DNA of 64,000 nucleotides, from positions 124,001 through 188,000 of the forward strand of contig JABURS010000043.1 of NCBI GenBank assembly GCA_014762505.1, written 5' to 3'. A program made the position numbers and the translations under genes. This document shows positions 1 through 64,000 of this stretch, piece after piece; position 1 is the first letter of the stretch, and every line of letters begins with the position of its first letter. Under the pieces are notes generated by a model. The model saw nothing but the letters and a program-made list of their open reading frames with translations. It searched no databases and was not told the DNA's origin. The DNA is from Chromatiales bacterium. GTDB lineage: Bacteria; Pseudomonadota; Gammaproteobacteria; SpSt-1174.

Positions 1-1
1 C

Positions 2-469
2 CCCGACCTCGACCTCTCGGCATCGGCCGTCACTCTGCGGCTCGTGTTGCTCGGGCGCTATATCGAGCAGCAGGCCAAGACCAGCTTCGCCCCCTTCGAC
101 ATCCAGCCCTGGGAATTCGATGTGCTGGCCACCCTGCGGCGCAAGGGGGAGCCCTACGAGCTCTCGGCCGGGGAACTGGCGCGCAGCGTGCTCATGACCT
201 GCAGCGGCATGACACACCGGCTCGACCGTCTCCAGGCCCGCGGGCTGGTGGAGCGGGCCGCCTCCCCCAGCGACCGCCGCCAAGTACTGGTGCGCCTGAC
301 GCCGGCCGGTTGCGAGCTGGTCGATACGGCGGTGCAGCGGCGTGCCGAGTCCGCCCGGCGGCTGATGGGCCTGTTCTCGACGGAGGAGGCCGCGCACCTG
401 ACGGGCGATCTGCGTCGTCTGCTCATCGCCCTGGAGCAGGGTGGGGAGTGTTGCGAGGCGCCGTCCTAG
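2..469 (+). CDS. MarR-family transcriptional regulator (5' end outside window)
   Basis: This is a winged-helix regulator of the MarR family. The reading frame is open back to base 2 and encodes a typical MarR lead-in (PDLDLSASAVTLRL), so the true start lies outside the window; the GTG at 44 is probably internal. The recognition-helix region (SAGELARSVLMTCSGMTHRL) and the wing with SDRRQVLVRLT are intact, followed by the C-terminal dimerisation helix. The ligand and targets cannot be read from the sequence. The next gene on the same strand, a cytochrome c5, is 182 bases downstream and has its own -10 element. Confidence 0.85.
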   Translation, partial: PDLDLSASAVTLRLVLLGRYIEQQAKTSFAPFDIQPWEFDVLATLRRKGEPYELSAGELARSVLMTCSGMTHRLDRLQARGLVERAASPSDRRQVLVRLTPAGCELVDTAVQRRAESARRLMGLFSTEEAAHLTGDLRRLLIALEQGGECCEAPS

Positions 470-561
470 ACCGGGTACGGCAAAATCACTGCGTATTTAT
501 GTGGTTAGCGGCGGCCGGCCCCGGCCGGCGCGGCATTCTGGTGCATATCGGACTTTTCCCG

Positions 562-567
562 TATAAT
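562..567 (+). promoter_or_regulatory. Perfect TATAAT -10 hexamer before cytochrome c5 gene
   Basis: TATAAT lies 84 bases before the GTG start of the cytochrome gene. The hexamer 17 bases upstream (TGGTGC, 539-544) is a poor -35, so the promoter may depend on an activator. A GC-rich dyad (514-529) lies upstream of it. Confidence 0.45.
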
Positions 568-651
568 CCGCGGCTGTTTTTTCACCGTGGTGTCCGACTT
601 GGGTTGCCCGAATCGCGCGCCTTGCACGCATGGGGCATTTAGGAGGAAAAC

Positions 652-1113
652 GTGCATCAAGAAGACAAAGATTTCATGGCGAAGTTCATGATGGTACTGG
701 GCATTCTCGTGCTGCTGGCCGTCGTGATCTTCCTGCTGGCCCGTCTGGTGACGAAGGTCGATGAAGGCACCGGCGCCGGTGGCGAGAGCAGCATGCGCCA
801 GGCTGCCATCGAGGAACGCCTGCAGCCGATCGGCACCGTGGTCTCCGGCGAGAAGCAGACCGGTCCGGTCGTGCGTGCTCCGGAAGATATCTACGCCCAG
901 GTCTGCGCCGCCTGTCACGACACCGGTGCGGTGGGGGCCCCCAAGGTCGGCAACAAGGGTGACTGGGCCCCGCGTATCTCCAAGGGCATGGATACCCTGG
1001 TCTCGCACGCGATCAACGGCTTCAATGCCATGCCCGCGCGGGGCGGCGATTCCAGCCTGAGCGACGAGGACGTGAAGAAGGTCGTGGAGTTCATGGTCGG
1101 CAAGTCGAAGTAA
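652..1113 (+). CDS. Membrane-anchored cytochrome c5-type protein
   Basis: This single-haem c-type cytochrome has 153 residues. An N-terminal membrane anchor (about residues 12-32) is followed by a flexible linker and a C-terminal haem domain with CAACH at 85-89 and a Met ligand in NAMPARGG, the arrangement of the cytochrome c5 family. It probably carries electrons on the periplasmic face of the inner membrane. The GTG start is chosen because AGGAGG (641-646) sits six bases upstream. A strong terminator follows the gene, so it is likely monocistronic. It lies just before the cbb3 operon, so it could donate electrons to that oxidase; this is inference from position only. Confidence 0.88.
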   Translation: MHQEDKDFMAKFMMVLGILVLLAVVIFLLARLVTKVDEGTGAGGESSMRQAAIEERLQPIGTVVSGEKQTGPVVRAPEDIYAQVCAACHDTGAVGAPKVGNKGDWAPRISKGMDTLVSHAINGFNAMPARGGDSSLSDEDVKKVVEFMVGKSK

Positions 1114-1137
1114 GCCTGCCGGCTTCGATCTCTCCAA

Positions 1138-1166
1138 GGCGCGCCCCATCGGGGCGCGCCTTTTTT
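1138..1166 (+). terminator. Rho-independent terminator after cytochrome c5 gene
   Basis: A perfect 10-bp GC stem (1138-1147 with 1151-1160), loop ATC and six T residues. It separates the cytochrome gene from the cco operon. Confidence 0.93.
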
Positions 1167-1227
1167 GTGCCCGTCGTCAGCCACCGCCCGGGTGATAAGC
1201 CCTGTCTATGCCCCTATCAATGCCCGG

Positions 1228-1241
1228 TTGATCTAGGTCAA
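1228..1241 (+). promoter_or_regulatory. FNR/ANR-type box upstream of ccoN
   Basis: TTGATCTAGGTCAA matches the consensus TTGAT-N4-ATCAA at nine of ten positions. It is centred 109.5 bases before the ccoN start. A class II arrangement (-41.5) would put transcription initiation near 1276, with only a weak -10 (CATCCT, 1264-1269). FNR/ANR control of ccoNOQP is well established in proteobacteria. Confidence 0.75.
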
Positions 1242-1343
1242 CATCCCCGTCATCCGTTGCAGGCATCCTGAGGTCCGTGTCGCCTGCCGGCCAATGGGGA
1301 GCCGGCAGGCCCCACCTGTCTCAACCTTTGGGGGCGTCATACG

Positions 1344-2750
1344 ATGGAGACCTATAACTACCGGGTGGTGCGCCAGTTCGCCGTGATGACGGTGGTCTGG
1401 GGTATCGTCGGGATGCTCGTCGGTGTCTATATCGCGGCCCAGCTGCGCTGGCCGGAACTCAATTTCGACATACCCTGGCTCACCTACAGCCGCCTGCGGC
1501 CGCTGCATACCAATGCGGTGATCTTCGCCTTCGGCGGCTCGGCGCTGTTCGCCACCTCCTACTACGTGGTGCAGCGCACCTGCCACGCCCGTCTGTTCTC
1601 GGACAGGCTGGCCGGGTTCACCTTCTGGGGCTGGCAGGCGGTCATCGTGCTGGCGGCCATCACCCTGCCTCTGGGCATCACTACCAGCAAGGAATACGCC
1701 GAGCTGGAGTGGCCCATCGACCTGCTGATCACCGTGGTGTGGGTGTCCTACGCCATCGTGTTCTTCGGCACGATCATGAAGCGCAAGGTGAAGCACATCT
1801 ACGTGGCCAACTGGTTCTACGGCGCCTTCATCCTCACCGTGGCCCTGTTGCACGTCGTCAACAGCGCGGCCTTGCCGATCACCCTGACCAAGTCCTATTC
1901 GGTCTATCCCGGTGCCATCGATGCCATGGTGCAGTGGTGGTACGGACACAACGCGGTGGGCTTTTTCCTCACCGCGGGCTTCCTCGGCATGATGTACTAC
2001 TTCGTGCCCAAGCAGGCCGGGCGGCCCGTGTATTCCTATCGCCTGTCGGTGGTGCACTTCTGGGCGCTGATCGCCATCTACATGTGGGCCGGCCCGCATC
2101 ACCTGCACTACACGGCGCTGCCGGATTGGGCGCAGTCGCTCGGCATGGTGATGTCGCTGGTACTGCTGGCCCCGTCCTGGGGCGGGATGATCAACGGCAT
2201 GATGACGCTGTCGGGCGCCTGGCACAAACTGCGCGACGACCCGATCCTGCGCTTCCTCATCGTCTCGCTGTCGTTCTACGGCATGTCGACCTTCGAGGGC
2301 CCGATGATGTCGATCAAGACCGTGAATGCCCTCTCGCATTACACCGACTGGACCATCGGACACGTGCATTCCGGCGCACTCGGCTGGGTGGTGATGGTTT
2401 CGGTGGGCTCGCTCTACGTGCTCATCCCGCAGCTCTTCGGTCGTGAGCGCATGTACAGCACCCGGCTCATCGAGTGGCACTTCTGGACCACCACCATCGG
2501 CGTGGTGCTGTACATCGTCTCCATGTGGATCGCGGGCGTCATGCAGGGCCTGATGTGGCGTGCGGTGAATGCCGACGGCACGCTCACCTACAGCTTCACC
2601 GAGTCGCTGGTGCGCATGTACCCCTACTACACGGTGCGCTTCATCGGTGGCGTGCTGGTGGTGTTCGGCATGTTCCTCATGGCCTACAACGTGTGGAAGA
2701 CGATTGCCGCGGGCAGGGCCGACGAGGCCCCCGTGCCGCAGCCGGCGTGA
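1344..2750 (+). CDS. ccoN: cbb3-type cytochrome c oxidase subunit I
   Basis: This is the catalytic subunit of the high-affinity cbb3 terminal oxidase, which reduces O2 at a haem b3-CuB centre in the inner membrane. At 468 residues it has the usual family length, with about 12 membrane segments. Visible motifs are [12 protein letters not shown] (haem ligand helix), [13 protein letters not shown] (CuB ligand region), AGPHHLHYT, and [10 protein letters not shown] near the C-terminal third. It is first in an operon ccoN-O-Q-P-unknown-G-H, with 13 bases before ccoO. An FNR-type box upstream points to induction at low oxygen. Confidence 0.97.
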
Positions 2751-2763
2751 GAGGAGACGAGAC

Positions 2764-3369
2764 ATGAGTCATGAAATCGTTGAGAAGAACGTCGGGCTGA
2801 TGGCCGTGCTCATCCTCGTGGTGGTGAGCTTCGGTGGCCTGGCGGAGATCGTGCCACTGTTTTTCATGCAGTCCACCACCGAGCCTGTGGAAGGGCTCAA
2901 GCCCTACAGCGCACTGCAGCTGGAAGGACGCGACATCTACGTGCGTGAAGGTTGCTATACCTGCCATTCGCAGATGATCCGGCCCTTCCGGGCCGAGACC
3001 GAGCGCTACGGTCATTATTCGGTGGCCGGCGAGTTCGTCTACGACCATCCCTTCCAGTGGGGCTCCAAGCGCACCGGGCCGGACCTGGCGCGCGTGGGCG
3101 GTCGCTATTCGGACGAGTGGCATCGCGTCCATCTGATCAATCCGCGCGATGTGGTGCCCGAATCCAACATGCCGGGCTTCCCCTGGCTGGAGGAACGCGT
3201 CATCGATCACGAGGTCACGCCGAAGAAGCTGGCGGCCATGCGCACCCTCGGTGTGCCCTACAGCGATGCCGAGATAGAAGGGGCTGCGCAGGCGGTGGAA
3301 GGCAAGACCGAGATGGATGCCCTGATCGCCTATCTGCAGGTGCTGGGCACCGCCATCAAGCAGCGGTGA
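2764..3369 (+). CDS. ccoO: cbb3-type cytochrome c oxidase subunit II (mono-haem)
   Basis: CcoO is the membrane-anchored mono-haem cytochrome c subunit that passes electrons to CcoN. The protein has 201 residues, with an N-terminal transmembrane helix (about 11-34) and CYTCH at 64-68, followed by the family signature [15 protein letters not shown]. The ATG at 2764 follows GAGAGGAGACGAG with good spacing; the reading frame extends upstream inside ccoN but that extension is not CcoO-like. The stop overlaps a possible GTG start for ccoQ. Confidence 0.97.
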
Positions 3370-3374
3370 GCGAG

Positions 3375-3539
3375 ATGGACGGAGCAACCTTTCACAGCAT
3401 CTACACCGTCGTATTGCTGGTCATTTTCATCGGCATCGTGATCTGGGCCTGGAGCGGCCGGCGCAAGCGCGACTTCGACGAGGCCTCGCGTCTGCCGCTC
3501 GAGGACGAGCAGTCATCCCGCAAGCGGGAGGAGGATTGA
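3375..3539 (+). CDS. ccoQ: cbb3 oxidase small subunit CcoQ
   Basis: This 54-residue single-span membrane protein has the CcoQ layout: a short periplasmic N-terminus, one helix (about 6-24, IYTVVLLVIFIGIVIWAW), a basic GRRKRDF stretch, and an acidic tail. CcoQ stabilises the assembled cbb3 complex. The ATG at 3375 is used; an in-frame GTG at 3366 overlapping the ccoO stop is the alternative. The position between ccoO and ccoP is the standard one. Confidence 0.9.
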   Translation: MDGATFHSIYTVVLLVIFIGIVIWAWSGRRKRDFDEASRLPLEDEQSSRKREED

Positions 3540-3541
3540 AC

Positions 3542-4426
3542 ATGAGTGCGTTCTTTCACTGGTGGGTCATCGTCATTACGGTCATCAATCTGCTGGGCTG
3601 CTGGTGGCTGATCCGGTTCAGCGCCCGCTCGGGACCGGCAGCGGCCGGTACCGAGAACACCACCGGCCACGTATGGGACGGACTGCGTGAATACAACAAC
3701 CCGTTGCCGCGCTGGTGGTTGTGGATGTTCTATCTCACGCTGATCTTCGCCGTGATCTATTTCATCCTCTACCCGGGGCTTGGCAACTTCCAGGGCGTAC
3801 TCGGCTGGAGCCAGACGCAGCAGTACGAGGAGGAGATGGCGCAGGCGGATGCCACCTATGGCCCGATCTTCGCCCAGTACGCGAACCAGGAGATCGCCGC
3901 GGTGGCGGCCGACCCGGAGGCGCGGCAGATGGGGCAGAACCTGTTTCTGACCTATTGCTCGCAGTGTCACGGCTCGGATGCCCGCGGGGCGCCGGGCTTC
4001 CCGAACCTGGCCGACGACGAGTGGCTCTGGGGCGGTGATGCGCAGGCCATCAAGACCTCCATCCTGCACGGGCGCAGCGGCGTGATGCCGCCGTTCGGTG
4101 CCGCACTCGGCGAGCAGGGGGTGAAGGAGGTGGCCGCCTACGTGGTCAGCCTGAGTGGGCGCGAGGCCGACCCGCAGCTGGTTGCCGCCGGCCAGCAGCA
4201 CTTCATGATGTGCGCGGCCTGTCACGGTGCCGATGGCAAGGGCAACACCGCGATGGGTGCTCCCGATCTCACCAACAACGTCTGGCTGTATGGCGGTTCG
4301 CTGGGCGTGATCGAGAAGACCATTCGCGAGGGGCGCAACGGCCAGATGCCGGCCCACGAGGAATTCCTGGGCGAGGAGAAGGTGCACATCCTCGCCGCCT
4401 ACGTGTACGGCCTCAGCCGGCAGTAA
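3542..4426 (+). CDS. ccoP: cbb3-type cytochrome c oxidase subunit III (di-haem)
   Basis: CcoP is the di-haem cytochrome c that delivers electrons to CcoO. The 294-residue protein has two N-terminal membrane helices (about 7-25 and 58-78) joined by the CcoP signature region HVWDGLREYNNPLPRWW. Two cytochrome c domains follow, with haem motifs CSQCH (139-143) and CAACH (224-228) and Met ligands in VMPPFG and QMPAHE. The ATG at 3542 has GGGAGGAGG upstream; a TTG six bases earlier is unlikely. It starts two bases after the ccoQ stop. Confidence 0.96.
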   Translation: MSAFFHWWVIVITVINLLGCWWLIRFSARSGPAAAGTENTTGHVWDGLREYNNPLPRWWLWMFYLTLIFAVIYFILYPGLGNFQGVLGWSQTQQYEEEMAQADATYGPIFAQYANQEIAAVAADPEARQMGQNLFLTYCSQCHGSDARGAPGFPNLADDEWLWGGDAQAIKTSILHGRSGVMPPFGAALGEQGVKEVAAYVVSLSGREADPQLVAAGQQHFMMCAACHGADGKGNTAMGAPDLTNNVWLYGGSLGVIEKTIREGRNGQMPAHEEFLGEEKVHILAAYVYGLSRQ

Positions 4427-4440
4427 GCCCAGGAGGGTCC

Positions 4441-4719
4441 ATGGACAGCGAAACCCGGACGAAGGACATTCCCCGCATCCAGAAGGTGGTCTCCGTGCTC
4501 TGGCCGTCATTTCTGACGGCCGGGGTCGCCACCATCCTGTTCTTCACCGCCTTCGACCCGGTGGACCTGGGCATGCTGCTCGGGGTCGAACAGCTGGAAC
4601 GTCTGGAGGCCTACAGCATCGGTTTCTTCCTGTTCTGGATGCTGACCTCCACCTCCTGTGCGCTGACCTGTTATTTCAGAAAGCCCTGCGACGAACTCAA
4701 TCCGCGTCGTGGTGGCTGA
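4441..4719 (+). CDS. Unknown small two-helix membrane protein in cbb3 operon
   Basis: I do not recognise this 92-residue protein. It has two predicted membrane helices (about 18-37 and 57-78), the first close to a basic N-terminus and the second ending in a cysteine-rich stretch with Cys at 73, 77 and 83 (TSTSCALTCYFRKPCDE). It lies between ccoP and ccoG, 14 bases after ccoP and 15 before ccoG, so it is surely co-transcribed. That position and the three cysteines make a role in oxidase assembly or metal handling plausible, but nothing in the sequence shows it. Confidence 0.75.
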   Translation: MDSETRTKDIPRIQKVVSVLWPSFLTAGVATILFFTAFDPVDLGMLLGVEQLERLEAYSIGFFLFWMLTSTSCALTCYFRKPCDELNPRRGG

Positions 4720-4734
4720 TACCCGCAAGCCGTC

Positions 4735-6135
4735 ATGAGTCAGAAGACACCCAGTCCGCCGACCGAGGTGCCGGTCGAGATCTACAGGAAGCGCGAGAAG
4801 ATCTATCCGCGTGAGGTGCATGGCGTGTTTGCACGCCTGCGCGTGGCCGCCGTACTGGCCCTGCTGGGGCTTTACTACGTCATCCCCTGGTTGCACTGGA
4901 ACGGGCAGCAGCTGGTGCTGTTCGACCTGCCTGCACGCAAGTTCCATGTCTTCGGCCTGACCTTCTGGCCGCAGGACTTCTTCTTTCTCGTCATGCTGCT
5001 GGTGGTGGCCGCACTCGCACTGTTCCTCTTTACCACCCTGGCAGGCCGCCTGTGGTGCGGTTATGCCTGTCCGCAGACGGTGTGGACCGAGGTCTTCCTG
5101 TGGATCGAGCGCCGCATCGAGGGTGACCGGCCACGGCAGATGAAGCTCGACAAGGCCCCCTGGTCGCTGCACAAGCTGGCCATCAAGGGCGGCAAGCACC
5201 TGGTGTGGATCCTGTTTGCCCTGTGGACGGGCTTCACCTTCGTCGGCTATTTCACGCCCATCCATCAACTCGCCGTGAAGCTCCTGCAGTTCAATGCCGG
5301 GCCCTGGGAGACCTTCTGGGTGCTGTTCTACGGCTTTGCGACCTACGGCAATGCAGGCTGGATGCGCGAACAGGTCTGCATCTACATGTGTCCCTACGCG
5401 CGTTTCCAGAGCGCGATGTTCGACCGGGACACGCTGGTCATTTCCTACGATGAGTCGCGGGGCGAGCCGCGCGGTTCGCGCAAGCGCGACGAGGATCATC
5501 GTGCACGTGGCCTGGGGGACTGCATCGACTGCACGCTGTGCGTGCAGGTCTGTCCGACCGGCATCGACATCCGCGACGGCCTGCAGTACCAGTGCATCGG
5601 CTGTGCCGCCTGTGTCGATGTCTGCGACCAGGTGATGGAGAAGATGAACTATCCGAAGGGACTCATCCGCTATACCACGGAGAATGCCATGCAGGGAGGG
5701 CGCACGCGCGTGCTGCGGCCGCGCATCGTGATCTATTCCCTCATCCTGCTCGTCATCACGGCCGGCCTGGTCTATGGCCTGGCCACGCGCGTGCCGCTGC
5801 AGCTCGACGTGATGCGCGACCGCAATACCCTGTATCGCGAGACCACCCTGGGGCTGGCGGAGAATGTCTACACGCTGCGGCTTATCAATATGCAGGATGT
5901 CACGCAGCGCTTCGTCCTGACGGTGGAGGGTATTCCCGACCTGCGTCTGGTGGCAGAACAGGCCGAGATCGAGGTACCGGGTGGTGAGCTGGTCACGTTG
6001 CCGGTGCGGGTGCAGGCCGACCCGGTGCACCTGGAACGTGCCAGCACCGAGATACGCTTCACCGCCACCGCCGTGGACGATCCGAAACTGCGTCGTACGC
6101 AGGACGCCCGTTTCCTGGGTCCCATCAACCGCTGA
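4735..6135 (+). CDS. ccoG: cbb3 oxidase accessory protein CcoG (RdxA/FixG family)
   Basis: This 466-residue polytopic membrane ferredoxin is of the CcoG/FixG/RdxA family, which supports cbb3 maturation, probably through copper reduction. Membrane helices occupy the first 220 residues, with a WCGYACPQTVWTE motif. Two [4Fe-4S] ferredoxin motifs follow (CIDCTLCVQVCP and CIGCAACVDVCD), then one more helix and an Ig-like C-terminal domain. ATG 4735 is the natural start. The genes for the copper ATPase CcoI and for CcoS, usually nearby, are not present in this window. Confidence 0.95.
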   Translation: MSQKTPSPPTEVPVEIYRKREKIYPREVHGVFARLRVAAVLALLGLYYVIPWLHWNGQQLVLFDLPARKFHVFGLTFWPQDFFFLVMLLVVAALALFLFTTLAGRLWCGYACPQTVWTEVFLWIERRIEGDRPRQMKLDKAPWSLHKLAIKGGKHLVWILFALWTGFTFVGYFTPIHQLAVKLLQFNAGPWETFWVLFYGFATYGNAGWMREQVCIYMCPYARFQSAMFDRDTLVISYDESRGEPRGSRKRDEDHRARGLGDCIDCTLCVQVCPTGIDIRDGLQYQCIGCAACVDVCDQVMEKMNYPKGLIRYTTENAMQGGRTRVLRPRIVIYSLILLVITAGLVYGLATRVPLQLDVMRDRNTLYRETTLGLAENVYTLRLINMQDVTQRFVLTVEGIPDLRLVAEQAEIEVPGGELVTLPVRVQADPVHLERASTEIRFTATAVDDPKLRRTQDARFLGPINR

Positions 6136-6142
6136 GGTCAGC

Positions 6143-6646
6143 ATGCACGCAAACACGCCGCCGCCCTGGTATCGACAGTTCTGGCCCTGGGTGCTGATCG
6201 GGTTGCCGGCCAGTGCCGTGGCCGCGAGCCTGTTCACCATCCATCTCGCCCTGCAGACCGATGACACCCTGGTGGTGGACGAGTACTACAAGGCGGGACT
6301 GGCCATCAACCAGGAGCTGGGGCGGGATCGCGTGGCGGCCGAGCAGGGGTTGTCGGCCGAGCTCGTGCTCACCGAGGCGGGGCTGCGTGTGCGGCTCACG
6401 GCTGATGAGGCGAGTGCGCGGCCCTCGCGTCTGCAGATCTTCCTGGTACATCCGACCCTGGCCGATCGCGATCAGGATGTCGTGCTGCTGCCGGGGCCGG
6501 ATGGTGCTTATCACGGGCAGTTGAAGGATCCGGGGCCTGGGGAGTGGCGTGTGTTGCTCATGCCCGAAGACCGCCAGTGGCGACTGCAGGGGCGCTGGAA
6601 CCCGCAGGACCGGGGGGCGATGCTGCTGGAGCCGGAGGTGCACTGA
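6143..6646 (+). CDS. FixH/CcoH family protein
   Basis: This 167-residue protein has one N-terminal membrane helix (about 13-38) and a periplasmic domain, starting with the FixH hallmark DDTLVVDEYYKAGLAIN after the helix. CcoH is needed for stable assembly of cbb3 oxidase and contacts CcoN and CcoP. ATG 6143 lies seven bases after the ccoG stop, with AGGTCAG between. It is the last gene of the cco operon; the next gene is on the opposite strand. No clear terminator is seen between them. Confidence 0.88.
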   Translation: MHANTPPPWYRQFWPWVLIGLPASAVAASLFTIHLALQTDDTLVVDEYYKAGLAINQELGRDRVAAEQGLSAELVLTEAGLRVRLTADEASARPSRLQIFLVHPTLADRDQDVVLLPGPDGAYHGQLKDPGPGEWRVLLMPEDRQWRLQGRWNPQDRGAMLLEPEVH

Positions 6647-6690
6647 GGGTTTGGTGACCGTGCCGAATCACTGAACCGGCGCAGCAGCGG

Positions 6691-8205
6691 TCAGCGCTGG
6701 CGACCCAGCCAGCGATCCATCGCCCGGTAGGTCAGTGCCTCGGTCAGGTGCGTGGTGTTGATGCGCGCAGAGTCGCCCAGGTCCGCGATGGTGCGGGCCA
6801 CCTTGAGGATGCGATGCTCGGCACGCATCGACAGGCCAAAGCGGCGGATGGCCTCCTGCAGGAGCCCTGCATCCGTCTCATCCAGTGCGCAGTCACGCGC
6901 CAGTTCCCGGTTGTTGAGCTGTGCATTGGGTTTGCCCGCCCGGGACAGCTGCCGCTCGCGCGCGGCCAGCACGCGGTCGCGTATGGTCGCGCTGTCCTCA
7001 CCCGCCTCCGTTCGCTCCAGCGCCTCGCGTGCAGGTCGCAGCACCTCGATCTGCAGGTCGATACGGTCCAGCAGCGGGGCGGAGATGCGGGCGCGATGGC
7101 GGCGCTGCTGTTCCGGCGTACAGCGGCAGTGCTCGCCGAGGTCGCAGTCATAGCCCTGCGGGCAGGGATTCATGGCGGCGACGAGCTGGAAGCGGGCTGG
7201 AAACTCCGCCTGGCGGGCCGCCCGGGAGATGGTGATGCGGCCCGTCTCGATGGGTTCGCGCAGGACCTCCAGCACGCGCCGGTCGAACTCGGTGAGTTCG
7301 TCGAGGAAGAGCACGCCGTTGTGCGAGAGCGAGATCTCGCCCGGGCGTGGATGCGAACCGCCGCCGACCAGCGCCACACCCGAGGCCGTGTGATGCGGGC
7401 AGCGAACGGGGCGGCGTTTCCAGTGGCGGATGTCGAAGCCGCTGTCGCCGATGGAGGCCACGGCCGCCGTCTCGATGGCCTCGGCGTCGGTCAGCGGAGG
7501 CAGGATGGTGGCCAGACGCGAGGCCAGCATGGTCTTGCCGGTGCCCGGCGGCCCGATCATCAGCAGGTTGTGCTGTCCGGCGGCGGCGATCTCCAGTGCA
7601 CGCTTGGCATGGTGCTGGCCATGTACGTCGGCGAGATCCAGTTCCGGGTCCGGAAGTTGATCCGGTGCCCGGATGGCATGTGGCGCGATGCGTGTTTCGC
7701 CCAGCAGGTGGGCGCAGACCTCGAGCAGGTGGCGGGCGGGCAGCACCTCGACTTCGCGTACCAGCGTGGCCTCGTCGGCATTCTCGGCGGGTACCACCAG
7801 TGCCCGTCCCGAGTCGCGGCAGGCCAGGGCCATGGGCAGCAGGCCACGTACCGGGCGGATCTCGCCCGACAGGCCCAGCTCGCCGGCGAACTCGTACTGC
7901 CGCAGCGGTTCGGCGGAGATCTGTTTCGAGGCCGCCAGGATGCCCAGGGCGATGGGCAGGTCGAAGCGGCCACCATCCTTGGGCAGGTCGGCGGGGGCGA
8001 GGCTCACGGTGATGCGGCGGGCGGGGAACTCGAAGCGGGAGTTGACGATGGCCGCGCGCACGCGATCGCGGCTTTCCTTTACGGCGGTCTCCGGCAGGCC
8101 GACGATGGAGAAGCTCGGCAGGCCGTTGGCGAGATCGACCTCCACGCTCACCAGCGGGGCATGGATGCCGTCCTGAGAACGGGAATAGGTATTGGCGAGT
8201 GACAT
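6691..8205 (-). CDS. comM: YifB/ComM-family Mg-chelatase-like AAA+ ATPase
   Basis: This 504-residue protein belongs to the YifB/ComM family, a hexameric AAA+ helicase that promotes branch migration during integration of transformed DNA. An N-terminal ChlI/Lon-protease-like fold (residues 1-170, with VGLPETAVKESRDRVRAA and SLAPADLPKDGGRFDLP) precedes the AAA+ domain with Walker A GPPGTGKT and Walker B GVLFLDEL. A cysteine-containing insertion (CDLGEHCRC) and a C-terminal Mg-chelatase lid domain follow. Length is normal. It is transcribed toward the cco operon and follows ubiK on the same strand with a 51-base gap. Confidence 0.95.
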   Translation of the reverse strand: MSLANTYSRSQDGIHAPLVSVEVDLANGLPSFSIVGLPETAVKESRDRVRAAIVNSRFEFPARRITVSLAPADLPKDGGRFDLPIALGILAASKQISAEPLRQYEFAGELGLSGEIRPVRGLLPMALACRDSGRALVVPAENADEATLVREVEVLPARHLLEVCAHLLGETRIAPHAIRAPDQLPDPELDLADVHGQHHAKRALEIAAAGQHNLLMIGPPGTGKTMLASRLATILPPLTDAEAIETAAVASIGDSGFDIRHWKRRPVRCPHHTASGVALVGGGSHPRPGEISLSHNGVLFLDELTEFDRRVLEVLREPIETGRITISRAARQAEFPARFQLVAAMNPCPQGYDCDLGEHCRCTPEQQRRHRARISAPLLDRIDLQIEVLRPAREALERTEAGEDSATIRDRVLAARERQLSRAGKPNAQLNNRELARDCALDETDAGLLQEAIRRFGLSMRAEHRILKVARTIADLGDSARINTTHLTEALTYRAMDRWLGRQR

Positions 8206-8256
8206 GTCTCTTCCCTGATGGCCGTGTAGGGCGTCCCGCCCGGCACTGTGCTGCGG

Positions 8257-8505
8257 CTAGGACTCGTCGAGTCGTGCCTCCAGTTCGCGGATCTGTGCCT
8301 CCAGGCGCTCGAGCTTCTCGCGGCTGCGCGCGAGCAGTGCCTGCTGCACCTCGAATTCCTCGCGCGTAACCAGGTCCATCCTGCGCAGGGCGCTGTGCAG
8401 GGTGGCGCGGAAGTTCTTCTCCACATCCTGCTGGAAGGCGGCCGCGCCCTCGGGCAGGGCCTGGCTGAGGCGGTGGGCGAGTTCGTCGATCAGTTTCGCG
8501 TTCAT
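8257..8505 (-). CDS. ubiK: Ubiquinone biosynthesis accessory factor UbiK (YqiC/BMFP)
   Basis: This 82-residue protein matches the UbiK/YqiC family: an amphipathic N-terminal half (NAKLIDELAHRLSQALP) and a C-terminal trimeric coiled coil rich in Glu, Arg and Leu. UbiK binds UbiJ and membrane lipids and supports aerobic ubiquinone synthesis. It lies upstream of comM on the minus strand, and the 252 bases between it and the torF start carry torF regulatory sites. Confidence 0.9.
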   Translation of the reverse strand: MNAKLIDELAHRLSQALPEGAAAFQQDVEKNFRATLHSALRRMDLVTREEFEVQQALLARSREKLERLEAQIRELEARLDES

Positions 8506-8550
8506 GGGGATTACTTTATCACGCCGGCTGATCGCTGCCAGCCGGATGGG

Positions 8551-8567
8551 TGCACGTTTAGGGTGCG
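8551..8567 (+). promoter_or_regulatory. Candidate NtrC-binding site 1 (torF)
   Basis: TGCACG-N5-GGTGCG matches the NtrC dyad TGCACC-N5-GGTGCA at 10 of 12 positions. Its centre is 153 bases upstream of the predicted sigma-54 start and 32 bases from the next site, the spacing known for the paired glnA enhancer sites. Confidence 0.6.
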
Positions 8568-8582
8568 GCTGCCCGATTTCCG

Positions 8583-8599
8583 TGCACCGCGAGCGTGCA
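8583..8599 (+). promoter_or_regulatory. Candidate NtrC-binding site 2 (torF)
   Basis: TGCACCGCGAGCGTGCA matches TGCACC-N5-GGTGCA at 11 of 12 positions. It is centred at about -121 from the sigma-54 start for torF. Confidence 0.7.
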
Positions 8600-8685
8600 G
8601 GAACCTCGGGTTCATCTGCCTGTCATGCGTGGCGGCTGCAGCGATGAAAAAGATAACTTCATGAATAATAAATAGAAAATAAACT

Positions 8686-8701
8686 TGGCACGGCGAGTGC
8701 A
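8686..8701 (+). promoter_or_regulatory. Sigma-54 promoter of torF
   Basis: TGGCAC-GGCGA-GTGCA matches the -24/-12 consensus TGGCAC-N5-TTGCW with one mismatch and correct GG-to-GC spacing. The start would be near 8712, 46 bases before the ATG. Confidence 0.85.
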
Positions 8702-8757
8702 ATAGGGGAAAGCGAGGCTTCACCTTTTTCATCACCACACTCGCAGGAGTAAGAATA

Positions 8758-9423
8758 ATGCGTAACGTATTTGCCAAGTCGCTGTTGGCCGCCGCTGTGG
8801 CCGGTTCCCTCTTCGGTGCCGCCGGCACCGCCTCTGCTGAAGTGTCCGCCAGCGTCGCGGCCTCGAGCATGTACCTGTGGCGCGGTCAGAACCTGACCCC
8901 CGATGGCGCTGCGGTCAGTGGCTCCCTCGATTACGCGCACGAAAGCGGTTTCTATGCCGGCGCCTGGACCAGCACCGAGACCGATGGTCACGAGACCGAC
9001 CTGTACGCCGGTTTTGCCGGTGAAGTCGGTGGCCTGGGTTACGACGTGGCCTACTTCTACTACATGTATCCGGAAGAAGGTACCGATGTCAGCATCAGCG
9101 ACTCGGCTGTTGCCGATGTCTATCTGGGTCTGACCTACGGCCCGGGCTTCGTCAACCTCTACCAGCAGGTGGACGACAATGCCGACGAGGACCTGTACTA
9201 CCAGATCGGCTTCACCTACGACAAGTTCACCGCCTTCTACGGCGGCTGGGAGCTGGAAAACAGCGGTCCGGAATACTCGCACGTGCAGGTCGACTTCGCT
9301 GCCACGGACAACCTGAGCTTCTCCGTGTCCAAGGCCTTTGCGGATGATGACGCCCTTGGTGACCCGATCGTCGAAGAAGATCCGCTCTTCGCCGTGAGCT
9401 ACTCGCTCGGCTTCGATCTGTAA
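8758..9423 (+). CDS. TorF-family putative outer-membrane porin
   Basis: This 221-residue protein has a Sec signal peptide (cleavage after TASA, about residue 24). A beta-rich mature domain full of alternating aromatic and polar residues follows, beginning EVSASVAASSMYLWRGQN, the start seen in the TorF/TIGR02001 family of putative porins. It probably forms a small outer-membrane channel. The sigma-54 promoter with paired NtrC-like sites upstream and the neighbouring amide and urea genes suggest that it admits small nitrogen compounds; the substrate is inference. It has its own terminator and is monocistronic. Confidence 0.87.
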   Translation: MRNVFAKSLLAAAVAGSLFGAAGTASAEVSASVAASSMYLWRGQNLTPDGAAVSGSLDYAHESGFYAGAWTSTETDGHETDLYAGFAGEVGGLGYDVAYFYYMYPEEGTDVSISDSAVADVYLGLTYGPGFVNLYQQVDDNADEDLYYQIGFTYDKFTAFYGGWELENSGPEYSHVQVDFAATDNLSFSVSKAFADDDALGDPIVEEDPLFAVSYSLGFDL

Positions 9424-9451
9424 GCAACACGTTATATCTTCATGAGCCCTG

Positions 9452-9485
9452 GGCGCGATCACGTTGTGATCGCGCCTTTTTTTTT
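9452..9485 (+). terminator. Rho-independent terminator after torF
   Basis: An 11-bp perfect stem (9452-9462 with 9466-9476), loop GTT, then nine T residues. The rest of the 304-base gap to fmdA holds the fmdA sigma-54 promoter; I saw no convincing NtrC dyad in it. Confidence 0.95.
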
Positions 9486-9623
9486 GCGCTCCATGCGTGC
9501 TGTTCTGGCCCTGCCTTTTGCCAGTGCATGTCCATGCGCACCTGCCCTTTTCTGTGGCGTGCCGGTAACGGAGACACCGGTAGACTGTCCGGTAAGTCGA
9601 TGAAATAACGCTGGTTAGTTGCG

Positions 9624-9639
9624 TGGCACGCTTGTTGCT
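9624..9639 (+). promoter_or_regulatory. Sigma-54 promoter of fmdA
   Basis: TGGCACGCTTGTTGCT is a perfect match to TGGCAC-N5-TTGCW. The start would be near 9650, 78 bases before the fmdA ATG, which rules out an upstream GTG/TTG start in the same frame. Confidence 0.92.
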
Positions 9640-9727
9640 GAATACCTCTCGGGTAATCCGTGCGTGCCCCCGGTGGGTGCGCTCCCTGAAAACCAATCGT
9701 ATCGCGTTCCAGCCTGGGAGTAGTGTC

Positions 9728-10957
9728 ATGCCAGAAACATTGATCAGTTATGACTTCAACAAGCCGCCGGAAGAACAGGCCATCAAGCCGCACAACCGCT
9801 GGCATCCCGACATTCCGATGGCCGTGCAGGTGAAGCCGGGCGACGAGTTCCGCCTGGAATGCTTCGACTGGACCGGTGGCCAGATCGAGAACAACGACTG
9901 CGCGGACGACATCCGTGACGTTGACCTGACCAAGGTGCACTACCTAACGGGTCCGGTGGGTGTGGAAGGCGCGGAGCCGGGCGACCTGCTGGTGGTGGAC
10001 ATTCTGGACGTCGGTCCGCTTCCCGGTCAGCTCTGGGGTTTCAACGGGCTGTTCGCCAAGGAGAATGGCGGTGGCTTCCTCACCGAGCACTTCCCGGAGG
10101 CGCGCAAGTCGATCTGGGACTTCAGTGGGATCTATACCAAGTCGCGCCATATCCCCGGCGTATCGTTTCCCGGCACCATACACCCGGGCCTGATCGGCTG
10201 CCTGCCCTCGAGGGAGTTGCTGGACGAGTGGAACAAGCGCGAGGGCGCACTGGTGGCCACCGATCCCGACCGTGTGCCGCCGCTGGCGACCCTGCCCTAT
10301 GAAGAAACGGCCCTGATGGGTCAGATGCCCGAGGCCGAGGCGAAGCGTGCGGCGAAAGAGGGCGCGCGCACCGTGCCGCCGCGCGAGCATGGCGGCAACT
10401 GCGACATCAAGAACCTGTCGCGCGGGTCACGCATCTACTTCCCGGTGTACGTGAAGGGGGCCGGCCTCTCCGTGGGTGACCTGCACTTCTCGCAGGGTGA
10501 CGGCGAGATCACCTTCTGTGGCGCCATCGAGATGGCCGGCTTCATCGAGATGCGTGTGAAGCTGATCAAGGGTGGCGTGGAGAAATACGGCATCGTCAAC
10601 CCGATCTTCCAGCCGAGCAAGGTGGACCCGCATTTCAGCGACTACCTGATCTTCGAGGGCATCTCGGTGGACGAGGACGGCAAGCAGCATTACCTCGATG
10701 CGCACATCGCCTATCGCCGTGCCTGCCTGAATGCCATCGAATACATGAAGAAGTTCGGCTATACCGGCGAACAGGCCTACTCGATCCTGGGTACGGCCCC
10801 GGTGGAAGGGCATATCAGCGGTATCGTGGACATTCCCAATGTCTGCGCCACGTTGTGGTTGCCCACCGAGATCTTCGAGTTCGATATCCGGCCGAATGCG
10901 GATGGACCGGAGATCATGGTTGCACCCGGTACGGATACATCGAAGACCAGCAGCTGA
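9728..10957 (+). CDS. fmdA: Formamidase (acetamidase/formamidase family)
   Basis: FmdA hydrolyses formamide, and often other short amides, to the acid and ammonia. The 409-residue protein has the family's usual length and its conserved stretches: PHNRWHPDIPMAV near the N-terminus, the glycine-rich GGNCDIKNLSRGSRIYFPV and the GAGLSVGDLHFSQGDGEI metal-site region. The ATG at 9728 follows GGGAG with proper spacing and lies downstream of the sigma-54 promoter. fmdB follows 49 bases later. It is unrelated in fold to the nitrilase-type AmiE encoded in the same island, so the cell has two amidase types. Confidence 0.95.
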   Translation: MPETLISYDFNKPPEEQAIKPHNRWHPDIPMAVQVKPGDEFRLECFDWTGGQIENNDCADDIRDVDLTKVHYLTGPVGVEGAEPGDLLVVDILDVGPLPGQLWGFNGLFAKENGGGFLTEHFPEARKSIWDFSGIYTKSRHIPGVSFPGTIHPGLIGCLPSRELLDEWNKREGALVATDPDRVPPLATLPYEETALMGQMPEAEAKRAAKEGARTVPPREHGGNCDIKNLSRGSRIYFPVYVKGAGLSVGDLHFSQGDGEITFCGAIEMAGFIEMRVKLIKGGVEKYGIVNPIFQPSKVDPHFSDYLIFEGISVDEDGKQHYLDAHIAYRRACLNAIEYMKKFGYTGEQAYSILGTAPVEGHISGIVDIPNVCATLWLPTEIFEFDIRPNADGPEIMVAPGTDTSKTSS

Positions 10958-11006
10958 TGAGACGGGCGGCGCGCAGCGCGCGCCGCCTGCGTTCGGAGGT
11001 CAACAT

Positions 11007-11363
11007 ATGCCTATCTATGAGTACGATTGCCCGGCCTGCGGCCTGTTCACGCGCCTGGCAAGGTTGTCGGATTCGGCGGTACCAGCCGAATGCCCGGATT
11101 GCGGGCGTTCGTCGCCGCGCCTGATCAGTGCGCCGAGCCTGTCGTTGATGACCGGCGAAAACCGCCAGAAGTGGGAGCGTAACGAGCGCTCGCAACACGA
11201 GCCGCGACGTGCGCGACGTTCGAGTTGCGGTTGCACTGGTGCGCATACCTGTGGCAGCAACAAGCGTGTCGCGGCCAAGGAGGGTCAGTCTGGTGCAGCC
11301 GGAAAACCGGAATTCCAGCGCCAGACGAAGAAGAATGCGAGGCCCTGGATGCTCGGCCACTGA
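11007..11363 (+). CDS. fmdB: FmdB-family zinc-ribbon regulatory protein
   Basis: This 118-residue protein begins with the FmdB zinc ribbon: MPIYEYDCPACG, then ECPDCG, two CxxC knuckles about 26 residues apart. The rest is basic and low in order, with an extra cysteine cluster (SCGCTGAHTCG, about residues 73-83). FmdB was first described next to formamidase, where it was proposed to regulate that gene; its biochemical role is unclear. It shares the fmdA promoter and ends before a strong terminator. The start is the ATG with GGAGG ten bases upstream. Confidence 0.88.
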   Translation: MPIYEYDCPACGLFTRLARLSDSAVPAECPDCGRSSPRLISAPSLSLMTGENRQKWERNERSQHEPRRARRSSCGCTGAHTCGSNKRVAAKEGQSGAAGKPEFQRQTKKNARPWMLGH

Positions 11364-11418
11364 AGGTGCGTATGGTGCCTCTTCGGCTAACCATAAGAAA
11401 AATCGTTATGTGCGTCAT

Positions 11419-11447
11419 GAGCGACCTGCGGGTCGCTCTTTTTTTTT
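11419..11447 (+). terminator. Rho-independent terminator after fmdB
   Basis: GAGCGACC (11419-11426) pairs with GGTCGCTC (11431-11438) over loop TGCG and is followed by nine T residues. The 374-base gap between fmdB and urtA holds this terminator, NtrC-like sites and the urtA sigma-54 promoter; no gene is seen in it. Confidence 0.93.
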
Positions 11448-11498
11448 GCGTGACTCCCAATCCTGGCGCACCAGAAAAGATGCGCGTGCACGAATGGT

Positions 11499-11515
11499 TG
11501 CACGTCGGTGGTGCA
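11499..11515 (+). promoter_or_regulatory. Candidate NtrC-binding site (urtA)
   Basis: TGCACGTCGGTGGTGCA matches TGCACC-N5-GGTGCA at 11 of 12 positions. It is centred at about -155 from the sigma-54 start. A half-site (CGCACC, 11467-11472) lies 32 bases upstream in register. Confidence 0.7.
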
Positions 11516-11635
11516 ACGCCGGTTGCATGAGCGGCTTGAATTAATCCCGGTCTGCGATGGGTGTGCTGCATAAACGCCCGTGGACAGTGCCTGCGCAGGG
11601 TTGTTGGTCGATTGCGACGGACATTCCCCGGTGAT

Positions 11636-11651
11636 TGGCACGGGCGTTGCA
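11636..11651 (+). promoter_or_regulatory. Sigma-54 promoter of urt operon
   Basis: TGGCACGGGCGTTGCA is a perfect -24/-12 match. Transcription would start near 11662, giving a 76-base leader before the urtA ATG. Confidence 0.92.
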
Positions 11652-11737
11652 ATAAGCGAAATGGGCAACCGAGTGTGCATCGCCCACAAGGGGTGCGCGA
11701 CATGTCTTTGAGAGTAGTCAAGCTAGGGGTAACGACA

Positions 11738-12979
11738 ATGTTCAATAAATCGAAGCGCAAGTTTCTGAAGACCACGCTGTCTGCGTTGGCCGCGGCGACG
11801 ATGATCGCCACGACCGGTGCCGCGATGGCGGCCAATCCGCCGACCTCGGCTGTGAATACCACGGGGCTGGCCGTGACCGACGACAAGGTCACGGTGGGTA
11901 TCCTGCATTCCATGACGGGCACGATGGCGATCAGTGAAGTCGGTTCCATCCAGGCGGAAAAGCTCGCGATCAAGCAGATCAACGAGTCCGGCGGCATCCT
12001 GGGCCGGCAGATCGAGGTGATCGTGGAAGACGGCGCCTCCGACTGGCCGACCTTCGCCGAGAAGGCCAAGAAGCTGCTGGTGCAGGACAAGGTGGCGGCC
12101 GTTTTCGGTGCGTGGACTTCGGCCTCGCGCAAGGCAGTTCTGCCCGTGTTCGAGAAGGAAAACGGTCTGCTCTACTACCCGACCTTCTACGAGGGCCTGG
12201 AGCAGTCGCACAACGTCTTCTACACCGGCCAGGAGGCCACCCAGCAGATCCTGGCGGGTCTGGACTGGGCGAGTGAAACCCTCGGTGCCAAGACCTTCTA
12301 TCTGGTCGGTTCCGACTACATCTGGCCGCGTACCTCGATGAAGATCGCGCGCAAGCACATCGAGAACGTGCTCGGTGGCAAGGTGGTGGGCGAGGAGTAC
12401 TACCCGCTGGGTCACACCAACTTCGGTTCGCTCATCAACAAGATCAAGCTGAAGAAGCCGGATCTGGTCTTCGGTGCCGTGGTCGGTGGCAGCAACGTGG
12501 CCTTCTTCAAGCAGATGGTCTCCGCCGGCATGGACTCCAAGCGCCAGAACCTGCTGACGCTGGCCGTGACCGAAGACGAGGCGCTGGGCATCGGTGGCGA
12601 GAACCTCGAGGGCTTTTATTCCTCGATGAAGTACTTCCAGTCCCTGGATGCCGGCAGCAATGCCGAGTTCGTCAAGGCCTTCAAGGCTGAATATGGTGCC
12701 GATGCAGTGATCGGTGACGTGACCGAGTCGGCCTACCTGGGCCCTTGGCTGTGGAAGTGGGCGGTCGAGAAGGCCGGCAGCTTCGATGTCGACAAGGTCG
12801 TGGCCGCGTCGCCGGGCCTGGTCTGGGAAGACTCCCCGCATGGCTACCTGAAGGTGGACGAGAACCATCATCTGCACATGCGCACGCGTATTGGCAAATG
12901 GCAGAAGGACGGTCAGGCCGAGGTGGTCTTCGAGTCCGACGTGATCGCGCCGAACCCGTTCCCGGAAGGTTATCAGTAA
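11738..12979 (+). CDS. urtA: Urea ABC transporter, substrate-binding protein
   Basis: UrtA is the periplasmic urea receptor of the UrtABCDE importer. The 413-residue protein has a signal peptide (cleavage near AAMA-AN, residue 30) with a Tat-like KRKFLK motif. A two-lobe type I periplasmic binding fold follows, with the family stretches VGILHSMTGTMAISE, VFGAWTSASRKAVLPVFE and LLYYPTFYEGLEQS. The ATG at 11738 is preferred over ATG 11702 because the signal peptide begins there and AGGGG lies upstream. A GC hairpin separates it from urtB. Confidence 0.95.
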   Translation: MFNKSKRKFLKTTLSALAAATMIATTGAAMAANPPTSAVNTTGLAVTDDKVTVGILHSMTGTMAISEVGSIQAEKLAIKQINESGGILGRQIEVIVEDGASDWPTFAEKAKKLLVQDKVAAVFGAWTSASRKAVLPVFEKENGLLYYPTFYEGLEQSHNVFYTGQEATQQILAGLDWASETLGAKTFYLVGSDYIWPRTSMKIARKHIENVLGGKVVGEEYYPLGHTNFGSLINKIKLKKPDLVFGAVVGGSNVAFFKQMVSAGMDSKRQNLLTLAVTEDEALGIGGENLEGFYSSMKYFQSLDAGSNAEFVKAFKAEYGADAVIGDVTESAYLGPWLWKWAVEKAGSFDVDKVVAASPGLVWEDSPHGYLKVDENHHLHMRTRIGKWQKDGQAEVVFESDVIAPNPFPEGYQ

Positions 12980-13009
12980 GTCCTGAGACAGACGTTGGGT
13001 AAGTAATGT

Positions 13010-13033
13010 CCTGGCCGGCCCCGGCCGGCCAGG
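13010..13033 (+). repeat. Strong GC hairpin between urtA and urtB
   Basis: Inverted arms 13010-13020 and 13023-13033 (11 bp, core GGCCGGCC) form a very stable stem with no T-run. It lies 30 bases after the urtA stop and 76 before urtB, the place where binding-protein mRNAs are often protected from 3' decay. The role is inference. Confidence 0.6.
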
Positions 13034-13109
13034 TCGATCGCCAGATCCGGAGTATCTGCCTTCAGTGCAGATCGGGCCGGAGAGAAGACAACCACATGGG
13101 GTGTTTGTT

Positions 13110-14027
13110 ATGGATGGCTATACCGCTTCAGAGCTGATGAGCATCGTCGCGATGCAGGGCTTCGCGGGGATCAGCTTGTTCAGTGTGTTGCTGCTGATGG
13201 CGCTTGGTCTGGCGATTATCTTTGGCCAGATGGGCGTGATCAACATGGCGCATGGTGAGTTCATGACCATCGGTGCCTATACCACGTTTCTGATGTCCAC
13301 CATGGCCGGCGAATTCGGCCTCGTGGATTACTATTTTCCGGTCGCGATCATCGTGTCGTTTCTGATTGCCTTCGGTGCGGGTTACCTGACCGAATGGGCT
13401 CTGATACGACACCTGTACGCGCGACCACTGGATACCCTGCTGGCGACCTGGGGCCTGAGCCTCATGCTGCAGCAGGTCTTCCGTACCGTCTTCGGTGCGC
13501 GGGAAGTGAGCCCGACGATGCCTGACTGGCTGCAGGGTTCCTGGCAGCCCACCGACACGATCGATATTCCGATCAATGGCCTGTTCGTGCTGGGGCTGAC
13601 GGTGCTGCTGACGTTTGCCGTGCTCTATTACCTGTACAAGTCACGGTCCGGCGTGAAGATGCGTGCGACCACGCAGAACCGGATGATGGCCGGCGCCGTG
13701 GGTATCAACACGAAGAAGGTGGACCGGTTCACCTTTGCCCTGGGTTGCGGCATTGCCGGTGTGGCGGGTGCCGCCTTTACGACCATTGCCTCGACCGGGC
13801 CCACCACCGGTTCCCTGTACATCGTCGATACCTTCATGGTGGTCGTGTTCGGTGGGGCGGCTAGCCTGTTCGGCACCATCGCTTCGGCCTTTGCCATCGC
13901 CGAGGCGCAGTCGATCATGGAGTTCTTCATGAGCGGCTCCATGGCCAAGGTGCTTACCCTGCTGTTCGTGGTAGGCGTTCTGATGATCCGACCCGAAGGC
14001 CTGTTCTCGGTCAAGGTTCGCAAGTAG
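13110..14027 (+). CDS. urtB: Urea ABC transporter, permease UrtB
   Basis: UrtB is one of two branched-chain-amino-acid-type permeases that form the urea channel in the inner membrane. The 305-residue protein has about eight helices and the LivH-type signature GLAIIFGQMGVINMAHGEFMTIGAY, with the cytoplasmic RATTQNRMMAGAVGINT loop that meets the ATPases. The start is set at ATG 13110 (MDGYTASELM); an ATG at 13096 is out of frame. urtC starts 12 bases after the stop. Confidence 0.93.
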   Translation: MDGYTASELMSIVAMQGFAGISLFSVLLLMALGLAIIFGQMGVINMAHGEFMTIGAYTTFLMSTMAGEFGLVDYYFPVAIIVSFLIAFGAGYLTEWALIRHLYARPLDTLLATWGLSLMLQQVFRTVFGAREVSPTMPDWLQGSWQPTDTIDIPINGLFVLGLTVLLTFAVLYYLYKSRSGVKMRATTQNRMMAGAVGINTKKVDRFTFALGCGIAGVAGAAFTTIASTGPTTGSLYIVDTFMVVVFGGAASLFGTIASAFAIAEAQSIMEFFMSGSMAKVLTLLFVVGVLMIRPEGLFSVKVRK

Positions 14028-14039
14028 GAGAGTCCGGTC

Positions 14040-15191
14040 ATGAACTTCTTCATGCAACGTATGATGGGCGGCAAGGAGGGTGCGGTGGCCTTTGTCATCA
14101 TTGCTGCCGTGATCCTGGTGCTGTTCCCGCTGTTCCTGGATATCTTCCGCCTGAACCTGGTCGGCAAGTACCTGACCTATGCTTTCGTCGCGGTCGGCCT
14201 GGTCATGTGCTGGGGCTATGGTGGCATCCTGAGTCTGGGGCAGGGGGTCTTCTTCGGCCTCGGCGGTTACGCCATGGCCATGTTCCTCAAGCTGGAGGCC
14301 TCCAGTCCCGAGGCCACGGCGATCCAGTCGACGCCCGGTATCCCGGATTTCATGGACTGGAACCAGATCACGGCGTTGCCGTGGTTCTGGGAGCCCTTCA
14401 ACAGCCTCCCGCTGACCATTATCGCGGTCCTGGTGGTGCCCACGATCTTTGCCTTCTTCATCGGCGTGGCCATGTTCAAGCGCCGCGTGGGAGGGGTGTA
14501 CTTCGCGATCATCACCCAGGCCATCGCGCTGATCCTGACGGTGCTGATCGTCGGCCAGCAGGGCTATACCGGTGGCATCAATGGCATCACCGACCTGCGC
14601 ACGCTGCTGGGCTGGGATATCCGCGATGATTCGGCCAAGTACATCCTGTACTTCGTCAACGCCTTCCTGCTGCTCGGGGTGATCATGATCGGACGCTTCG
14701 TCATCACCTCCAAGCTCGGGCGCCTGCTGGTGGCCATGCGCGATCGCGAGGACCGTGTACGGTTCTCGGGTTATGACGTCTCGGCCTTCAAGATCTTCGT
14801 CTTCTGCCTGGCGGCCATGTTCTCGGCCATCGGTGGTGCCATGTTCACCCTGCAGGTGGGTTTCATGTCGCCGTCCTTCGTCGGCATCGTGCCCTCGATC
14901 GAGATGGTGATCTTCGCCGCCGTGGGCGGGCGGATGTCGCTGATCGGTGCAGTGTACGGCACGCTGCTGGTCAGTTTCGGCAAGACCTACTTCTCGGAAG
15001 TCGCGCCGGAGCTGTGGCTGTTCATGATGGGGGCTCTGTTCATCGCAGTGGTGATGGCCTTCCCGGATGGCCTGGCCGGTGTCTACCAGAAATATCGCAG
15101 CAGGCTCTTCGCCCTGGGTGGCCGGATCTGCGCACGGGTGCCGTTCTGCCCGGCCTACAGGGCGCAGACGCCCCGTCCAAGCGAGTCCTGA
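14040..15191 (+). CDS. urtC: Urea ABC transporter, permease UrtC
   Basis: UrtC is the second permease, of the LivM type, with 383 residues and about ten helices. It shows GYGGILSLGQGVFFGLGGYAMA near the N-terminus and the ATPase-contact loop VAMRDREDRVRFSGYDV. A short hydrophilic C-terminal tail with two cysteines extends past the last helix. ATG 14040 follows GGAGAGTCC. urtD follows after 30 bases in the same operon. Confidence 0.94.
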   Translation: MNFFMQRMMGGKEGAVAFVIIAAVILVLFPLFLDIFRLNLVGKYLTYAFVAVGLVMCWGYGGILSLGQGVFFGLGGYAMAMFLKLEASSPEATAIQSTPGIPDFMDWNQITALPWFWEPFNSLPLTIIAVLVVPTIFAFFIGVAMFKRRVGGVYFAIITQAIALILTVLIVGQQGYTGGINGITDLRTLLGWDIRDDSAKYILYFVNAFLLLGVIMIGRFVITSKLGRLLVAMRDREDRVRFSGYDVSAFKIFVFCLAAMFSAIGGAMFTLQVGFMSPSFVGIVPSIEMVIFAAVGGRMSLIGAVYGTLLVSFGKTYFSEVAPELWLFMMGALFIAVVMAFPDGLAGVYQKYRSRLFALGGRICARVPFCPAYRAQTPRPSES

Positions 15192-15221
15192 GATGACCAC
15201 GACCAAGCGAGGGATTGAGAA

Positions 15222-15968
15222 ATGAGTAGCGATACCGATTTCCTGCTGGCCATCGAGGACCTGACGGTCTCCTTCGACGGCTTCAAGGCCGTGGACGGGC
15301 TCAACTTCTACCTGGACGAGGACGAGCTGCACGTCATCATCGGGCCGAACGGGGCTGGCAAGACCACGGTGCTGGACATGATCTGCGGGAAGACGCAGGC
15401 AACCTCGGGAAGCATCAAGTTCCGCAACCAGGAGCTGACGAAGTTGTCGGAGCACAAGATCGTGCATGCCGGGGTGGGGCGAAAGTTCCAGAACCCGTCC
15501 ATTTACGAAAACCTCTCCGTCTTCGAGAACCTGGAGATCTCCTTCCCGCGAGGTCATGGCGTGTTCGGCGCGCTGATGTTCAAGCGTGACGAGGAGGTCG
15601 TGAAGCGTGTGGAAGAGATTGCCGGGGAGATCAACCTAGGCGAAGAACTCCATACGCAGGCCGGGCTGCTCAGCCATGGCCAGAAACAGTGGCTGGAGAT
15701 CGGCATGCTGCTGATCCAGGACCCGCAGCTGCTGATGCTGGATGAGCCGGTGGCGGGCATGAGCGTGAAGGAGCGACAGGATACGGCCGAGTTGTTGCGA
15801 CGCATCTGCAAGGGGCGCGCCGTGCTGGTCATCGAGCACGACATGGAGTTCGTCAAGTCCATCGCGCACAAGGTCACGGTGTTGCACCAGGGCAAGATTC
15901 TTGCCGCCGGCGACATGGATCATGTGCAGAACGATCCCAAAGTCATCGAAGTCTACTTGGGCCACTAG
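15222..15968 (+). CDS. urtD: Urea ABC transporter, ATP-binding protein UrtD
   Basis: This 248-residue ABC ATPase is of the LivG type. It has Walker A GPNGAGKTT, a long insertion typical of UrtD between the Q-loop and signature (FQNPSIYENLSVFENLE), the degenerate signature LLSHGQKQWLEIGMLL in place of LSGGQ, Walker B LLMLDEPVAGM and the switch His in VIEHDMEF. It powers urea import with UrtE. urtE starts 14 bases later. Confidence 0.95.
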   Translation: MSSDTDFLLAIEDLTVSFDGFKAVDGLNFYLDEDELHVIIGPNGAGKTTVLDMICGKTQATSGSIKFRNQELTKLSEHKIVHAGVGRKFQNPSIYENLSVFENLEISFPRGHGVFGALMFKRDEEVVKRVEEIAGEINLGEELHTQAGLLSHGQKQWLEIGMLLIQDPQLLMLDEPVAGMSVKERQDTAELLRRICKGRAVLVIEHDMEFVKSIAHKVTVLHQGKILAAGDMDHVQNDPKVIEVYLGH

Positions 15969-15982
15969 GCCGGGGGCGCGAC

Positions 15983-16672
15983 ATGCTGCAAGTATCAGAT
16001 CTCAAGGTAAGTTACGGCCAGAGCGAGGTGATCCACGGCATCGACCTCAAGGTGGAGATGAACGAGACGGTCGCCGTGATGGGGCGTAACGGCATGGGCA
16101 AGACCACGCTGTTCAAGTCGCTGATCGGCGCGCTCTCCACCAGCGGCGGCGATATCAGCCTGGACGGCAGAAGTGTGACCGGAATGGAGAGTTACGAGCG
16201 GGTCAAGCATGGTATCGCCTATGTGCCCCAGGGGCGGATGATCTTTCCGACGCTCACCGTGGAAGAGAACATCCGGACCGGGCTCTCCAGTACGGGCAAG
16301 CGCAACATACCGGAGGATGTGTTCGCCCTGTTCCCGGTGCTGTGGGACATGCGCAAGCGCAAGGGCGGCAACCTGTCGGGTGGTCAGCAACAGCAGCTGG
16401 CTATTGCGCGTGCGCTGGTCACCGACCCCAAGGTGCTGCTGCTCGATGAACCTACCGAGGGCATCCAGCCGTCCATCATCAAGGACATCGCAAACGTCCT
16501 CAACGAGATTCGCAAGCTGCGCGAGATCTCGATCATCGTCTCCGAGCAGGTGCTCAGCTTCACCATGGCGATTGCCGATCGCATCATCGTGATCGAGAAA
16601 GGGAACTTCATCCGTGAGGACCGGCGCGAGGAAGTCGATGAGGCGCAGATCAGCAAGTATCTCTCGGTATGA
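15983..16672 (+). CDS. urtE: Urea ABC transporter, ATP-binding protein UrtE
   Basis: This 229-residue LivF-type ABC ATPase is the partner of UrtD. It has Walker A GRNGMGKTT, signature LSGGQQQQLAIARAL and Walker B VLLLDEPTEGIQPS, followed by SEQVLSFTMAIADR, where the switch residue is Gln in place of His, as is usual in UrtE/LivF relatives. It is the last urt gene; amiE follows 36 bases downstream with its own strong ribosome site. Confidence 0.95.
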   Translation: MLQVSDLKVSYGQSEVIHGIDLKVEMNETVAVMGRNGMGKTTLFKSLIGALSTSGGDISLDGRSVTGMESYERVKHGIAYVPQGRMIFPTLTVEENIRTGLSSTGKRNIPEDVFALFPVLWDMRKRKGGNLSGGQQQQLAIARALVTDPKVLLLDEPTEGIQPSIIKDIANVLNEIRKLREISIIVSEQVLSFTMAIADRIIVIEKGNFIREDRREEVDEAQISKYLSV

Positions 16673-16708
16673 ACCCCTTCACTCATTCAATACGCAGGAG
16701 TCAGAATC

Positions 16709-17752
16709 ATGCGGCACGGTGATATCTCATCGAGCAACGACACGGTCGGTGTGGCCGTCGTCAATTACAAGATGCCCCGCCTGCACACCCGCGCCGAAGT
16801 GCTGGACAATGCCCGCAACATCGCGGACATGGTCGTCGGCATGAAGCAGGGGCTGCCGGGGATGGACCTGGTGATCTTTCCCGAGTACTCCACCCACGGG
16901 ATCATGTACGATCCGAAGGAGATGTACGACACCGCCTCGACCATACCCGGCGAGGAGACCGAGATCTTCGCGGCCGCCTGCCGCAAGGCGAAGACCTGGG
17001 GGGTATTCTCCCTCACCGGCGAGCGTCACGAGGATCATCCGAACAAGGCGCCGTACAACACCCTGATCCTGATGAACGATCAGGGCGAGATCGTGCAGAA
17101 GTACCGCAAGATCATGCCCTGGTGCCCGGTGGAGGGCTGGTACCCGGGAGACAAGACCTACGTCAGCGAAGGGCCGAAAGGGCTCAAGGTCAGCCTCATC
17201 ATCTGCGACGACGGCAACTACCCGGAGATCTGGCGTGACTGTGCCATGCGTGGCGCCGAGCTGATCGTGCGCTGCCAGGGATACATGTACCCGTCCAAGG
17301 AACAGCAGGTGATCGTGGCCAAGGCCATGGCGTGGATGAACAACAGCTACGTGGCCGTGGCCAATGCCACCGGCTTCGATGGCGTGTATTCCTATTTCGG
17401 TCATTCGGCCATCGTCGGCTTCGATGGTCGCACGCTGGGCGAATGTGGCGAAGAGGACTACGGCATCCAGTATGCCGAGCTGTCCGTCTCGCAGATCCGC
17501 GATTTTCGCAAGAATGCCCAGTCGCAGAATCACCTGTTCAAGCTGCTGCATCGCGGCTACACGGGCAAGATCAATTCGGGCGAGGGCGATACCGGCGTGG
17601 CCGCCTGCCCCTACGAGTTCTACACCAAGTGGATCACCGACCCGGACGCGGCGTGCGAGGATGTCGAGGCCATCACGCGCAAGACGGTCGGCACCGCAGA
17701 GTGTCCCATCGAGGGCATTCCCAACGAGGACACGGCCTCCTCGCACCGCTAG
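16709..17752 (+). CDS. amiE: Aliphatic amidase
   Basis: AmiE hydrolyses short aliphatic amides such as acetamide and propionamide to the acid and ammonia. The 347-residue protein is very close to Pseudomonas AmiE from its first residues ([20 protein letters not shown]). It keeps the nitrilase-family catalytic triad Glu59, Lys134 and Cys166 ([22 protein letters not shown]). AGGAG lies upstream of the ATG. It sits 36 bases after urtE and seven before the VWA gene, so it probably belongs to the sigma-54-driven urt transcript. Confidence 0.96.
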
Positions 17753-17758
17753 GAGACA

Positions 17759-19609
17759 GTGGCATGGGTCGGTGGGTTATCCCGCCGGCCCATGCCCGTC
17801 CGAGGCCGTGCCGGTCGTCCCGCCATGTCTGCCGTCCTGAGGCCGGACAAGTCCGTCGGTCACGGCCTTGCTACGGCAGGCGCCCCTGCCGATCCGCTGC
17901 GACGCGCCCGGCTCTTTCTCACGGCGCTCTGGGGTGGCCATCCCGGAGATGACCGGGTGCTGCCGATGGCGCTGCCCGCGCCCCGCCTGACCGAGGGGCG
18001 ACTCTATCTGTCGCCCACGGTGTCTGCCAATACCGCACGCGCGGCTGCGGCCCATGCCGGGGCACATCTGGCGTATTCCACACAGTGCTTCGACACGGCC
18101 GACCTGAAGGCCCGCCAGCGGGAGCTGATCGAGACGGTGGAGGACGCCCGTGTCGAGGCGCTCGCCAGCCGCGAGTTCCCGGGGCTGCGCCGCCTGTGGC
18201 ATGAGCAGCTTGGCGAGGTGGCGGTCGATGTGCAGGACTTCGACCATCTCCTGCACCGCCTGGCGGTTGCCCTGCTCCTGCCGGATCGCCACGACCCGAA
18301 TGCCTGGGTGGCCCGGGGGCAGCGTCTGTTCTACGCCGAGCCCGTCCGCTGGGAGGATCCCGGTTTCGCCCGCGAGCTGGGCCTGCTGCTGGCCAGCGAT
18401 CTGGGCCAGATGCGTATCGCCATGAACGAGGGACGCCCTTTTTCCGTGGCCGCCTACCGCGATGACAATACCCACCTGTGGACCACTGATCGGGCGCTTG
18501 CCCGCGAAGCAGGCAGCCCGCAGGCGGTGGATGCCATCGGTGTGCGGTCGGCGCGCCTGCGCGAGACGGATACGGGCGCGAGCCTCTCGCTGGTGGATGG
18601 TGCCCGCGCGGATACGGAGACGGGCTATGCCATCCAGCCCGTGACGGAGCAGGCCGCCCTCGAATACCGGGAGGGGGCGGAGGCGTCGCTGTCGACATCG
18701 GTACTCGCCTACCCCGAATGGGATTACCGCATCCAGCGCCTCAAGCAGGACTGGGTGCAGGTGCTGGACCGGCGCCCGTCGGCGAGGGCACCGGCCGTGG
18801 CCGAAGAGGTGCTGGGGCGTTACCGGTCGGTCATCGAGCGGCTGCACCGCCAGATCGCGGCCGTGCATCACCAGAGTCGCAGACGACTGCGTCGCCAGGT
18901 CGAGGGGGACGAGCTCGATCTCGACGGGGTCATCGAGAACCGGATCGCGATGCAGGGTGGCCAGACGCCGGATGGGCGGGTCTACATGCGGCATCACCTG
19001 CACTCCGAACAGGAGCTGGCGCTGCTGGTGTTGCTGGATCTCTCCGCGTCGACCCGGGACGCCTTGCGCGAGGCCCCCGAGCGCAGCGTGCTCGATGTCA
19101 CGCGCGAGGCGGCCATCGTGCTGGCCGACGCCCTGAGCCGGCTCGGTCATCGCTTTGCGATCCACGGGTTCAATTCCGACGGTCGTCAGGCGCTGCATTA
19201 CCAGCGGTTGCTGGATTTCGACGAGCCCTACGGGGCCGAACAGGTGGCGCGGCTCGGCGCCATGCAGGGCGAGTTCTCCACGCGCATGGGGGCGGCGATC
19301 CGTCACGCCACCCGCTGCCTGGCGGCGCAGCCGGCGGCACACCGCCTGCTGCTCGTCATCACCGACGGCGCACCCTCGGATATCGACGTGCACGACCCGC
19401 GCCTGCTCATCGAGGATGCCCACCATGCCGTGGTCGATGCCCTGGGTCATGACCTCCTGCCCTACTGCCTCAGTCTCGATGCCGAGGCCGATGCCTACGT
19501 CACCCACATCTTCGGCGCCCATCGCCATGCGGTGATGCAGCGCGTGACCGATCTGCCGCGCCATCTGCCGGAGGTGTATTTCCGGCTGGTCCGGCGCTAT
19601 CTGGGGTGA
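17759..19609 (+). CDS. NorD/CbbO-like VWA-domain protein
   Basis: This 616-residue protein resembles the NorD/CbbO group of MoxR-associated activators. A long N-terminal region precedes a C-terminal von Willebrand A domain (about 418-610) with an intact MIDAS motif DLSAS at 427-431 and a later TDG (ITDGAPSDID). Relatives work with a MoxR-type AAA+ ATPase (NorQ, CbbQ) to activate metalloenzymes, but no such ATPase gene lies in this window. It starts at GTG 17759, six bases after amiE; ATG 17825 is an alternative start. Its place between amiE and ureD suggests a link to amide or urea metabolism. Confidence 0.8.
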   Translation: MAWVGGLSRRPMPVRGRAGRPAMSAVLRPDKSVGHGLATAGAPADPLRRARLFLTALWGGHPGDDRVLPMALPAPRLTEGRLYLSPTVSANTARAAAAHAGAHLAYSTQCFDTADLKARQRELIETVEDARVEALASREFPGLRRLWHEQLGEVAVDVQDFDHLLHRLAVALLLPDRHDPNAWVARGQRLFYAEPVRWEDPGFARELGLLLASDLGQMRIAMNEGRPFSVAAYRDDNTHLWTTDRALAREAGSPQAVDAIGVRSARLRETDTGASLSLVDGARADTETGYAIQPVTEQAALEYREGAEASLSTSVLAYPEWDYRIQRLKQDWVQVLDRRPSARAPAVAEEVLGRYRSVIERLHRQIAAVHHQSRRRLRRQVEGDELDLDGVIENRIAMQGGQTPDGRVYMRHHLHSEQELALLVLLDLSASTRDALREAPERSVLDVTREAAIVLADALSRLGHRFAIHGFNSDGRQALHYQRLLDFDEPYGAEQVARLGAMQGEFSTRMGAAIRHATRCLAAQPAAHRLLLVITDGAPSDIDVHDPRLLIEDAHHAVVDALGHDLLPYCLSLDAEADAYVTHIFGAHRHAVMQRVTDLPRHLPEVYFRLVRRYLG

Positions 19610-19692
19610 CTAAGAGTCGCAGGTCGCGTGCTCGATGCCGGTGCGCGTGCGGGGCGCATGTCACGTAATGGTGCGCGATCGGGCGCCGCATC

Positions 19693-19709
19693 TGCGCCAG
19701 ACGGGTGCC
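19693..19709 (+). promoter_or_regulatory. Weak candidate NtrC site (ureD)
   Basis: TGCGCC-N5-GGTGCC matches TGCACC-N5-GGTGCA at 10 of 12 positions but is centred only 54 bases from the predicted start. Poorer candidates lie at 19629 and 19659. GGTGC is common in this GC-rich stretch, so the call is tentative. Confidence 0.35.
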
Positions 19710-19728
19710 CCGTGGTGATGGTGTGTGC

Positions 19729-19744
19729 TGGTACGCGCCTTGCA
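19729..19744 (+). promoter_or_regulatory. Sigma-54 promoter of ure operon
   Basis: TGGTACGCGCCTTGCA matches TGGCAC-N5-TTGCW with one change (T for C) and exact spacing. The start would be near 19755, which decides the ureD start codon. Confidence 0.8.
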
Positions 19745-19788
19745 TTGGGGCAGGTATGGAGGCGCTTTCCCTACAGGAGGTCGTGCCG

Positions 19789-20604
19789 GTGCGTCACTGG
19801 CGGGCGCGGCTGGAGGTCGACTTTGGCGTGCGGGCCGGGCGCACGGTACCGGTGCGTCGCGTGCACAGCGGACCGCTGGTCGTGCAGCGGCCGTTCTATC
19901 CCGAGGGCGGGGTCTGCCACCTGTACCTGCTGCACCCGCCCGGTGGGCTGGTGGGCGGCGATGCGCTGGAGGTCGGTCTGGCCGTGGCGCCGCAGGCCCA
20001 TGCGCTGGTCACCACACCCGGGGCGACCAAGTTCTATCGCAGCAACGGCCTGGAGGCCTCGCAGACGCAGCACCTGCGCGTGGGCAGCAACGCAGCGCTG
20101 GAGTGGCTGCCGCAGGAGACGATCGGTTTCGATGGTGCCAAGGCGCGTACGCACTGCCGCGTGGAACTCGAGGACGGTGCGCGCTTCATCGGCTGGGAGA
20201 CCCTGGTCCCTGGGCGCCCGGCGGGTGGACATCTGTTTCGCACCGGCTGTCTGCGCCAGCGCCTGGAGCTCTGGCGCGGGGACGAGCCGCTCGTCGTCGA
20301 TGCCTTGACCCTCGATGGCGACGGTGGGCTGCTGCACGCTGCCGCGGGACTGTCGGGCAGACGCTGTCTGGCCACCCTGCTTGCCACGCCGGTGACGCGC
20401 GAGCTGCTGGAGGCGGTGCGCACGCAGGTCGCCGCGCCCGACAGTGCGCAGCTTGGCATCACGCTCATCGACGACCTGCTGGTCTGCCGTTATCTCGGCG
20501 ACGAGGCACTGGCGGCGCGCGCGGTCTTCGAGCGGATCTGGGCGCTGCTGCGACCGGCCCTGCTGGGCCGTCCCGCCTGCACGCCGCGCATCTGGCGCAC
20601 CTGA
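19789..20604 (+). CDS. ureD: Urease accessory protein UreD
   Basis: UreD is the scaffold that binds apo-urease and, with UreF and UreG, delivers nickel. The protein shows [36 protein letters not shown] and [11 protein letters not shown], the UreD signatures. I prefer GTG 19789 (271 residues, beginning [12 protein letters not shown]): a perfect AGGAGG at 19775-19780 lies eight bases upstream, and the sigma-54 start near 19755 would leave no leader for the in-frame ATG at 19756 (282 residues). It is first of ureDABCEFG. Confidence 0.9.
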
Positions 20605-20641
20605 GACATCCGATCAATTACGCAAGGCACGGAGACAGACG

Positions 20642-20944
20642 ATGGAACTCTCGCCAAGGGAAAAAGACAAGCTGGTGCTGTTCACGGCAGGCCTGCTGGC
20701 CGAGCGGCGCAAGGCGCGCGGGCTCAAGCTCAACTACCCGGAGGCGGTGGCCTTCATCTCCTGCGCCATCATGGAAGGTGCACGCGAGGGACGCAGTGTG
20801 GCCGAGCTCATGGGCTTTGGTGCCACGCTGCTCACTCGCGAGGACGTGATGGACGGGGTGCCGGAGATGATCGACGAGGTGCAGGTGGAGGCGACGTTTC
20901 CCGATGGCACCAAGCTCGTCACCGTGCACCAGCCCATCGTCTAG
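20642..20944 (+). CDS. ureA: Urease gamma subunit
   Basis: This 100-residue structural subunit of the nickel urease has the standard bacterial UreA length. It opens with [23 protein letters not shown] and contains [20 protein letters not shown] and the C-terminal [17 protein letters not shown]. It packs with UreB and UreC in the (abc)3 enzyme. ureB begins nine bases after the stop with AGGAGACG between. Confidence 0.97.
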
Positions 20945-20953
20945 GAGACGCAG

Positions 20954-21270
20954 ATGATTCCCGGAGAACTGCTGCCGGCCGACGGCGAGATCGAACTCAA
21001 CGCGGGGCGCGATACGTGCCGCCTCACCGTGGCCAACACCGGCGACCGGCCCATCCAGGTCGGCTCGCATTACCACTTCTACGAGACCAATCCCGCCCTC
21101 GAGTTTGAACGCGAGGCGGCGCGCGGCTTTCGCCTGAACATCCCCGCCGGTACCGCGGTGCGTTTCGAGCCCGGGCAGTCGCGCGAGGTGGAACTCGTCG
21201 CCTACGCCGGCGCGCGCCGGGTGTACGGCTTTCGCGGCGCGGTGATGGGCGCACTCGAGGAGGGGGCATC

Positions 21271-21274
<4 letters not shown>
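20954..21274 (+). CDS. ureB: Urease beta subunit
   Basis: This 106-residue subunit has the family signatures [32 protein letters not shown] and [16 protein letters not shown]. It caps the active-site flap region of UreC in the assembled enzyme. Its last codons overlap the ureC start by four bases (ATGA), a sign of translational coupling. Confidence 0.97.
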
Positions 21275-22974
<1,700 letters not shown>

Positions 22975-22982
22975 GGCCGGCC

Positions 22983-23486
22983 ATGCTGCACATCCACGAA
23001 CGCATCGAGACACCGGACGAGACCCCTGCGCTCACCCTGACCCTGCCCTTCGACCAGCGGCAGAAGAGCCGCTTTCGCGCCACGCTCGACGATGGCAGCG
23101 AGGTGGCCGTGCAGCTGCCGCGCGGCACGGTGCTGCGCGGGGGTGACGTGCTGCGCGCGGCGGACGGCCGGCTCGTGAGCGTGCGTGCCGCCGACGAGGC
23201 GGTCTCCACGGTGGCGGCCGACGATGCACGTCTGCTGGCACGCGCGGCCTATCACCTGGGCAACCGGCACATGCCGCTGGAGGTCGGCGACGGCTGGCTG
23301 CGCTACCAGCACGATCACGTGCTGGACGACATGGTCGCCGCGCTCGGTCTCCTGGTGCGTTTCGAACAGGCCCCCTTCGAGCCCGAGGCCGGCGCCTACG
23401 CCGGTGGTCACGGTCATCACCACAGTCATCACCACGGCGGGCATCACGCGACACAGCATGAACATGGACACGCCCACGAGCACTAG
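22983..23486 (+). CDS. ureE: Urease nickel metallochaperone UreE
   Basis: UreE carries Ni to the urease assembly complex. The 167-residue protein has an N-terminal peptide-binding domain, a metal-binding domain with [12 protein letters not shown], and a His-rich tail (from about residue 144) holding more than ten histidines in [13 protein letters not shown] and HEHGHAHEH, typical of the nickel-storing UreE type. ATG 22983 follows the ureC stop closely; the frame is open upstream inside ureC but that part is not UreE. The tail overlaps the ureF start by 29 bases. Confidence 0.95.
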
Positions 23487-24141
23487 CCAGCTGCGCCTCT
23501 GGCAGCTGATCAGTCCCGCGCTGCCGGTGGGCGCCTATGCCTATTCCGGCGGGCTGGAATACGCCATCGACGCCGGCTGGGTGAGGACGCGTGAGGCCGT
23601 GCAGGACTGGATCGGCGTGCAGCTGCGCGAGGTGCAGGCGCGGCTCGACGTGCCCGTGTTCCTGCGTCTGCACGCCGCCTGCGCCGCGGGGGACGCGCCC
23701 GGCCAGCGCCGCTGGGACGCCCTGCTGCGCGCCAGTCGCGAGACCGCCGAGCTGCGCGCCGAGGATGCGCAGCTGGGGGCGGCGTTGCTGCGCCTGCTCG
23801 TGGACCTCGATATCCGGCCGGCGGCAGCACCCGATACGCCCGCGCCGACCTTTGCCCTGGCCTTCGCACTGGCAGCCGTGCACTGGGGCATCGAGGCACG
23901 CGCGGCGGCCGAAGGGCTGCTCTGGGCCTGGTGCGAGAACCAGGTGGCGGCGGCGGTCAAGCTCGTGCCCCTGGGCCAGACCGACGGGCAGCGCCTGCTG
24001 CTGGCCCTGAGCGGGGACATCGGCGCGGCCGTGACGCGCGGCCTGACCATCGAGGACGAGGCCATCGGCGCCTCGGCCCCCGGCGTGGCCCTGGCCAGCT
24101 CCCTGCACGAGACGCAATACACCCGCCTGTTCCGGTCCTGA
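23458..24141 (+). CDS. ureF: Urease accessory protein UreF
   Basis: This 227-residue all-helical accessory factor links UreD and UreG and acts in nickel insertion and GTPase gating. It shows [27 protein letters not shown] and [24 protein letters not shown], both UreF hallmarks. The start is ATG 23458 inside the ureE His-tail region; ATG 23464 two codons on is the alternative. The overlap suggests translational coupling. ureG follows after 40 bases. Confidence 0.94.
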
Positions 24142-24181
24142 CCGGCAGGCGCATGATCAGACACGGACAACGGAGCGAGAC

Positions 24182-24805
24182 ATGAACCCGGACAAGGCAC
24201 TGCGCGTGGGCATCGGCGGACCGGTGGGCTCGGGCAAGACGGCACTGGTCGAGGCCCTGTGCAAGGCCATGCGCGATCATTACCAGATCGCCGTGGTCAC
24301 CAACGACATCTACACCCAGGAGGACGCCCGGTTCCTGCAGCACCACGGCGCACTGGAGGAAGGGCGCATCATCGGCGTGGAGACCGGCGGCTGTCCGCAC
24401 ACGGCCATCCGCGAGGATGCCTCCATCAACCTCGCCGCCGTGGCCGAACTCAACCGGCGCTTCGCCGGCCTCGACGTGGTCTTCATCGAGAGCGGCGGCG
24501 ACAACCTGAGCGCCACCTTCAGTCCCGAGCTCTCCGATCTCACCATCTACGTCATCGACGTCTGCGCCGGCGACAAGATCCCGCGCAAGGGCGGGCCCGG
24601 CATCACCCGCTCCGACCTGCTGGTGATCAACAAGACCGAGCTCGCGCCCCATGTCGGGGCCTCGCTGGAGGTGATGGACCGCGATGCGCGCCGCATGCGC
24701 GGCGACAAACCCTTCGTCTTCGCCAACGTGCGCGACGGCCAGGGACTGCCGGCCATCATCGATTTCATCATCGAACAGGGCGTGCTGCCGCGTCGCGCCG
24801 CCTGA
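24182..24805 (+). CDS. ureG: Urease accessory GTPase UreG
   Basis: UreG is the SIMIBI-class GTPase that drives nickel transfer to urease. The 207-residue protein has the P-loop [15 protein letters not shown], the metal-binding CPH motif ([15 protein letters not shown]), switch residues in [16 protein letters not shown] and the base-recognition NKTEL. It is the last gene of the ure operon. Ten bases after its stop begins an NtrC-like dyad that belongs to the glnK promoter. Confidence 0.97.
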
Positions 24806-24814
24806 GGGCAGACG

Positions 24815-24831
24815 CGCACCAGTCTGGTGCG
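24815..24831 (+). promoter_or_regulatory. NtrC-binding site upstream of glnK-amtB
   Basis: CGCACCAGTCTGGTGCG contains a perfect GCACCA-N3-TGGTGC dyad, 10 of 12 positions of the full NtrC consensus. It is centred near -130 from the glnK sigma-54 start. A weaker copy (24858-24874) lies four helical turns downstream. The same dyad could fold as an RNA hairpin after ureG but has no T-run. Confidence 0.75.
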
Positions 24832-24926
24832 CGCGTACGGTGCATGCGCCGGCATCGCGCACCGCGCTTGGGCAAAACGCCCCCTGATCACCGCATCGCG
24901 GGCCATTTTGCAGCGTGAATCACACA

Positions 24927-24942
24927 TGGCACGCATCCTGCA
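24927..24942 (+). promoter_or_regulatory. Sigma-54 promoter of glnK-amtB
   Basis: TGGCACGCATCCTGCA matches TGGCAC-N5-TTGCW with one mismatch. Transcription would start near 24953, 85 bases before glnK. Confidence 0.88.
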
Positions 24943-24962
24943 ATTTCTCCCATGACGCTTAA

Positions 24963-25376
<414 letters not shown>

Positions 25377-25405
25377 ACGAACTCTGGTTAGCGGAGGAAT
25401 CTAAC

Positions 25406-26677
25406 GTGGAAAACCAAATCTTCGAACTGCAATACGCACTCGATACCTTCTACTTCCTGGTATCGGGCGCCCTGGTCATGTGGATGGCCGCCGGCTTCGC
25501 CATGCTCGAATCCGGTCTGGTCCGCTCCAAGAGCACGACCGAGATCCTCACCAAGAACGTCGCGCTGTACTCCATCGCCTGCATCATGTACCTGATCGTT
25601 GGTTACGACATCATGTATGACGGCGGCTGGTTCGTCTCCAGCGCGGTGGTCGGCGACAGCTACGTCGCGGATACCCTGGCCGCCTCGGCCGAGGCCGGCT
25701 TCGACGGCGACTCGGTCTACTCCGGCGCCTCGGACTTCTTCTTCCAGGTGGTGTTCGTCGCCACGGCCATGTCCATCATCTCCGGTGCGGTGGCCGAGCG
25801 CATGAAGCTCTGGGCCTTCCTGCTGTTCGCGGTGGTCATGACCGGCTTCATCTATCCGATGGAAGGCGGCTGGACCTGGGGTGGCAATGACGTGTTCGGC
25901 ATGTTCAACCTGGGTGACGCCGGCTTCTCCGACTTCGCCGGTTCCGGCATCGTGCACATGGCCGGTGCGGCCGCCGCCCTGGCCGGTGTGCTGCTGCTGG
26001 GCGCCCGTAAAGGCAAGTACGGCCCGAACGGCGAGATCCACGCCATCCCCGGTGCCAACCTGCCGCTGGCGACCCTGGGTACCTTCATCCTGTGGATGGG
26101 CTGGTTCGGCTTCAACGGCGGTTCCGTGCTGAAGCTGGGTGACATCGCCTCCGCCAACGCCGTGGCCATGGTGTTCCTCAACACCAACGCCGCTGCCGCC
26201 GCCGGTGCCGTCGCCGCCCTGATCGTCGCCCGCCTGATGTTCGGCAAGGCCGACCTCACCATGACGCTGAACGGCGCCCTGGCCGGTCTGGTGGCGATCA
26301 CCGCCGAGCCCTCCACGCCCACCCCGCTGCTGGCCTCCGTCTTCGGTGCCGTCGCGGGTACCATCGTGGTGTTCTCCATCATCGCCCTGGACAAGCTCAA
26401 GATCGACGATCCGGTCGGTGCGATCTCGGTGCACGGTGTGGTGGGTCTGCTCGGCCTGCTGCTGGTGCCGCTCACCAACGACGGTGCCTCCTTCGGCGGC
26501 CAGATCCTCGGTGCGCTCACCATCTTCATCTGGGTGTTCGTGGCCTCCCTGATCGTCTGGTTCATCATCAAGATGATCATGGGTCTGCGCATCTCCGAGG
26601 AAGACGAGTACGCCGGTGCCGACTTCTCCGAATGCGGTATGGAAGCCTACCCGGAGTTCACCGGCAGCAAGAAGTAA
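25406..26677 (+). CDS. amtB: Ammonium transporter AmtB
   Basis: This 423-residue Amt/Rh channel has about 11-12 membrane helices. Conserved elements are GFAMLESGLVRSK, the first pore helix region with FFFQVVFVATAMSIISGAVAERMK, the twin pore histidines (GSGIVHMAGAAAAL and ISVHGVVGLLG) and GWFGFNGGS. The cytoplasmic tail (ISEEDEYAGADFSECGMEAYPEF) is the GlnK-binding type. The start is GTG 25406 with GCGGAGG upstream. There is no separate cleavable signal peptide, so the N-terminus may differ from E. coli AmtB. A terminator follows. Confidence 0.97.
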   Translation: MENQIFELQYALDTFYFLVSGALVMWMAAGFAMLESGLVRSKSTTEILTKNVALYSIACIMYLIVGYDIMYDGGWFVSSAVVGDSYVADTLAASAEAGFDGDSVYSGASDFFFQVVFVATAMSIISGAVAERMKLWAFLLFAVVMTGFIYPMEGGWTWGGNDVFGMFNLGDAGFSDFAGSGIVHMAGAAAALAGVLLLGARKGKYGPNGEIHAIPGANLPLATLGTFILWMGWFGFNGGSVLKLGDIASANAVAMVFLNTNAAAAAGAVAALIVARLMFGKADLTMTLNGALAGLVAITAEPSTPTPLLASVFGAVAGTIVVFSIIALDKLKIDDPVGAISVHGVVGLLGLLLVPLTNDGASFGGQILGALTIFIWVFVASLIVWFIIKMIMGLRISEEDEYAGADFSECGMEAYPEFTGSKK

Positions 26678-26706
26678 CATCTGCCTTGACCAAGGTAGTC
26701 AGCACA

Positions 26707-26736
26707 GACGGGCCCTTCGGGGCCCGTCTTCTTTTT
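26707..26736 (+). terminator. Rho-independent terminator after amtB
   Basis: GACGGGCCC and GGGCCCGTC (26707-26715, 26720-26728) pair over a TTCG tetraloop and are followed by TTCTTTTT. It closes the nitrogen island. Confidence 0.93.
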
Positions 26737-26815
26737 GGTTCGTTGTCCGTGGTTCGTTGTCCGTTGTAAAGGCGTAGGGCGCAAGCAAGGGGATGACGAA
26801 TGTCGGACAACGGAC
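26737..26815. repeat. Tandem 14-bp repeat with inverted arm
   Basis: GGTTCGTTGTCCGT occurs twice head to tail (26737-26750, 26751-26764). The 9-mer GTCCGTTGT (26759-26767) recurs inverted at 26807-26815. This looks like a dispersed intergenic palindromic repeat. The 212-base gap holds nothing else that I can see. Confidence 0.6.
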
Positions 26816-26889
26816 CACCCAGTTGCATCCCCCGACCCCAACCCGCTACCGTTGGCCTCTTCTCACTCCACGAGCCACCGCTGCACCAC

Positions 26890-27480
26890 ATGTTCAAGGC
26901 CATCGATCTGAAGACCGCCCTCTTCGGCCCCGTGAGCTTCGCGGTCGCGGCGGGCGAGTGCCTGGTGCTGCGCGGGCCGTCGGGGGCGGGCAAGTCGCAG
27001 CTGTTGCGGGCGCTGGCGGATCTCGATCCCAGCGAGGGCGAGGTGTGGCTGGAGGGCGTCGAGCGGCGGGCCATGCCGGTGACGGCCTGGCGGCGGGCGG
27101 TGGGTCTGCTGCCGGCCGAGGCGGCCTGGTGGCACGAGACCGTGGGTGCGCACTTCGCCGAGCCCGCGGCGGTGGATGTCGCGGCGCTGGGCTTCCGCCC
27201 GGGGGTGATGGACTGGGAGGTCACGCGTCTGTCCAGTGGCGAGCGCCAGCGACTGGCGCTGCTGCGGGTGCTCGCCAACCGGCCGCGCGTGCTGCTGCTG
27301 GATGAGCCCACCGCCAATCTGGACGACGACAACGCGGCGCGCGTGGAGGCGCTGGTGCGCACCTATCTCAAGGAACACGGCGCCTGTGCGCTGTGGGTGA
27401 GCCACGACCCGGCGGAGGTGCGGCGCATGGCCGACCAGGTGCTGGTGCTCGATGCCCGCGGCGAGGGCCAGGCGGCATGA
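26890..27480 (+). CDS. ABC transporter ATP-binding protein, FetA-like
   Basis: This ABC ATPase is paired with the FetB-like permease that follows, as in the E. coli FetAB (YbbLM) exporter linked to iron and oxidative stress. It has Walker A GPSGAGKSQLL, signature LSSGERQRLALLR, Walker B VLLLDEPTANLD and switch His in VSHDPAE. ATG 26890 (196 residues, MFKAIDLKTALFGP) begins at the normal family start. An in-frame ATG at 26800 with AAGGGG upstream would add 30 residues, but its first codons lie in a repeat and match no ABC domain. Confidence 0.85.
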   Translation: MFKAIDLKTALFGPVSFAVAAGECLVLRGPSGAGKSQLLRALADLDPSEGEVWLEGVERRAMPVTAWRRAVGLLPAEAAWWHETVGAHFAEPAAVDVAALGFRPGVMDWEVTRLSSGERQRLALLRVLANRPRVLLLDEPTANLDDDNAARVEALVRTYLKEHGACALWVSHDPAEVRRMADQVLVLDARGEGQAA

Positions 27481-27493
27481 GCGGGGTCGCGTC

Positions 27494-28294
27494 ATGAACA
27501 TGGAACAGCTCTCCGTCGTCGAGCTCGGCATCGCCGCGGCCCTGGTCGTGGTCCTGGCCGTGACCAATCTCGTCCTCGGGCTGGGGCAGGCGCGCAGCCT
27601 GCTGGTGGCGGCCGTACGCGCCACGGTGCAGCTGCTGCTGGTCGGCCTGGTGCTGAAGTTCGTCTTCGACGTGGGCCACTGGGGCTGGGTGGCGCTGATC
27701 GGCCTGTTCATGCTGGCCATGGCCGGTTACGAGGTGCTGGCGCGGCAGAAGCGGCGCTTCGCCGGGGTCTGGGGCTACGGCGTGGGCGCGGTGTCCATGT
27801 TCGTCTCCTCCTTCAGCGTGACCCTGCTGGCGCTCCTGGTGATCGTCGCGCCCACGCCCTGGTACGAGCCGCAGTACGCCATCCCGCTGCTCGGCATGAT
27901 CCTCGGCAACACCATGACCGGCATCGCGGTGGCCATGGAGCGGCTGACCGACGCGGCCTGGCGGCAGCGCCGCGAGATCGAGGGACGGCTGCTGACGGGG
28001 GTGACCTGGGCGCAGGCGATTGCCGAGCCGCGCAGGGACGCCGCACGGGCCGGGCTCACGCCCATCATCAATGCCATGGCGGCCTCGGGCGTGGTGAGCC
28101 TGCCCGGGATGATGACCGGCCAGATCCTGGCCGGTGCGCCGCCGGTGGAGGCGGTGAAGTACCAGATCATGATCCTGTTCCTGATCGCGGTGGGCACGGG
28201 CTTCGGCGTGCTGGCGGCCCTGTGGCTGGCCTCGCGGCGCCTGTTCGACGAGCGCCAGCGGCTGCGGCTGGACCGCCTGCAGGCGCGGGCCTGA
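27494..28294 (+). CDS. ABC transporter permease, FetB family
   Basis: This 266-residue membrane protein has about seven helices and is of the FetB/YbbM family. It shows GQARSLLVAAVRATVQLLLVG, the central PLLGMILGNTMTG signature and SLPGMMTGQILAGAPPVEAVKYQ. FetAB is reported to export iron in E. coli; the substrate here is not shown by the sequence. The ATG at 27494 lies 13 bases after the ATPase stop. A bidirectional terminator follows and is shared with speE. Confidence 0.9.
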   Translation: MNMEQLSVVELGIAAALVVVLAVTNLVLGLGQARSLLVAAVRATVQLLLVGLVLKFVFDVGHWGWVALIGLFMLAMAGYEVLARQKRRFAGVWGYGVGAVSMFVSSFSVTLLALLVIVAPTPWYEPQYAIPLLGMILGNTMTGIAVAMERLTDAAWRQRREIEGRLLTGVTWAQAIAEPRRDAARAGLTPIINAMAASGVVSLPGMMTGQILAGAPPVEAVKYQIMILFLIAVGTGFGVLAALWLASRRLFDERQRLRLDRLQARA

Positions 28295-28310
28295 CCGGGC
28301 CGGCATGAAA

Positions 28311-28337
28311 AAGGCCCCGGTCGCCCGGGGCCTTTTC
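28311..28337. terminator. Bidirectional terminator between fetB and speE
   Basis: AAGGCCCCGG (28311-28320) pairs with CCGGGGCCTT (28325-28334). A-rich sequence on the left and T-rich on the right let it serve both converging genes. Confidence 0.85.
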
Positions 28338-28356
28338 GTCTGGCGAGGGGACGGCC

Positions 28357-29214
28357 TCAGCCCATCAGCTTCTTCAGCATGAAGTTCGGCGTCGCGCAGG
28401 CGGCGCGGTGCACCGCGGCGTTGTAGTACTCGGTGGCAAACGGCAGCTCCTCGGCCTGCTCCTCGCGGCTGAACATCACCGGCATGTCCTTGCAGGCCAG
28501 GGTGGCGCTCCACCAGCCGCTCGGGTACAGCGGCTGCGGGAAGGTGATGGTCATGACGTCGAGAAAGCCCGCCGCGCGCATCATGTCGTGCATGGGCCGG
28601 ATGATGCGGTCGGTGTGATACAGCGGCGACTCGCTCTGCTGCACCACCAGGCCGTTTGGCGCCAGCGCCCGGTGCACGTCCTCGAAGAAGGGGCGTGAGA
28701 ACAGGCCCTCGGCCGGACCCACCGGGTCGGTGCTGTCGACGATGACCACGTCCACCGAGCCGGGCGCCAGGTCCTTCACGTACTTGATGCCGTCATCCCA
28801 CAGCAGCGTGGCGCGCGGGTCGCCGTTGGACTCGCAGAGCTCGGGGAAGTACTGTTCGGAGAGGCGCGTGACGCGTTCGTCGATGTCCACCTGCACGGCC
28901 GACTCGATGCCCGGGTGCTTGAGCACCTCGCGCAGGGTGCCGCAGTCGCCACCGCCGATGATGACCACGCGCTTCGGGTTCGGGTGGCTGAACAGCACCG
29001 GGTGGCTCATCATCTCGTGGTAGAGGAAATTGTCGTAGGTCGAGACCATGGTGCAGCCATCGATGATCATGAGCTTGCCGTAGGTCTCGGTGTCATAGAT
29101 CTCGATCTTCTGGAAGGGCGTCTGTTCCTCGTGCAGTTTCGCCTTGATCTTCAGCGAAAACGCCGAACCCTCGGCGGCGTGGATTTCGGTGAACCAGCGA
29201 TCATCCAGAGACAT
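28357..29214 (-). CDS. speE: Spermidine synthase (polyamine aminopropyltransferase)
   Basis: SpeE moves the aminopropyl group of decarboxylated S-adenosylmethionine to putrescine. The 285-residue length matches E. coli SpeE. Motifs are YGKLMIIDGCTMVSTYDNFLYHEMM, the nucleotide-binding VVIIGGGDCGTLREVLKH (Cys where GGGDGG is usual) and the catalytic DSTDPVGPAEGLF with its two Asp residues. The gene is divergent from speA with 95 bases between, so polyamine functions are grouped. Confidence 0.95.
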   Translation of the reverse strand: MSLDDRWFTEIHAAEGSAFSLKIKAKLHEEQTPFQKIEIYDTETYGKLMIIDGCTMVSTYDNFLYHEMMSHPVLFSHPNPKRVVIIGGGDCGTLREVLKHPGIESAVQVDIDERVTRLSEQYFPELCESNGDPRATLLWDDGIKYVKDLAPGSVDVVIVDSTDPVGPAEGLFSRPFFEDVHRALAPNGLVVQQSESPLYHTDRIIRPMHDMMRAAGFLDVMTITFPQPLYPSGWWSATLACKDMPVMFSREEQAEELPFATEYYNAAVHRAACATPNFMLKKLMG

Positions 29215-29309
29215 GCGAAACGCTCCCCTATGGCGGTGGGCAAAAACGGTATTATACGCACGACATCCCGGCGGCGGGCCACCGTCGCCCCAATCTCAAG
29301 GTCAGGCAG

Positions 29310-31193
29310 ATGACAGACTGGACACTCGACAGGTCCCGGCAGCTCTACGGCATCGACAACTGGAGCGGTGGCTATTTCACCGTCAACGAGGCGGGTCACG
29401 TGGCCATGCGTGCACGGCGCGACGCCGCCCCCGCGGTGGACCTCTACCGCCTGGCCGGCGAGCTACGCGAAGAACAGGGGCTGCGCCTGCCGGCCCTGGT
29501 GCGCTTCGAGGACGTGCTGCACGACCGTGTCGACACACTGTGCAGCGCCTTCGACCAGGCCATGGACGAGGTGGACTACCGGGGCGGCTACACCGCCGTC
29601 TATCCCATCAAGGTCAACCAGCAGCGCAGCGTGGTGGCGCAGATCCTCGCCCACGGCGGCAGCCGCGTGGGCCTGGAGGCGGGCAGCAAGCCGGAGCTCC
29701 TGGCGGTGCTGGCGCTGGCGCGTCCCGGCGGCGTGATCGTCTGCAACGGCTACAAGGACCGCGAGTACCTGCGCCTGGCGCTGCTCGGCCGCCTGCTCGG
29801 CCAGCGCATCTACATCGTGGTGGAAAAGCCCTCCGAGCTCGAACTCGTCATCCAGGAGGCGCGCGACCTGGGCGTGCGCCCCCTGCTGGGCATGCGCGTG
29901 CGCCTGGCCTCCATCGGCGCCGGCAAGTGGCAGAACACGGGGGGCGAGAAGGCCAAGTTCGGGCTCTCCGCCGCCCAGGCCCTGCGCCTGCTGCACCGCC
30001 TGCGCGAGGAGGACATGCTGGACTGCATGGGCCTGCTGCACTTTCACATGGGCTCGCAGATCGCCAACATCCGCGACATCCAGCGCGGCATGCGCGAGGC
30101 CGCACGCTTCTACCAGGAGCTGCGCCGCCTGGGCGCCGACATCCGCGTGGTGGACGTGGGCGGCGGGCTCGGCATCGACTACGAGGGCACGCGTTCGCGC
30201 CACTACTGCTCCATGAACTACAGCGTGCAGGAATACGCGCGCAACATCGTGCGCACCCTGCACGAGACCTGCGAGGAACACGGCCTGCCGCATCCCGAGG
30301 TCTTCACCGAGTCCGGCCGCGCCATGACGGCGCACCATGCCGTGCTCATCACCAATGTCACGGACATCGAGCGCCTGGGCATGGACGAGCCTGCCCCGCC
30401 GACCGAGTCGGGCGAACCGGCCATCCTGCAGGACCTGTGGGCGCTGTACGAGAATGCCGGGGGCGTCTCGCCCACCGAGGTCTACCACGACGCGGCCCAC
30501 TGGCTCACCGAGGCGCAGTCCATGTATGCCCATGGCGTGTTCACGCTGGAGCAGCGGGCACGCGCCGAGGAGCTCTATTTCGCCATCTGCCGCCGCCTGC
30601 TCGAGGGCATGGAGGGGCAGAGCCGGGTGCAGCGCGAGATCCGCGACGAGCTCAACGAGAAGCTGGCCGACAAGTACTTCTGCAATTTCTCCGTGTTCCA
30701 GTCCATCCCGGACGTGTGGGCCATCGAGCAGATCTTCCCCATCATGCCGCTCAACCGGCTGGAACAGCGGCCCACGCGGCGCGCCGTGCTGCAGGACCTG
30801 ACCTGCGACTCGGACGGACGCATCGACCGCTACGTGGAGGACGACGGCATCGAGCCCACCCTGCCGCTGCATGCCGTGGGGCCGGAGGAGGACTACCTCA
30901 TCGGCATCTTCCTGGTGGGCGCCTACCAGGAGATCCTGGGCGACCTGCACAACCTGTTCGGTGATACCGACTCGATCAACGTGGCACTCACCGATGACGG
31001 CTACCGCCTGGTGGAGCCCGAGTACGGCGATACCGTCGACGAGCTGCTGCGCTACGTGCACTTCGACACCGACGCCCTGCTGGCAGCGCTGAAGGACAAG
31101 GTCGATGCGCTCGCCATCGATGCCGACAAGCGCCAGCTGCTGGTGGAAGAGCTCAAGGCCGGTCTCGAGGGATACACCTATCTCGAGGACTGA
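29310..31193 (+). CDS. speA: Biosynthetic arginine decarboxylase
   Basis: This 627-residue PLP enzyme converts arginine to agmatine, the first step of the agmatine route to putrescine. The PLP lysine is in YTAVYPIKVNQQRS, the glycine-rich phosphate loop in VVDVGGGLGIDYEG, and the C-terminal Cys motif in FTESGRAMTAHH with later domains intact. It is a fold-III decarboxylase of normal length. Agmatinase or agmatine deiminase genes are not in the window. It is divergent from speE. Confidence 0.96.
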   Translation: MTDWTLDRSRQLYGIDNWSGGYFTVNEAGHVAMRARRDAAPAVDLYRLAGELREEQGLRLPALVRFEDVLHDRVDTLCSAFDQAMDEVDYRGGYTAVYPIKVNQQRSVVAQILAHGGSRVGLEAGSKPELLAVLALARPGGVIVCNGYKDREYLRLALLGRLLGQRIYIVVEKPSELELVIQEARDLGVRPLLGMRVRLASIGAGKWQNTGGEKAKFGLSAAQALRLLHRLREEDMLDCMGLLHFHMGSQIANIRDIQRGMREAARFYQELRRLGADIRVVDVGGGLGIDYEGTRSRHYCSMNYSVQEYARNIVRTLHETCEEHGLPHPEVFTESGRAMTAHHAVLITNVTDIERLGMDEPAPPTESGEPAILQDLWALYENAGGVSPTEVYHDAAHWLTEAQSMYAHGVFTLEQRARAEELYFAICRRLLEGMEGQSRVQREIRDELNEKLADKYFCNFSVFQSIPDVWAIEQIFPIMPLNRLEQRPTRRAVLQDLTCDSDGRIDRYVEDDGIEPTLPLHAVGPEEDYLIGIFLVGAYQEILGDLHNLFGDTDSINVALTDDGYRLVEPEYGDTVDELLRYVHFDTDALLAALKDKVDALAIDADKRQLLVEELKAGLEGYTYLED

Positions 31194-31309
31194 GGGGTGC
31201 AGGACCGCACAGCTTCATCCCTGAAGGGTGGTGTGCGTGGCATGATTCTGGTATTACCGTTGGGTCATTCGCCGGATTTCATCGGGCGTGCAATACAAAG
31301 GGATGGGGA

Positions 31310-32149
31310 ATGAACGACACGCTGGTCAATATCGTCGCCTGGGCGGGCATCGCCGTCTTCGTGCTGGGCAATCTCATGATCGCCTCCTCGGCCTACCGGC
31401 GCGGCCTGATCATGGGCCTGATCGGCCTGGTCCCGGTGGTCAACTTCTACTATGTCGCCTCCGCCTGGACCGAGAACAAGACCCGCAACGGCTTCCTGCT
31501 GCTGGTGGCCGGTGCCCTGGCCGTGGCCGTGGCCTTCTACGGCGGGGCCGACGAGGCCGTGAGCCAGACGGCCAAGCGGGTCGGGGGCGAGGTCGGCGTC
31601 GAGGTGCCGGAGATCAGGATGCCGGTCAAGGCGAAGGGCGAGGTCGAGGCCCCGAATAAGGCCGAGGTCGAGGCCGCCGGCATCGATACCAGCGAGTCGG
31701 TGCTGGAGCGCTCCGATTTCATCGAGGGCTTCGAGATCCAGCCGCTGCCGCCGGAGGACGTGCAGTCCATCCCCGTCGAGACGGTCAAGCGTCTGTGGTA
31801 CCCCGTTTGCCCGGCCGACCTGCCGGGGCGCGAGGCCAAGCCGCTGCGCCTGAAGACGAAGGACGGCAAGGTGGTGGAAGGGCGGCTCGCCGCGGCGGGT
31901 GACATCTCGCTGAGCATCGAGCAGTTCGTGCAGGGCGGCATCGTGAATTTCGAGTACCGCTACAGCGAGCTCGAACGCATCGAGGTCTACGAGCGCGAAC
32001 GCGGGCCGGTGCCGGCCTCGCTGGACTGCACCCCGCCACCGCCGCCCCCGGCACCCGAGGAGGCCTCCCCGGCCGCCGAGCCGGCCCCGGCGCCCGCCGA
32101 ACCGGTCTCCGCCCCGGTGGTGCTGCCGCCGCCGGCGCCCAGCGAGTAA
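31310..32149 (+). CDS. Unknown membrane protein with proline-rich tail
   Basis: I do not recognise this 279-residue protein. It has two or three hydrophobic helices in the first 75 residues, including a basic loop (YRRGLIMGLIGLVPVVNFYYVASAW). A charged linker and a folded-looking central domain (about 150-235, with one Cys pair-like VCPADLP) follow. It ends in a low-complexity Pro/Ala tail with seven prolines in a row near residue 245. The central domain probably faces one side of the inner membrane, with the tail as a tether. GGGGAATG spacing supports the ATG at 31310. Confidence 0.7.
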   Translation: MNDTLVNIVAWAGIAVFVLGNLMIASSAYRRGLIMGLIGLVPVVNFYYVASAWTENKTRNGFLLLVAGALAVAVAFYGGADEAVSQTAKRVGGEVGVEVPEIRMPVKAKGEVEAPNKAEVEAAGIDTSESVLERSDFIEGFEIQPLPPEDVQSIPVETVKRLWYPVCPADLPGREAKPLRLKTKDGKVVEGRLAAAGDISLSIEQFVQGGIVNFEYRYSELERIEVYERERGPVPASLDCTPPPPPPAPEEASPAAEPAPAPAEPVSAPVVLPPPAPSE

Positions 32150-32247
32150 CGGGCGGCGTCCCTGCGACCGACAGGCCGGGGCCCGACAGGCCGGGCGATT
32201 CGCGCTAGAATGCCCGGCCTCTGATCAACCGCTTCGGGTCCAGCCAC

Positions 32248-32526
32248 ATGCAAGTCTATGTCTACCGCAGCACGCTGCGGGCCGATACCTATCTCTATCT
32301 GCCGGAAAAGGACGTCTTCGACGGGCTGCCCGAGGGGCTGCTCAAGCTCTTCGGCACCCCGGTCTTCGCACTGGAGTTCGAGCTCACGCCCGGGCGCCGG
32401 CTCGCCCAGGAAGATCCGGCGAAGGTGCGGGAGAACCTCGAACAGCAGGGTTTCCATCTGCAGATGCCGCCCGCCCCCGGCCAGCCCACGGCCGAGGAAC
32501 TGCTGGCCCGCCTCGTCAACAGCTGA
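32248..32526 (+). CDS. YcgL-family protein
   Basis: This 92-residue protein belongs to the small gammaproteobacterial YcgL family. It has the hallmark start MQVYVYRSTLRADTYLYLPEKDVFDGLPEGLLKLFG and the C-terminal NLEQQGFHLQMPPAPG. The family fold is a small alpha/beta domain; its function is not established. It is in its own unit, with converging cytochrome c' gene 22 bases downstream. Confidence 0.88.
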   Translation: MQVYVYRSTLRADTYLYLPEKDVFDGLPEGLLKLFGTPVFALEFELTPGRRLAQEDPAKVRENLEQQGFHLQMPPAPGQPTAEELLARLVNS

Positions 32527-32548
32527 GCGTCCCGGTCACCGGGTCGAT

Positions 32549-33031
32549 TCAGGGCCGCAGGCCGCGGCGCGTGTCCACCAGCTCGATACGCCAGGTGGCG
32601 TGGCAGGCGACGCACTTGTTGAGCGTGTCGCCGAGCTGGCGCAGGGCATGCTGCGTATCGCCCAGGGTCTCCAGGTCCAGGGCGATCTGGTCGAAGTCGG
32701 CGTGGGTGGCGCGGCCGAGCTGACGGAACGCCATCGGCAACTGCTGCCTCACCGCCGGCGGCACATCCTGGGCCATGCCCAGGCCGAGCCGGCGGGCCGC
32801 CGTGATGGCGGTGTCGATGTCCTCGGCGGCCAGTCCCGCCGTGATCTGCTGTACCCCTTCCAGGAACATCCGCATCTCGGTGAGCACCAGGTCGCGCCCG
32901 GCCGGGTCCATGGCGATGACCTCGCGCTGGTCGGGGTCGACGACGCCCTGTCCTTCCTCTGCCGTTTCGGCCTGTGCGAGGGGTGCAAGGGCCAGGCAGG
33001 CGGCGAGCAACAAAGGGGAGATGCGCGGCAT
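32549..33031 (-). CDS. Periplasmic c'-type cytochrome
   Basis: This 160-residue protein has a signal peptide (cleavage after AQA, residue 21) and an all-helical mature part ending in CVACHATWR (140-148). A single CxxCH close to the C-terminus after a four-helix bundle is the layout of cytochrome c' proteins, which bind NO and sometimes O2. It is last in a run of four minus-strand genes with a thioredoxin-membrane fusion, a GcvH-like protein and a CcoN-like module. NO binding is inference from the fold. Confidence 0.82.
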   Translation of the reverse strand: MPRISPLLLAACLALAPLAQAETAEEGQGVVDPDQREVIAMDPAGRDLVLTEMRMFLEGVQQITAGLAAEDIDTAITAARRLGLGMAQDVPPAVRQQLPMAFRQLGRATHADFDQIALDLETLGDTQHALRQLGDTLNKCVACHATWRIELVDTRRGLRP

Positions 33032-33042
33032 GGGGTGTCCTG

Positions 33043-33744
33043 TCAGGTTTCGTTGTGGATGGGGATGGTCTTGTCGTCTCCGCCGCGGCGGTGCCACAGC
33101 ACCGGCCACAGTCGCAGGGTGAAGACGAGCAGGGAGAGCCAGAGCAGCACGGCGCCGGTCACGGACAGGCCCTGCTGGCCGAGGCCGAACCCGGTCAGCA
33201 GCAGCCACAGCCCGAGGTGCGCCAGCCCCTGCTGACCGAGGCTCCAGGCCCCGCCGCGGATGGGGTTGCCGGTGAAGCGGGGCAGCATGTGTTCGGCCAG
33301 GCCGTAGACCAGGAAGGTCATGAAGCCGACCGTGAACAGGTGCAGCGGCAGCGGCCGTGCACTGCCCTCGCCGAACAGCCCGCCGAAGGGCAGGAAGCCG
33401 CCGGCGATGAAGAGGTAGACCATGGCGGCCAGGATGGCGGCGCGACTGGTCGGGCTGAGACCGAGGCCCACGTGGCGCGCACCGCCGGCCTGGCGGTCCG
33501 GGGCGCCTGCCACCAGCTTCAGGCACTCGCCCTCCGGGTGCACACCGATCTGCACCAGCTCGCCGTCCAGCACGATGGCGGGGATGGAGCGGATGCGCAG
33601 CCGCGTGGCGAGCTCGCGTCCCTCCGGCTGTCCCATGTCCACCACCGCGAAGTCGATGGCCTTCTTCTCGGCGATGCCGCGCCAGACCTTCTCGGCCTGG
33701 TGGCAGGTCTGGCACCACTCGGAGACCACCAGTTCGACCTTCAT
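33043..33744 (-). CDS. Thioredoxin-like domain fused to four-helix CcoN-like membrane module
   Basis: This is a two-part protein of 233 residues. Residues 1-75 are a glutaredoxin/thioredoxin-type fold with CQTC at 11-14 and the cis-Pro in RSIPAIVLDG. After a linker come four membrane helices (about 100-220). The second contains LHLFTVGFMTFLVYGLAEHMLPRF, the same pattern as the stand-alone gene at 34216, and resembles helices of haem-copper oxidase subunit I. The spaced His residues could bind haem. The function is unknown; a membrane redox relay is a reasonable guess. Confidence 0.75.
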   Translation of the reverse strand: MKVELVVSEWCQTCHQAEKVWRGIAEKKAIDFAVVDMGQPEGRELATRLRIRSIPAIVLDGELVQIGVHPEGECLKLVAGAPDRQAGGARHVGLGLSPTSRAAILAAMVYLFIAGGFLPFGGLFGEGSARPLPLHLFTVGFMTFLVYGLAEHMLPRFTGNPIRGGAWSLGQQGLAHLGLWLLLTGFGLGQQGLSVTGAVLLWLSLLVFTLRLWPVLWHRRGGDDKTIPIHNET

Positions 33745-33760
33745 CGCTCGCTCCTCCGTC

Positions 33761-34213
33761 TCAGTCCGCGCAGCGCATGCACTGCAGGTCGTAGCGGTCG
33801 ATCCAGGCGCGCAGGGCGTCCATGGCCTCGGGGCCGGTGGTCAGGCGCGCGTAGGCCTGCTGCGGATCGTCGGGCTTCATCACCACCAGCCAGGCATCGC
33901 TGTAGGGGGCGACGTTCACCAGCCCCGGGTCCTTTTCCACCGCCGGGTTGATGCGCACGATGGTGCCGTCGAAGGGGGTGGGGATGCCGCCGGCCCACTT
34001 GCCGGATTCCAGCCGCGCCACCGGCTTGCCCGCCTCGCGGTGCGAGCCCTCCTTGCGGAAGCGGAAGTACTGCACGCGTCCGGCCATGGTCTGTGCGGGG
34101 TCGGTGATGCCCAGGGTGAAGGTGCCGTCGTCCTCCGGCCGCGCCCAGACGTAGTCCAGATCATAGAGCAGGTCGTCCGGCAGCTCGCAGCCGCGGTATT
34201 CGGTCTTGCTCAT
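33761..34213 (-). CDS. GcvH-like lipoyl-carrier protein
   Basis: This 150-residue protein has the glycine cleavage H-protein fold. The lipoyl-lysine hairpin reads LESGKWAGGIPTPFDGTIV with Lys72 in place of the usual ESVK, and the C-terminal part matches GcvH (PYSDAWLVVMKP). It ends in CMRC, which ordinary GcvH lacks. No gcvT, gcvP or lipoate-synthesis gene is near, so it is more likely a carrier in a redox route; lipoate-binding proteins of sulfur oxidation are one known parallel. ATG 34213 has GGGGG eight bases upstream; ATG 34219 overlaps the previous stop. Confidence 0.75.
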   Translation of the reverse strand: MSKTEYRGCELPDDLLYDLDYVWARPEDDGTFTLGITDPAQTMAGRVQYFRFRKEGSHREAGKPVARLESGKWAGGIPTPFDGTIVRINPAVEKDPGLVNVAPYSDAWLVVMKPDDPQQAYARLTTGPEAMDALRAWIDRYDLQCMRCAD

Positions 34214-34215
34214 GG

Positions 34216-34614
34216 TCATGCCCCCTTCGGTCCGTAGTGACGCACGGTGAGCAGGATGTTGCCGGCGAACATGCCGATGCCGATCCAGCTCAGCAGCCCG
34301 CCGACCCCCACCAGGCGGTTGTCCAGCACGATCCAGCCCGCGGCCATCAACCACAGGCCGGCATTGCTCACCCACAGCTGCCCGTTGGCCATGCGCTCGG
34401 AGAACAGGGGCCGGCCGGAGAAGCGCGGCAGCACGTGCAGGCCCACGCCGTAGATCATCATGGCCATGAAGCCCAGCAGCATCACGTGGCCGTGCAGGCG
34501 CGGCACGTTGCCGGGGATGAGCCCCGGCCAGGCCAGCCAGGAGAGCGAGATCAGGCCGCCGATCAGGGCGTAGACCAGGGCCAGGGTGATGAAGAGGCGG
34601 TTGCGCTTGTGCAT
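34216..34614 (-). CDS. Four-helix CcoN-like membrane protein
   Basis: This 132-residue integral membrane protein has four helices. The motif LHGHVMLLGFMAMMIYGVGLHVLPRF carries three histidines and parallels a helix pair of haem-copper oxidase subunit I, here Cco[11 protein letters not shown]. The family is often annotated as cytochrome oxidase subunit I-like, but it is far too short to be an oxidase. It is the first gene of the minus-strand run and is followed with a stop-start overlap by the GcvH-like gene. An FNR-type box lies 64 bases upstream. Confidence 0.75.
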   Translation of the reverse strand: MHKRNRLFITLALVYALIGGLISLSWLAWPGLIPGNVPRLHGHVMLLGFMAMMIYGVGLHVLPRFSGRPLFSERMANGQLWVSNAGLWLMAAGWIVLDNRLVGVGGLLSWIGIGMFAGNILLTVRHYGPKGA

Positions 34615-34677
34615 GCGTGATCCGGATTTTTCTGTGGTGTCGGTTTATACCGTAGCAGCTGGGGGTCATGTGTTTCT

Positions 34678-34691
34678 TTGATGTATATCAT
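34678..34691. promoter_or_regulatory. FNR/ANR-type box between CcoN-like and hemerythrin genes
   Basis: TTGATGTATATCAT matches TTGAT-N4-ATCAA at nine of ten positions. It lies in the 238-base divergent gap. A minus-strand TATAAA (34649-34644) would put the box at about -47 for the CcoN-like gene; no good -10 fits the class II spacing on the plus strand. Confidence 0.65.
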
Positions 34692-34852
34692 GTGCATCTT
34701 TTATCCGGGCTGCAACCCGCACAAGTCCACGAGCTTGCCGGGGTTACTTGCGCGATGGGAGCGGATCGGGATTAATGCCCGCGTTTCACCGGTACCCTGC
34801 CGGTGGTATGGTGCTGGCCCTGCCCGACGTATTCCCGATTCGAGGTTTGCCG

Positions 34853-35560
34853 ATGTCCACACGCCTGATCGATCTGACCGCCGACGACCTGGGGATGGCC
34901 CCCCACAGCTACGCCTTCTACGCGCTGCGTGAACTGCGCCATGGCGAAGACGCCACCCTGCGGCTCGCCGAGGAGCCCTCGGTCCTGATGAAGAGCCTGG
35001 AGATCCAGCTGCGCCGGGGCATCCACTGGGAGGTGACGGAGGCCGGGCCGCCGGTGTGGACGGTGAGCGTGAAGCGCCGCGACGACGTGGACGCCGCCGA
35101 CCTCATCGACCTGCTGACCCGCGACCACCTGCGCATCGACAAGCTCTTTGCCAATGCCCTGCACTTGGCCAACGCCAACAGGATCGAGGAGGCACTGCCG
35201 TATTTTCGCGAGTACGCCGCCGCCCTGCGCCGGCACCTGAGCCTGGAGGACGAGATCCTCGCACCGCGCTTCGACCTGCCGCGCAGCCCGGCGGGCGACG
35301 ACCCGACCTCCATCATGGTGCGCGAGCACGAACAGATCCTGGAGCAGACGGTGATGATGGAGGAACTGATCGACGAGGGCCTGGGTGATGCCGGCATGCT
35401 GGCGCCCTTCTTCGCCATGCTCTCCGGGCAGCTCGCCAAGCACGAGTATCGCGAGGAGGAGAACCTCTTCCCGCACTGGAAGCGGCTGGTGAAGAACCTG
35501 GAGGGCGAGGAGGACGAGCTCTTCCGCATCGCCCGCGAGACCATCGGCGAGGTGCGCTGA
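34853..35560 (+). CDS. DUF2249-hemerythrin protein
   Basis: This 235-residue protein has two domains. Residues 1-75 match DUF2249, a TusA-like fold (ending GPPVWTVSVKR). Residues 85-230 form a hemerythrin four-helix bundle with the di-iron ligands in LTRDHLRIDK, LRRHLSLEDEIL, MVREHEQIL and LAKHEYREEENLFPHW. Such proteins bind O2 or NO or guard iron-sulfur clusters. ATG 34853 is chosen since the DUF2249 domain begins there; the frame is open upstream. The upstream FNR-type box fits a role at low oxygen or under nitrosative stress. Confidence 0.88.
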   Translation: MSTRLIDLTADDLGMAPHSYAFYALRELRHGEDATLRLAEEPSVLMKSLEIQLRRGIHWEVTEAGPPVWTVSVKRRDDVDAADLIDLLTRDHLRIDKLFANALHLANANRIEEALPYFREYAAALRRHLSLEDEILAPRFDLPRSPAGDDPTSIMVREHEQILEQTVMMEELIDEGLGDAGMLAPFFAMLSGQLAKHEYREEENLFPHWKRLVKNLEGEEDELFRIARETIGEVR

Positions 35561-35586
35561 GGCCCGGCGGTCTCAGGCCGAGAGAA

Positions 35587-36486
35587 TCAGGCCGAGAGAA
35601 ACAGCCCGGCGGCCAGCAGGCCGCCGGTACCCAGTACCAGCAGCACGTTCTGTCCCAGCACCGGCGTCAGCCGCGCGACATCCGCGTGGTGGCGCCAGGC
35701 CCCGCGCCACACCACGATCCCCAGCGGCAGGGTGGCAAGTCCTGCCAGCGCACCGACCGGCAACAGCCCGCCCGCCCAGCCGAGCAGCAGGCTCGCATAG
35801 GCCGCCAGCAGGAATCCCCCGAACACGTACAGGCTCCCCCGGGCCCCGATGACGATGGGCAGGTGGCGCCGGCCCGCGCCGGCATCCGCCTCCCGGTCCG
35901 GCAGCTGGTTCAGCAGCAACAGGTTGCTGGCGAGGAACAGCATGGGCAGCGAGGCGACGAGCAGGCGCGGGTCCAGCCCGCCGGTGAGCACCACGCCGGT
36001 GCCGGCGACGATCACCGGGCCGAAGCCGATCCCGGGGGCCAGCAGGCAGAGCCAGGGGTTGCGGTTGAGCCAGGGGGTGTAGGTGACGACCAGCGCCACG
36101 CCGATCAGGCCCAGCACCAGGGCGGCCGGCCCGCCGGCCTGCAGGAGATAGAGGCCAATGAGGCCGCTGGCGAGCAGCGTGACCAGGCCCAGGCCCAGGG
36201 CCAGCGGGGCCCACTGCGGCTGGCGGGGGAGCACCCCGCTGCCCCCGCTGAAGGGGGTGCGGGTGGTGTGCAGGTCCAGCCCGCTGCGAAAGTCGTGGTA
36301 CTCGTTGAGGCTGTTGACCGCCGTGTGGGCGAGCACCGCCGCCAGCAGGGCGAGCAGGGCGTGGCCGCCATGCACGGTGCCGGGCAGCCAGCAGGCGGCG
36401 GCCGCGCCGATGGCCCAGGCCACCAGGGCCAGCAAGAGGAAGGGCGCGCGGGCCAGCCCCGGCAGGGCGCGGGCGGGGGTGGTCAC
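35587..36486 (-). CDS. UbiA-family prenyltransferase
   Basis: This 299-residue membrane prenyltransferase has about eight or nine helices. The first Asp-rich motif is NEYHDFRSGLD (MenA-like Nxx(x)D form) and the second is LPDREADAGAGRRHLPIVIG. That pattern is closest to 1,4-dihydroxy-2-naphthoate prenyltransferases, which would imply a naphthoquinone, but no other men gene is present, so the acceptor is open. The start GTG 36486 lies one base after the truncated haemoglobin stop, so the two genes are coupled. Confidence 0.85.
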   Translation of the reverse strand: MTTPARALPGLARAPFLLLALVAWAIGAAAACWLPGTVHGGHALLALLAAVLAHTAVNSLNEYHDFRSGLDLHTTRTPFSGGSGVLPRQPQWAPLALGLGLVTLLASGLIGLYLLQAGGPAALVLGLIGVALVVTYTPWLNRNPWLCLLAPGIGFGPVIVAGTGVVLTGGLDPRLLVASLPMLFLASNLLLLNQLPDREADAGAGRRHLPIVIGARGSLYVFGGFLLAAYASLLLGWAGGLLPVGALAGLATLPLGIVVWRGAWRHHADVARLTPVLGQNVLLVLGTGGLLAAGLFLSA

Positions 36487-36487
36487 G

Positions 36488-36892
36488 TCAGCCGCGGTTG
36501 CGCATGTGGTCGGCGGTGCCGAAGAAGGCGCGCTTGAGGGCCTCGCGCAGCCCGGCGTCCGCCACCTGCTCGTCCAGCGCCTGGTTCATGCACAGCAGCC
36601 ACTGGTCGCGCTCGGCCTCGCCGATGGGGAAGGGCAGATGTCGGCGGCGCAGCATGGGGTGGCCGTATTCGTCCCAGTACAGCGGCGGACCACCCAGCCA
36701 GCCGGAGAGGAACTTGTAGAGCTTGTCGGCCGAACCCGACAGGTCCTGCGGGTGCAGGCGCCGGATCTCGTACGTCTCGGGCAGGGTGTCCATCAGCTCG
36801 TAGAAGCGGTCCACGAGGCGGCGCACGGCGGCGTCACCGCCGAGGCGCTCGTAGGGGGTCGGTTCCTGGTCAGGGGCGCTTTGCTGGGTCAT
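36488..36892 (-). CDS. Group II truncated haemoglobin
   Basis: This 134-residue globin of the 2-on-2 class II has the typical PYERLGGDAAVRRLVDRFYELMD start, with Tyr at B10, then LSGWLGGPPLYWDEYGHPMLRRRHLPFPIG carrying the proximal His and the conserved Trp-containing QWLLCMNQAL. Such globins bind O2 and NO and may detoxify NO or peroxide. ATG 36892 is preferred over one ten codons upstream. It is co-transcribed with the UbiA gene and lies in the gas-handling cluster. Confidence 0.92.
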   Translation of the reverse strand: MTQQSAPDQEPTPYERLGGDAAVRRLVDRFYELMDTLPETYEIRRLHPQDLSGSADKLYKFLSGWLGGPPLYWDEYGHPMLRRRHLPFPIGEAERDQWLLCMNQALDEQVADAGLREALKRAFFGTADHMRNRG

Positions 36893-36959
36893 GGGGCTGT
36901 CCGTGTTTCCGGGTGTGCCCACTATACCCAGCGCCCCGGACGGCCGCCAACAACCGGGG

Positions 36960-39347
36960 TCAGGACGGCGGCGGCAGGGTGGGGTTGTCGGCCCCGCCCT
37001 CGCGTCCCGGCCAGCTGCGCAGGTGCAGGTCGCGCTGCGGGAAGGGGATCTCGATGCCCTCGCGCCGGAAGGCGCGGAAGATCTCGAAGTTGATCTGGCT
37101 GATGGTGTTCAGGCGCTGGTCCACCTGGGTGATGAAGAAGCGCAGCTCGAAATTGAGCGAACTGTCGCCGAACTGCCGGAACAGGACGTTGGGTCCCGGC
37201 AGCGTGTGGTGGTCCTTCAGGATCAGCGGGTGTGCCTCGGCGATCTTGAGCAGGATGTCGCGCACCTGCTCCGGGTCGGAGTCGTAGGATACGCCCACCG
37301 GCACCACCACGCGGCCATACCGGTCGGCCAGCATCCAGTTGGTCACCTGTTGGGAGATGAGCTCGGAGTTGGGCACGATCACGTCGGCGTGGTCGAAGGT
37401 CTCGATCTGGGTGGAGCGGATGTTGATGCTCTTGACGAAGCCCTCGGTGTTGCCGGCGACGATCCAGTCGCCGCGGCGGATGGGGCGCTCGAACAGCAGG
37501 ATCAGGCCGGAGACGAAGTTGTTGACGATGTTCTGCAGGCCGAAGCCGATGCCCACCGACAGGGCGCCGGCGATGATGGCCAGGTTCTGCATCTCGAAGC
37601 CGGCGATGGACAGGGCGATGAGTGCCGCCACGGCGATGCCCGTGTAGCCGGTGACCGCCGCCACGGCCTCGCGCGCCCCCTGGTCCATGCGTGTGTGCCG
37701 GAGCCAGCGCGGGATCAGTCTCTGCTTGACGTAGCGGGAGAGGTTCAGCAGCAGGGCGAAGGCCAGCAGCCCGCCGAGCAGGTAGGTGGGCACGATGGTG
37801 AGCGAGCCGACGGTGAAGCCGTTGAGCAGGTAGGGGATGAGCAGGCTCTGCCCCTGCTGTGAGAAGCCCCAGATGGCGGTGAGCCAGATGACGAGGAGGC
37901 CCCAGATCACCACCAGCGAGAACAGGCGCAGCCAGGTGAGGCCGGGCACGAGCTCGTGTTCCTTCAGGCCCAGGCGGGCACGCAGGCGGCGTTGCCAGCC
38001 CAGCCGGCCCTCGTCGATGCCGTTGTAGAGATCGGTGAGCAGGACGCTGGCGAGCACGGCCAGCGCGATGGCGAAGAGGCTGCCCATGATGCCGCCGAGC
38101 AGGTAGCCGGCGAGGTTGCGATAGCCCAGGTATTCGGCCAGCAGTACGCCGAGCAGGGCCAGCATCAGTGCCAGGCGGGGCAGGCGGCCGAGCACGCTCC
38201 AGCTCGCGCGGCGCACGATCCAGACGATGTCCACCAGGTTGAGGATGAGCACGGTGACGAAGATGCCGCGTGCGAGCAGGTAGAGGTCCGGGGTGAGGGC
38301 CTGGCGCAGGCTGGTGACGAACAGCAGGTAGCCGATCAGGCCCAGGGCGGCCATCACCTTGAGGCGGCGACCCAGGGCACGGGCCGTCCCGGCGGGATGC
38401 ATGAGCCAGTCGATCGCCGGTTTGCGGGGGGTCAGCAGCAGGCCGATCAGCGACAGCAGCAGCGCGAACAATGCAAGGCCCACCGCGGCCGCGGTCACGA
38501 AGGGCGGGGGCGAGGTCGGCAGGATGATGAGCAGGAAGCCGGCCGGCAGGGCCAGGGCCAGCCAGCGTGGCAGGTCGCGCCGGACCTGCACGCCCAGCGC
38601 CAGGGCAAAGTGGGCGGCGATGCCTTCGCGGGCATGGGGCGAGGCATTGCCGCGGAACAGCAGCCGGCGCAGGCCGAGGCCAGCCAGGGCGCCCAGGACC
38701 AACAGGGCCAGGGCCAGCAGCCACTGGCGCGCGTTGGGCAGCCCCCGGTCCGCCTCCAGCGTGAGCAGCTGCATGAAGGAGGTGAGCCACTGGCCCGGTT
38801 GGGCGAGATTGGCCCGGATCACGGCCCAGGCGTCGGGTCCCTGCGCGAGCAGGCGGCGGGCCAGCAGGCTCTGCTGGCCCTGGGACAGGGCATCGGCGAG
38901 GCGCTGGGCCTGCACGCCCAGCAGCCGGCAGCTGGAGAGCGTCTGCTCGTGGGCGCTCCGCTGCTGGGCGAGTTCACGGCGCTCGCGTGCCACCTCGGCC
39001 GACTCGCCCTTGCTGGCCTCCCCCAGTGACTCGAGGGTGGTGTCGATCTGCTGGATGCCCTCCTCGGCCATGGTCACGCACTCCTGCGCCTGGGCACGCA
39101 GGGCGCTGACCTCACGCAGGGCGTCGCCGATGGCCTTGGCATCGGCCGTCTCCGGGTCGACCGGCAGCAGGCGCTTTTCGATCGCTTCCAGGCTGCGGGT
39201 GGCCTCGCGCGTCCATTCCGGCGTGGCGGGCTCCTGCGCCAGGGCGGCCAGCGGCCCCAGCAGGGCGAGGATCAGCAGCCAGAGCAGCGGCCGGTATCCC
39301 CGGGGGTGAAGCTGCCGCCTGTCGGCCGGGTGGGTGGTGGAGCGCAT
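36960..39347 (-). CDS. MscS-family mechanosensitive channel with large N-terminal region
   Basis: This 795-residue channel of the MscS/MscK type has a signal peptide, then a periplasmic coiled-coil region (about 35-200) and roughly eleven membrane helices. The C-terminal MscS core has the pore helix with GIAVAALIALSIAGFEMQN, then GALSVGIGFGLQNIVNNFVSG and the beta domain IRRGDWIVAGNTEGFVKSI. It opens under membrane tension to release solutes after osmotic downshock. Only 67 bases separate it from the truncated haemoglobin start, so it may lead that unit. Confidence 0.92.
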   Translation of the reverse strand: MRSTTHPADRRQLHPRGYRPLLWLLILALLGPLAALAQEPATPEWTREATRSLEAIEKRLLPVDPETADAKAIGDALREVSALRAQAQECVTMAEEGIQQIDTTLESLGEASKGESAEVARERRELAQQRSAHEQTLSSCRLLGVQAQRLADALSQGQQSLLARRLLAQGPDAWAVIRANLAQPGQWLTSFMQLLTLEADRGLPNARQWLLALALLVLGALAGLGLRRLLFRGNASPHAREGIAAHFALALGVQVRRDLPRWLALALPAGFLLIILPTSPPPFVTAAAVGLALFALLLSLIGLLLTPRKPAIDWLMHPAGTARALGRRLKVMAALGLIGYLLFVTSLRQALTPDLYLLARGIFVTVLILNLVDIVWIVRRASWSVLGRLPRLALMLALLGVLLAEYLGYRNLAGYLLGGIMGSLFAIALAVLASVLLTDLYNGIDEGRLGWQRRLRARLGLKEHELVPGLTWLRLFSLVVIWGLLVIWLTAIWGFSQQGQSLLIPYLLNGFTVGSLTIVPTYLLGGLLAFALLLNLSRYVKQRLIPRWLRHTRMDQGAREAVAAVTGYTGIAVAALIALSIAGFEMQNLAIIAGALSVGIGFGLQNIVNNFVSGLILLFERPIRRGDWIVAGNTEGFVKSINIRSTQIETFDHADVIVPNSELISQQVTNWMLADRYGRVVVPVGVSYDSDPEQVRDILLKIAEAHPLILKDHHTLPGPNVLFRQFGDSSLNFELRFFITQVDQRLNTISQINFEIFRAFRREGIEIPFPQRDLHLRSWPGREGGADNPTLPPPS

Positions 39348-39454
39348 GGTGGGCTGTCCCGTTTTTTTCTTGTTGTCGTCGTGATTTTTCAGGCGTTGAC
39401 GCCGCCGATCAAGTATAATACGCGACCTTCATTCTACGCCCCCCGGAACGTCCC

Positions 39455-41272
39455 GTGATCGAAAATCTCCGCAATATCGCCATCATCGCCCACGTCGACC
39501 ATGGCAAGACCACCCTGGTAGACCAGCTCCTGAAACAGTCGCAGACCCTCGACGAGCGCACCCAGCTCGAAGAGCGCGCGATGGACTCCAATGCCCTGGA
39601 GAAGGAGCGCGGCATCACCATCCTGGCCAAGAACACGGCCATCAACTGGGGTGACTACCACATCAACATCGTCGACACCCCCGGACACGCCGACTTCGGC
39701 GGCGAGGTGGAGCGCGTGCTGTCGATGGTCGACTCGGTGCTGCTGCTGGTGGACGCGGTGGACGGCCCCATGCCGCAGACCCGCTTCGTCACGCAGAAGG
39801 CGCTGGGCCGCGGCCTCAAGCCCATCGTGGTCATCAACAAGATCGACCGCCCGGGCGCGCGCCCGGACTGGGTGCTGGACCAGACCTTCGACCTGTTCGA
39901 CCGCCTGGGGGCGACCGACGAGCAGCTCGACTTCCCCGTCATCTACGCCTCGGGCCTGAACGGCTACGCCGGTCTCGACGAGACCGTGCGCGAGGGCGAC
40001 ATGACGCCCCTGTTCCAGGCCATCGTCGACAAGGTGCATCCGCCGCAGGTCGACATCGAGGGCCCGTTCCAGATGCAGGTCTCGCAGCTCGACTACAACA
40101 GCTACGTGGGCGTGATCGGTATCGGCCGCATCACCCGCGGCCGCATCAAGCCGAACACCTCGGTGGCCATCGTCGACCGTGACGGCAAGCGCCGCAACGG
40201 CCGCATGCTGCAGATCTTCGGCTTCCTCGGCCTGGACCGCATCGAGGTGCAGGAGGCCACCGCCGGCGACATCATCGCCTTCACGGGCATCGAGGAGCTG
40301 TTCATCTCCGATACCCTCTGTGATCCGGGCGCGGTCGAGGCCCTGGCGCCGATGACCGTCGACGAGCCGACCGTGAGCATGACCTTCCAGGTCAACACCT
40401 CGCCGTTTGCCGGCAAGGACGGCAAGTTCATCACCAGTCGCCAGATCAAGGAGCGCCTGGAGCGCGAGCTGCTGCACAACGTGGCGCTGCGCGTCGAGCA
40501 GGCCGACGACCCGGACAAGTTCCGCGTCTCCGGTCGTGGCGAGCTGCACCTGTCCGTACTCATCGAGAACATGCGCCGCGAGGGTTACGAGCTGGGCGTG
40601 TCGCGCCCCGAAGTCATCCTGCGCGAGGTGGATGGCGTGCGCGAGGAGCCCTACGAGCAGCTCACCGTGGACGTGGAGGAGAACCACCAGGGCGGCGTGA
40701 TGGAAAAGCTCGGCACCCGCGGTGGTGACCTCAAGAACATGGTGCCGGACGGCCAGGGGCGCGTGCGCCTGGACTACATCATCCCCTCGCGCGGCCTGAT
40801 CGGCTTCCGTACCGAGTTCATGACCGCCACCCAGGGCACCGGTCTCATCTACTCCGTGTTCGACCATTACGGTCCGGTGAAGAAGGGCAGCTTCGGCAAC
40901 CGCATCAACGGCGTGCTCATCGCCAACGGTCCGGGCAAGGTCCTGGCCTATGCCCTGTTCAACCTGCAGGACCGTGGCCGCCTGTTCATCGGCCCCGGGG
41001 AAGAGGTGTACGAGGGCATGGTGATCGGCATCCACTCGCGCGACAACGACCTGGTGGTGAACCCGCTCAAGGCCAAGCAGCTCACCAACATCCGCGCCGC
41101 TGGCACCGACGAGAACCTGATCCTCACGCCGCCGATCCGCATGAGCCTGGAGCAGGCGCTGGAGTTCATCGACGACGATGAGCTGGTGGAGGTGACCCCC
41201 AACCACATCCGCCTGCGCAAGAAAATGCTCTCCGAGAACGACCGCAAGCGCGCCTCGCGCCAGCCCAAGTAG
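39455..41272 (+). CDS. typA: Ribosome-associated GTPase TypA/BipA
   Basis: TypA/BipA is a translational GTPase that aids 50S assembly and stress and cold growth. At 605 residues it has the family length: P-loop [16 protein letters not shown]2 GITILAKN, G3 [15 protein letters not shown]4 NKIDRPGA, then EF-G-like domains III and V and the BipA C-terminal domain. The start is GTG 39455 ([17 protein letters not shown]). A perfect TATAAT at 39414-39419 lies upstream without a good -35. Confidence 0.97.
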
Positions 41273-41348
41273 GGCCATCCTGCATCTGTGACGGGGTTCC
41301 GGGGCGTGCCTCCCCAACCCCGCTCACGGGTGCTAACATGCTGCTAGG

Positions 41349-42602
41349 TTGACGCCCCGGCATGGGGCATCGCGCAGCAGAAACGGGGGAGGCCGGAGGG
41401 AGGCCGACGCACAGGTCGAGATCAAGAAGCAGCGCATCCTCATCGTCGACGATTCCAAGACGATGCGGCGCGCCATGCGCCGCCTGCTGGTGCAGGACTT
41501 CGACGTGATCGAGGCCGAGGACGGCAAGGAGGCCTGGAAGCGCATCGCCGAGGATCAGGACATCCAGGCCGTGTTCTCGGACCTGGTGATGCCGAAGATG
41601 AACGGCTTCGAGCTGCTGCGCCAGATCCGCGAATCCATCCACAGTCGCATCAACCAGCTGCCGGTGGTCATCATCACCGGGCACAACGACGATGAGCGCA
41701 TGCATCGCCAGGCGATGATGCTCGGCGCCACCGACTTCATCACCAAGCCCTTCGACGCCATGCAGCTCAAGGCCCGTGCCCGGGCCAGCGTCAAGTTCGA
41801 CGAGACCACGCGCAAGCTGGAAGACGCGCGCAACATCATCGAGACGCAGTCGACCATCGACCCGCTCACGCGTCTGGCCAACAAGCTCTACTTCAAGCAG
41901 CACGGCTCCGAGCTCATCTCCTTCGCCCTGCGCCACGACAAGCCCCTGTCCATCCTGCGCATGTCGGTGGACAAGTACGACGTGCTGTTCAAGAAGAAGG
42001 GGCGCGAGATCGCCGAGAAGATCCTGGTCAACGTGGCCCGGATCATCGCCAACTCGGTACGCCAGGAGGACACCGTGGCCCGCATCGGGCTCGCACAGTT
42101 CGGCGTGCTCATGCCGGGTGCCGACGAGCACACCGCACGCAAGATCGCCAATCGCATCCACCAGCTCATGCAGAAGACGGGTTACCGCATCGGCAACACC
42201 CGTTTCCGCATGACCATGAGTGCGGGCCTGGTCTCGCCGACGCTGTCGGCCGACCTCGATTTCGACGAGATGCTGAAGGTGGCCGAGACGCGGCTCAACA
42301 AGGCCATGGCCAGCGGCGGCAACAAGCTGATCTTCGAGGAGCCGGTGGCGGCCGGTGGCGGCGGCACGGGGCAGTTACCGCGGCCGAAGAACCTGCTGTC
42401 GGTGGAAGAGGCCCTGGTGCTGCTGAAGTCGGGCGAGACCGGCAAGCTGGCCGAGCAGACCCACCTGCTGGTGGACAAGGTCTATCCCCTGCTGCAGTTC
42501 GCCAACCACGAGCTGCGTCTCGGTATCGACGGCAGTCTGATGATGCTGCGCGAGCGCATCGATCACATCATGCGCGAGCGGATTGTTTCGGATCAGCACT
42601 GA
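41349..42602 (+). CDS. Response regulator with degenerate GGDEF domain
   Basis: This 417-residue protein has a receiver domain (about 27-145) with an intact acid pair Asp34/Asp35, phospho-acceptor Asp78, and Lys133. A GGDEF-type domain follows (about 165-330) in which the active-site signature is GLAQF (247-251) in place of GGDEF, and the upstream nucleotide-binding stretch reads VDKYDVLFKKKG. It should not make c-di-GMP and may bind or signal by contact. A further 65-residue helical tail has no known match. The only in-frame start before the receiver is TTG 41349, so the start is uncertain. Confidence 0.82.
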   Translation: MTPRHGASRSRNGGGRREADAQVEIKKQRILIVDDSKTMRRAMRRLLVQDFDVIEAEDGKEAWKRIAEDQDIQAVFSDLVMPKMNGFELLRQIRESIHSRINQLPVVIITGHNDDERMHRQAMMLGATDFITKPFDAMQLKARARASVKFDETTRKLEDARNIIETQSTIDPLTRLANKLYFKQHGSELISFALRHDKPLSILRMSVDKYDVLFKKKGREIAEKILVNVARIIANSVRQEDTVARIGLAQFGVLMPGADEHTARKIANRIHQLMQKTGYRIGNTRFRMTMSAGLVSPTLSADLDFDEMLKVAETRLNKAMASGGNKLIFEEPVAAGGGGTGQLPRPKNLLSVEEALVLLKSGETGKLAEQTHLLVDKVYPLLQFANHELRLGIDGSLMMLRERIDHIMRERIVSDQH

Positions 42603-43479
42603 TCTGTTGCAGGATACCGGCGAGCTTCGCCGCCGCCGGTCCGCAGGCCATCGCATCCCGTACCACCAGGAACATCGACACGTGATAACTGCCGCCGGCC
42701 TGCAGCCTGAGCGGCTTGATCTCGCCGTGGTCGATGGCGTGTTTCACCAGGTGGGCCGGCAGCCAGCTGAACCCCAGTCCCGCCTTCACCAGGGTGAGCG
42801 CCGTATGCAGCGTGGCCACCGTCCACTGACGTTCTGAACGCACCCAGGCGCCGCTGCTCTGGAACTGGCCGCTCGCGCCCTGCACGATGATCTGCAGGTG
42901 ACGGGCGAGGTCCTTGGGCAGCAGCTTGCGCTTGATGTCGTGCAGGGGATGGTTGGGCTGGGCCACCGCGATGTATTCGATGGTGGTGACGGGCTGGCCC
43001 TTGAAGCCTTCGGGGATCTCGCTGCCCAGGGCGAGGTCGGCCTCGCCGGCGCGCAGCGCACGCTGCACCCCCAGCGGGGCGACCTCGCGCAGGTTGATGC
43101 GGGCCGCCGTGCGTGCCTCGTCGAAGCGGCGCAGGGCCTCCAGCAGCAGGCTGGTGGGAAAGCCGGTATCCACCACCAGGTTGATCTGGGTGTCGTCCTG
43201 CTCTCGCAGGTCGCGCGCCAGTGTCTCCAGCCTCAGGGCCTCTTCCATCAGCTGGCGCGAGCGGTCGAGCAGGATGTTGCCCGCCTCGGTCACCTGTACC
43301 CGGCCATCCTCGGCCTGTTCCAGCAGCTTGAGCTGGAGCTTGTCCTCCAGCTTGTGCAGGGCGAAGCGCAGGACCGAGTCACTGAGTTCGAGATCCTGGG
43401 CGGCGGCGGCGAAACTGCCGTGATCGGCCAGTGCCTGCAGTGCCTGCCATTGATCGAGCGTGATCCTTGGTGTCGTCAT
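42568..43479 (-). CDS. LysR-family transcriptional regulator
   Basis: This 303-residue LysR regulator has an N-terminal winged helix (TLDQWQALQALADHGSFAAAAQDLELSDS) and a C-terminal effector-binding domain with two lobes. The recognition helix has Ser-Asp-Ser-Val in place of the common QPAVS pattern. The effector is unknown and no obvious divergent target gene is present. Its 3' end overlaps that of the response regulator by 35 bases, tail to tail. Confidence 0.9.
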   Translation of the reverse strand: MTTPRITLDQWQALQALADHGSFAAAAQDLELSDSVLRFALHKLEDKLQLKLLEQAEDGRVQVTEAGNILLDRSRQLMEEALRLETLARDLREQDDTQINLVVDTGFPTSLLLEALRRFDEARTAARINLREVAPLGVQRALRAGEADLALGSEIPEGFKGQPVTTIEYIAVAQPNHPLHDIKRKLLPKDLARHLQIIVQGASGQFQSSGAWVRSERQWTVATLHTALTLVKAGLGFSWLPAHLVKHAIDHGEIKPLRLQAGGSYHVSMFLVVRDAMACGPAAAKLAGILQQISADPKQSARA

Positions 43480-43551
43480 GGTGTTCCATCGTTGTACTGC
43501 GACGGCGCCACTATAGCGCCAATCGTTGCCGGCTCGCGAGGGCCGGCCCGA

Positions 43552-43902
43552 TCAGTCGTCGTCTTCCGGTGACAGCCGGGCCAGCATGCGCATCCCACCG
43601 ACCATGCCGCGGATGCGTTCGCGCAGTTCCGCCGCCAGTGTCGTATCCGGCTGCGCCGGGTCGGCCGCGAGCGGCCAGTGCTTGAGGCGCAGGGTCTTCG
43701 GCGGTGTTGCCAGCTGCATGGGCAGGTCGGGGTCGAAATGGACGAGCAGGTCCGCCCAGGGCATGTGCCCTGCTGCCGAGGCGGGGGTGGCATGACGCCC
43801 CTCGAGCCAGTCGGCGCCGAGCTCGTTGGCCAGGCGTGCCGCCAGCGCGGCGGCCGGTGCGTGCCTGTCCACGAACAGGATGCGGGCCTTGCGTTTGTAC
43901 AT
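43552..43902 (-). CDS. Small protein resembling a degenerate low-molecular-weight phosphatase
   Basis: This 116-residue protein has a start (RKARILFVDRHAPAAALAARLANEL) and middle (MPWADLLVHFDPDLPMQL) that follow the low-molecular-weight phosphatase/ArsC-like layout. The catalytic CX5R loop is absent (VDRHAPAAA), so enzyme activity is unlikely. It is downstream of the S24-type gene on the same strand with a 41-base gap and may be co-transcribed with it. The family call is tentative. Confidence 0.55.
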   Translation of the reverse strand: MYKRKARILFVDRHAPAAALAARLANELGADWLEGRHATPASAAGHMPWADLLVHFDPDLPMQLATPPKTLRLKHWPLAADPAQPDTTLAAELRERIRGMVGGMRMLARLSPEDDD

Positions 43903-43943
43903 CGGGGGACATGCCCCGCCGCTGGAGGCGGCGGGAAAATCGG

Positions 43944-44405
43944 CTATTTCCGGCGGATCACACCGGTGACGATGCCGAGGATCTGGATGTCCTCGTTCTT
44001 CAGGATGATGGGCTCCATCTCCGGGTTGGCCGGCTGCAGGCGGATGCCGTCGCGCTCCACGTAGAACTTCTTCAGCGTGACCTGCTCGCCGTTGATCATG
44101 GCCACCACGGTCTGGCCGTTCTCCGCGCTCTCGCGCTTTTCCACCACGATGATGTCGCCGTCCTCGATGTTGTCGTCGATCATCGAGTGGCCGCGCACGC
44201 GCAGGGCGTAGGTGTTGCGGCGCACCAGGTCGGAGGGGACGGCGATGCGCTCCTGCTGTTCGCAGAGATCGATGGGCAGGCCGGCGGTGACGGTGCCGAG
44301 CAGGGGGATCTCGGTGAGGGCGTCGAGCGCCATGCCCAGGTCCTCGAGCTCCGCCGGCCACACCGGGCGCTGGTGTTTGGGCAGCAGGTAGGCGACATTG
44401 GACAT
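43944..44405 (-). CDS. LexA/UmuD-like S24 peptidase without DNA-binding domain
   Basis: This 153-residue protein is of the LexA/UmuD S24 class. It has a cleavage-type Ala-Gly pair at 41-42 (GTVTAGLP), catalytic Ser74 in RVRGHSMIDD and the Lys112 general base in EQVTLKKFY. No helix-turn-helix precedes it, so the size and form match UmuD more than LexA, yet no umuC lies nearby. It could self-cleave on RecA activation; a partner polymerase would have to be elsewhere. A minus-strand promoter (TTGCAA 44469-44464, 16 bp, TAAGAT 44447-44442) lies upstream; I saw no LexA box. Confidence 0.82.
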   Translation of the reverse strand: MSNVAYLLPKHQRPVWPAELEDLGMALDALTEIPLLGTVTAGLPIDLCEQQERIAVPSDLVRRNTYALRVRGHSMIDDNIEDGDIIVVEKRESAENGQTVVAMINGEQVTLKKFYVERDGIRLQPANPEMEPIILKNEDIQILGIVTGVIRRK

Positions 44406-44526
44406 GATGTACCCCTCGTGACAGGTTCGGTCGATGGGTCGATCTTAATCAAAACCCATGATTTTGCAAGCAGTTAGCCGTGCTTGTTAAAGTCGCCTCT
44501 CGAAATCGACAGCCCCGGAGCCACCC

Positions 44527-44745
44527 ATGAAGCCCCTTTCCGACTACCCGCTCGACGAACTCAAGCGCATCTACGGCCTGCTGCACGAGGCCCTGCCGGC
44601 CAATCCCGAACTGATGGACTCCGAGCTGCTGGAGGACCTGCAGCGCCACCTGCAGCAGGCCGCCACGGCCGAAGGCGTGGATGTGTCCCTGCACGCGCAG
44701 TGGGCGGCCTGGCTGCACGGCGGGGTGAAGCTGAAGGGTATTTAG
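44527..44745 (+). CDS. Unknown small protein
   Basis: This 72-residue protein of unknown function looks alpha-helical: MKPLSDYPLDELKRIYGLLHEALPANPELMDSELL is followed by a helix rich in Gln and Leu and the tail WAAWLHGGVKLKGI. Codon use matches neighbouring genes and GGAGCC precedes the ATG, so I accept it as real. A perfect 23-bp inverted repeat follows eight bases after the stop. Confidence 0.6.
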   Translation: MKPLSDYPLDELKRIYGLLHEALPANPELMDSELLEDLQRHLQQAATAEGVDVSLHAQWAAWLHGGVKLKGI

Positions 44746-44752
44746 ATAGAGG

Positions 44753-44818
44753 GTAGGAGCGCTGCAAGGCGCGATCAGTCGCCTGATTCCGGCATATCGC
44801 GCCTTGCAGCGCTCCTAC
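44753..44818. repeat. REP-like perfect inverted repeat (23-bp arms)
   Basis: Arms 44753-44775 and 44796-44818 are exact complements (GTAGGAGCG at the outer end, CAAGGCGCGAT at the inner) around a 20-base loop. A half copy is at 61037-61060. This is the form of extragenic palindromic repeats; it may also act as a weak terminator for the small gene before it. Confidence 0.8.
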
Positions 44819-44877
44819 GAACGTTCGTCCTGTGCCATCAATTGGAAGACGGCCCCTGCAACGGCGGTGCGCCAGCC

Positions 44878-46068
44878 CTATATCTTCTTCTTGAAGCGGC
44901 TGCTGCGCTTGAGCTCCTGGAGGATCTCCTTTTCCAGGGCGTCGAGGTCTTCCATCTTCACCTCGGCGATGTCGCTGATCCAGGCGGTGTTCTGGTTACG
45001 CTTCTTGGCGAAGTAATCGAGGATGAACTGCTCGGACATGAGCATGAAGCGGATGGCCTGCTTGGCGTCGATCTGCAGGAAGGGGTTGCGGGCGATCTGC
45101 AGGGCCGACATCTCCTGGTTGACGCAGTATTTGTTCAGCAGGTTGTAGAGGGCCACGCGGGCATCGGCCAGCACCTTGATGACGCGGTCGCGGGTGTAGG
45201 GGTGCAGGCTGGCGTCGACGATGGCGTCCAGCCACAGGGTGAGGTCGTTCTCGTTGATCGCCACTTCCTTGGACTTCTGCTCGGAGACCAGCTCGGAGAT
45301 GCGCTGCTGCAGGGCGTCCCCCTCGGTGTTGGACTTGCCGCGCGCCAGCGCACGCTTCCACAGGGTCTGCGAACGTTCCAGTTCCTCGCGCAGCAGGTCG
45401 ATGTCCTTCTGCAGGCGGCGGGCCTCGTCCTCGAGTTCGACAACCTGGTGGTTCTTGGTCTGCATCTCCTGGTTGAGGATGCTCAGGCGCAGCAGGTAGT
45501 ACTCGGCAAGCAGGCGCTCGACGATCTCGGCATTGTTGCGCAGACGTCCGATGGCCGGTTCGAAGGTGGCGACATCCTCGGGGGCGTTCTGCATCGCCTC
45601 GCCCAGCAGTTCCATGGAGCGCAGGATGTCGGTGACCTCGGCGCGCACGTCCATGAGCAGGCCGTTGATGTGCTTGATGTTCTTCGACAGCAGGTCGAGC
45701 TGCTGCTGGGTGCGGCTGGACTGGTACTGCTCGAGCAGGGCCTTGAGGTCCTTGAGCTTGTTGCGGAATACGCGCACGTTGGCGCCGGGCTTGGTGGCCT
45801 TGGCGCGGTCCAGTGCCTCGATGACGTCCTCGCCGTGCTTTTCCTGCATGGCCAGGCGCTGCTGCAGATGGTAGGAGTTGGCGGAGAGGATCAGGCCCTC
45901 GAGCGCAGCCCGAGAATAGATCGGCGCATCCTCGACGAAATCGATCGGGATGTTCTCCGGAAGCTTTTCCGGGGGCAGCTTGGCAATCTCGTCGGGTGGC
46001 AGGGTATAGGCCAGCTTCTTGAAGACCTCGAACGGGATCGTCGGCTTGTCCTTGAATAGGTCTGACAT
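44878..46068 (-). CDS. Unknown coiled-coil protein
   Basis: I do not recognise this 396-residue protein. It has no signal peptide or membrane helix. An N-terminal region with PPDEIAKLPPEKLPENIPIDF is followed by a long helical part (about 75-260) with heptad-like patterns, including VELEDEARRLQKDIDLLREELERS. A C-terminal helical domain (about 275-375) ends in a basic tail RSSRFKKKI. It looks like a soluble structural or scaffold protein. ATG 46068 (MSDLFKDKP) is preferred over one 11 codons upstream. It is monocistronic. Confidence 0.7.
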   Translation of the reverse strand: MSDLFKDKPTIPFEVFKKLAYTLPPDEIAKLPPEKLPENIPIDFVEDAPIYSRAALEGLILSANSYHLQQRLAMQEKHGEDVIEALDRAKATKPGANVRVFRNKLKDLKALLEQYQSSRTQQQLDLLSKNIKHINGLLMDVRAEVTDILRSMELLGEAMQNAPEDVATFEPAIGRLRNNAEIVERLLAEYYLLRLSILNQEMQTKNHQVVELEDEARRLQKDIDLLREELERSQTLWKRALARGKSNTEGDALQQRISELVSEQKSKEVAINENDLTLWLDAIVDASLHPYTRDRVIKVLADARVALYNLLNKYCVNQEMSALQIARNPFLQIDAKQAIRFMLMSEQFILDYFAKKRNQNTAWISDIAEVKMEDLDALEKEILQELKRSSRFKKKI

Positions 46069-46181
46069 GGCGCCGTTTATTCTCGTTGTCGCAACGGCCA
46101 ATTACTTCACAGGGCCGGATGCATTGTCAATGACGCGCCGGTCAGGGCGCGACGTGGTTCCGACGAACGGGACCAGGCGGC

Positions 46182-47264
46182 TCAGGCATTGCCGGCGCCG
46201 AGTACCTCGCTCTGCCGGCTGCGCGCGAAGTCGAGCATGCGCTGGGTGGAGCGCAGCGCCTTCACGCGGATGTCCTCCGGCACATGGATCTCGTTCTTGC
46301 CGGTCTCGAGCACGCTGAGCAGGTTGTGCAGGCCGTTCATGGCCATCCAGGGGCAGTGCGCGCACATCTTGCAGGTGGCGCCGCGACCGCCGGTGGGGGC
46401 GTCGATCAGCGTCTTGCCCGGCGCGGCCTGTTGCATCTTGTAGAAGATGCCGTGGTCGGTGGCGACGATGAAGGTGTCGTTGGGCAGTTCCTTCACCGCC
46501 TGGATGAGCTGCGAGGTGGAGCCGACCACGTCGGCCATGGCGATCACCTCCTCGGGCGATTCCGGATGCACCAGCACGCCGGCGTCCGGGTATTGCTCGA
46601 TGAGCCGGCCCAGCTCGCGAGACTTGAACTCCTCGTGCACCACGCAGGAGGCGTTCCACAGCAGCATGTCGGCGCCGGTGACGCGCTGGATGTAGTGGCC
46701 GAGGTACTTGTCCGGCGCCCAGAGGATCTTCTTCCCCTGTTCGTGCAGGTGTCTGACCAGGCTCACGGCGATGGAGGAGGTGACGACGTAGTCGGCGCGC
46801 GCCTTCACCTCGGCGCTGGTGTTGGCGTAGACCACCACGGTGCGATCCGGGTGTGCGTCGCAGAAGGGGATGAACTGCTCCGCCGGGCAGCCGAGATCCA
46901 GCGAGCACTCGGCCTCCAGCGTGGGCATGAGCACGCGCTTTTCCGGGTTGAGGATCTTGGCCGTCTCGCCCATGAAGCGCACGCCCGCCACCACCAGGGT
47001 GCTGGCGGGATGCTCGTTGCCGAAGCGCGCCATGTCCAGCGAGTCGGAGACGTAGCCGCCGGTCTCCTCGGCGAGCTGCTGCAGGTCGGCATCCACGTAG
47101 TAGTGGGCCACCAGCACGGCATCGCGGTCTTCCAGCAGCGCCTTGATGCGCGCGATCACCTCGTCGCGTTCGCGCCCGGTGTAGTGCGGCACGTGGGCCT
47201 CGATGGTGCGCGTGCTCGGGATCTCCGGCAGGCGGATCAGCGGGATGTCGTTGGGCTGGTTCAT
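46182..47264 (-). CDS. nadA: Quinolinate synthase A
   Basis: NadA condenses iminoaspartate with dihydroxyacetone phosphate to quinolinate in de novo NAD synthesis and carries a [4Fe-4S] cluster. The 360-residue protein shows [42 protein letters not shown] and the C-terminal [15 protein letters not shown]; cluster ligands are the Cys in [19 protein letters not shown] and this last motif. It lies 76 bases downstream of nrtR on the same strand, an operon that fits NAD-pool feedback. Confidence 0.96.
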
Positions 47265-47340
47265 GTTGCCTGCTCCTCGCGCCCGCCCGGCGGGCGCCCT
47301 GTGTCGGTGGTGGCGCGGCCCCGTTCGCCGCGCCGGCGTG

Positions 47341-48009
47341 TCACTTGATGATCGCCACCCGCTGCGGGTCGCGTACCCGGTACAGCATGGCCGGGCGGTG
47401 CGCCCCGTTGCGGCGCCGCTCGCCGGTGGCCTCGAGCTGTTCCAGGGCCAGGATGCGCTTGCGGAAGTTCCGCTTGTCCTGCGGCGCGCGCAGGATGGTC
47501 TCGTAGACCTCCTGCAGGTCACCCAGGGTGAAGCGCTCGGGCATGAACTGCAGGGCGATGGTGGAGTAGTCGAGCTTGGCCGCCAGGCGCTCGTGGGCCA
47601 TGCGCACGATGCGGTCGTGGTCGAAGGCCAGGGGCGGCAGGGCGTCGAAGGCGAACCAGCCCACGTCCTCGGCGTCGGAGGCGGCGCGCAGCGTCAGGCG
47701 GTCGGAGGGCACCAGGGCGTAGTAGGCCACCGAGATCACGCGGTCGCGCGGGTCCCGGTCCGGCGCACCGAAGGTGTAGAGCTGCTCCAGGTACACGCCG
47801 GTGACGCCGGTCTCCTCCGCGAGCTCGCGGGCCGCCGCCTCTTCCAGTGCCTCGTCGGGCTCCACGAAGCCGCCGGGCAGTGCCCAGCGCCCCTGGAAGG
47901 GCTCGGCGGCGCGCTTGATCAGCAGCAGCTGCAGTGTCTCTTCGCGAATCGTGAACATGACCACGTCGGTGGTCACGGCCGGTCGCGGATGATCGTAGCA
48001 ATGGCGCAT
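47341..48009 (-). CDS. nrtR: NrtR-type Nudix transcriptional regulator
   Basis: This 222-residue protein has an N-terminal Nudix domain with an intact box ([23 protein letters not shown]), followed by a winged-helix domain containing [28 protein letters not shown], the NrtR layout. NrtR represses NAD metabolism genes and is released by ADP-ribose products. The adjacent nadA is the obvious target. Palindromic TGT/ACA motifs upstream are likely autoregulatory operators. Confidence 0.9.
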
Positions 48010-48045
48010 CGGGTGGCGGTCGTCGGTATATCAGTTCGTGTCAAT

Positions 48046-48078
48046 GATACACGTTGATTAAAGTGTGAGATGTACACT
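48046..48078. promoter_or_regulatory. Candidate NrtR operator region
   Basis: AGTGT-N7-ACACT (48062-48078) is a perfect dyad. An overlapping TACAC-N10-GTGTG pair (from 48049) lies in the divergent gap between nrtR and the gene at 48174. Position and the TGT...ACA form suit NrtR; the assignment is inference. Confidence 0.5.
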
Positions 48079-48173
48079 ATGTCAAGGCCGGTTTGCGCTC
48101 GGCCGGTGCTCGGGGCAAACTCGCGGGCGCTTTTGGCGTCTGAAGTCATCCATCGAGGACGAGACCGCAGGGC

Positions 48174-48608
48174 ATGAACGACGAACAGCTGAGGACCTAC
48201 AAGGCGATTCCCATCCCCCAGCGCATGGACATGGCGCTGAGCGCGGACCTGGACCCGCAGTGGCGTTACTACATCGTGCGCGACCAGCACTCGCAGGTGA
48301 AGGCCTACTTCTCGCGGCGCCTGGATCTCACGCCCGAGGAGGTCGCGATCCTGCTCGCCGATCCGGACCAGACCGTGCGCCTGAACTGCGCCAAGCGCGA
48401 GGACCTCACGCCCGCGCAGGTGGCGCAGTGCGTGAACGACCGCGATCCCAACCTGCGCTATTTCATCGCCCGCAATCCGCTGCTGACCGAGGCCCAGCGT
48501 GCCCGCCTGCTGGAAGACGAGGACCCGCTGGTGCGCAAGGCCGCGGCCAAGGGGCCCAAGCGCCGCGAGACCCGTGCCCGCCCGGGCCAGGCCCTGATGA
48601 TCCGCTGA
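48174..48608 (+). CDS. Leucine-rich-variant repeat protein
   Basis: This 144-residue soluble protein is built of 24-26-residue helical repeats with the pattern DLTPEEVAILLADPDQTVRL, DLTPAQVAQCVNDRDPNLRY, LLTEAQRARLLEDEDPLVRK, akin to leucine-rich-variant or HEAT-like repeats. It probably binds a protein partner. No catalytic residues are apparent. It leads a three-gene unit with the zinc peptidase (seven-base gap) and the thioredoxin. It is divergent from nrtR. Confidence 0.7.
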   Translation: MNDEQLRTYKAIPIPQRMDMALSADLDPQWRYYIVRDQHSQVKAYFSRRLDLTPEEVAILLADPDQTVRLNCAKREDLTPAQVAQCVNDRDPNLRYFIARNPLLTEAQRARLLEDEDPLVRKAAAKGPKRRETRARPGQALMIR

Positions 48609-48615
48609 GGCATCC

Positions 48616-49296
48616 ATGCCCTTCCTGCTGCTCGGCCTGCTGTTGCTGCTGCTCGTCCTGGGGCCCGGGATGTGGGCGCGCTGGGTGCTGCGCCGCCATG
48701 CCGCGCCGCGTGCCGATTACCCGGGCACCGGCGGCGAGCTGGCCCGTCACCTGCTGGACCGCCACGGGCTGGAGGCCGTGCCGGTGGAGATCACCGAGTC
48801 GGGTGACCACTACGACCCGTCCGACAAAACGGTGCGGCTCTCGGCAGACAACTATCATGGCAAGTCCCTCACGGCGGTGGCCGTGGCCGCCCACGAGGTG
48901 GGTCATGCCCTGCAGGACCAGGCCGGTTACCGGCCGCTGCGGCTGCGCACCGAGATGGCGCGCTGGGCCCACCGTGCGCAGCGCATCGGTTCCTGGCTGT
49001 TCGTCGCGGTGCCGCTGGTGGCCCTGCTCACGCGTATGCCGCATACCGGCGGGCTGTTGCTGCTGGCGGGCCTGCTGAGCTTCGGCGTGGCGGTGCTGAT
49101 CCACCTGGTCACCCTGCCGGTGGAATTCGACGCGAGTTTCGGCCGGGCCCTGCCGCTGCTCGCCGAGGGCTATATCGAGCCGCAGGACCAGGGGCGCGCC
49201 CGTCACGTCCTGGCGGCCTGTGCCATGACCTATGTGGCCGCCGCGCTGGCCGACATCCTCAACCTGGGCCGCTGGCTCACCCTGCTGAGGCGCTGA
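48616..49296 (+). CDS. YugP-like membrane zinc metallopeptidase
   Basis: This 226-residue membrane protein has an N-terminal helix, a cytoplasmic or periplasmic domain with the HEVGH zinc motif (VAVAAHEVGHALQDQ), then two or three more helices and LPVEFDASFGRALPLL, which supplies the third ligand region of the YugP/Zn-peptidase-2 family. Substrates are unknown. The thioredoxin gene starts one base after its stop, so the two are coupled. Confidence 0.88.
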   Translation: MPFLLLGLLLLLLVLGPGMWARWVLRRHAAPRADYPGTGGELARHLLDRHGLEAVPVEITESGDHYDPSDKTVRLSADNYHGKSLTAVAVAAHEVGHALQDQAGYRPLRLRTEMARWAHRAQRIGSWLFVAVPLVALLTRMPHTGGLLLLAGLLSFGVAVLIHLVTLPVEFDASFGRALPLLAEGYIEPQDQGRARHVLAACAMTYVAAALADILNLGRWLTLLRR

Positions 49297-49297
49297 G

Positions 49298-49813
49298 ATG
49301 CGAGCCTGGCTCCGGACCCGTCCCCGTACACGCAAGGCGCTGATCATCCTGGTCGAGCTGCTGCTGATCCTCGCCGTCTACCTGGGCGTGAAGGCCTGGA
49401 TGCAGCGCGACATGCCCAGCGGCCAGGCACCGGCACTGGCGGGTTTCACGCCCGGGGACGAGCTCGTGCGGCTCGCCGACTACCGGGGGCAGCCCGTGCT
49501 GCTGCATTTCTGGGCCAGCTGGTGCGGCATCTGCCGGCTGGAGCAGGACAGCATCCAGTCCATCCAGGCGGACTGGCCGGTGCTCACCGTGGCGATGCAG
49601 TCCGGGCCCGGCATGGAGGTGGACGCCCACCTCGCGGCCGAGGGACTGGACTGGACGGTGCTGGTGGACGAGCACGGTGAGCTGTCGCGCCAGTTCGGCG
49701 TGAAGGCCGTGCCCACCACCTTCGTCATCGACGCCGACGGCATGATCCGCTTTCGCGAGACCGGTTATACCACCGAATGGGGACTGCGCACCCGCCTCTG
49801 GCTCGCGCGCTGA
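49298..49813 (+). CDS. Membrane-anchored thioredoxin-like protein
   Basis: This 171-residue TlpA/ScsD-like protein has an N-terminal membrane helix (about 13-32) and a periplasmic thioredoxin fold with active site WCGIC (about 73-77) and cis-Pro in KAVPTTFVID. It probably reduces or exchanges disulfides in the periplasm. It is the last gene of the unit with the zinc peptidase. Confidence 0.88.
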   Translation: MRAWLRTRPRTRKALIILVELLLILAVYLGVKAWMQRDMPSGQAPALAGFTPGDELVRLADYRGQPVLLHFWASWCGICRLEQDSIQSIQADWPVLTVAMQSGPGMEVDAHLAAEGLDWTVLVDEHGELSRQFGVKAVPTTFVIDADGMIRFRETGYTTEWGLRTRLWLAR

Positions 49814-49974
49814 GGGCGGATGGCCTGCCATTGGCCGGGCGGCTGTGCTGTAATACGGCGCAGCACACGGTGCCGGGTCAGGAAGACTAAACTCACACAT
49901 CAGGGCAGGCTGCACCCGAAGACAGAACAACGAGCGCCCCGGCCGGCCATGCCGGTGGCAAAGCGAGGAGTGTG

Positions 49975-51795
49975 ATGAGCGAGACCACAGGCACGATCGC
50001 GCCCGAGGAGGCGGGGTCGATCCCGGGGCTGTTCCGCGAGCGCGTCGCGCGCACGCCGGACAAGCCGGCGTACCGCGACTACGACATCGGCAGCCAGTCC
50101 TGGGTGACCACCACCTGGGCGCAGATGGCCAACGAGGTGGCGCGCTGGCAGGCCGCCCTGCGCAAGGAAAATCTCAAGCCCGGCGACCGCGTGGCCGTGA
50201 TGCTGCGCAACAGCCGCGAGTGGGTGGTCTTCGACCAGGCCGCCCTCGGTCTGGGGCTGGTCAACGTGCCGCTCTATCTCGAGGACCGGCCGGACAACGC
50301 CGCCTACATCATCAACCACGCCGAGGCGAAGCTCCTGCTGGTGGAGGGGCGTCGCCAGTGGCAGCGCCTGGAAGAGGTGGCCGAGGACCTCTCGGGCCTG
50401 CAGCGCATCGTCAGCGTCAACACCATCGAGGAGGACGACCAGCCGCACGACCCGCGCCTGGTCTCGCTCAACGACTGGATCTTCGGCTGCGGCGGGGAAC
50501 TCGCGGTCGAGGCCATCGACCCCGATGCCCTGGCCACCATCGTCTACACCTCCGGCACCACCGGCCGTCCCAAGGGCGTGATGCTCTCGCATCGCAACAT
50601 CCTGTTCGACGCGCACAGCGCCAGTACCTGCGGACAGCTCAACGGCGACGATGTGTTCCTCTCCTTCCTGCCGCTCTCGCACACCCTGGAGCGCACCGGC
50701 GGCTACTACCTGCCCATGCTGGTCGGCGCCGAGGTGGCCTACGCACGCTCCATCCCGCAGCTCGGCGAGGACCTGGTGACGGTCAAGCCCACCGTGCTCA
50801 TCTCTGTGCCGCGCATCTACGAGCGCGTGTACGGCAAGATCATGGACGGGCTGAAGGAGAAATCGGGCGTGGCCCGCTGGCTGTTCAGCCAGGCGCAGGC
50901 CGTGGGCTGGCGGCGCTTCGAATACAGCCAGGGCCGGGCCGGCTGGTCCCCCCTGCTGCCCACCTGGCCGCTGTTCGAGAAGCTGGTGGCGAGCAAGGTG
51001 CACGAAAAGCTCGGCGGCCGACTGCGGCTGGCCATCTGCGGCGGGGCCGCGCTCTCGCCGCCGGTGGCGCGCCTGTTCATCGGCCTGGGCGTCACCGTGC
51101 TGCAGGGCTACGGCATGACCGAGTCCTCGCCGGTGGTCAGCGTCAACCGCCCGGACGACAACATCCCCGAGTCCATCGGCACCGCCATCCCCGGGGTGGA
51201 GGTGAAGATCGGGCCGAACGACGAGCTGCTCACCCGCAGCCCGGCCGTGATGCTCGGCTACTGGAAGAACGACGAGGCCACGCGCGAGACCGTCGATGAC
51301 GACGGCTGGCTGCATACCGGTGACAAGGCCAGCATGGACGAGCAGGGCCATATCTTCATCACCGGCCGGCTCAAGGAGATCATCGTCATGGCCAACGGCG
51401 AGAAGGTGCCGCCGGCCGACATGGAGATGGCCATCGCCATCGACGGGCTGTTCGAGCAGGTGATGGTGATCGGCGAGGCCAGGCCCTTCCTCACGGCCCT
51501 GGTGGTCCTCAACGCGGAGAAGTGGGAGGCGTATGCGCGAGAGGACCTCGACGTCGATCCGCACGATCCCGCGGTGCTGCAGGACAGCTTCGTGCAGAAG
51601 AGCCTGATCAACCGTATGGCGCACCAGCTGCGCGAGTTCCCGGGCTATGCCCAGATCCGCCGCATCACGCCGCTGCTCGAGCCCTGGACGGTGGAGGACG
51701 GCCTGATCACGCCCACCATGAAGATGAAGCGGGCGCGCATCGCCAAACAGTATGCCGATGCCATCGAGGCCATGTACGCGGGGCACTCGCTGTGA
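49975..51795 (+). CDS. Long-chain acyl-CoA synthetase (AMP-forming)
   Basis: This 606-residue adenylate-forming ligase activates fatty acids to acyl-CoA. Motifs are the P-loop TIVYTSGTTGRPKGVMLSH, the A5 YGMTESSP, the A7 DGWLHTGDKA and the A8 hinge FITGRLKEIIVMANGEKVPP. It belongs to the long-chain FadD15/FAA1-like branch. It overlaps the thioesterase gene by four bases and is followed by fadL, a fatty-acid import and activation unit. ATG 49975 is preferred over GTG 49972. Confidence 0.93.
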   Translation: MSETTGTIAPEEAGSIPGLFRERVARTPDKPAYRDYDIGSQSWVTTTWAQMANEVARWQAALRKENLKPGDRVAVMLRNSREWVVFDQAALGLGLVNVPLYLEDRPDNAAYIINHAEAKLLLVEGRRQWQRLEEVAEDLSGLQRIVSVNTIEEDDQPHDPRLVSLNDWIFGCGGELAVEAIDPDALATIVYTSGTTGRPKGVMLSHRNILFDAHSASTCGQLNGDDVFLSFLPLSHTLERTGGYYLPMLVGAEVAYARSIPQLGEDLVTVKPTVLISVPRIYERVYGKIMDGLKEKSGVARWLFSQAQAVGWRRFEYSQGRAGWSPLLPTWPLFEKLVASKVHEKLGGRLRLAICGGAALSPPVARLFIGLGVTVLQGYGMTESSPVVSVNRPDDNIPESIGTAIPGVEVKIGPNDELLTRSPAVMLGYWKNDEATRETVDDDGWLHTGDKASMDEQGHIFITGRLKEIIVMANGEKVPPADMEMAIAIDGLFEQVMVIGEARPFLTALVVLNAEKWEAYAREDLDVDPHDPAVLQDSFVQKSLINRMAHQLREFPGYAQIRRITPLLEPWTVEDGLITPTMKMKRARIAKQYADAIEAMYAGHSL

Positions 51796-52193
51796 GCGAG
51801 CGGCTGCCCGACGCCGAGCCGGTGATGCGGGTGCCCGCCACCCCCACGCAGGCCAATACCGGCGGTGACATCTTCGGCGGCTGGCTCATGTCGCAGGTCG
51901 ACATCGCGGGTTCCATCCCCGCCGTACTGCGTGCCCGGGGCCGTGTGGTCACGCGCGCGGTGAAGGAGATGAGCTTTCTCAAGCCCGTCTACGTCGGCGA
52001 CATGGTGAGCCTCTATGCCGAGGTCAGCGAGACCGGCCGCACCTCCATCACCGTGGATGTGCAGGTCTATGCCCAGCGCAACCCGGTGGCGCTGGAGACC
52101 CACAAGATCTCCGACGCGCGACTGACCTATGTCGCCGTCGACGAGAAGGGCCGCCCGCGTCCCCTGCCGGATGCCGGGCCGGAAACCACCTGA
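51792..52193 (+). CDS. YciA-like acyl-CoA thioesterase (hotdog fold)
   Basis: This 133-residue hotdog protein has the YciA/acyl-CoA hydrolase stretches TPTQANTGGDIFGGWLMSQVDIAGSI and FLKPVYVGDMVSLYAEV, with the catalytic Asp in QVDIAG. It releases CoA from acyl-CoA and may balance the ligase encoded just before it. The GTG start overlaps the ligase stop, showing translational coupling. Confidence 0.93.
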   Translation: MSERLPDAEPVMRVPATPTQANTGGDIFGGWLMSQVDIAGSIPAVLRARGRVVTRAVKEMSFLKPVYVGDMVSLYAEVSETGRTSITVDVQVYAQRNPVALETHKISDARLTYVAVDEKGRPRPLPDAGPETT

Positions 52194-52248
52194 TCGATTC
52201 AACCACAGACGCAAAACCAACAATCAGAGCAGGAGTAGGGAGGAAGAC

Positions 52249-53538
52249 ATGCCCAACCATATCCCGTCCATCGGCCGCCGCCTCGCGCTGGCCGTCGCCA
52301 TCGGCGCCACCTGCGGCAGTGCCCACGCCGCCGGTTTCGCCCTCATCGAACAGAGCGCCAGCGGCATGGGCAACGCCTTCGCCGGTGCCGCCGCCATTGC
52401 CGATGATGCCAGCACCGTCTGGTTCAACCCGGCAGGCATGACGCGTCTGGGCAAGGACCAGGTGGTCGTGGCGGTGCACTACATCGCGCCGACTGCGGAG
52501 TATACGGATAGCGGAACCTCCACGGTCCCTGGTGGTGGCCCGGACGATACGACCGACGAGGTGGGTATCGTCGGCAACTTCTACTACGTGCGTGACCTGG
52601 GGGACGATGTGAAGTTCGGCCTGGGCATCAATACGCCCTTCGGCCTGGCCTCTAAATACGATGCCAACTGGATCGGGCGCTACCACGCCATCGAGTCCGA
52701 GATCGCGACGCTCAACATCAATCCGTCGCTGGCCTCGAAGGTCACCGACAAGCTGTCGCTGGGTGTCGGTTTCAACGTGCAGTACATCGAGGCGAAGATC
52801 AGTTCGGCGGTTGACGGCACCAATGTCGGGCAGCCGAGTAATGGCTTTGCCGAGCTCGAGGGTGACGGGATCAGCTTCGGCGCCAACTTCGGCATGCTCT
52901 ACGAATACTCGGAGCGTTCGCGCATTGGTATCGCCTATCGCTCCAAGGTGGCGCATACGCTGGAGGGTGATGCGAAGTTTGACAACCTTGCCCCAACAGT
53001 TGTCGCGCCGGGCGTGACGCTCTTTGAAAATACATCGGCCTCCGCAGCCGTCGATCTGCCACAGATGGCCTCGCTCAGCTATGTGCGTGAGATGAACGAC
53101 CGGCTCACCCTGCTGGCCGATGTCACCTGGACCGGCTGGAGCAGCTTCGACGAGCTGCGGGTGAACTATGACAGCACCCAGCCGGATGCCGTCACCACCG
53201 AGGACTGGGAAGATGTCTGGCGCTATTCCATCGGCATGAACTACCGCTACAGCGATGCACTCACCCTGCGTGCCGGGGTGGCCTACGACGAGGAGCCGAT
53301 CCCGAGTGCCGAGCGCCGCACCCCGCGCATCCCGGGCAACGACCGTACCTGGCTGGCGCTGGGCTTCGGTTATGCGCCGTCGGCCGATCTGCAGTTCGAT
53401 TTCGGCTATGCCCACCTGTTCGTCAAGGATGCCGATATCGACAACACGCTGGAATCGGCGATCAGTCCGCACACCCTGACCGGCAGCTACGAGGCAGACG
53501 TCGACATCTTCAGCGCCCAGGTCACCTGGAAGTTCTGA
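52249..53538 (+). CDS. FadL/OmpP1-family fatty-acid outer-membrane transporter
   Basis: This 429-residue outer-membrane barrel has a signal peptide ending GSAHA-AG. The mature start AGFALIEQSASGMGNAFAGAAAIADDASTVWFNPAGMTRL is the FadL hatch-domain signature (the NPAGM box). The C-terminus ends in Phe (QVTWKF), as barrel insertion requires. It imports hydrophobic compounds, most likely long-chain fatty acids, to the ligase encoded upstream. A bidirectional terminator follows. Confidence 0.94.
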   Translation: MPNHIPSIGRRLALAVAIGATCGSAHAAGFALIEQSASGMGNAFAGAAAIADDASTVWFNPAGMTRLGKDQVVVAVHYIAPTAEYTDSGTSTVPGGGPDDTTDEVGIVGNFYYVRDLGDDVKFGLGINTPFGLASKYDANWIGRYHAIESEIATLNINPSLASKVTDKLSLGVGFNVQYIEAKISSAVDGTNVGQPSNGFAELEGDGISFGANFGMLYEYSERSRIGIAYRSKVAHTLEGDAKFDNLAPTVVAPGVTLFENTSASAAVDLPQMASLSYVREMNDRLTLLADVTWTGWSSFDELRVNYDSTQPDAVTTEDWEDVWRYSIGMNYRYSDALTLRAGVAYDEEPIPSAERRTPRIPGNDRTWLALGFGYAPSADLQFDFGYAHLFVKDADIDNTLESAISPHTLTGSYEADVDIFSAQVTWKF

Positions 53539-53564
53539 GGCGGTCTTCGGGGCGTAACAAAAAA

Positions 53565-53587
53565 GCCGGGCACTGCCCGGCTTTTTT
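53565..53587. terminator. Bidirectional terminator between fadL and ydcH
   Basis: GCCGGGC (53565-53571) pairs with GCCCGGC (53575-53581) around ACT, with A-run upstream and T-run downstream. Confidence 0.93.
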
Positions 53588-53616
53588 CATGCCTGTTGCC
53601 CGTGTGGCAGCCCGGG

Positions 53617-53856
53617 TCAGGCGGCGGTGATCCGGGCGTAGAGCTGGTCCTTGAGGTGCAGGCGCTGTTTCTTCAGGTCCTCGACGACCTCGTCGGAGGG
53701 GGTCTCGATCTCCTGCTGGACGCGGCGCAGCTCGCGGTCGAGCGCGTGGTATTCGTCGAAGAGCTTCGCGAAATGGGCATCCTGGGTCTTGAGCGCGTGG
53801 ATGCGCTCACGGTGTTCCGGGAATTCGTGCAGCAGGTCGTGGTGCTCGGCAAACAT
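53617..53856 (-). CDS. YdcH/DUF465 family small protein
   Basis: This 79-residue helical hairpin is of the DUF465 (YdcH, SlyX-like) family, with MFAEHHDLLHEFPEHRERIHALKTQDAHFAKLFDEYHALDRE followed by a charged second helix. The function is not established. ATG 53856 starts the family domain; the frame is open upstream without domain match. A perfect FNR box and a -10 (CATAGT) lie upstream at exact class II spacing. Confidence 0.88.
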   Translation of the reverse strand: MFAEHHDLLHEFPEHRERIHALKTQDAHFAKLFDEYHALDRELRRVQQEIETPSDEVVEDLKKQRLHLKDQLYARITAA

Positions 53857-53911
53857 GCGGGTTCCTCGTGATGGACATGGCTGGTGTACCGGGAGCCCCG
53901 GCCACGGTTTC

Positions 53912-53917
53912 ACTATG
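53912..53917 (-). promoter_or_regulatory. -10 element for ydcH at class II FNR spacing
   Basis: On the minus strand CATAGT matches TATAAT at four of six. It predicts a start at 53905, exactly 41.5 bases from the centre of the FNR box. Confidence 0.6.
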
Positions 53918-53939
53918 CCCCTGTCGGCGCGGCGGGGCA

Positions 53940-53953
53940 TTGATGCGGATCAA
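53940..53953. promoter_or_regulatory. Perfect FNR/ANR box upstream of ydcH
   Basis: TTGATGCGGATCAA is a complete match to TTGAT-N4-ATCAA. On the minus strand it sits at -41.5 for ydcH. On the plus strand it lies 162 bases before an orphan terminator. Confidence 0.85.
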
Positions 53954-53984
53954 TGGGGCGGGTCGCAGCGGGCAGGGCTGGAAT

Positions 53985-54142
53985 AGAACAGACGGGTATC
54001 ACGTCATCCTTGCATACGTGGCCGTCTTCGGCGGCCCGGGTGCCGGTCATCTCCCGGCGCCGTACCGGTTCCGACGTCCCTGTGGCGCGGAAGGCAAGCA
54101 CTGACGGGAAGCTTGGGCCGCCTTCGGGCGGCCCGTTTTTTT
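53985..54142 (+). ncRNA. Candidate small RNA (orphan plus-strand terminator)
   Basis: The 306-base gap between ydcH and the next minus-strand gene contains no credible plus-strand gene but ends in a strong plus-strand terminator. A TAGAAC -10-like hexamer (53984-53989) lies downstream of the FNR box. A transcript of about 145-150 bases would result. The 5' end and the promoter are guesses. Confidence 0.3.
54115..54142 (+). terminator. Orphan Rho-independent terminator
   Basis: GGGCCGCC (54115-54122) and GGCGGCCC (54127-54134) pair over TTCG, then G and seven T residues. Both flanking genes are on the minus strand; read in that direction the stem lacks a T-run. Confidence 0.85.
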
Positions 54143-54162
54143 GCCTGCCGGCCCGCGGGCAT

Positions 54163-54693
54163 TCACAGGCCGCGGCGCAGCCGCTTGAGGCCGTCCTGGT
54201 AGGCGGCCCAGGTCACCGGGTCGATGTCGCCGCGTTCGTCCGGGTAGGTCATGCGCCCGGGGTCGAAGTCGCCGAGGGGAATGGTCTCGCTGAGCCGGAG
54301 CTGTTCGCCGTCGGCGGCGAAGACCAGGATGAGGGTCTGGCCCTCCATGCCCGGCAGCACGGCGCCGATGAGGGCAGTGCCGGCCAGGCCGCGGGCGTTC
54401 AGGAGTTCGGCCTGTTCGCCCCGTGGCACGACGAGGGTGCCGAGAAGCTGGTGTACGGTGTCGCGGCAGCCCAGGCAGATGTCGAAATCGGCATGCGCGC
54501 CGGTTTTGTGCACGGCGGCCTCGACATCCGGGTGGTGCAGCCAGGCGTCGGCCGGGCGCAGGGGGTGCCGGTTGGGCATGCCGTTCGGCAGCAGGCGGGG
54601 GGCGTCCTCCTGGCAGCAGGGGCAACGCCAGCGCCCGACATCCGGGCCGGCGACGACGTTGGTCGTGCGGCGGGTCTTGGCGGGGTCTGTCAT
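54163..54693 (-). CDS. Unknown protein with paired CxxC motifs
   Basis: I do not recognise this 176-residue soluble protein. Its N-terminal half has CPCC (WRCPCCQEDAPRLLPNG) and later CLGC (DFDICLGCRDTVHQLLG), which could form one zinc site. The C-terminal half is a small domain with TLILVFAADGEQLRLSETIPLGDFDPGRM. ATG 54693 is chosen since the sequence before it lies in the AcuI promoter gap. It is divergent from the oxidoreductase gene. Confidence 0.65.
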   Translation of the reverse strand: MTDPAKTRRTTNVVAGPDVGRWRCPCCQEDAPRLLPNGMPNRHPLRPADAWLHHPDVEAAVHKTGAHADFDICLGCRDTVHQLLGTLVVPRGEQAELLNARGLAGTALIGAVLPGMEGQTLILVFAADGEQLRLSETIPLGDFDPGRMTYPDERGDIDPVTWAAYQDGLKRLRRGL

Positions 54694-54763
54694 GGGCCTC
54701 CCGGTGTCGTCTCTCCGCCTCGAGTATACGGCCAGTGTCTCGCGGTGAAAAAGCGGGGCATGT

Positions 54764-55795
54764 ATGCTTGTTCCCATGACACAGCCCGCCCGTTTCCGCG
54801 CCTTTCGCATCCATGCCGACGCCGAGCCCTTGCAGGCCGGTATCGAGACCCTGGGTCTCGACGACCTCACCCCCGGGGACGTGGTGGTGCGGGTGCATTA
54901 CTCCAGCGTCAACTACAAGGACGCCCTGGCGGGTACGGGCCGGGGCCGTATCCTGCGCCGCTCGGCGCTCAACGGCGGCATCGATGCGGCCGGCATCGTC
55001 GCATCCTCCGAATGCCCGGACTTCGCGCCGGGCGATGCCGTGGTCGTCACCGGCTGTGGCCTGAGCGAGACACTGGATGGCGGCTATGCCGAGTACCTGC
55101 GCGTGCCGGCCGATTGCCTCTGCCCCCTGCCCGAGGGGATGGGCCTGGCCGAGGCCATGATCATCGGCACGGCCGGCTTTACCGCCGCACTGGCCATCCA
55201 CCGCCTGGAGGAGAACCACCTCGTGCCGCAGGCGGGGCCGGTGGCCGTGACGGGGGCGAACGGTGGCGTGGGGCAGATGGCCATCGACCTGCTGGCCGCC
55301 CGTGGCTATACGGTCACCGCCTATACCTCGCGGCCCGAGCATGCCGAGACGCTGCGGGCCCTGGGCGCGGCCGAGGTGCGCGACGTGGCCGAGCTGTCGG
55401 CCGGGGAGGGGCCGCTGGGGAAGACCGAATGGGCGGCGGCCGTGGACAACCTGGGCGGCGACGCCCTCTCGGCCCTGGTGCGCCGCACGCAACCCTTTGG
55501 CTGCGTGGCGAGCATCGGTCTGGCCGCCTCGCATCGACTCGATCTCACCGTCATGCCCTTCATCCTGCGCGGGGTCAGCCTGCTCGGCATCAGCTCCGCG
55601 AACTGTCCCTGTGCCCTGCGCCGCCGGATCTGGGCGCGGCTGGGCACCGACCTGCGGCCGCGCCGGCTCGATGCCATGCACGCGCGCACCGTGACACTGG
55701 AGGAGCTCCCGGCGGTCTTCGACGACCTGCTGGGCCGGCGCCTCACCGGCCGTGTGCTGGTGACGATAGGCGCAGATGGCGAGGAGGGCACCTGA
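54764..55795 (+). CDS. AcuI/YhdH-type NADPH-dependent oxidoreductase
   Basis: This 343-residue zinc-independent medium-chain dehydrogenase is of the YhdH/AcuI group, which reduces acryloyl-CoA. It shows YSSVNYKDALAGTGRGRILRR, GGYAEYLRVPADCLCPLPEGM, the Rossmann motif VTGANGGVGQMAIDLLAARGY and a C-terminal GRVLVTIGA. ATG 54764 has AGCGGGG six bases upstream; ATG 54776 is the alternative. The next gene starts one base after its stop. Confidence 0.9.
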   Translation: MLVPMTQPARFRAFRIHADAEPLQAGIETLGLDDLTPGDVVVRVHYSSVNYKDALAGTGRGRILRRSALNGGIDAAGIVASSECPDFAPGDAVVVTGCGLSETLDGGYAEYLRVPADCLCPLPEGMGLAEAMIIGTAGFTAALAIHRLEENHLVPQAGPVAVTGANGGVGQMAIDLLAARGYTVTAYTSRPEHAETLRALGAAEVRDVAELSAGEGPLGKTEWAAAVDNLGGDALSALVRRTQPFGCVASIGLAASHRLDLTVMPFILRGVSLLGISSANCPCALRRRIWARLGTDLRPRRLDAMHARTVTLEELPAVFDDLLGRRLTGRVLVTIGADGEEGT

Positions 55796-55796
55796 G

Positions 55797-57203
55797 ATGA
55801 AACTCACCGTATACGGGGCCGCTGGCGAGGTCACGGGCTCTGCCCACCTGATCGAGGTCGGGGGGCATCGCGTGCTGTTCGACTGCGGCCTGGTCCAGGG
55901 CAGCCCCAGGGACGAGGCGCGCAATGCCGAGCCCTTCCCCTTCAATCCACAGGCGCTCGATGCGGTGGTGCTGAGCCATGCGCACATCGATCATTCCGGG
56001 CGCCTGCCCCTGCTGGTGAAGAACGGCTTTCGCGGCAAGATCTACACCCAGCGTGCCAGCCGCGACCTGTGCAAGATCATGCTCAAGGACGCGGCCTTCC
56101 TCAACGAGCGCGACGTCGAGTGGGAGAACCGCAAGCGCGAGCGCAAGGGTCTGCCCCTGCTCGAACCCCTGTACTCGGTGGACGATGCCACCGCCACCAT
56201 GCGGCAGTTTCGCGCCATCGACTACGACGAGGAGGTGGACATCGTGCGCGGCCTGCGCATCCGGCTGCGCGATGCCGGCCACATCCTCGGCTCGGCCATC
56301 GTCGAGATCTGGCTCAGTGAGGACGGCGTCGAGAAGAAGCTCGTCTTCAGCGGAGACCTGGGACAGAAGAACATGCCCATCCTGCGCGATCCGCGGGTGG
56401 TCAAGGAGGCCGACCTGGTGCTGCTGGAGAGCACCTATGGCGACCGCGAGCACCGCAGCGACGTCGACACCCTGGAGGAGATCCGCCTGGCGATCCAGGC
56501 CGCCGCCGAGGCCGGCGGCAACCTGCTCATCCCCTCCTTCGCCGTGGGGCGCGCCCAGGACATCCTCTACCTCTTCGGCAAGCACTACGACGACTGGGAG
56601 CTGGATCACTGGCAGATCTTCCTGGACAGCCCCATGGCCATCGAGGCCACCCGGGTCTACATGCAGCACGACGATCTCTATGACGCGGAGGCGCGCGAGC
56701 TGTGGAAGCAGCACAAGGCCGAGAGCCTGTTGCCGAACTTTCACTGGAGCCACACGGCCAAGCAGTCCATGCAGCTCAACAACGTGCGTTCCGGCATGAT
56801 CGTCATCGCCGGCAGCGGCATGTGCACGGGCGGCCGCATCCGGCATCACCTCAAGCACAACCTCTGGCGCAAGAACACGCACATCATCTTTCCGGGGTTT
56901 CAGGCCAAGGGCACGCCCGGGCGCGCGATCGTCGACGGTGCCGAGTTCGTGCAGCTGTGGGGCGAGCAGGTACGGGTGGCGGCCACGGTGCACACCATCA
57001 ACGGGCTCTCCGCCCATGCCGACCGCCACGGGCTCACCGAGTGGTACAGCCACTTCGAGGGCCGGCCGCCGGTGCTGCTGGTGCATGGCGAGGCCGAGGC
57101 CCAGGCGGCCTTCGCCGAGCACCTGCGCCAGACGCTGCAGGCCCCGGCACGCATCGCCCAGCGGGGCGAGGCCATCGACCTGGCGGCACCACTGCACTGG
57201 TGA
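55797..57203 (+). CDS. MBL-fold beta-CASP ribonuclease-like protein
   Basis: This 468-residue metallo-beta-lactamase protein is of the RNA-specificity (CPSF-like) type. The metal motif is HAHIDHSGRLP, followed by DAGHILGS, VFSGDLG and the beta-CASP domain with SFAVGRAQDILYLF. The C-terminal RMMBL part has GSGMCTGGRI, FQAKGTPGRAI and LSAHADRHGL. Relatives cut or trim RNA. ATG 55797 (MKLTVYGAAGEVTG) is the domain start and lies next to the upstream stop. Confidence 0.92.
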   Translation: MKLTVYGAAGEVTGSAHLIEVGGHRVLFDCGLVQGSPRDEARNAEPFPFNPQALDAVVLSHAHIDHSGRLPLLVKNGFRGKIYTQRASRDLCKIMLKDAAFLNERDVEWENRKRERKGLPLLEPLYSVDDATATMRQFRAIDYDEEVDIVRGLRIRLRDAGHILGSAIVEIWLSEDGVEKKLVFSGDLGQKNMPILRDPRVVKEADLVLLESTYGDREHRSDVDTLEEIRLAIQAAAEAGGNLLIPSFAVGRAQDILYLFGKHYDDWELDHWQIFLDSPMAIEATRVYMQHDDLYDAEARELWKQHKAESLLPNFHWSHTAKQSMQLNNVRSGMIVIAGSGMCTGGRIRHHLKHNLWRKNTHIIFPGFQAKGTPGRAIVDGAEFVQLWGEQVRVAATVHTINGLSAHADRHGLTEWYSHFEGRPPVLLVHGEAEAQAAFAEHLRQTLQAPARIAQRGEAIDLAAPLHW

Positions 57204-57257
57204 TGTCTGGAGAAGGCGCGGCGGCCACCGGGGCGCCCGACCTTCTTGCCGGTCTCC

Positions 57258-59936
57258 TTACAGATCCCGCCACACCTCGATGATCTCCGCATCCTCCGCG
57301 CTCGGGCGCTGCGAGAAGCCCAGGAATTCAGCCAGCTCCAGCATGGGCCGGTTGCCGGCCAGCACCTCGCCTTCCATGCGCCCGAGCCCCCGGGCGCGGG
57401 CGGCCTGCATGAGGCTCTTCATCAGCTGCGAGCCGATGCCCCGGTGGTGCCAGCGGTCGTCCACCACCAGGGCGAATTCGCAGCTCTCGCGGTCGGGGTT
57501 GGTGCTGTAGCGGGCCACGCCGAGCTCGCGTTCCTGGCCGTCGATCTCGGTGACGGCGATGAAGGCCATCTCCTCGTCGTAGTCGATCTGCGTGAAGCGC
57601 ACCAGCATCTTCGGGGTGAGTTCGTGCAGTGCCTGCATGAAGCGGAAGTAGCGCGACTCGTCGGACAGGTTGCGCACGAAGTCGCGCTCGATCTCGGCGT
57701 CCTCCGGGCGTATGGGCCGGATGATGATGCGGGTGCCATCCGGCAGCTGCCAGTCCTGGACCAGGTCGTGGGGATAGGGGTGGATGGCCATGTGCCCGTA
57801 GCGGTCGAGCGAGCTGCCGGGCGGGGCGACGACGATGCGCGCATCGGCCGCCACCACGCCAGCCTCGTCGGCCATCAGCGGGTTGATGTCCAGTTCCTGC
57901 ACCTCGGGCAGCTCGCAGACCAGGTCCGAGACCTTGAGCAGCGTGTCTTCCAGGGCCTTCAGCCGGACCGGCGGAAGCTGGCGGAAGCTGCCCAGCAGGC
58001 CGGCGGCGCGGGTCTGCCCGATCATGGTCTCGACGATGCGGGCATTGAGCGGCGGCAGGGCCACGGCCCGGTCGTGCAGGATCTCCACGGCGGTACCGCC
58101 CAGGCCGAAGCTGATGGCCGGGCCGAACACCGGGTCGCGCACCACGCCGATCATGAGCTCGCGGGCGTTGCGGTTGCGCACCATGCGCTCGATGGTCACG
58201 CCGCGGATACGCGCCTGCGGCGCGTGTCGCCGTGCCGTCTCCACCAGCTCTACGTAGGCGGTACGCACGGTCTGTGCATCCCCGAGGTTGAGGCGCACGC
58301 CGTCCACGTCGCTCTTGTGGGTGAGGTCGGGCGAGTCGATCTTCATCGCGACCGGATAGCCCACGGTCTCGGCGGCGATGAGTGCCTCGTTGGCGCTGCT
58401 GGCGGCCACCGCCCGTGTCACCGGGATGTGGAAGGCGGAGAGCACCGCCTTGGATTCGGTTAGGCTGAGCACCTGCCGGCCCTCGGCCAGCGCCGCCTCG
58501 ATGATCATGCGCGCGGCCGCGCGGTGCTCGTCGGCGCGTTCGGCCAGCGGCCCCGGTACCTGCAGCAGCAGTTCCTGGTTGCGTGCGTAGGCGGCCAGGT
58601 AGCCGAAGGCCTCCACCGCCGCCTCGGGGGTGCTGAACGCCGGGATGCCGGCATGACTGAAGCGCTCGCGCGCCGCCTCGACCTGGCCGTCGCCCATCCA
58701 GCAGGCCAGTACCGGTTTGTCGCTGCCGGCGGCGGCCTCGATCACGGCCTGTGCGGCGCCGTCCGGATCGGTCATGGCCTGGGGCGTGAGCATGGCCAGC
58801 ACCCCGTCGCAGGCCGGGTCCGCGAGCAGCGTGGATACCGCGACGCGGTAGCGCTCCGGCGGGGCGTCGCCCAGCACGTCCACCGGGTTGCCGTGCGACC
58901 AGTGTTCGGGCAGGGCCTTGTCCAGTGCCGCGATGCTGTCGGCGGAGGGGGGCTCGATGGACAGCCCCACCTCGATGGCCCGGTCGGTGGCGATCACGCC
59001 GGGCCCGCCGCCGTTGGTGACGATGCCCAGCCGGTTGCCGCGCGCCTGCAGGTCGCGGGCCAGGATCTCGGCCGCGGCGAAGAACTCGGAGACGCTGTGG
59101 GCGCGTACCGCCCCGGCACGCTCCAGGGCCGCGTCGAAGACGTCGTCGGCGCCGACCAGGGCACCGGTATGCGAGGCCGCGGCCCGCGAGCCCGCCTCGT
59201 GGCGGCCGGCCTTCACCGCGATCACCGGCTTGAGGCGCGCGGCCACACGCAGCCCGCTCATGAAGCGCCGCGCCTTGCGGATGCCCTCCACGTACAGCAG
59301 GATGCTCCGGGTCTTGCCGTCCATGGCGAGGTAGTCGAGCAGGTCGCCGAAGTCGAGGTCGGCGGCATCGCCCAGGGAGATGACGCTGGAAAAGCCCACA
59401 CCGCGGGCCTCCGCCCAGTCGAGGATGGCCGTGCACAGGGCGCCGGACTGGGAGACGAGGGCCAGGTTGCCCGGGCGGGCGTTGTTGCGGCTGAAGGTGG
59501 CGTTGAGTCCGATGTCCGGGCGCATCACCCCCAGGCAATTGGGCCCGACGATGCGCATGTCGTAGCGCCGGGCCGTCTCCGTCAGTTCCTGCTGCAGGCG
59601 CTCGCCCTTGCGGCCCATCTCGGCAAAGCCCGCGGTGAGGATCACGGCCGCGCGGATGCCGTGTTCGCCGCAGTCGCGGATGATGCCGGGCACGGTCGCC
59701 GCCGGGGTGGCGATGACGGCCAGGTCCACCGGGGCGTCGATCTGGTCCAGCGAGGCGAAGCAGCGTCGGCCCTGCACCCGCTTGTGCTTCGGGTTGACGG
59801 GGTAGATCTCGCCCCTGAAGCCCGCCGCCAGCAGGTTGGCGAAGACGCGCGTGCCGACGGCATTCTCGCGCTCGCTGGCGCCGAATACCGCGAGGCTGTG
59901 CGGGCGAAAGAGTTTGTTGAGATAATGCGGACCCAT
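57258..59936 (-). CDS. Acyl-CoA ligase (NDP-forming)/GNAT acetyltransferase fusion, Pat-like
   Basis: This 892-residue fusion has the size and order of PatZ/YfiQ: CoA-binding domain (1-130), ligase-CoA domains (130-460), ATP-grasp domain (about 500-700) and a C-terminal GNAT acetyltransferase (about 725-885, with VVDDRWHHRGIGSQLMKSLM). The phospho-His position of NDP-forming ligases reads AAASHTGALVG with His near 256, so ligase activity may be kept. Pat proteins acetylate and shut off acyl-CoA synthetases. ATG 59936 is the family start. Confidence 0.9.
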   Translation of the reverse strand: MGPHYLNKLFRPHSLAVFGASERENAVGTRVFANLLAAGFRGEIYPVNPKHKRVQGRRCFASLDQIDAPVDLAVIATPAATVPGIIRDCGEHGIRAAVILTAGFAEMGRKGERLQQELTETARRYDMRIVGPNCLGVMRPDIGLNATFSRNNARPGNLALVSQSGALCTAILDWAEARGVGFSSVISLGDAADLDFGDLLDYLAMDGKTRSILLYVEGIRKARRFMSGLRVAARLKPVIAVKAGRHEAGSRAAASHTGALVGADDVFDAALERAGAVRAHSVSEFFAAAEILARDLQARGNRLGIVTNGGGPGVIATDRAIEVGLSIEPPSADSIAALDKALPEHWSHGNPVDVLGDAPPERYRVAVSTLLADPACDGVLAMLTPQAMTDPDGAAQAVIEAAAGSDKPVLACWMGDGQVEAARERFSHAGIPAFSTPEAAVEAFGYLAAYARNQELLLQVPGPLAERADEHRAAARMIIEAALAEGRQVLSLTESKAVLSAFHIPVTRAVAASSANEALIAAETVGYPVAMKIDSPDLTHKSDVDGVRLNLGDAQTVRTAYVELVETARRHAPQARIRGVTIERMVRNRNARELMIGVVRDPVFGPAISFGLGGTAVEILHDRAVALPPLNARIVETMIGQTRAAGLLGSFRQLPPVRLKALEDTLLKVSDLVCELPEVQELDINPLMADEAGVVAADARIVVAPPGSSLDRYGHMAIHPYPHDLVQDWQLPDGTRIIIRPIRPEDAEIERDFVRNLSDESRYFRFMQALHELTPKMLVRFTQIDYDEEMAFIAVTEIDGQERELGVARYSTNPDRESCEFALVVDDRWHHRGIGSQLMKSLMQAARARGLGRMEGEVLAGNRPMLELAEFLGFSQRPSAEDAEIIEVWRDL

Positions 59937-59996
59937 GCCTTCCGTCTCCGTGCCTTTGCAGAGACTATAACAGCAGGCCCCATCCAAGGAGCTGCC

Positions 59997-60917
59997 ATGC
60001 TCGTCGGTCTGATCAGCCACCCGCTATGCCTAAAGCACGAGATGGGCGCCCATCATCCCGAGTGCCCACAGCGCCTGACGGCCATCGAGGACCAGCTCAT
60101 TGCGCAGGGTCTCAACATGATGTTGCGCCACTATGACGCGCCGGCGGCCACCCGCGAGCAGCTCGAGCGGGTACATGCCCCGTCCTATGTCGACGAGATC
60201 CATGCCCGCGCCCCGGCCGAGGGCCTCGTGTCGCTCGACCCCGATACACTGATGAATCCGCATAGCCTGGAGGCGGCCCTGCGCGCCGCGGGCAGCGCCG
60301 TGCTGGGCGTGGACCTGGTGATGCAGGGCGAGATCGGCGCCGCCTTCTGCAACGTGCGACCGCCGGGGCATCACGCCGAACGTGACCGGGCCATGGGTTT
60401 TTGCATCTTCAACAACGTGGCCGTGGGCGCCGCCCACGCCCTGGCCGCACATGGGCTCGAGCGCGTGGCCATCGTGGACTTCGACGTGCACCACGGCAAC
60501 GGCACCGAGCACATCTTCGCCGACGAACCGCGCGTGCTGTTCTGCTCCACCTTCCAGCACCCCTTCTATCCCCACACCGGCGCGGAGACGGACACGCCAC
60601 ACATCGTCAACGTGCCGCTGCCCGCCGGTGCCGACGGCAAGGCCTTCCGCGAGGCGGTGAGCGCCCACTGGCTGCCGCGACTCGAGGCCTTCGCCCCCGA
60701 GTTCATCTTCATCTCCGCCGGTTTCGACGGCCACATCGAGGACGACATGGCCATGCTCGCCCTGCGCGAGGACGACTACCGCTGGGTCACGCAGCAGATA
60801 CAGGCCGTGGCACACCGCCATGCGCAGGGACGCATCGTCTCCTGCCTGGAGGGCGGGTATGAACTGCACGCGCTGGGGCGCAGCGCGTTTGCGCATATCG
60901 ATGCGCTGGTGGATTAG
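59997..60917 (+). CDS. Histone-deacetylase-like amidohydrolase
   Basis: This 306-residue arginase/deacetylase-fold protein shows HHPECPQRLTAIEDQL, RPPGHHAERDRAMGFCIFNNVAVGA with the catalytic His pair, DFDVHHGNGTEHIF with metal ligands, and FISAGFDGHIEDDMA. Bacterial members act on acetylated polyamines or proteins. Its divergent partner is an acetyltransferase fusion, so the pair may set opposing acetylation states. ATG 59997 has AAGGAG upstream; the 60-base divergent gap is short. Confidence 0.92.
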   Translation: MLVGLISHPLCLKHEMGAHHPECPQRLTAIEDQLIAQGLNMMLRHYDAPAATREQLERVHAPSYVDEIHARAPAEGLVSLDPDTLMNPHSLEAALRAAGSAVLGVDLVMQGEIGAAFCNVRPPGHHAERDRAMGFCIFNNVAVGAAHALAAHGLERVAIVDFDVHHGNGTEHIFADEPRVLFCSTFQHPFYPHTGAETDTPHIVNVPLPAGADGKAFREAVSAHWLPRLEAFAPEFIFISAGFDGHIEDDMAMLALREDDYRWVTQQIQAVAHRHAQGRIVSCLEGGYELHALGRSAFAHIDALVD

Positions 60918-60924
60918 GGTCGCC

Positions 60925-61003
60925 CGGTAGGAGGCCGGCCCTCCGGCCGATGGGGCGGCTTGCGGGCATGGGTGTCATCGCCGAGGGGGCTCGGCTCCTA
61001 CCG
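60925..61003. repeat. Imperfect inverted repeat after deacetylase gene
   Basis: CGGTAGGAGGCCG (60925-60937) and CGGCTCCTACCG (60992-61003) are complementary apart from one inserted base. They share the GTAGGAG outer end with the repeats at 44753 and 61037. Confidence 0.65.
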
Positions 61004-61036
61004 TCCCTGCCCGTTTCCAGATGTAAGACGTCAGGT

Positions 61037-61060
61037 GTAGGAGCGCCCGCAAGGCGCGAT
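61037..61060 (+). repeat. Half copy of REP-like element
   Basis: This 24-base stretch (GTAGGAGCG, CCC, then GCAAGGCGCGAT) matches the left arm of the 44753 repeat except for one extra base and one change. No partner arm follows. Confidence 0.6.
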
Positions 61061-61093
61061 ACCCAGAGGTGATCCGTGTGCCGGCCGGTTTTG

Positions 61094-61120
61094 CTCTGTG
61101 ACCTCTGTGATCTCTGTGGC
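61094..61120 (+). repeat. 9-bp-period CTCTGTG repeat, copy 1
   Basis: CTCTGTGAC, CTCTGTGAT and CTCTGTGGC stand in tandem with a 9-base period. A related array is at 62476-62502 on the other side of cca. Confidence 0.65.
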
Positions 61121-61175
61121 GCATGGATGTTCGCCTCATGACGCGATGCCCATGCCTGTCAGGCGGCCTGTCCGT

Positions 61176-62396
61176 TCACCCCTCGCCCAGTTCCTCGACG
61201 GCACGGATGCGCGCTGCGTGTATCGCCCCGCCCAGTGCCTCACCGCGCAGGCCCTGGGCGACCAGCGGGGCCGGGTCGATGGCGCGTGCGGCGGCCAGGG
61301 CATGGCGCATGCGCTCGGCCTGGGGGTAGGGGCTGTCCTCGAAGCCGGTGCGGCCGCGGCTGTCGGCGTGGCAGGCAATGAGGAAATTCTCGAAGCGTTC
61401 GGGGCGGCGAAAGGCGTCGGTGCGTTCCAGGACCTCGACGATCTCCGCTGCATCGATCTCCTCGGCGCGGTGCACGTGGCCGTGCCATTGCGCGGTGATG
61501 ACGGCGAGTTCGCGGTATTCGCGCGGGGCGCGGTAGCGGTCGCAGAGCTCCTCGACGAGCTGCACGCTGCGCGCCTCGTGGCCCCGGTGACTGGGCCATT
61601 GCTCGCGTGGCGTGGTGCCCTTGCCGAGGTCATGGGTGAGGGCGGCAAAGCGCGTGGCCGGGTCGGGCGTGAGCCGGGCGCACTGCTCGAGCACCATCAG
61701 GGTGTGCACACCGGTGTCGATCTCCGGGTGCATGTCCGGGTTCTGGGGGACGCCGAACAGGGCGTCGACCGCCGGGAACAGGCGGGCCAGCGCGCCGCAG
61801 TCGCGCAGCACCTGGAAGAAGACCTGGGGCGCGTCCTCGGCCAGTGCGCGCACGAGTTCCTGCCATACGCGTTCGGGCACCAGGGCATCGACCTCGCCGG
61901 CCGTCACCATCTGTTGCATCAGCTGCCGCGTGTCCCCGGCCACGCGAAAGCCGAGCGGGGCGTAGCGGGCGGCGAAGCGCGCCGTGCGCAGGATGCGTAC
62001 CGGATCCTCGGCAAAGGCGGGGGAGACGTGGCGCAGCAGGCGCGCCTCGAGATCTTTCCTGCCGCCGAAGTAATCGATCAGCGTGCCGTCGGGCGCCTCG
62101 GCCATGGCATTCACGGTGAGGTCGCGGCGCCTGAGGTCTTCTTCCAGCGTCACGTCCGGGGCCGCGTGGAACACGAAGCCGTGGTAGCCGGGCGCGGTCT
62201 TGCGCTCCGTGCGCGCCAGCGCGTATTCGGCCTTCGTCTCGGGATGGAGGAACACAGGGAAGTCCTTGCCTACGGGCCGGAAGCCCTGGGCGACCATCTC
62301 TTCCGGGGTGGCGCCCACCACCACGTAGTCCCGTTCTTTCACGGGCCGGCCGAGGAGTGCATCGCGCACGGCGCCGCCAACGAGGTAGATCTGCAT
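61176..62396 (-). CDS. cca: CCA-adding tRNA nucleotidyltransferase (multifunctional)
   Basis: Cca adds or repairs the 3' CCA of tRNA. The 406-residue protein starts MQIYLVGGAVRDALLGRPVKERD with the catalytic DYVVVG acidic pair, has RRDLTVNAMA and EDPVRILRTARFAARY, and carries a C-terminal HD phosphohydrolase domain (FAALTHDLGKGTTP), the long gammaproteobacterial form. ATG 62396 is the domain start; the longer upstream frame is not conserved. Confidence 0.96.
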   Translation of the reverse strand: MQIYLVGGAVRDALLGRPVKERDYVVVGATPEEMVAQGFRPVGKDFPVFLHPETKAEYALARTERKTAPGYHGFVFHAAPDVTLEEDLRRRDLTVNAMAEAPDGTLIDYFGGRKDLEARLLRHVSPAFAEDPVRILRTARFAARYAPLGFRVAGDTRQLMQQMVTAGEVDALVPERVWQELVRALAEDAPQVFFQVLRDCGALARLFPAVDALFGVPQNPDMHPEIDTGVHTLMVLEQCARLTPDPATRFAALTHDLGKGTTPREQWPSHRGHEARSVQLVEELCDRYRAPREYRELAVITAQWHGHVHRAEEIDAAEIVEVLERTDAFRRPERFENFLIACHADSRGRTGFEDSPYPQAERMRHALAAARAIDPAPLVAQGLRGEALGGAIHAARIRAVEELGEG

Positions 62397-62475
62397 CGGA
62401 CTATGGTAGCGCGGACGCCGAGGAAAAGACGATAGCCGCCACAGCAGACACCACGTGAAACTGCCTCGCAATCAC

Positions 62476-62502
62476 CTCTGTGTGTTCTGTGCCCTCTGTG
62501 GC
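62476..62502 (+). repeat. 9-bp-period CTCTGTG repeat, copy 2
   Basis: CTCTGTGTG, TTCTGTGCC and CTCTGTGGC form a 9-base-period array in the same direction as copy 1. Confidence 0.6.
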
Positions 62503-62510
62503 GACCAGAC

Positions 62511-63458
62511 TTAGCGGCCCGCGCGTTCGCGCAGGATCGGGTAGCGCGCGTTGCGGTCGGCCTTGCCCAGGTAGGTGGGGACGACGGCCTCGGGCGAGGT
62601 CGGGCAGCGCCGGCCGTTGTGGCACACGCTGTCGACCTTGAGCGAGTGGTAGTTGTCCAGCGAGAAGAACTTGCCCGGCAGCAGGTATTCCGAGAGCAGG
62701 GCGACGAGCTTCGAGAGGGCGTCCGGCAGGCCGATGATCAGGCGGCGATGGCCGCTGGTGCGGGCCACATAGGCCACGATCTCGCGCAGGCTGTAGGCAT
62801 GCGGGCCGCAGAGGTCGTAGCGCTGGTTGAAGCTGCTGCGATCCTCCAGCGCCTGCAGGAAGGCGTCTACCACGTCACCCACGTAGACCGGCGCGAAGCG
62901 GGCGTTGGGGCAGGTGAGCGGGAAGATGCCGGGGGTCATCTTCACCAGGCCGGCGAAGCGGTTGATGAAGCTGTCGCCGGGGCCGAAGATGACCGAGGGG
63001 CGGAAGCTGGTGACGGCCACGGGCGCACTGAAGGTGTGCAGGTGGTTTTCCGCCTCGCCCTTGCTGCGCAGGTAGTGGCTGGGGCCGCTGCCGGCGTCGG
63101 CATGCAGGGCGCTCATGTGCAGCAGGCGCTTCACGCCGCAGGCCTTGCAGGTCTCCAGCACGTTGCGCGGCAGGTCCACGTGGGCGCGGCGGAAGCCGCG
63201 GCCGTCATGTCCCTTTTCGTTGAGGATGCCCACCAGGTTGATGACGGCATCCATGCCCTGGAAGTGCTGTTTCAGTACCCTGGGGTCGTGCACGTCGGCC
63301 TCGACGAGGCGGACGCCCGGAAAGACCAGCAGATCACGGTGACGCTGGATGCGGCGGGTGAGTACCGTGACCTCGCGGCCACTGGCGATCAGCTGGCCGA
63401 CGAGGTGCGAGCCGACGAAGCCCGTGCCGCCCAGTACGCAGACCTTCCGTACATGCAT
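62511..63458 (-). CDS. NDUFA9-like NAD(P)-binding epimerase-family protein
   Basis: This 315-residue extended short-chain dehydrogenase of the complex I NDUFA9-like group has the Rossmann motif VCVLGGTGFVGSHLVGQL, then ADVHDPRVLKQHFQGMDAVINLVGIL and SALHADAGSGPSHYLRSKGEAE with the YxxxK pair. Bacterial members are mostly uncharacterised; some affect lipid or quinone metabolism. It is divergent from the aldehyde dehydrogenase gene with 121 bases between. Confidence 0.88.
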   Translation of the reverse strand: MHVRKVCVLGGTGFVGSHLVGQLIASGREVTVLTRRIQRHRDLLVFPGVRLVEADVHDPRVLKQHFQGMDAVINLVGILNEKGHDGRGFRRAHVDLPRNVLETCKACGVKRLLHMSALHADAGSGPSHYLRSKGEAENHLHTFSAPVAVTSFRPSVIFGPGDSFINRFAGLVKMTPGIFPLTCPNARFAPVYVGDVVDAFLQALEDRSSFNQRYDLCGPHAYSLREIVAYVARTSGHRRLIIGLPDALSKLVALLSEYLLPGKFFSLDNYHSLKVDSVCHNGRRCPTSPEAVVPTYLGKADRNARYPILRERAGR

Positions 63459-63579
63459 GATTCTGATGTTCCTGTCACTGGTGGGTCGTTGGGTCGGGCG
63501 GTGCCGGAATCCGGCACTGCCCGCAGTGTCCGGACGGGTATACTAGAGTAAAGCCCAGTCAAAACCAAAGGAGTCGGCA

Positions 63580-64000
63580 ATGAGCTTCTGTTCCATGAAC
63601 CCCGCCAGCGGCGAGGTCCTGGCCGAGTACGACACCTGGGAGGCGACGCGCATCGAGGAGGCGCTGGCCCTGGCGGCGAAGACGCAGCCGGTGTGGGCGG
63701 CACGCCCCTTTGCCGAGCGCCGCGCGCTGCTGCAGCAGGCGGCGGCGGTGCTGCGCGAGCGCCGCGAGCATTATGCGCGACTGGTGACCCTGGAGATGGG
63801 CAAGCTCTACCGCGAGGCCCTGGGCGAGGTGGACAAGTGTGCGCTGGCCTGCGAGTACTACGCCGAGCACGGCGAGGGCTTTCTCGCCGACGAGCCCATC
63901 GAGTCCGATGCGGGCAAGAGCTTCGTCGCCTATCAGCCGCTGGGCGTGGTGTTGGCGGTCATGCCCTGGAACTTCCCTCTGTGGCAGGTGATCCGCTTCG
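63580..64000 (+). CDS. Aldehyde dehydrogenase (succinate-semialdehyde type), 3' end outside window
   Basis: The first 140 codons of an NAD(P)-dependent aldehyde dehydrogenase are present, opening MSFCSMNPASGEVLAEYDTWE and reaching the cofactor-site motif VVLAVMPWNFPLWQVIRF. The N-terminal pattern is that of succinate-semialdehyde dehydrogenases (GabD/Sad), but the catalytic Cys region lies beyond the window, so the substrate is uncertain. AAAGGAG precedes the ATG. The frame runs to the window edge with no stop. Confidence 0.88.
   Translation, partial: MSFCSMNPASGEVLAEYDTWEATRIEEALALAAKTQPVWAARPFAERRALLQQAAAVLRERREHYARLVTLEMGKLYREALGEVDKCALACEYYAEHGEGFLADEPIESDAGKSFVAYQPLGVVLAVMPWNFPLWQVIRF

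Follow-up and report, generated by a model that had tools for sequence, protein, structure and literature searches.

A conserved operon of sulfur oxidisers that combines paired four-helix relatives of an oxidase subunit with thioredoxin and a putative lipoate carrier

Why would a thioredoxin be fused to a membrane module that resembles part of a terminal oxidase, beside a second module of the same kind? The question is raised by positions 33043-34614 of the window (the whole 64,000-nucleotide stretch of Chromatiales DNA that was analysed), where an initial annotation had placed two paralogous modules; both reading frames are present there. Three overlapping or closely spaced genes lie on the minus strand in the order TMa, LipH, Trx::TMb. 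TMa (34216-34614) encodes 132 aa with four helices, related to helices IX-XII of oxidase subunit I. LipH (33761-34219), between the other two genes, encodes a GcvH-like putative lipoate carrier of a third LbpA clade; its start overlaps the TMa stop (ATGA), the alternative being a second ATG at 34213. Trx::TMb (33043-33744) joins an N-terminal thioredoxin fold (bases 33499-33744, aa 1-82, with C11QTC14) to a TMa-like four-helix module, TMb (about aa 95-222).

Membrane modules and fused thioredoxin

The residue pattern that had been read in both proteins is exact, at a constant offset of 92 residues: H43, G48-F-M, Y55-G56, H60, L62-P-R-F65, G67 and P69 in TMa correspond to H135, G140-F-M, Y147-G148, H152, L154-P-R-F157, G159 and P161 in the fusion. 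BLASTP aligned TMa with the fusion at E 3e-13 (32% over 114 aa), and profile-profile comparison of TMa with TMb gave a probability of 99.5% (E 4e-23), so that on these alignments the two modules are paralogues, as first proposed. The histidines fit for haem are also retained. H41, H43 and H60 are invariant across 54 TMa sequences, as are H135 and H152 among 52 TMb sequences, and the shared pattern is therefore not due to chance. TMb keeps only the second position of the HxH motif and has lost the haem b3 ligand.

TMa resembles oxidases by several measures. Each of the 11 members scanned has a match to the COX1 family (PF00115; best E 7e-9); the window protein scored 29.6 bits, under the Pfam gathering score of 34.8. 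NnrS (PF05940) was also matched by 8 of the 11 (best E 1e-4). The top PDB sequence match of the TMa profile was CcoN (3mk7, E 0.0016), and NorB (3o0r) was also found. In the profile alignment, H41 and H43 of TMa fall on CcoN H345 and H347, which we take to bind haem b3 and haem b, respectively. TMa thus has the HxH of subunit I helix X (H41xH43), and it shares an HxxPxxxG motif with CcoN. Searched against the oxidases of the source genome (E-values computed for six sequences), the TMa profile matched the last four-helix third, and the first and second thirds more weakly, which fits a subunit I built of three four-helix units.

An AlphaFold model of TMa (pLDDT 86, pTM 0.76) could be superimposed on subunit I helices IX-XII with Z up to 13 and an rmsd of about 2.3-3.6 over 120-131 residues. 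Since LTC4 synthase-like four-helix bundles reached Z of about 9, the fold match is not proof by itself; it agrees with the sequence. A MAPEG/glutathione-transferase fold was considered for TMa and rejected, as its match at Z about 9 comes without sequence support of the kind the oxidases have. Taken together, the profile and model comparisons show that TMa is genuinely related to haem-copper oxidase subunit I. TMa and TMb have four helices each, against the twelve per chain of subunit I, and the three CuB histidine ligands of subunit I helices VI and VII are absent from both, as they lack those helices.

For TMb, the profile link to oxidases is weaker than for TMa (NnrS E 1e-3; COX1 E 0.04 at best) and otherwise runs through TMa. 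The fusion scored 18.8 bits against PF05940, below the cut-off of 28, and its membrane part was modelled with the same four-helix pattern at low confidence. Thus, the label of mini-CcoN holds for TMa and less firmly for TMb. The thioredoxin domain has the features of its family: it scored 36.5 bits against PF13192, above the Pfam cut-off; the thioredoxin part of the model, compared separately, matched thioredoxins with Z of 10-12 and rmsd of 1.5-2.2; and both cysteines of its CxxC are invariant in 47 sequences. From the charge distribution of TMa and TMb, the two termini and the loop between the helix pairs face the cytosol (N-in/C-in). The Trx domain is therefore predicted to be cytosolic, with the HxH motif at the periplasmic end of helix 2.

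Distribution and variants of the operon

When the genomes of 84,980 species were scanned with a TMa alignment, 56 loci were found, of which about 50 are true operons; some of these loci belong to the same genomes as those of our class sample. The genes share their order in about 50 genomes, and the conserved synteny that the initial annotation had made a test of its reading is thus present. Carriers are found in Thioalkalivibrio, Sulfuricella, Sulfuriferula, Sideroxydans/Gallionellaceae, Thiobacillus and Pseudomonadota MAGs, with one weak TMa relative in Gemmatimonadetes; cultured Thioalkalivibrio and Sulfuriferula carry the operon. A viral or mobile origin was rejected: no relatives were found in viral contigs with the query used, and the PHROGs match was limited to the thioredoxin domain.

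The order TMa-(LipH)-Trx::TMb is constant over the loci, and TMa and TMb are adjacent and paired in nearly all. LipH is absent from a minority (L090, L096, L101, L103, L104, L105, L108). Five loci keep the TMa/TMb pair without the Trx domain (L084, L091, L094, L095, L097), and one genome (L052/L115) has a single hybrid TMa/TMb module by cytochrome d1 genes. These variants bear on the simplest account of the helices, that they hold no cofactor and merely anchor thioredoxin and LipH in the membrane. The occurrence of Trx and LipH without membrane modules at some loci speaks for such an anchor; the invariant haem-ligand-type histidines of 54 TMa and 52 TMb sequences, and the five loci where the pair persists without Trx or LipH, speak against it, and we consider it improbable.

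Several relatives lie outside the operon proper. Small COX1 relatives of the L183/L184 type occur in about 40 genomes of another Pseudomonadota family, with a second, separate neighbourhood of mini-CcoN and thioredoxin genes (L183:1070-2720, L183:16539-17075, L184:1590-3279); one such gene lies between genes for a cytochrome c and a thioredoxin-like lipoprotein, near oxidase genes. A lone gammaproteobacterial protein of 126 aa (L187:5895-6275) has a TMa-like H-x-H helix and matched no Pfam or NCBIfam model. A 434-aa membrane protein of about 12 helices (L045:3023-4327; also L076, L114 and L115) adjoins module genes; its first part was matched by the TMa profile (E 3e-7 among six sequences), and it too matched no Pfam or NCBIfam model. 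The hybrid TMa/TMb module (L052:6186-6578, in G148:C35:15188-22547) is accompanied by a hemerythrin and a partial relative of the 12-helix protein, and the cytochrome d1 genes that it adjoins are nirS-like. Finally, L053-L062 contain a lone Trx of the same family with hemerythrin or CRP/FNR genes and FNR/DNR boxes, often with LipH. These loci, which have no membrane modules, are a soluble version of the system.

LipH and the link to sulfur oxidation

LipH matches GCV_H with 108 bits (Pfam) and is one of four GCV_H proteins in the source genome, the others being GcvH (contig C16) and a neighbouring pair (C19). The pair is LbpA1 and LbpA2, within an shdr cluster with lipoate-assembly genes that was recognised from gene order and published descriptions (PMC6382920, PMC10332631). 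LipH lies on contig C43, away from this cluster. LbpA proteins are marked by extra conserved cysteines near both ends that are missing from GcvH (PMC6067878). In LipH, Cys11, Cys147 and Cys150 are invariant in 37 sequences, as are Lys74 in ESGKWAGG, the candidate lipoyl lysine, and the C-x-R-C ending (CMRC) created by the second C-terminal cysteine. In a tree of 59 sequences, LbpA split from GcvH with support of 100/100, and LipH came out next to LbpA1 as a third clade of LbpA (99/95; monophyly of LipH 84/87), a placement to be read with a long-branch warning. A plain GcvH is ruled out for the middle gene by the tree and the cysteine pattern, both of which are LbpA-like. By its sequence, then, LipH is a third clade of LbpA and a predicted lipoate carrier.

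Almost every carrier of the operon is a sulfur oxidiser that has sHdr genes, reverse-Dsr genes or both. Among the 47 TMa genomes, LipH was in the operon in 32 of the 35 with sHdr and in 1 of the 12 others. Scored with sHdrB1, 32 had both, 1 had LipH only, 3 had sHdr only and 11 had neither (Fisher p 2e-7, uncorrected for kinship). The one genome with LipH and no sHdr is a 2.0-Mb MAG, and most genomes without sHdr have dsrA instead. In the class sample, sHdr was found in 10 of 10 TMa-positive genomes besides G001 (75% complete), compared to 21 of 369 genomes overall; seven further sHdr-positive genomes had a lone Trx copy, mostly near LipH and/or hemerythrin genes. A strict tie of the whole operon to sHdr was rejected because TMa and TMb also occur in dsrA genomes without sHdr, and only LipH follows it. 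Therefore, TMa and TMb belong to sulfur oxidisers generally, and LipH goes with the lipoate-based pathway.

These counts raise the question of whether the operon is an electron outlet of cytoplasmic sulfur oxidation at low oxygen. To our knowledge, it has yet to be settled where electrons leave the sHdr system. Here, dihydrolipoyl-LipH loaded by sHdr, or another dithiol, would pass electrons through Trx and haem b to quinone or a periplasmic cytochrome c, much as DsrMK would, with the mini-oxidase module replacing a NarI-type cytochrome b. The restriction to sulfur oxidisers, the place of LipH as sister to the sulfur carrier LbpA1 and its co-occurrence with sHdr all fit an outlet, as does a rhodanese gene directly downstream of the operon in nine Thioalkalivibrio loci. 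However, membrane modules are missing from about half of the genomes with sHdr in the class sample, the operon lies outside the shdr cluster in the genome examined, and reverse-Dsr genomes keep TMa and TMb without LipH and sometimes without Trx. The regulator and hemerythrin neighbours (see below) also suggest oxygen or NO instead, and on balance we find an outlet rather unlikely.

Regulation, proposed function and comparison with known systems

Perfect TTGAYN4RTCAA boxes were found at 37 of 52 loci, one in each, at a distance of 40-110 bases upstream of TMa. As 17 such boxes were found elsewhere in 719 kb, only 0.09 would be expected in the 40-110-base windows. The window has an FNR/DNR-type box with 9 of the 10 consensus bases, TTGATgtatATCAT (34678-34691), 64-77 bases upstream of the TMa start. 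Loci that have Trx and LipH alone also contain FNR/DNR-type boxes. A CRP-family regulator is encoded divergently at about half of the loci. The copy tested was closest to Pseudomonas aeruginosa DNR (165 bits; next family 96) and, by eye, has no FNR cysteine cluster. In other bacteria, DNR regulons comprise denitrification genes, nnrS and NO-defence genes (PMC1274295).

Neighbours of the operon include hemerythrins, a truncated globin, a cytochrome c'-like protein and, at some loci, a 12-helix oxidase-fold protein. In the window, a DUF2249-like protein with hemerythrin (34748-35560, plus strand) is encoded divergently from the operon, a neighbour also conserved in the same genus and in Thioalkalivibrio. 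Directly downstream of Trx::TMb, on the same strand, lies a gene for an exported cytochrome c'-like CxxCH protein (32549-33031; weak PF01322 match, E 0.019). Its position is kept in a sister genome, and we are unsure whether the protein belongs to the TMa/TMb system. The truncated globin gene (36488-36922, minus strand; PF01152), which adjoins one for a UbiA prenyltransferase (35587-36486), is likewise conserved in the sister genome and is mentioned as context. Elsewhere in the window, 31310-32149 (plus strand) encodes 279 aa with a hydrophobic N-terminal part, a Pro/Ala-rich end and no family match. Betaproteobacterial loci have glutamine synthetase/ntrBC and xthA as neighbours, which we take as an inherited location rather than a sign of function.

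The window also contains cbb3 oxidase genes (1344-6135). Together with the other mini-CcoN family, which occurs within an oxidase cluster, next to the gene for a thioredoxin-like lipoprotein, these genes could point to a role in oxidase assembly, with the modules holding or delivering haem or copper and Trx keeping a cysteine partner reduced in the manner of Sco or TlpA. Oxidase-assembly thioredoxins are periplasmic, and the predicted cytosolic Trx domain is unlike them. In addition, the operon is about 28 kb from the cbb3 genes, and its phyletic pattern tracks sulfur oxidation rather than oxidases. We regard cofactor handling as very improbable.

Does the box respond to NO or to oxygen? Among the 11 TMa-positive genomes of the class sample, cNorB was present in only 4, and narG and nirS were rare; of these three genes, the source genome has cNorB only. 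Full denitrification was rejected as the general context, as all three are patchy among carriers, and endogenous NO therefore cannot be the general reason for the operon. FNR also binds this box, so that low oxygen might suffice as the signal. Judging from the boxes upstream of TMa, the operon is apparently induced at low oxygen or by NO.

The strongest clues to function are the LbpA-type carrier, the FNR/DNR box, the DNR-like regulator with the hemerythrins, and the link to sulfur oxidation. In the explanation we favour, TMa and TMb would be two four-helix oxidase-fold subunits of one small haem protein in the membrane. Homology predicts a low-spin haem b close to the periplasmic face, where the two subunits would meet and TMa H43 and TMb H135 would supply its ligands; a second, open haem may be bound by TMa H41, the former haem b3 ligand, and there is no copper site. 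Electrons would be exchanged between the cytosolic Trx domain of TMb and LipH, through the lipoyl group or CxxC of the latter, and the FNR/DNR-type box would switch the genes on at low oxygen or with NO. The haem would receive electrons from dithiols and hand them to NO or quinone, and the most likely job would be to keep the lipoyl and cysteine carriers of the sulfur pathway working and free of nitrosylation. What the data show are the genes, their homology, conserved residues and order, the DNA box and the tie to sulfur oxidation; the haem, the complex, the electron path, the induction signal and the role of NO are what we infer. A redox coupling of dithiol and membrane haem, in either direction, seems to us rather probable. 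The full account, a membrane haem protein induced by low oxygen or NO, wired to cytosolic dithiols and probably guarding sulfur-carrier thiols, is put forward tentatively. Some sulfur oxidisers have Trx, LipH, box and hemerythrin without membrane modules, and the haem part is thus inessential to the thiol part.

What is new in the operon is the arrangement; its parts are of known kinds. The view that no described system has it was upheld in the open literature searched, where we found no description of the operon, of an LbpA3 or of a CcoN-thioredoxin fusion; published Thioalkalivibrio papers offered nothing usable on operon expression or gene lists. There is a fair chance that the working complex is categorically new. 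Somewhat doubtful, in our opinion, is a new class of redox complex in sulfur oxidisers, with single four-helix oxidase-fold modules, an inter-subunit haem b, a lipoyl/thioredoxin relay and control by O2 or NO, as though the units ancestral to the 12-helix oxidase had never been joined. If correct, the proposal would provide the first link known to us of lipoate/thioredoxin dithiols with an oxidase-fold haem protein, a third lipoate carrier for sulfur oxidation, and an extant four-helix unit for testing whether the 12-helix oxidases originated by triplication.

How does the operon compare with known systems? CcoN, subunit I of the cbb3 oxidase (NorB is of the same superfamily), is matched by TMa in helices IX-XII, the HxH of helix X and HxxPxxxG. 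In contrast to its twelve helices, TMa and TMb have four each, on two separate paralogous chains, one of them thioredoxin-fused, and the copper ligands of CcoN are missing from both. NnrS, a haem- and copper-containing NO-resistance membrane protein, is a single 12-helix chain of the same superfamily. It gives weak profile matches to both modules and resembles the operon in the FNR/DNR-type box and hemerythrin company; however, the window protein matches below the Pfam cut-off, and the modules have four helices rather than one long chain. DsrMKJOP and HdrDE would be functional parallels for electron transfer from a cytosolic dithiol to membrane haem, although their membrane cytochrome is unrelated to TMa and TMb and their catalytic subunit is an iron-sulfur protein. 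The small COX1-like proteins of the L183/L184 family (168-180 aa, mostly two per genome) are four-helix CcoN relatives, one of which adjoins a thioredoxin-like gene, but they lie within an oxidase cluster, with a separate thioredoxin-like lipoprotein and without LipH. LbpA1 and LbpA2 are the lipoate carriers of the sHdr sulfur-oxidation pathway (PMC6067878, PMC10332631). LipH likewise has the lysine in ESGKW and extra N- and C-terminal cysteines, and branches by LbpA1. It differs in forming a separate clade, in the second C-terminal cysteine of its CMRC ending, and in lying outside the shdr cluster, in the company of Trx and mini-oxidase genes.
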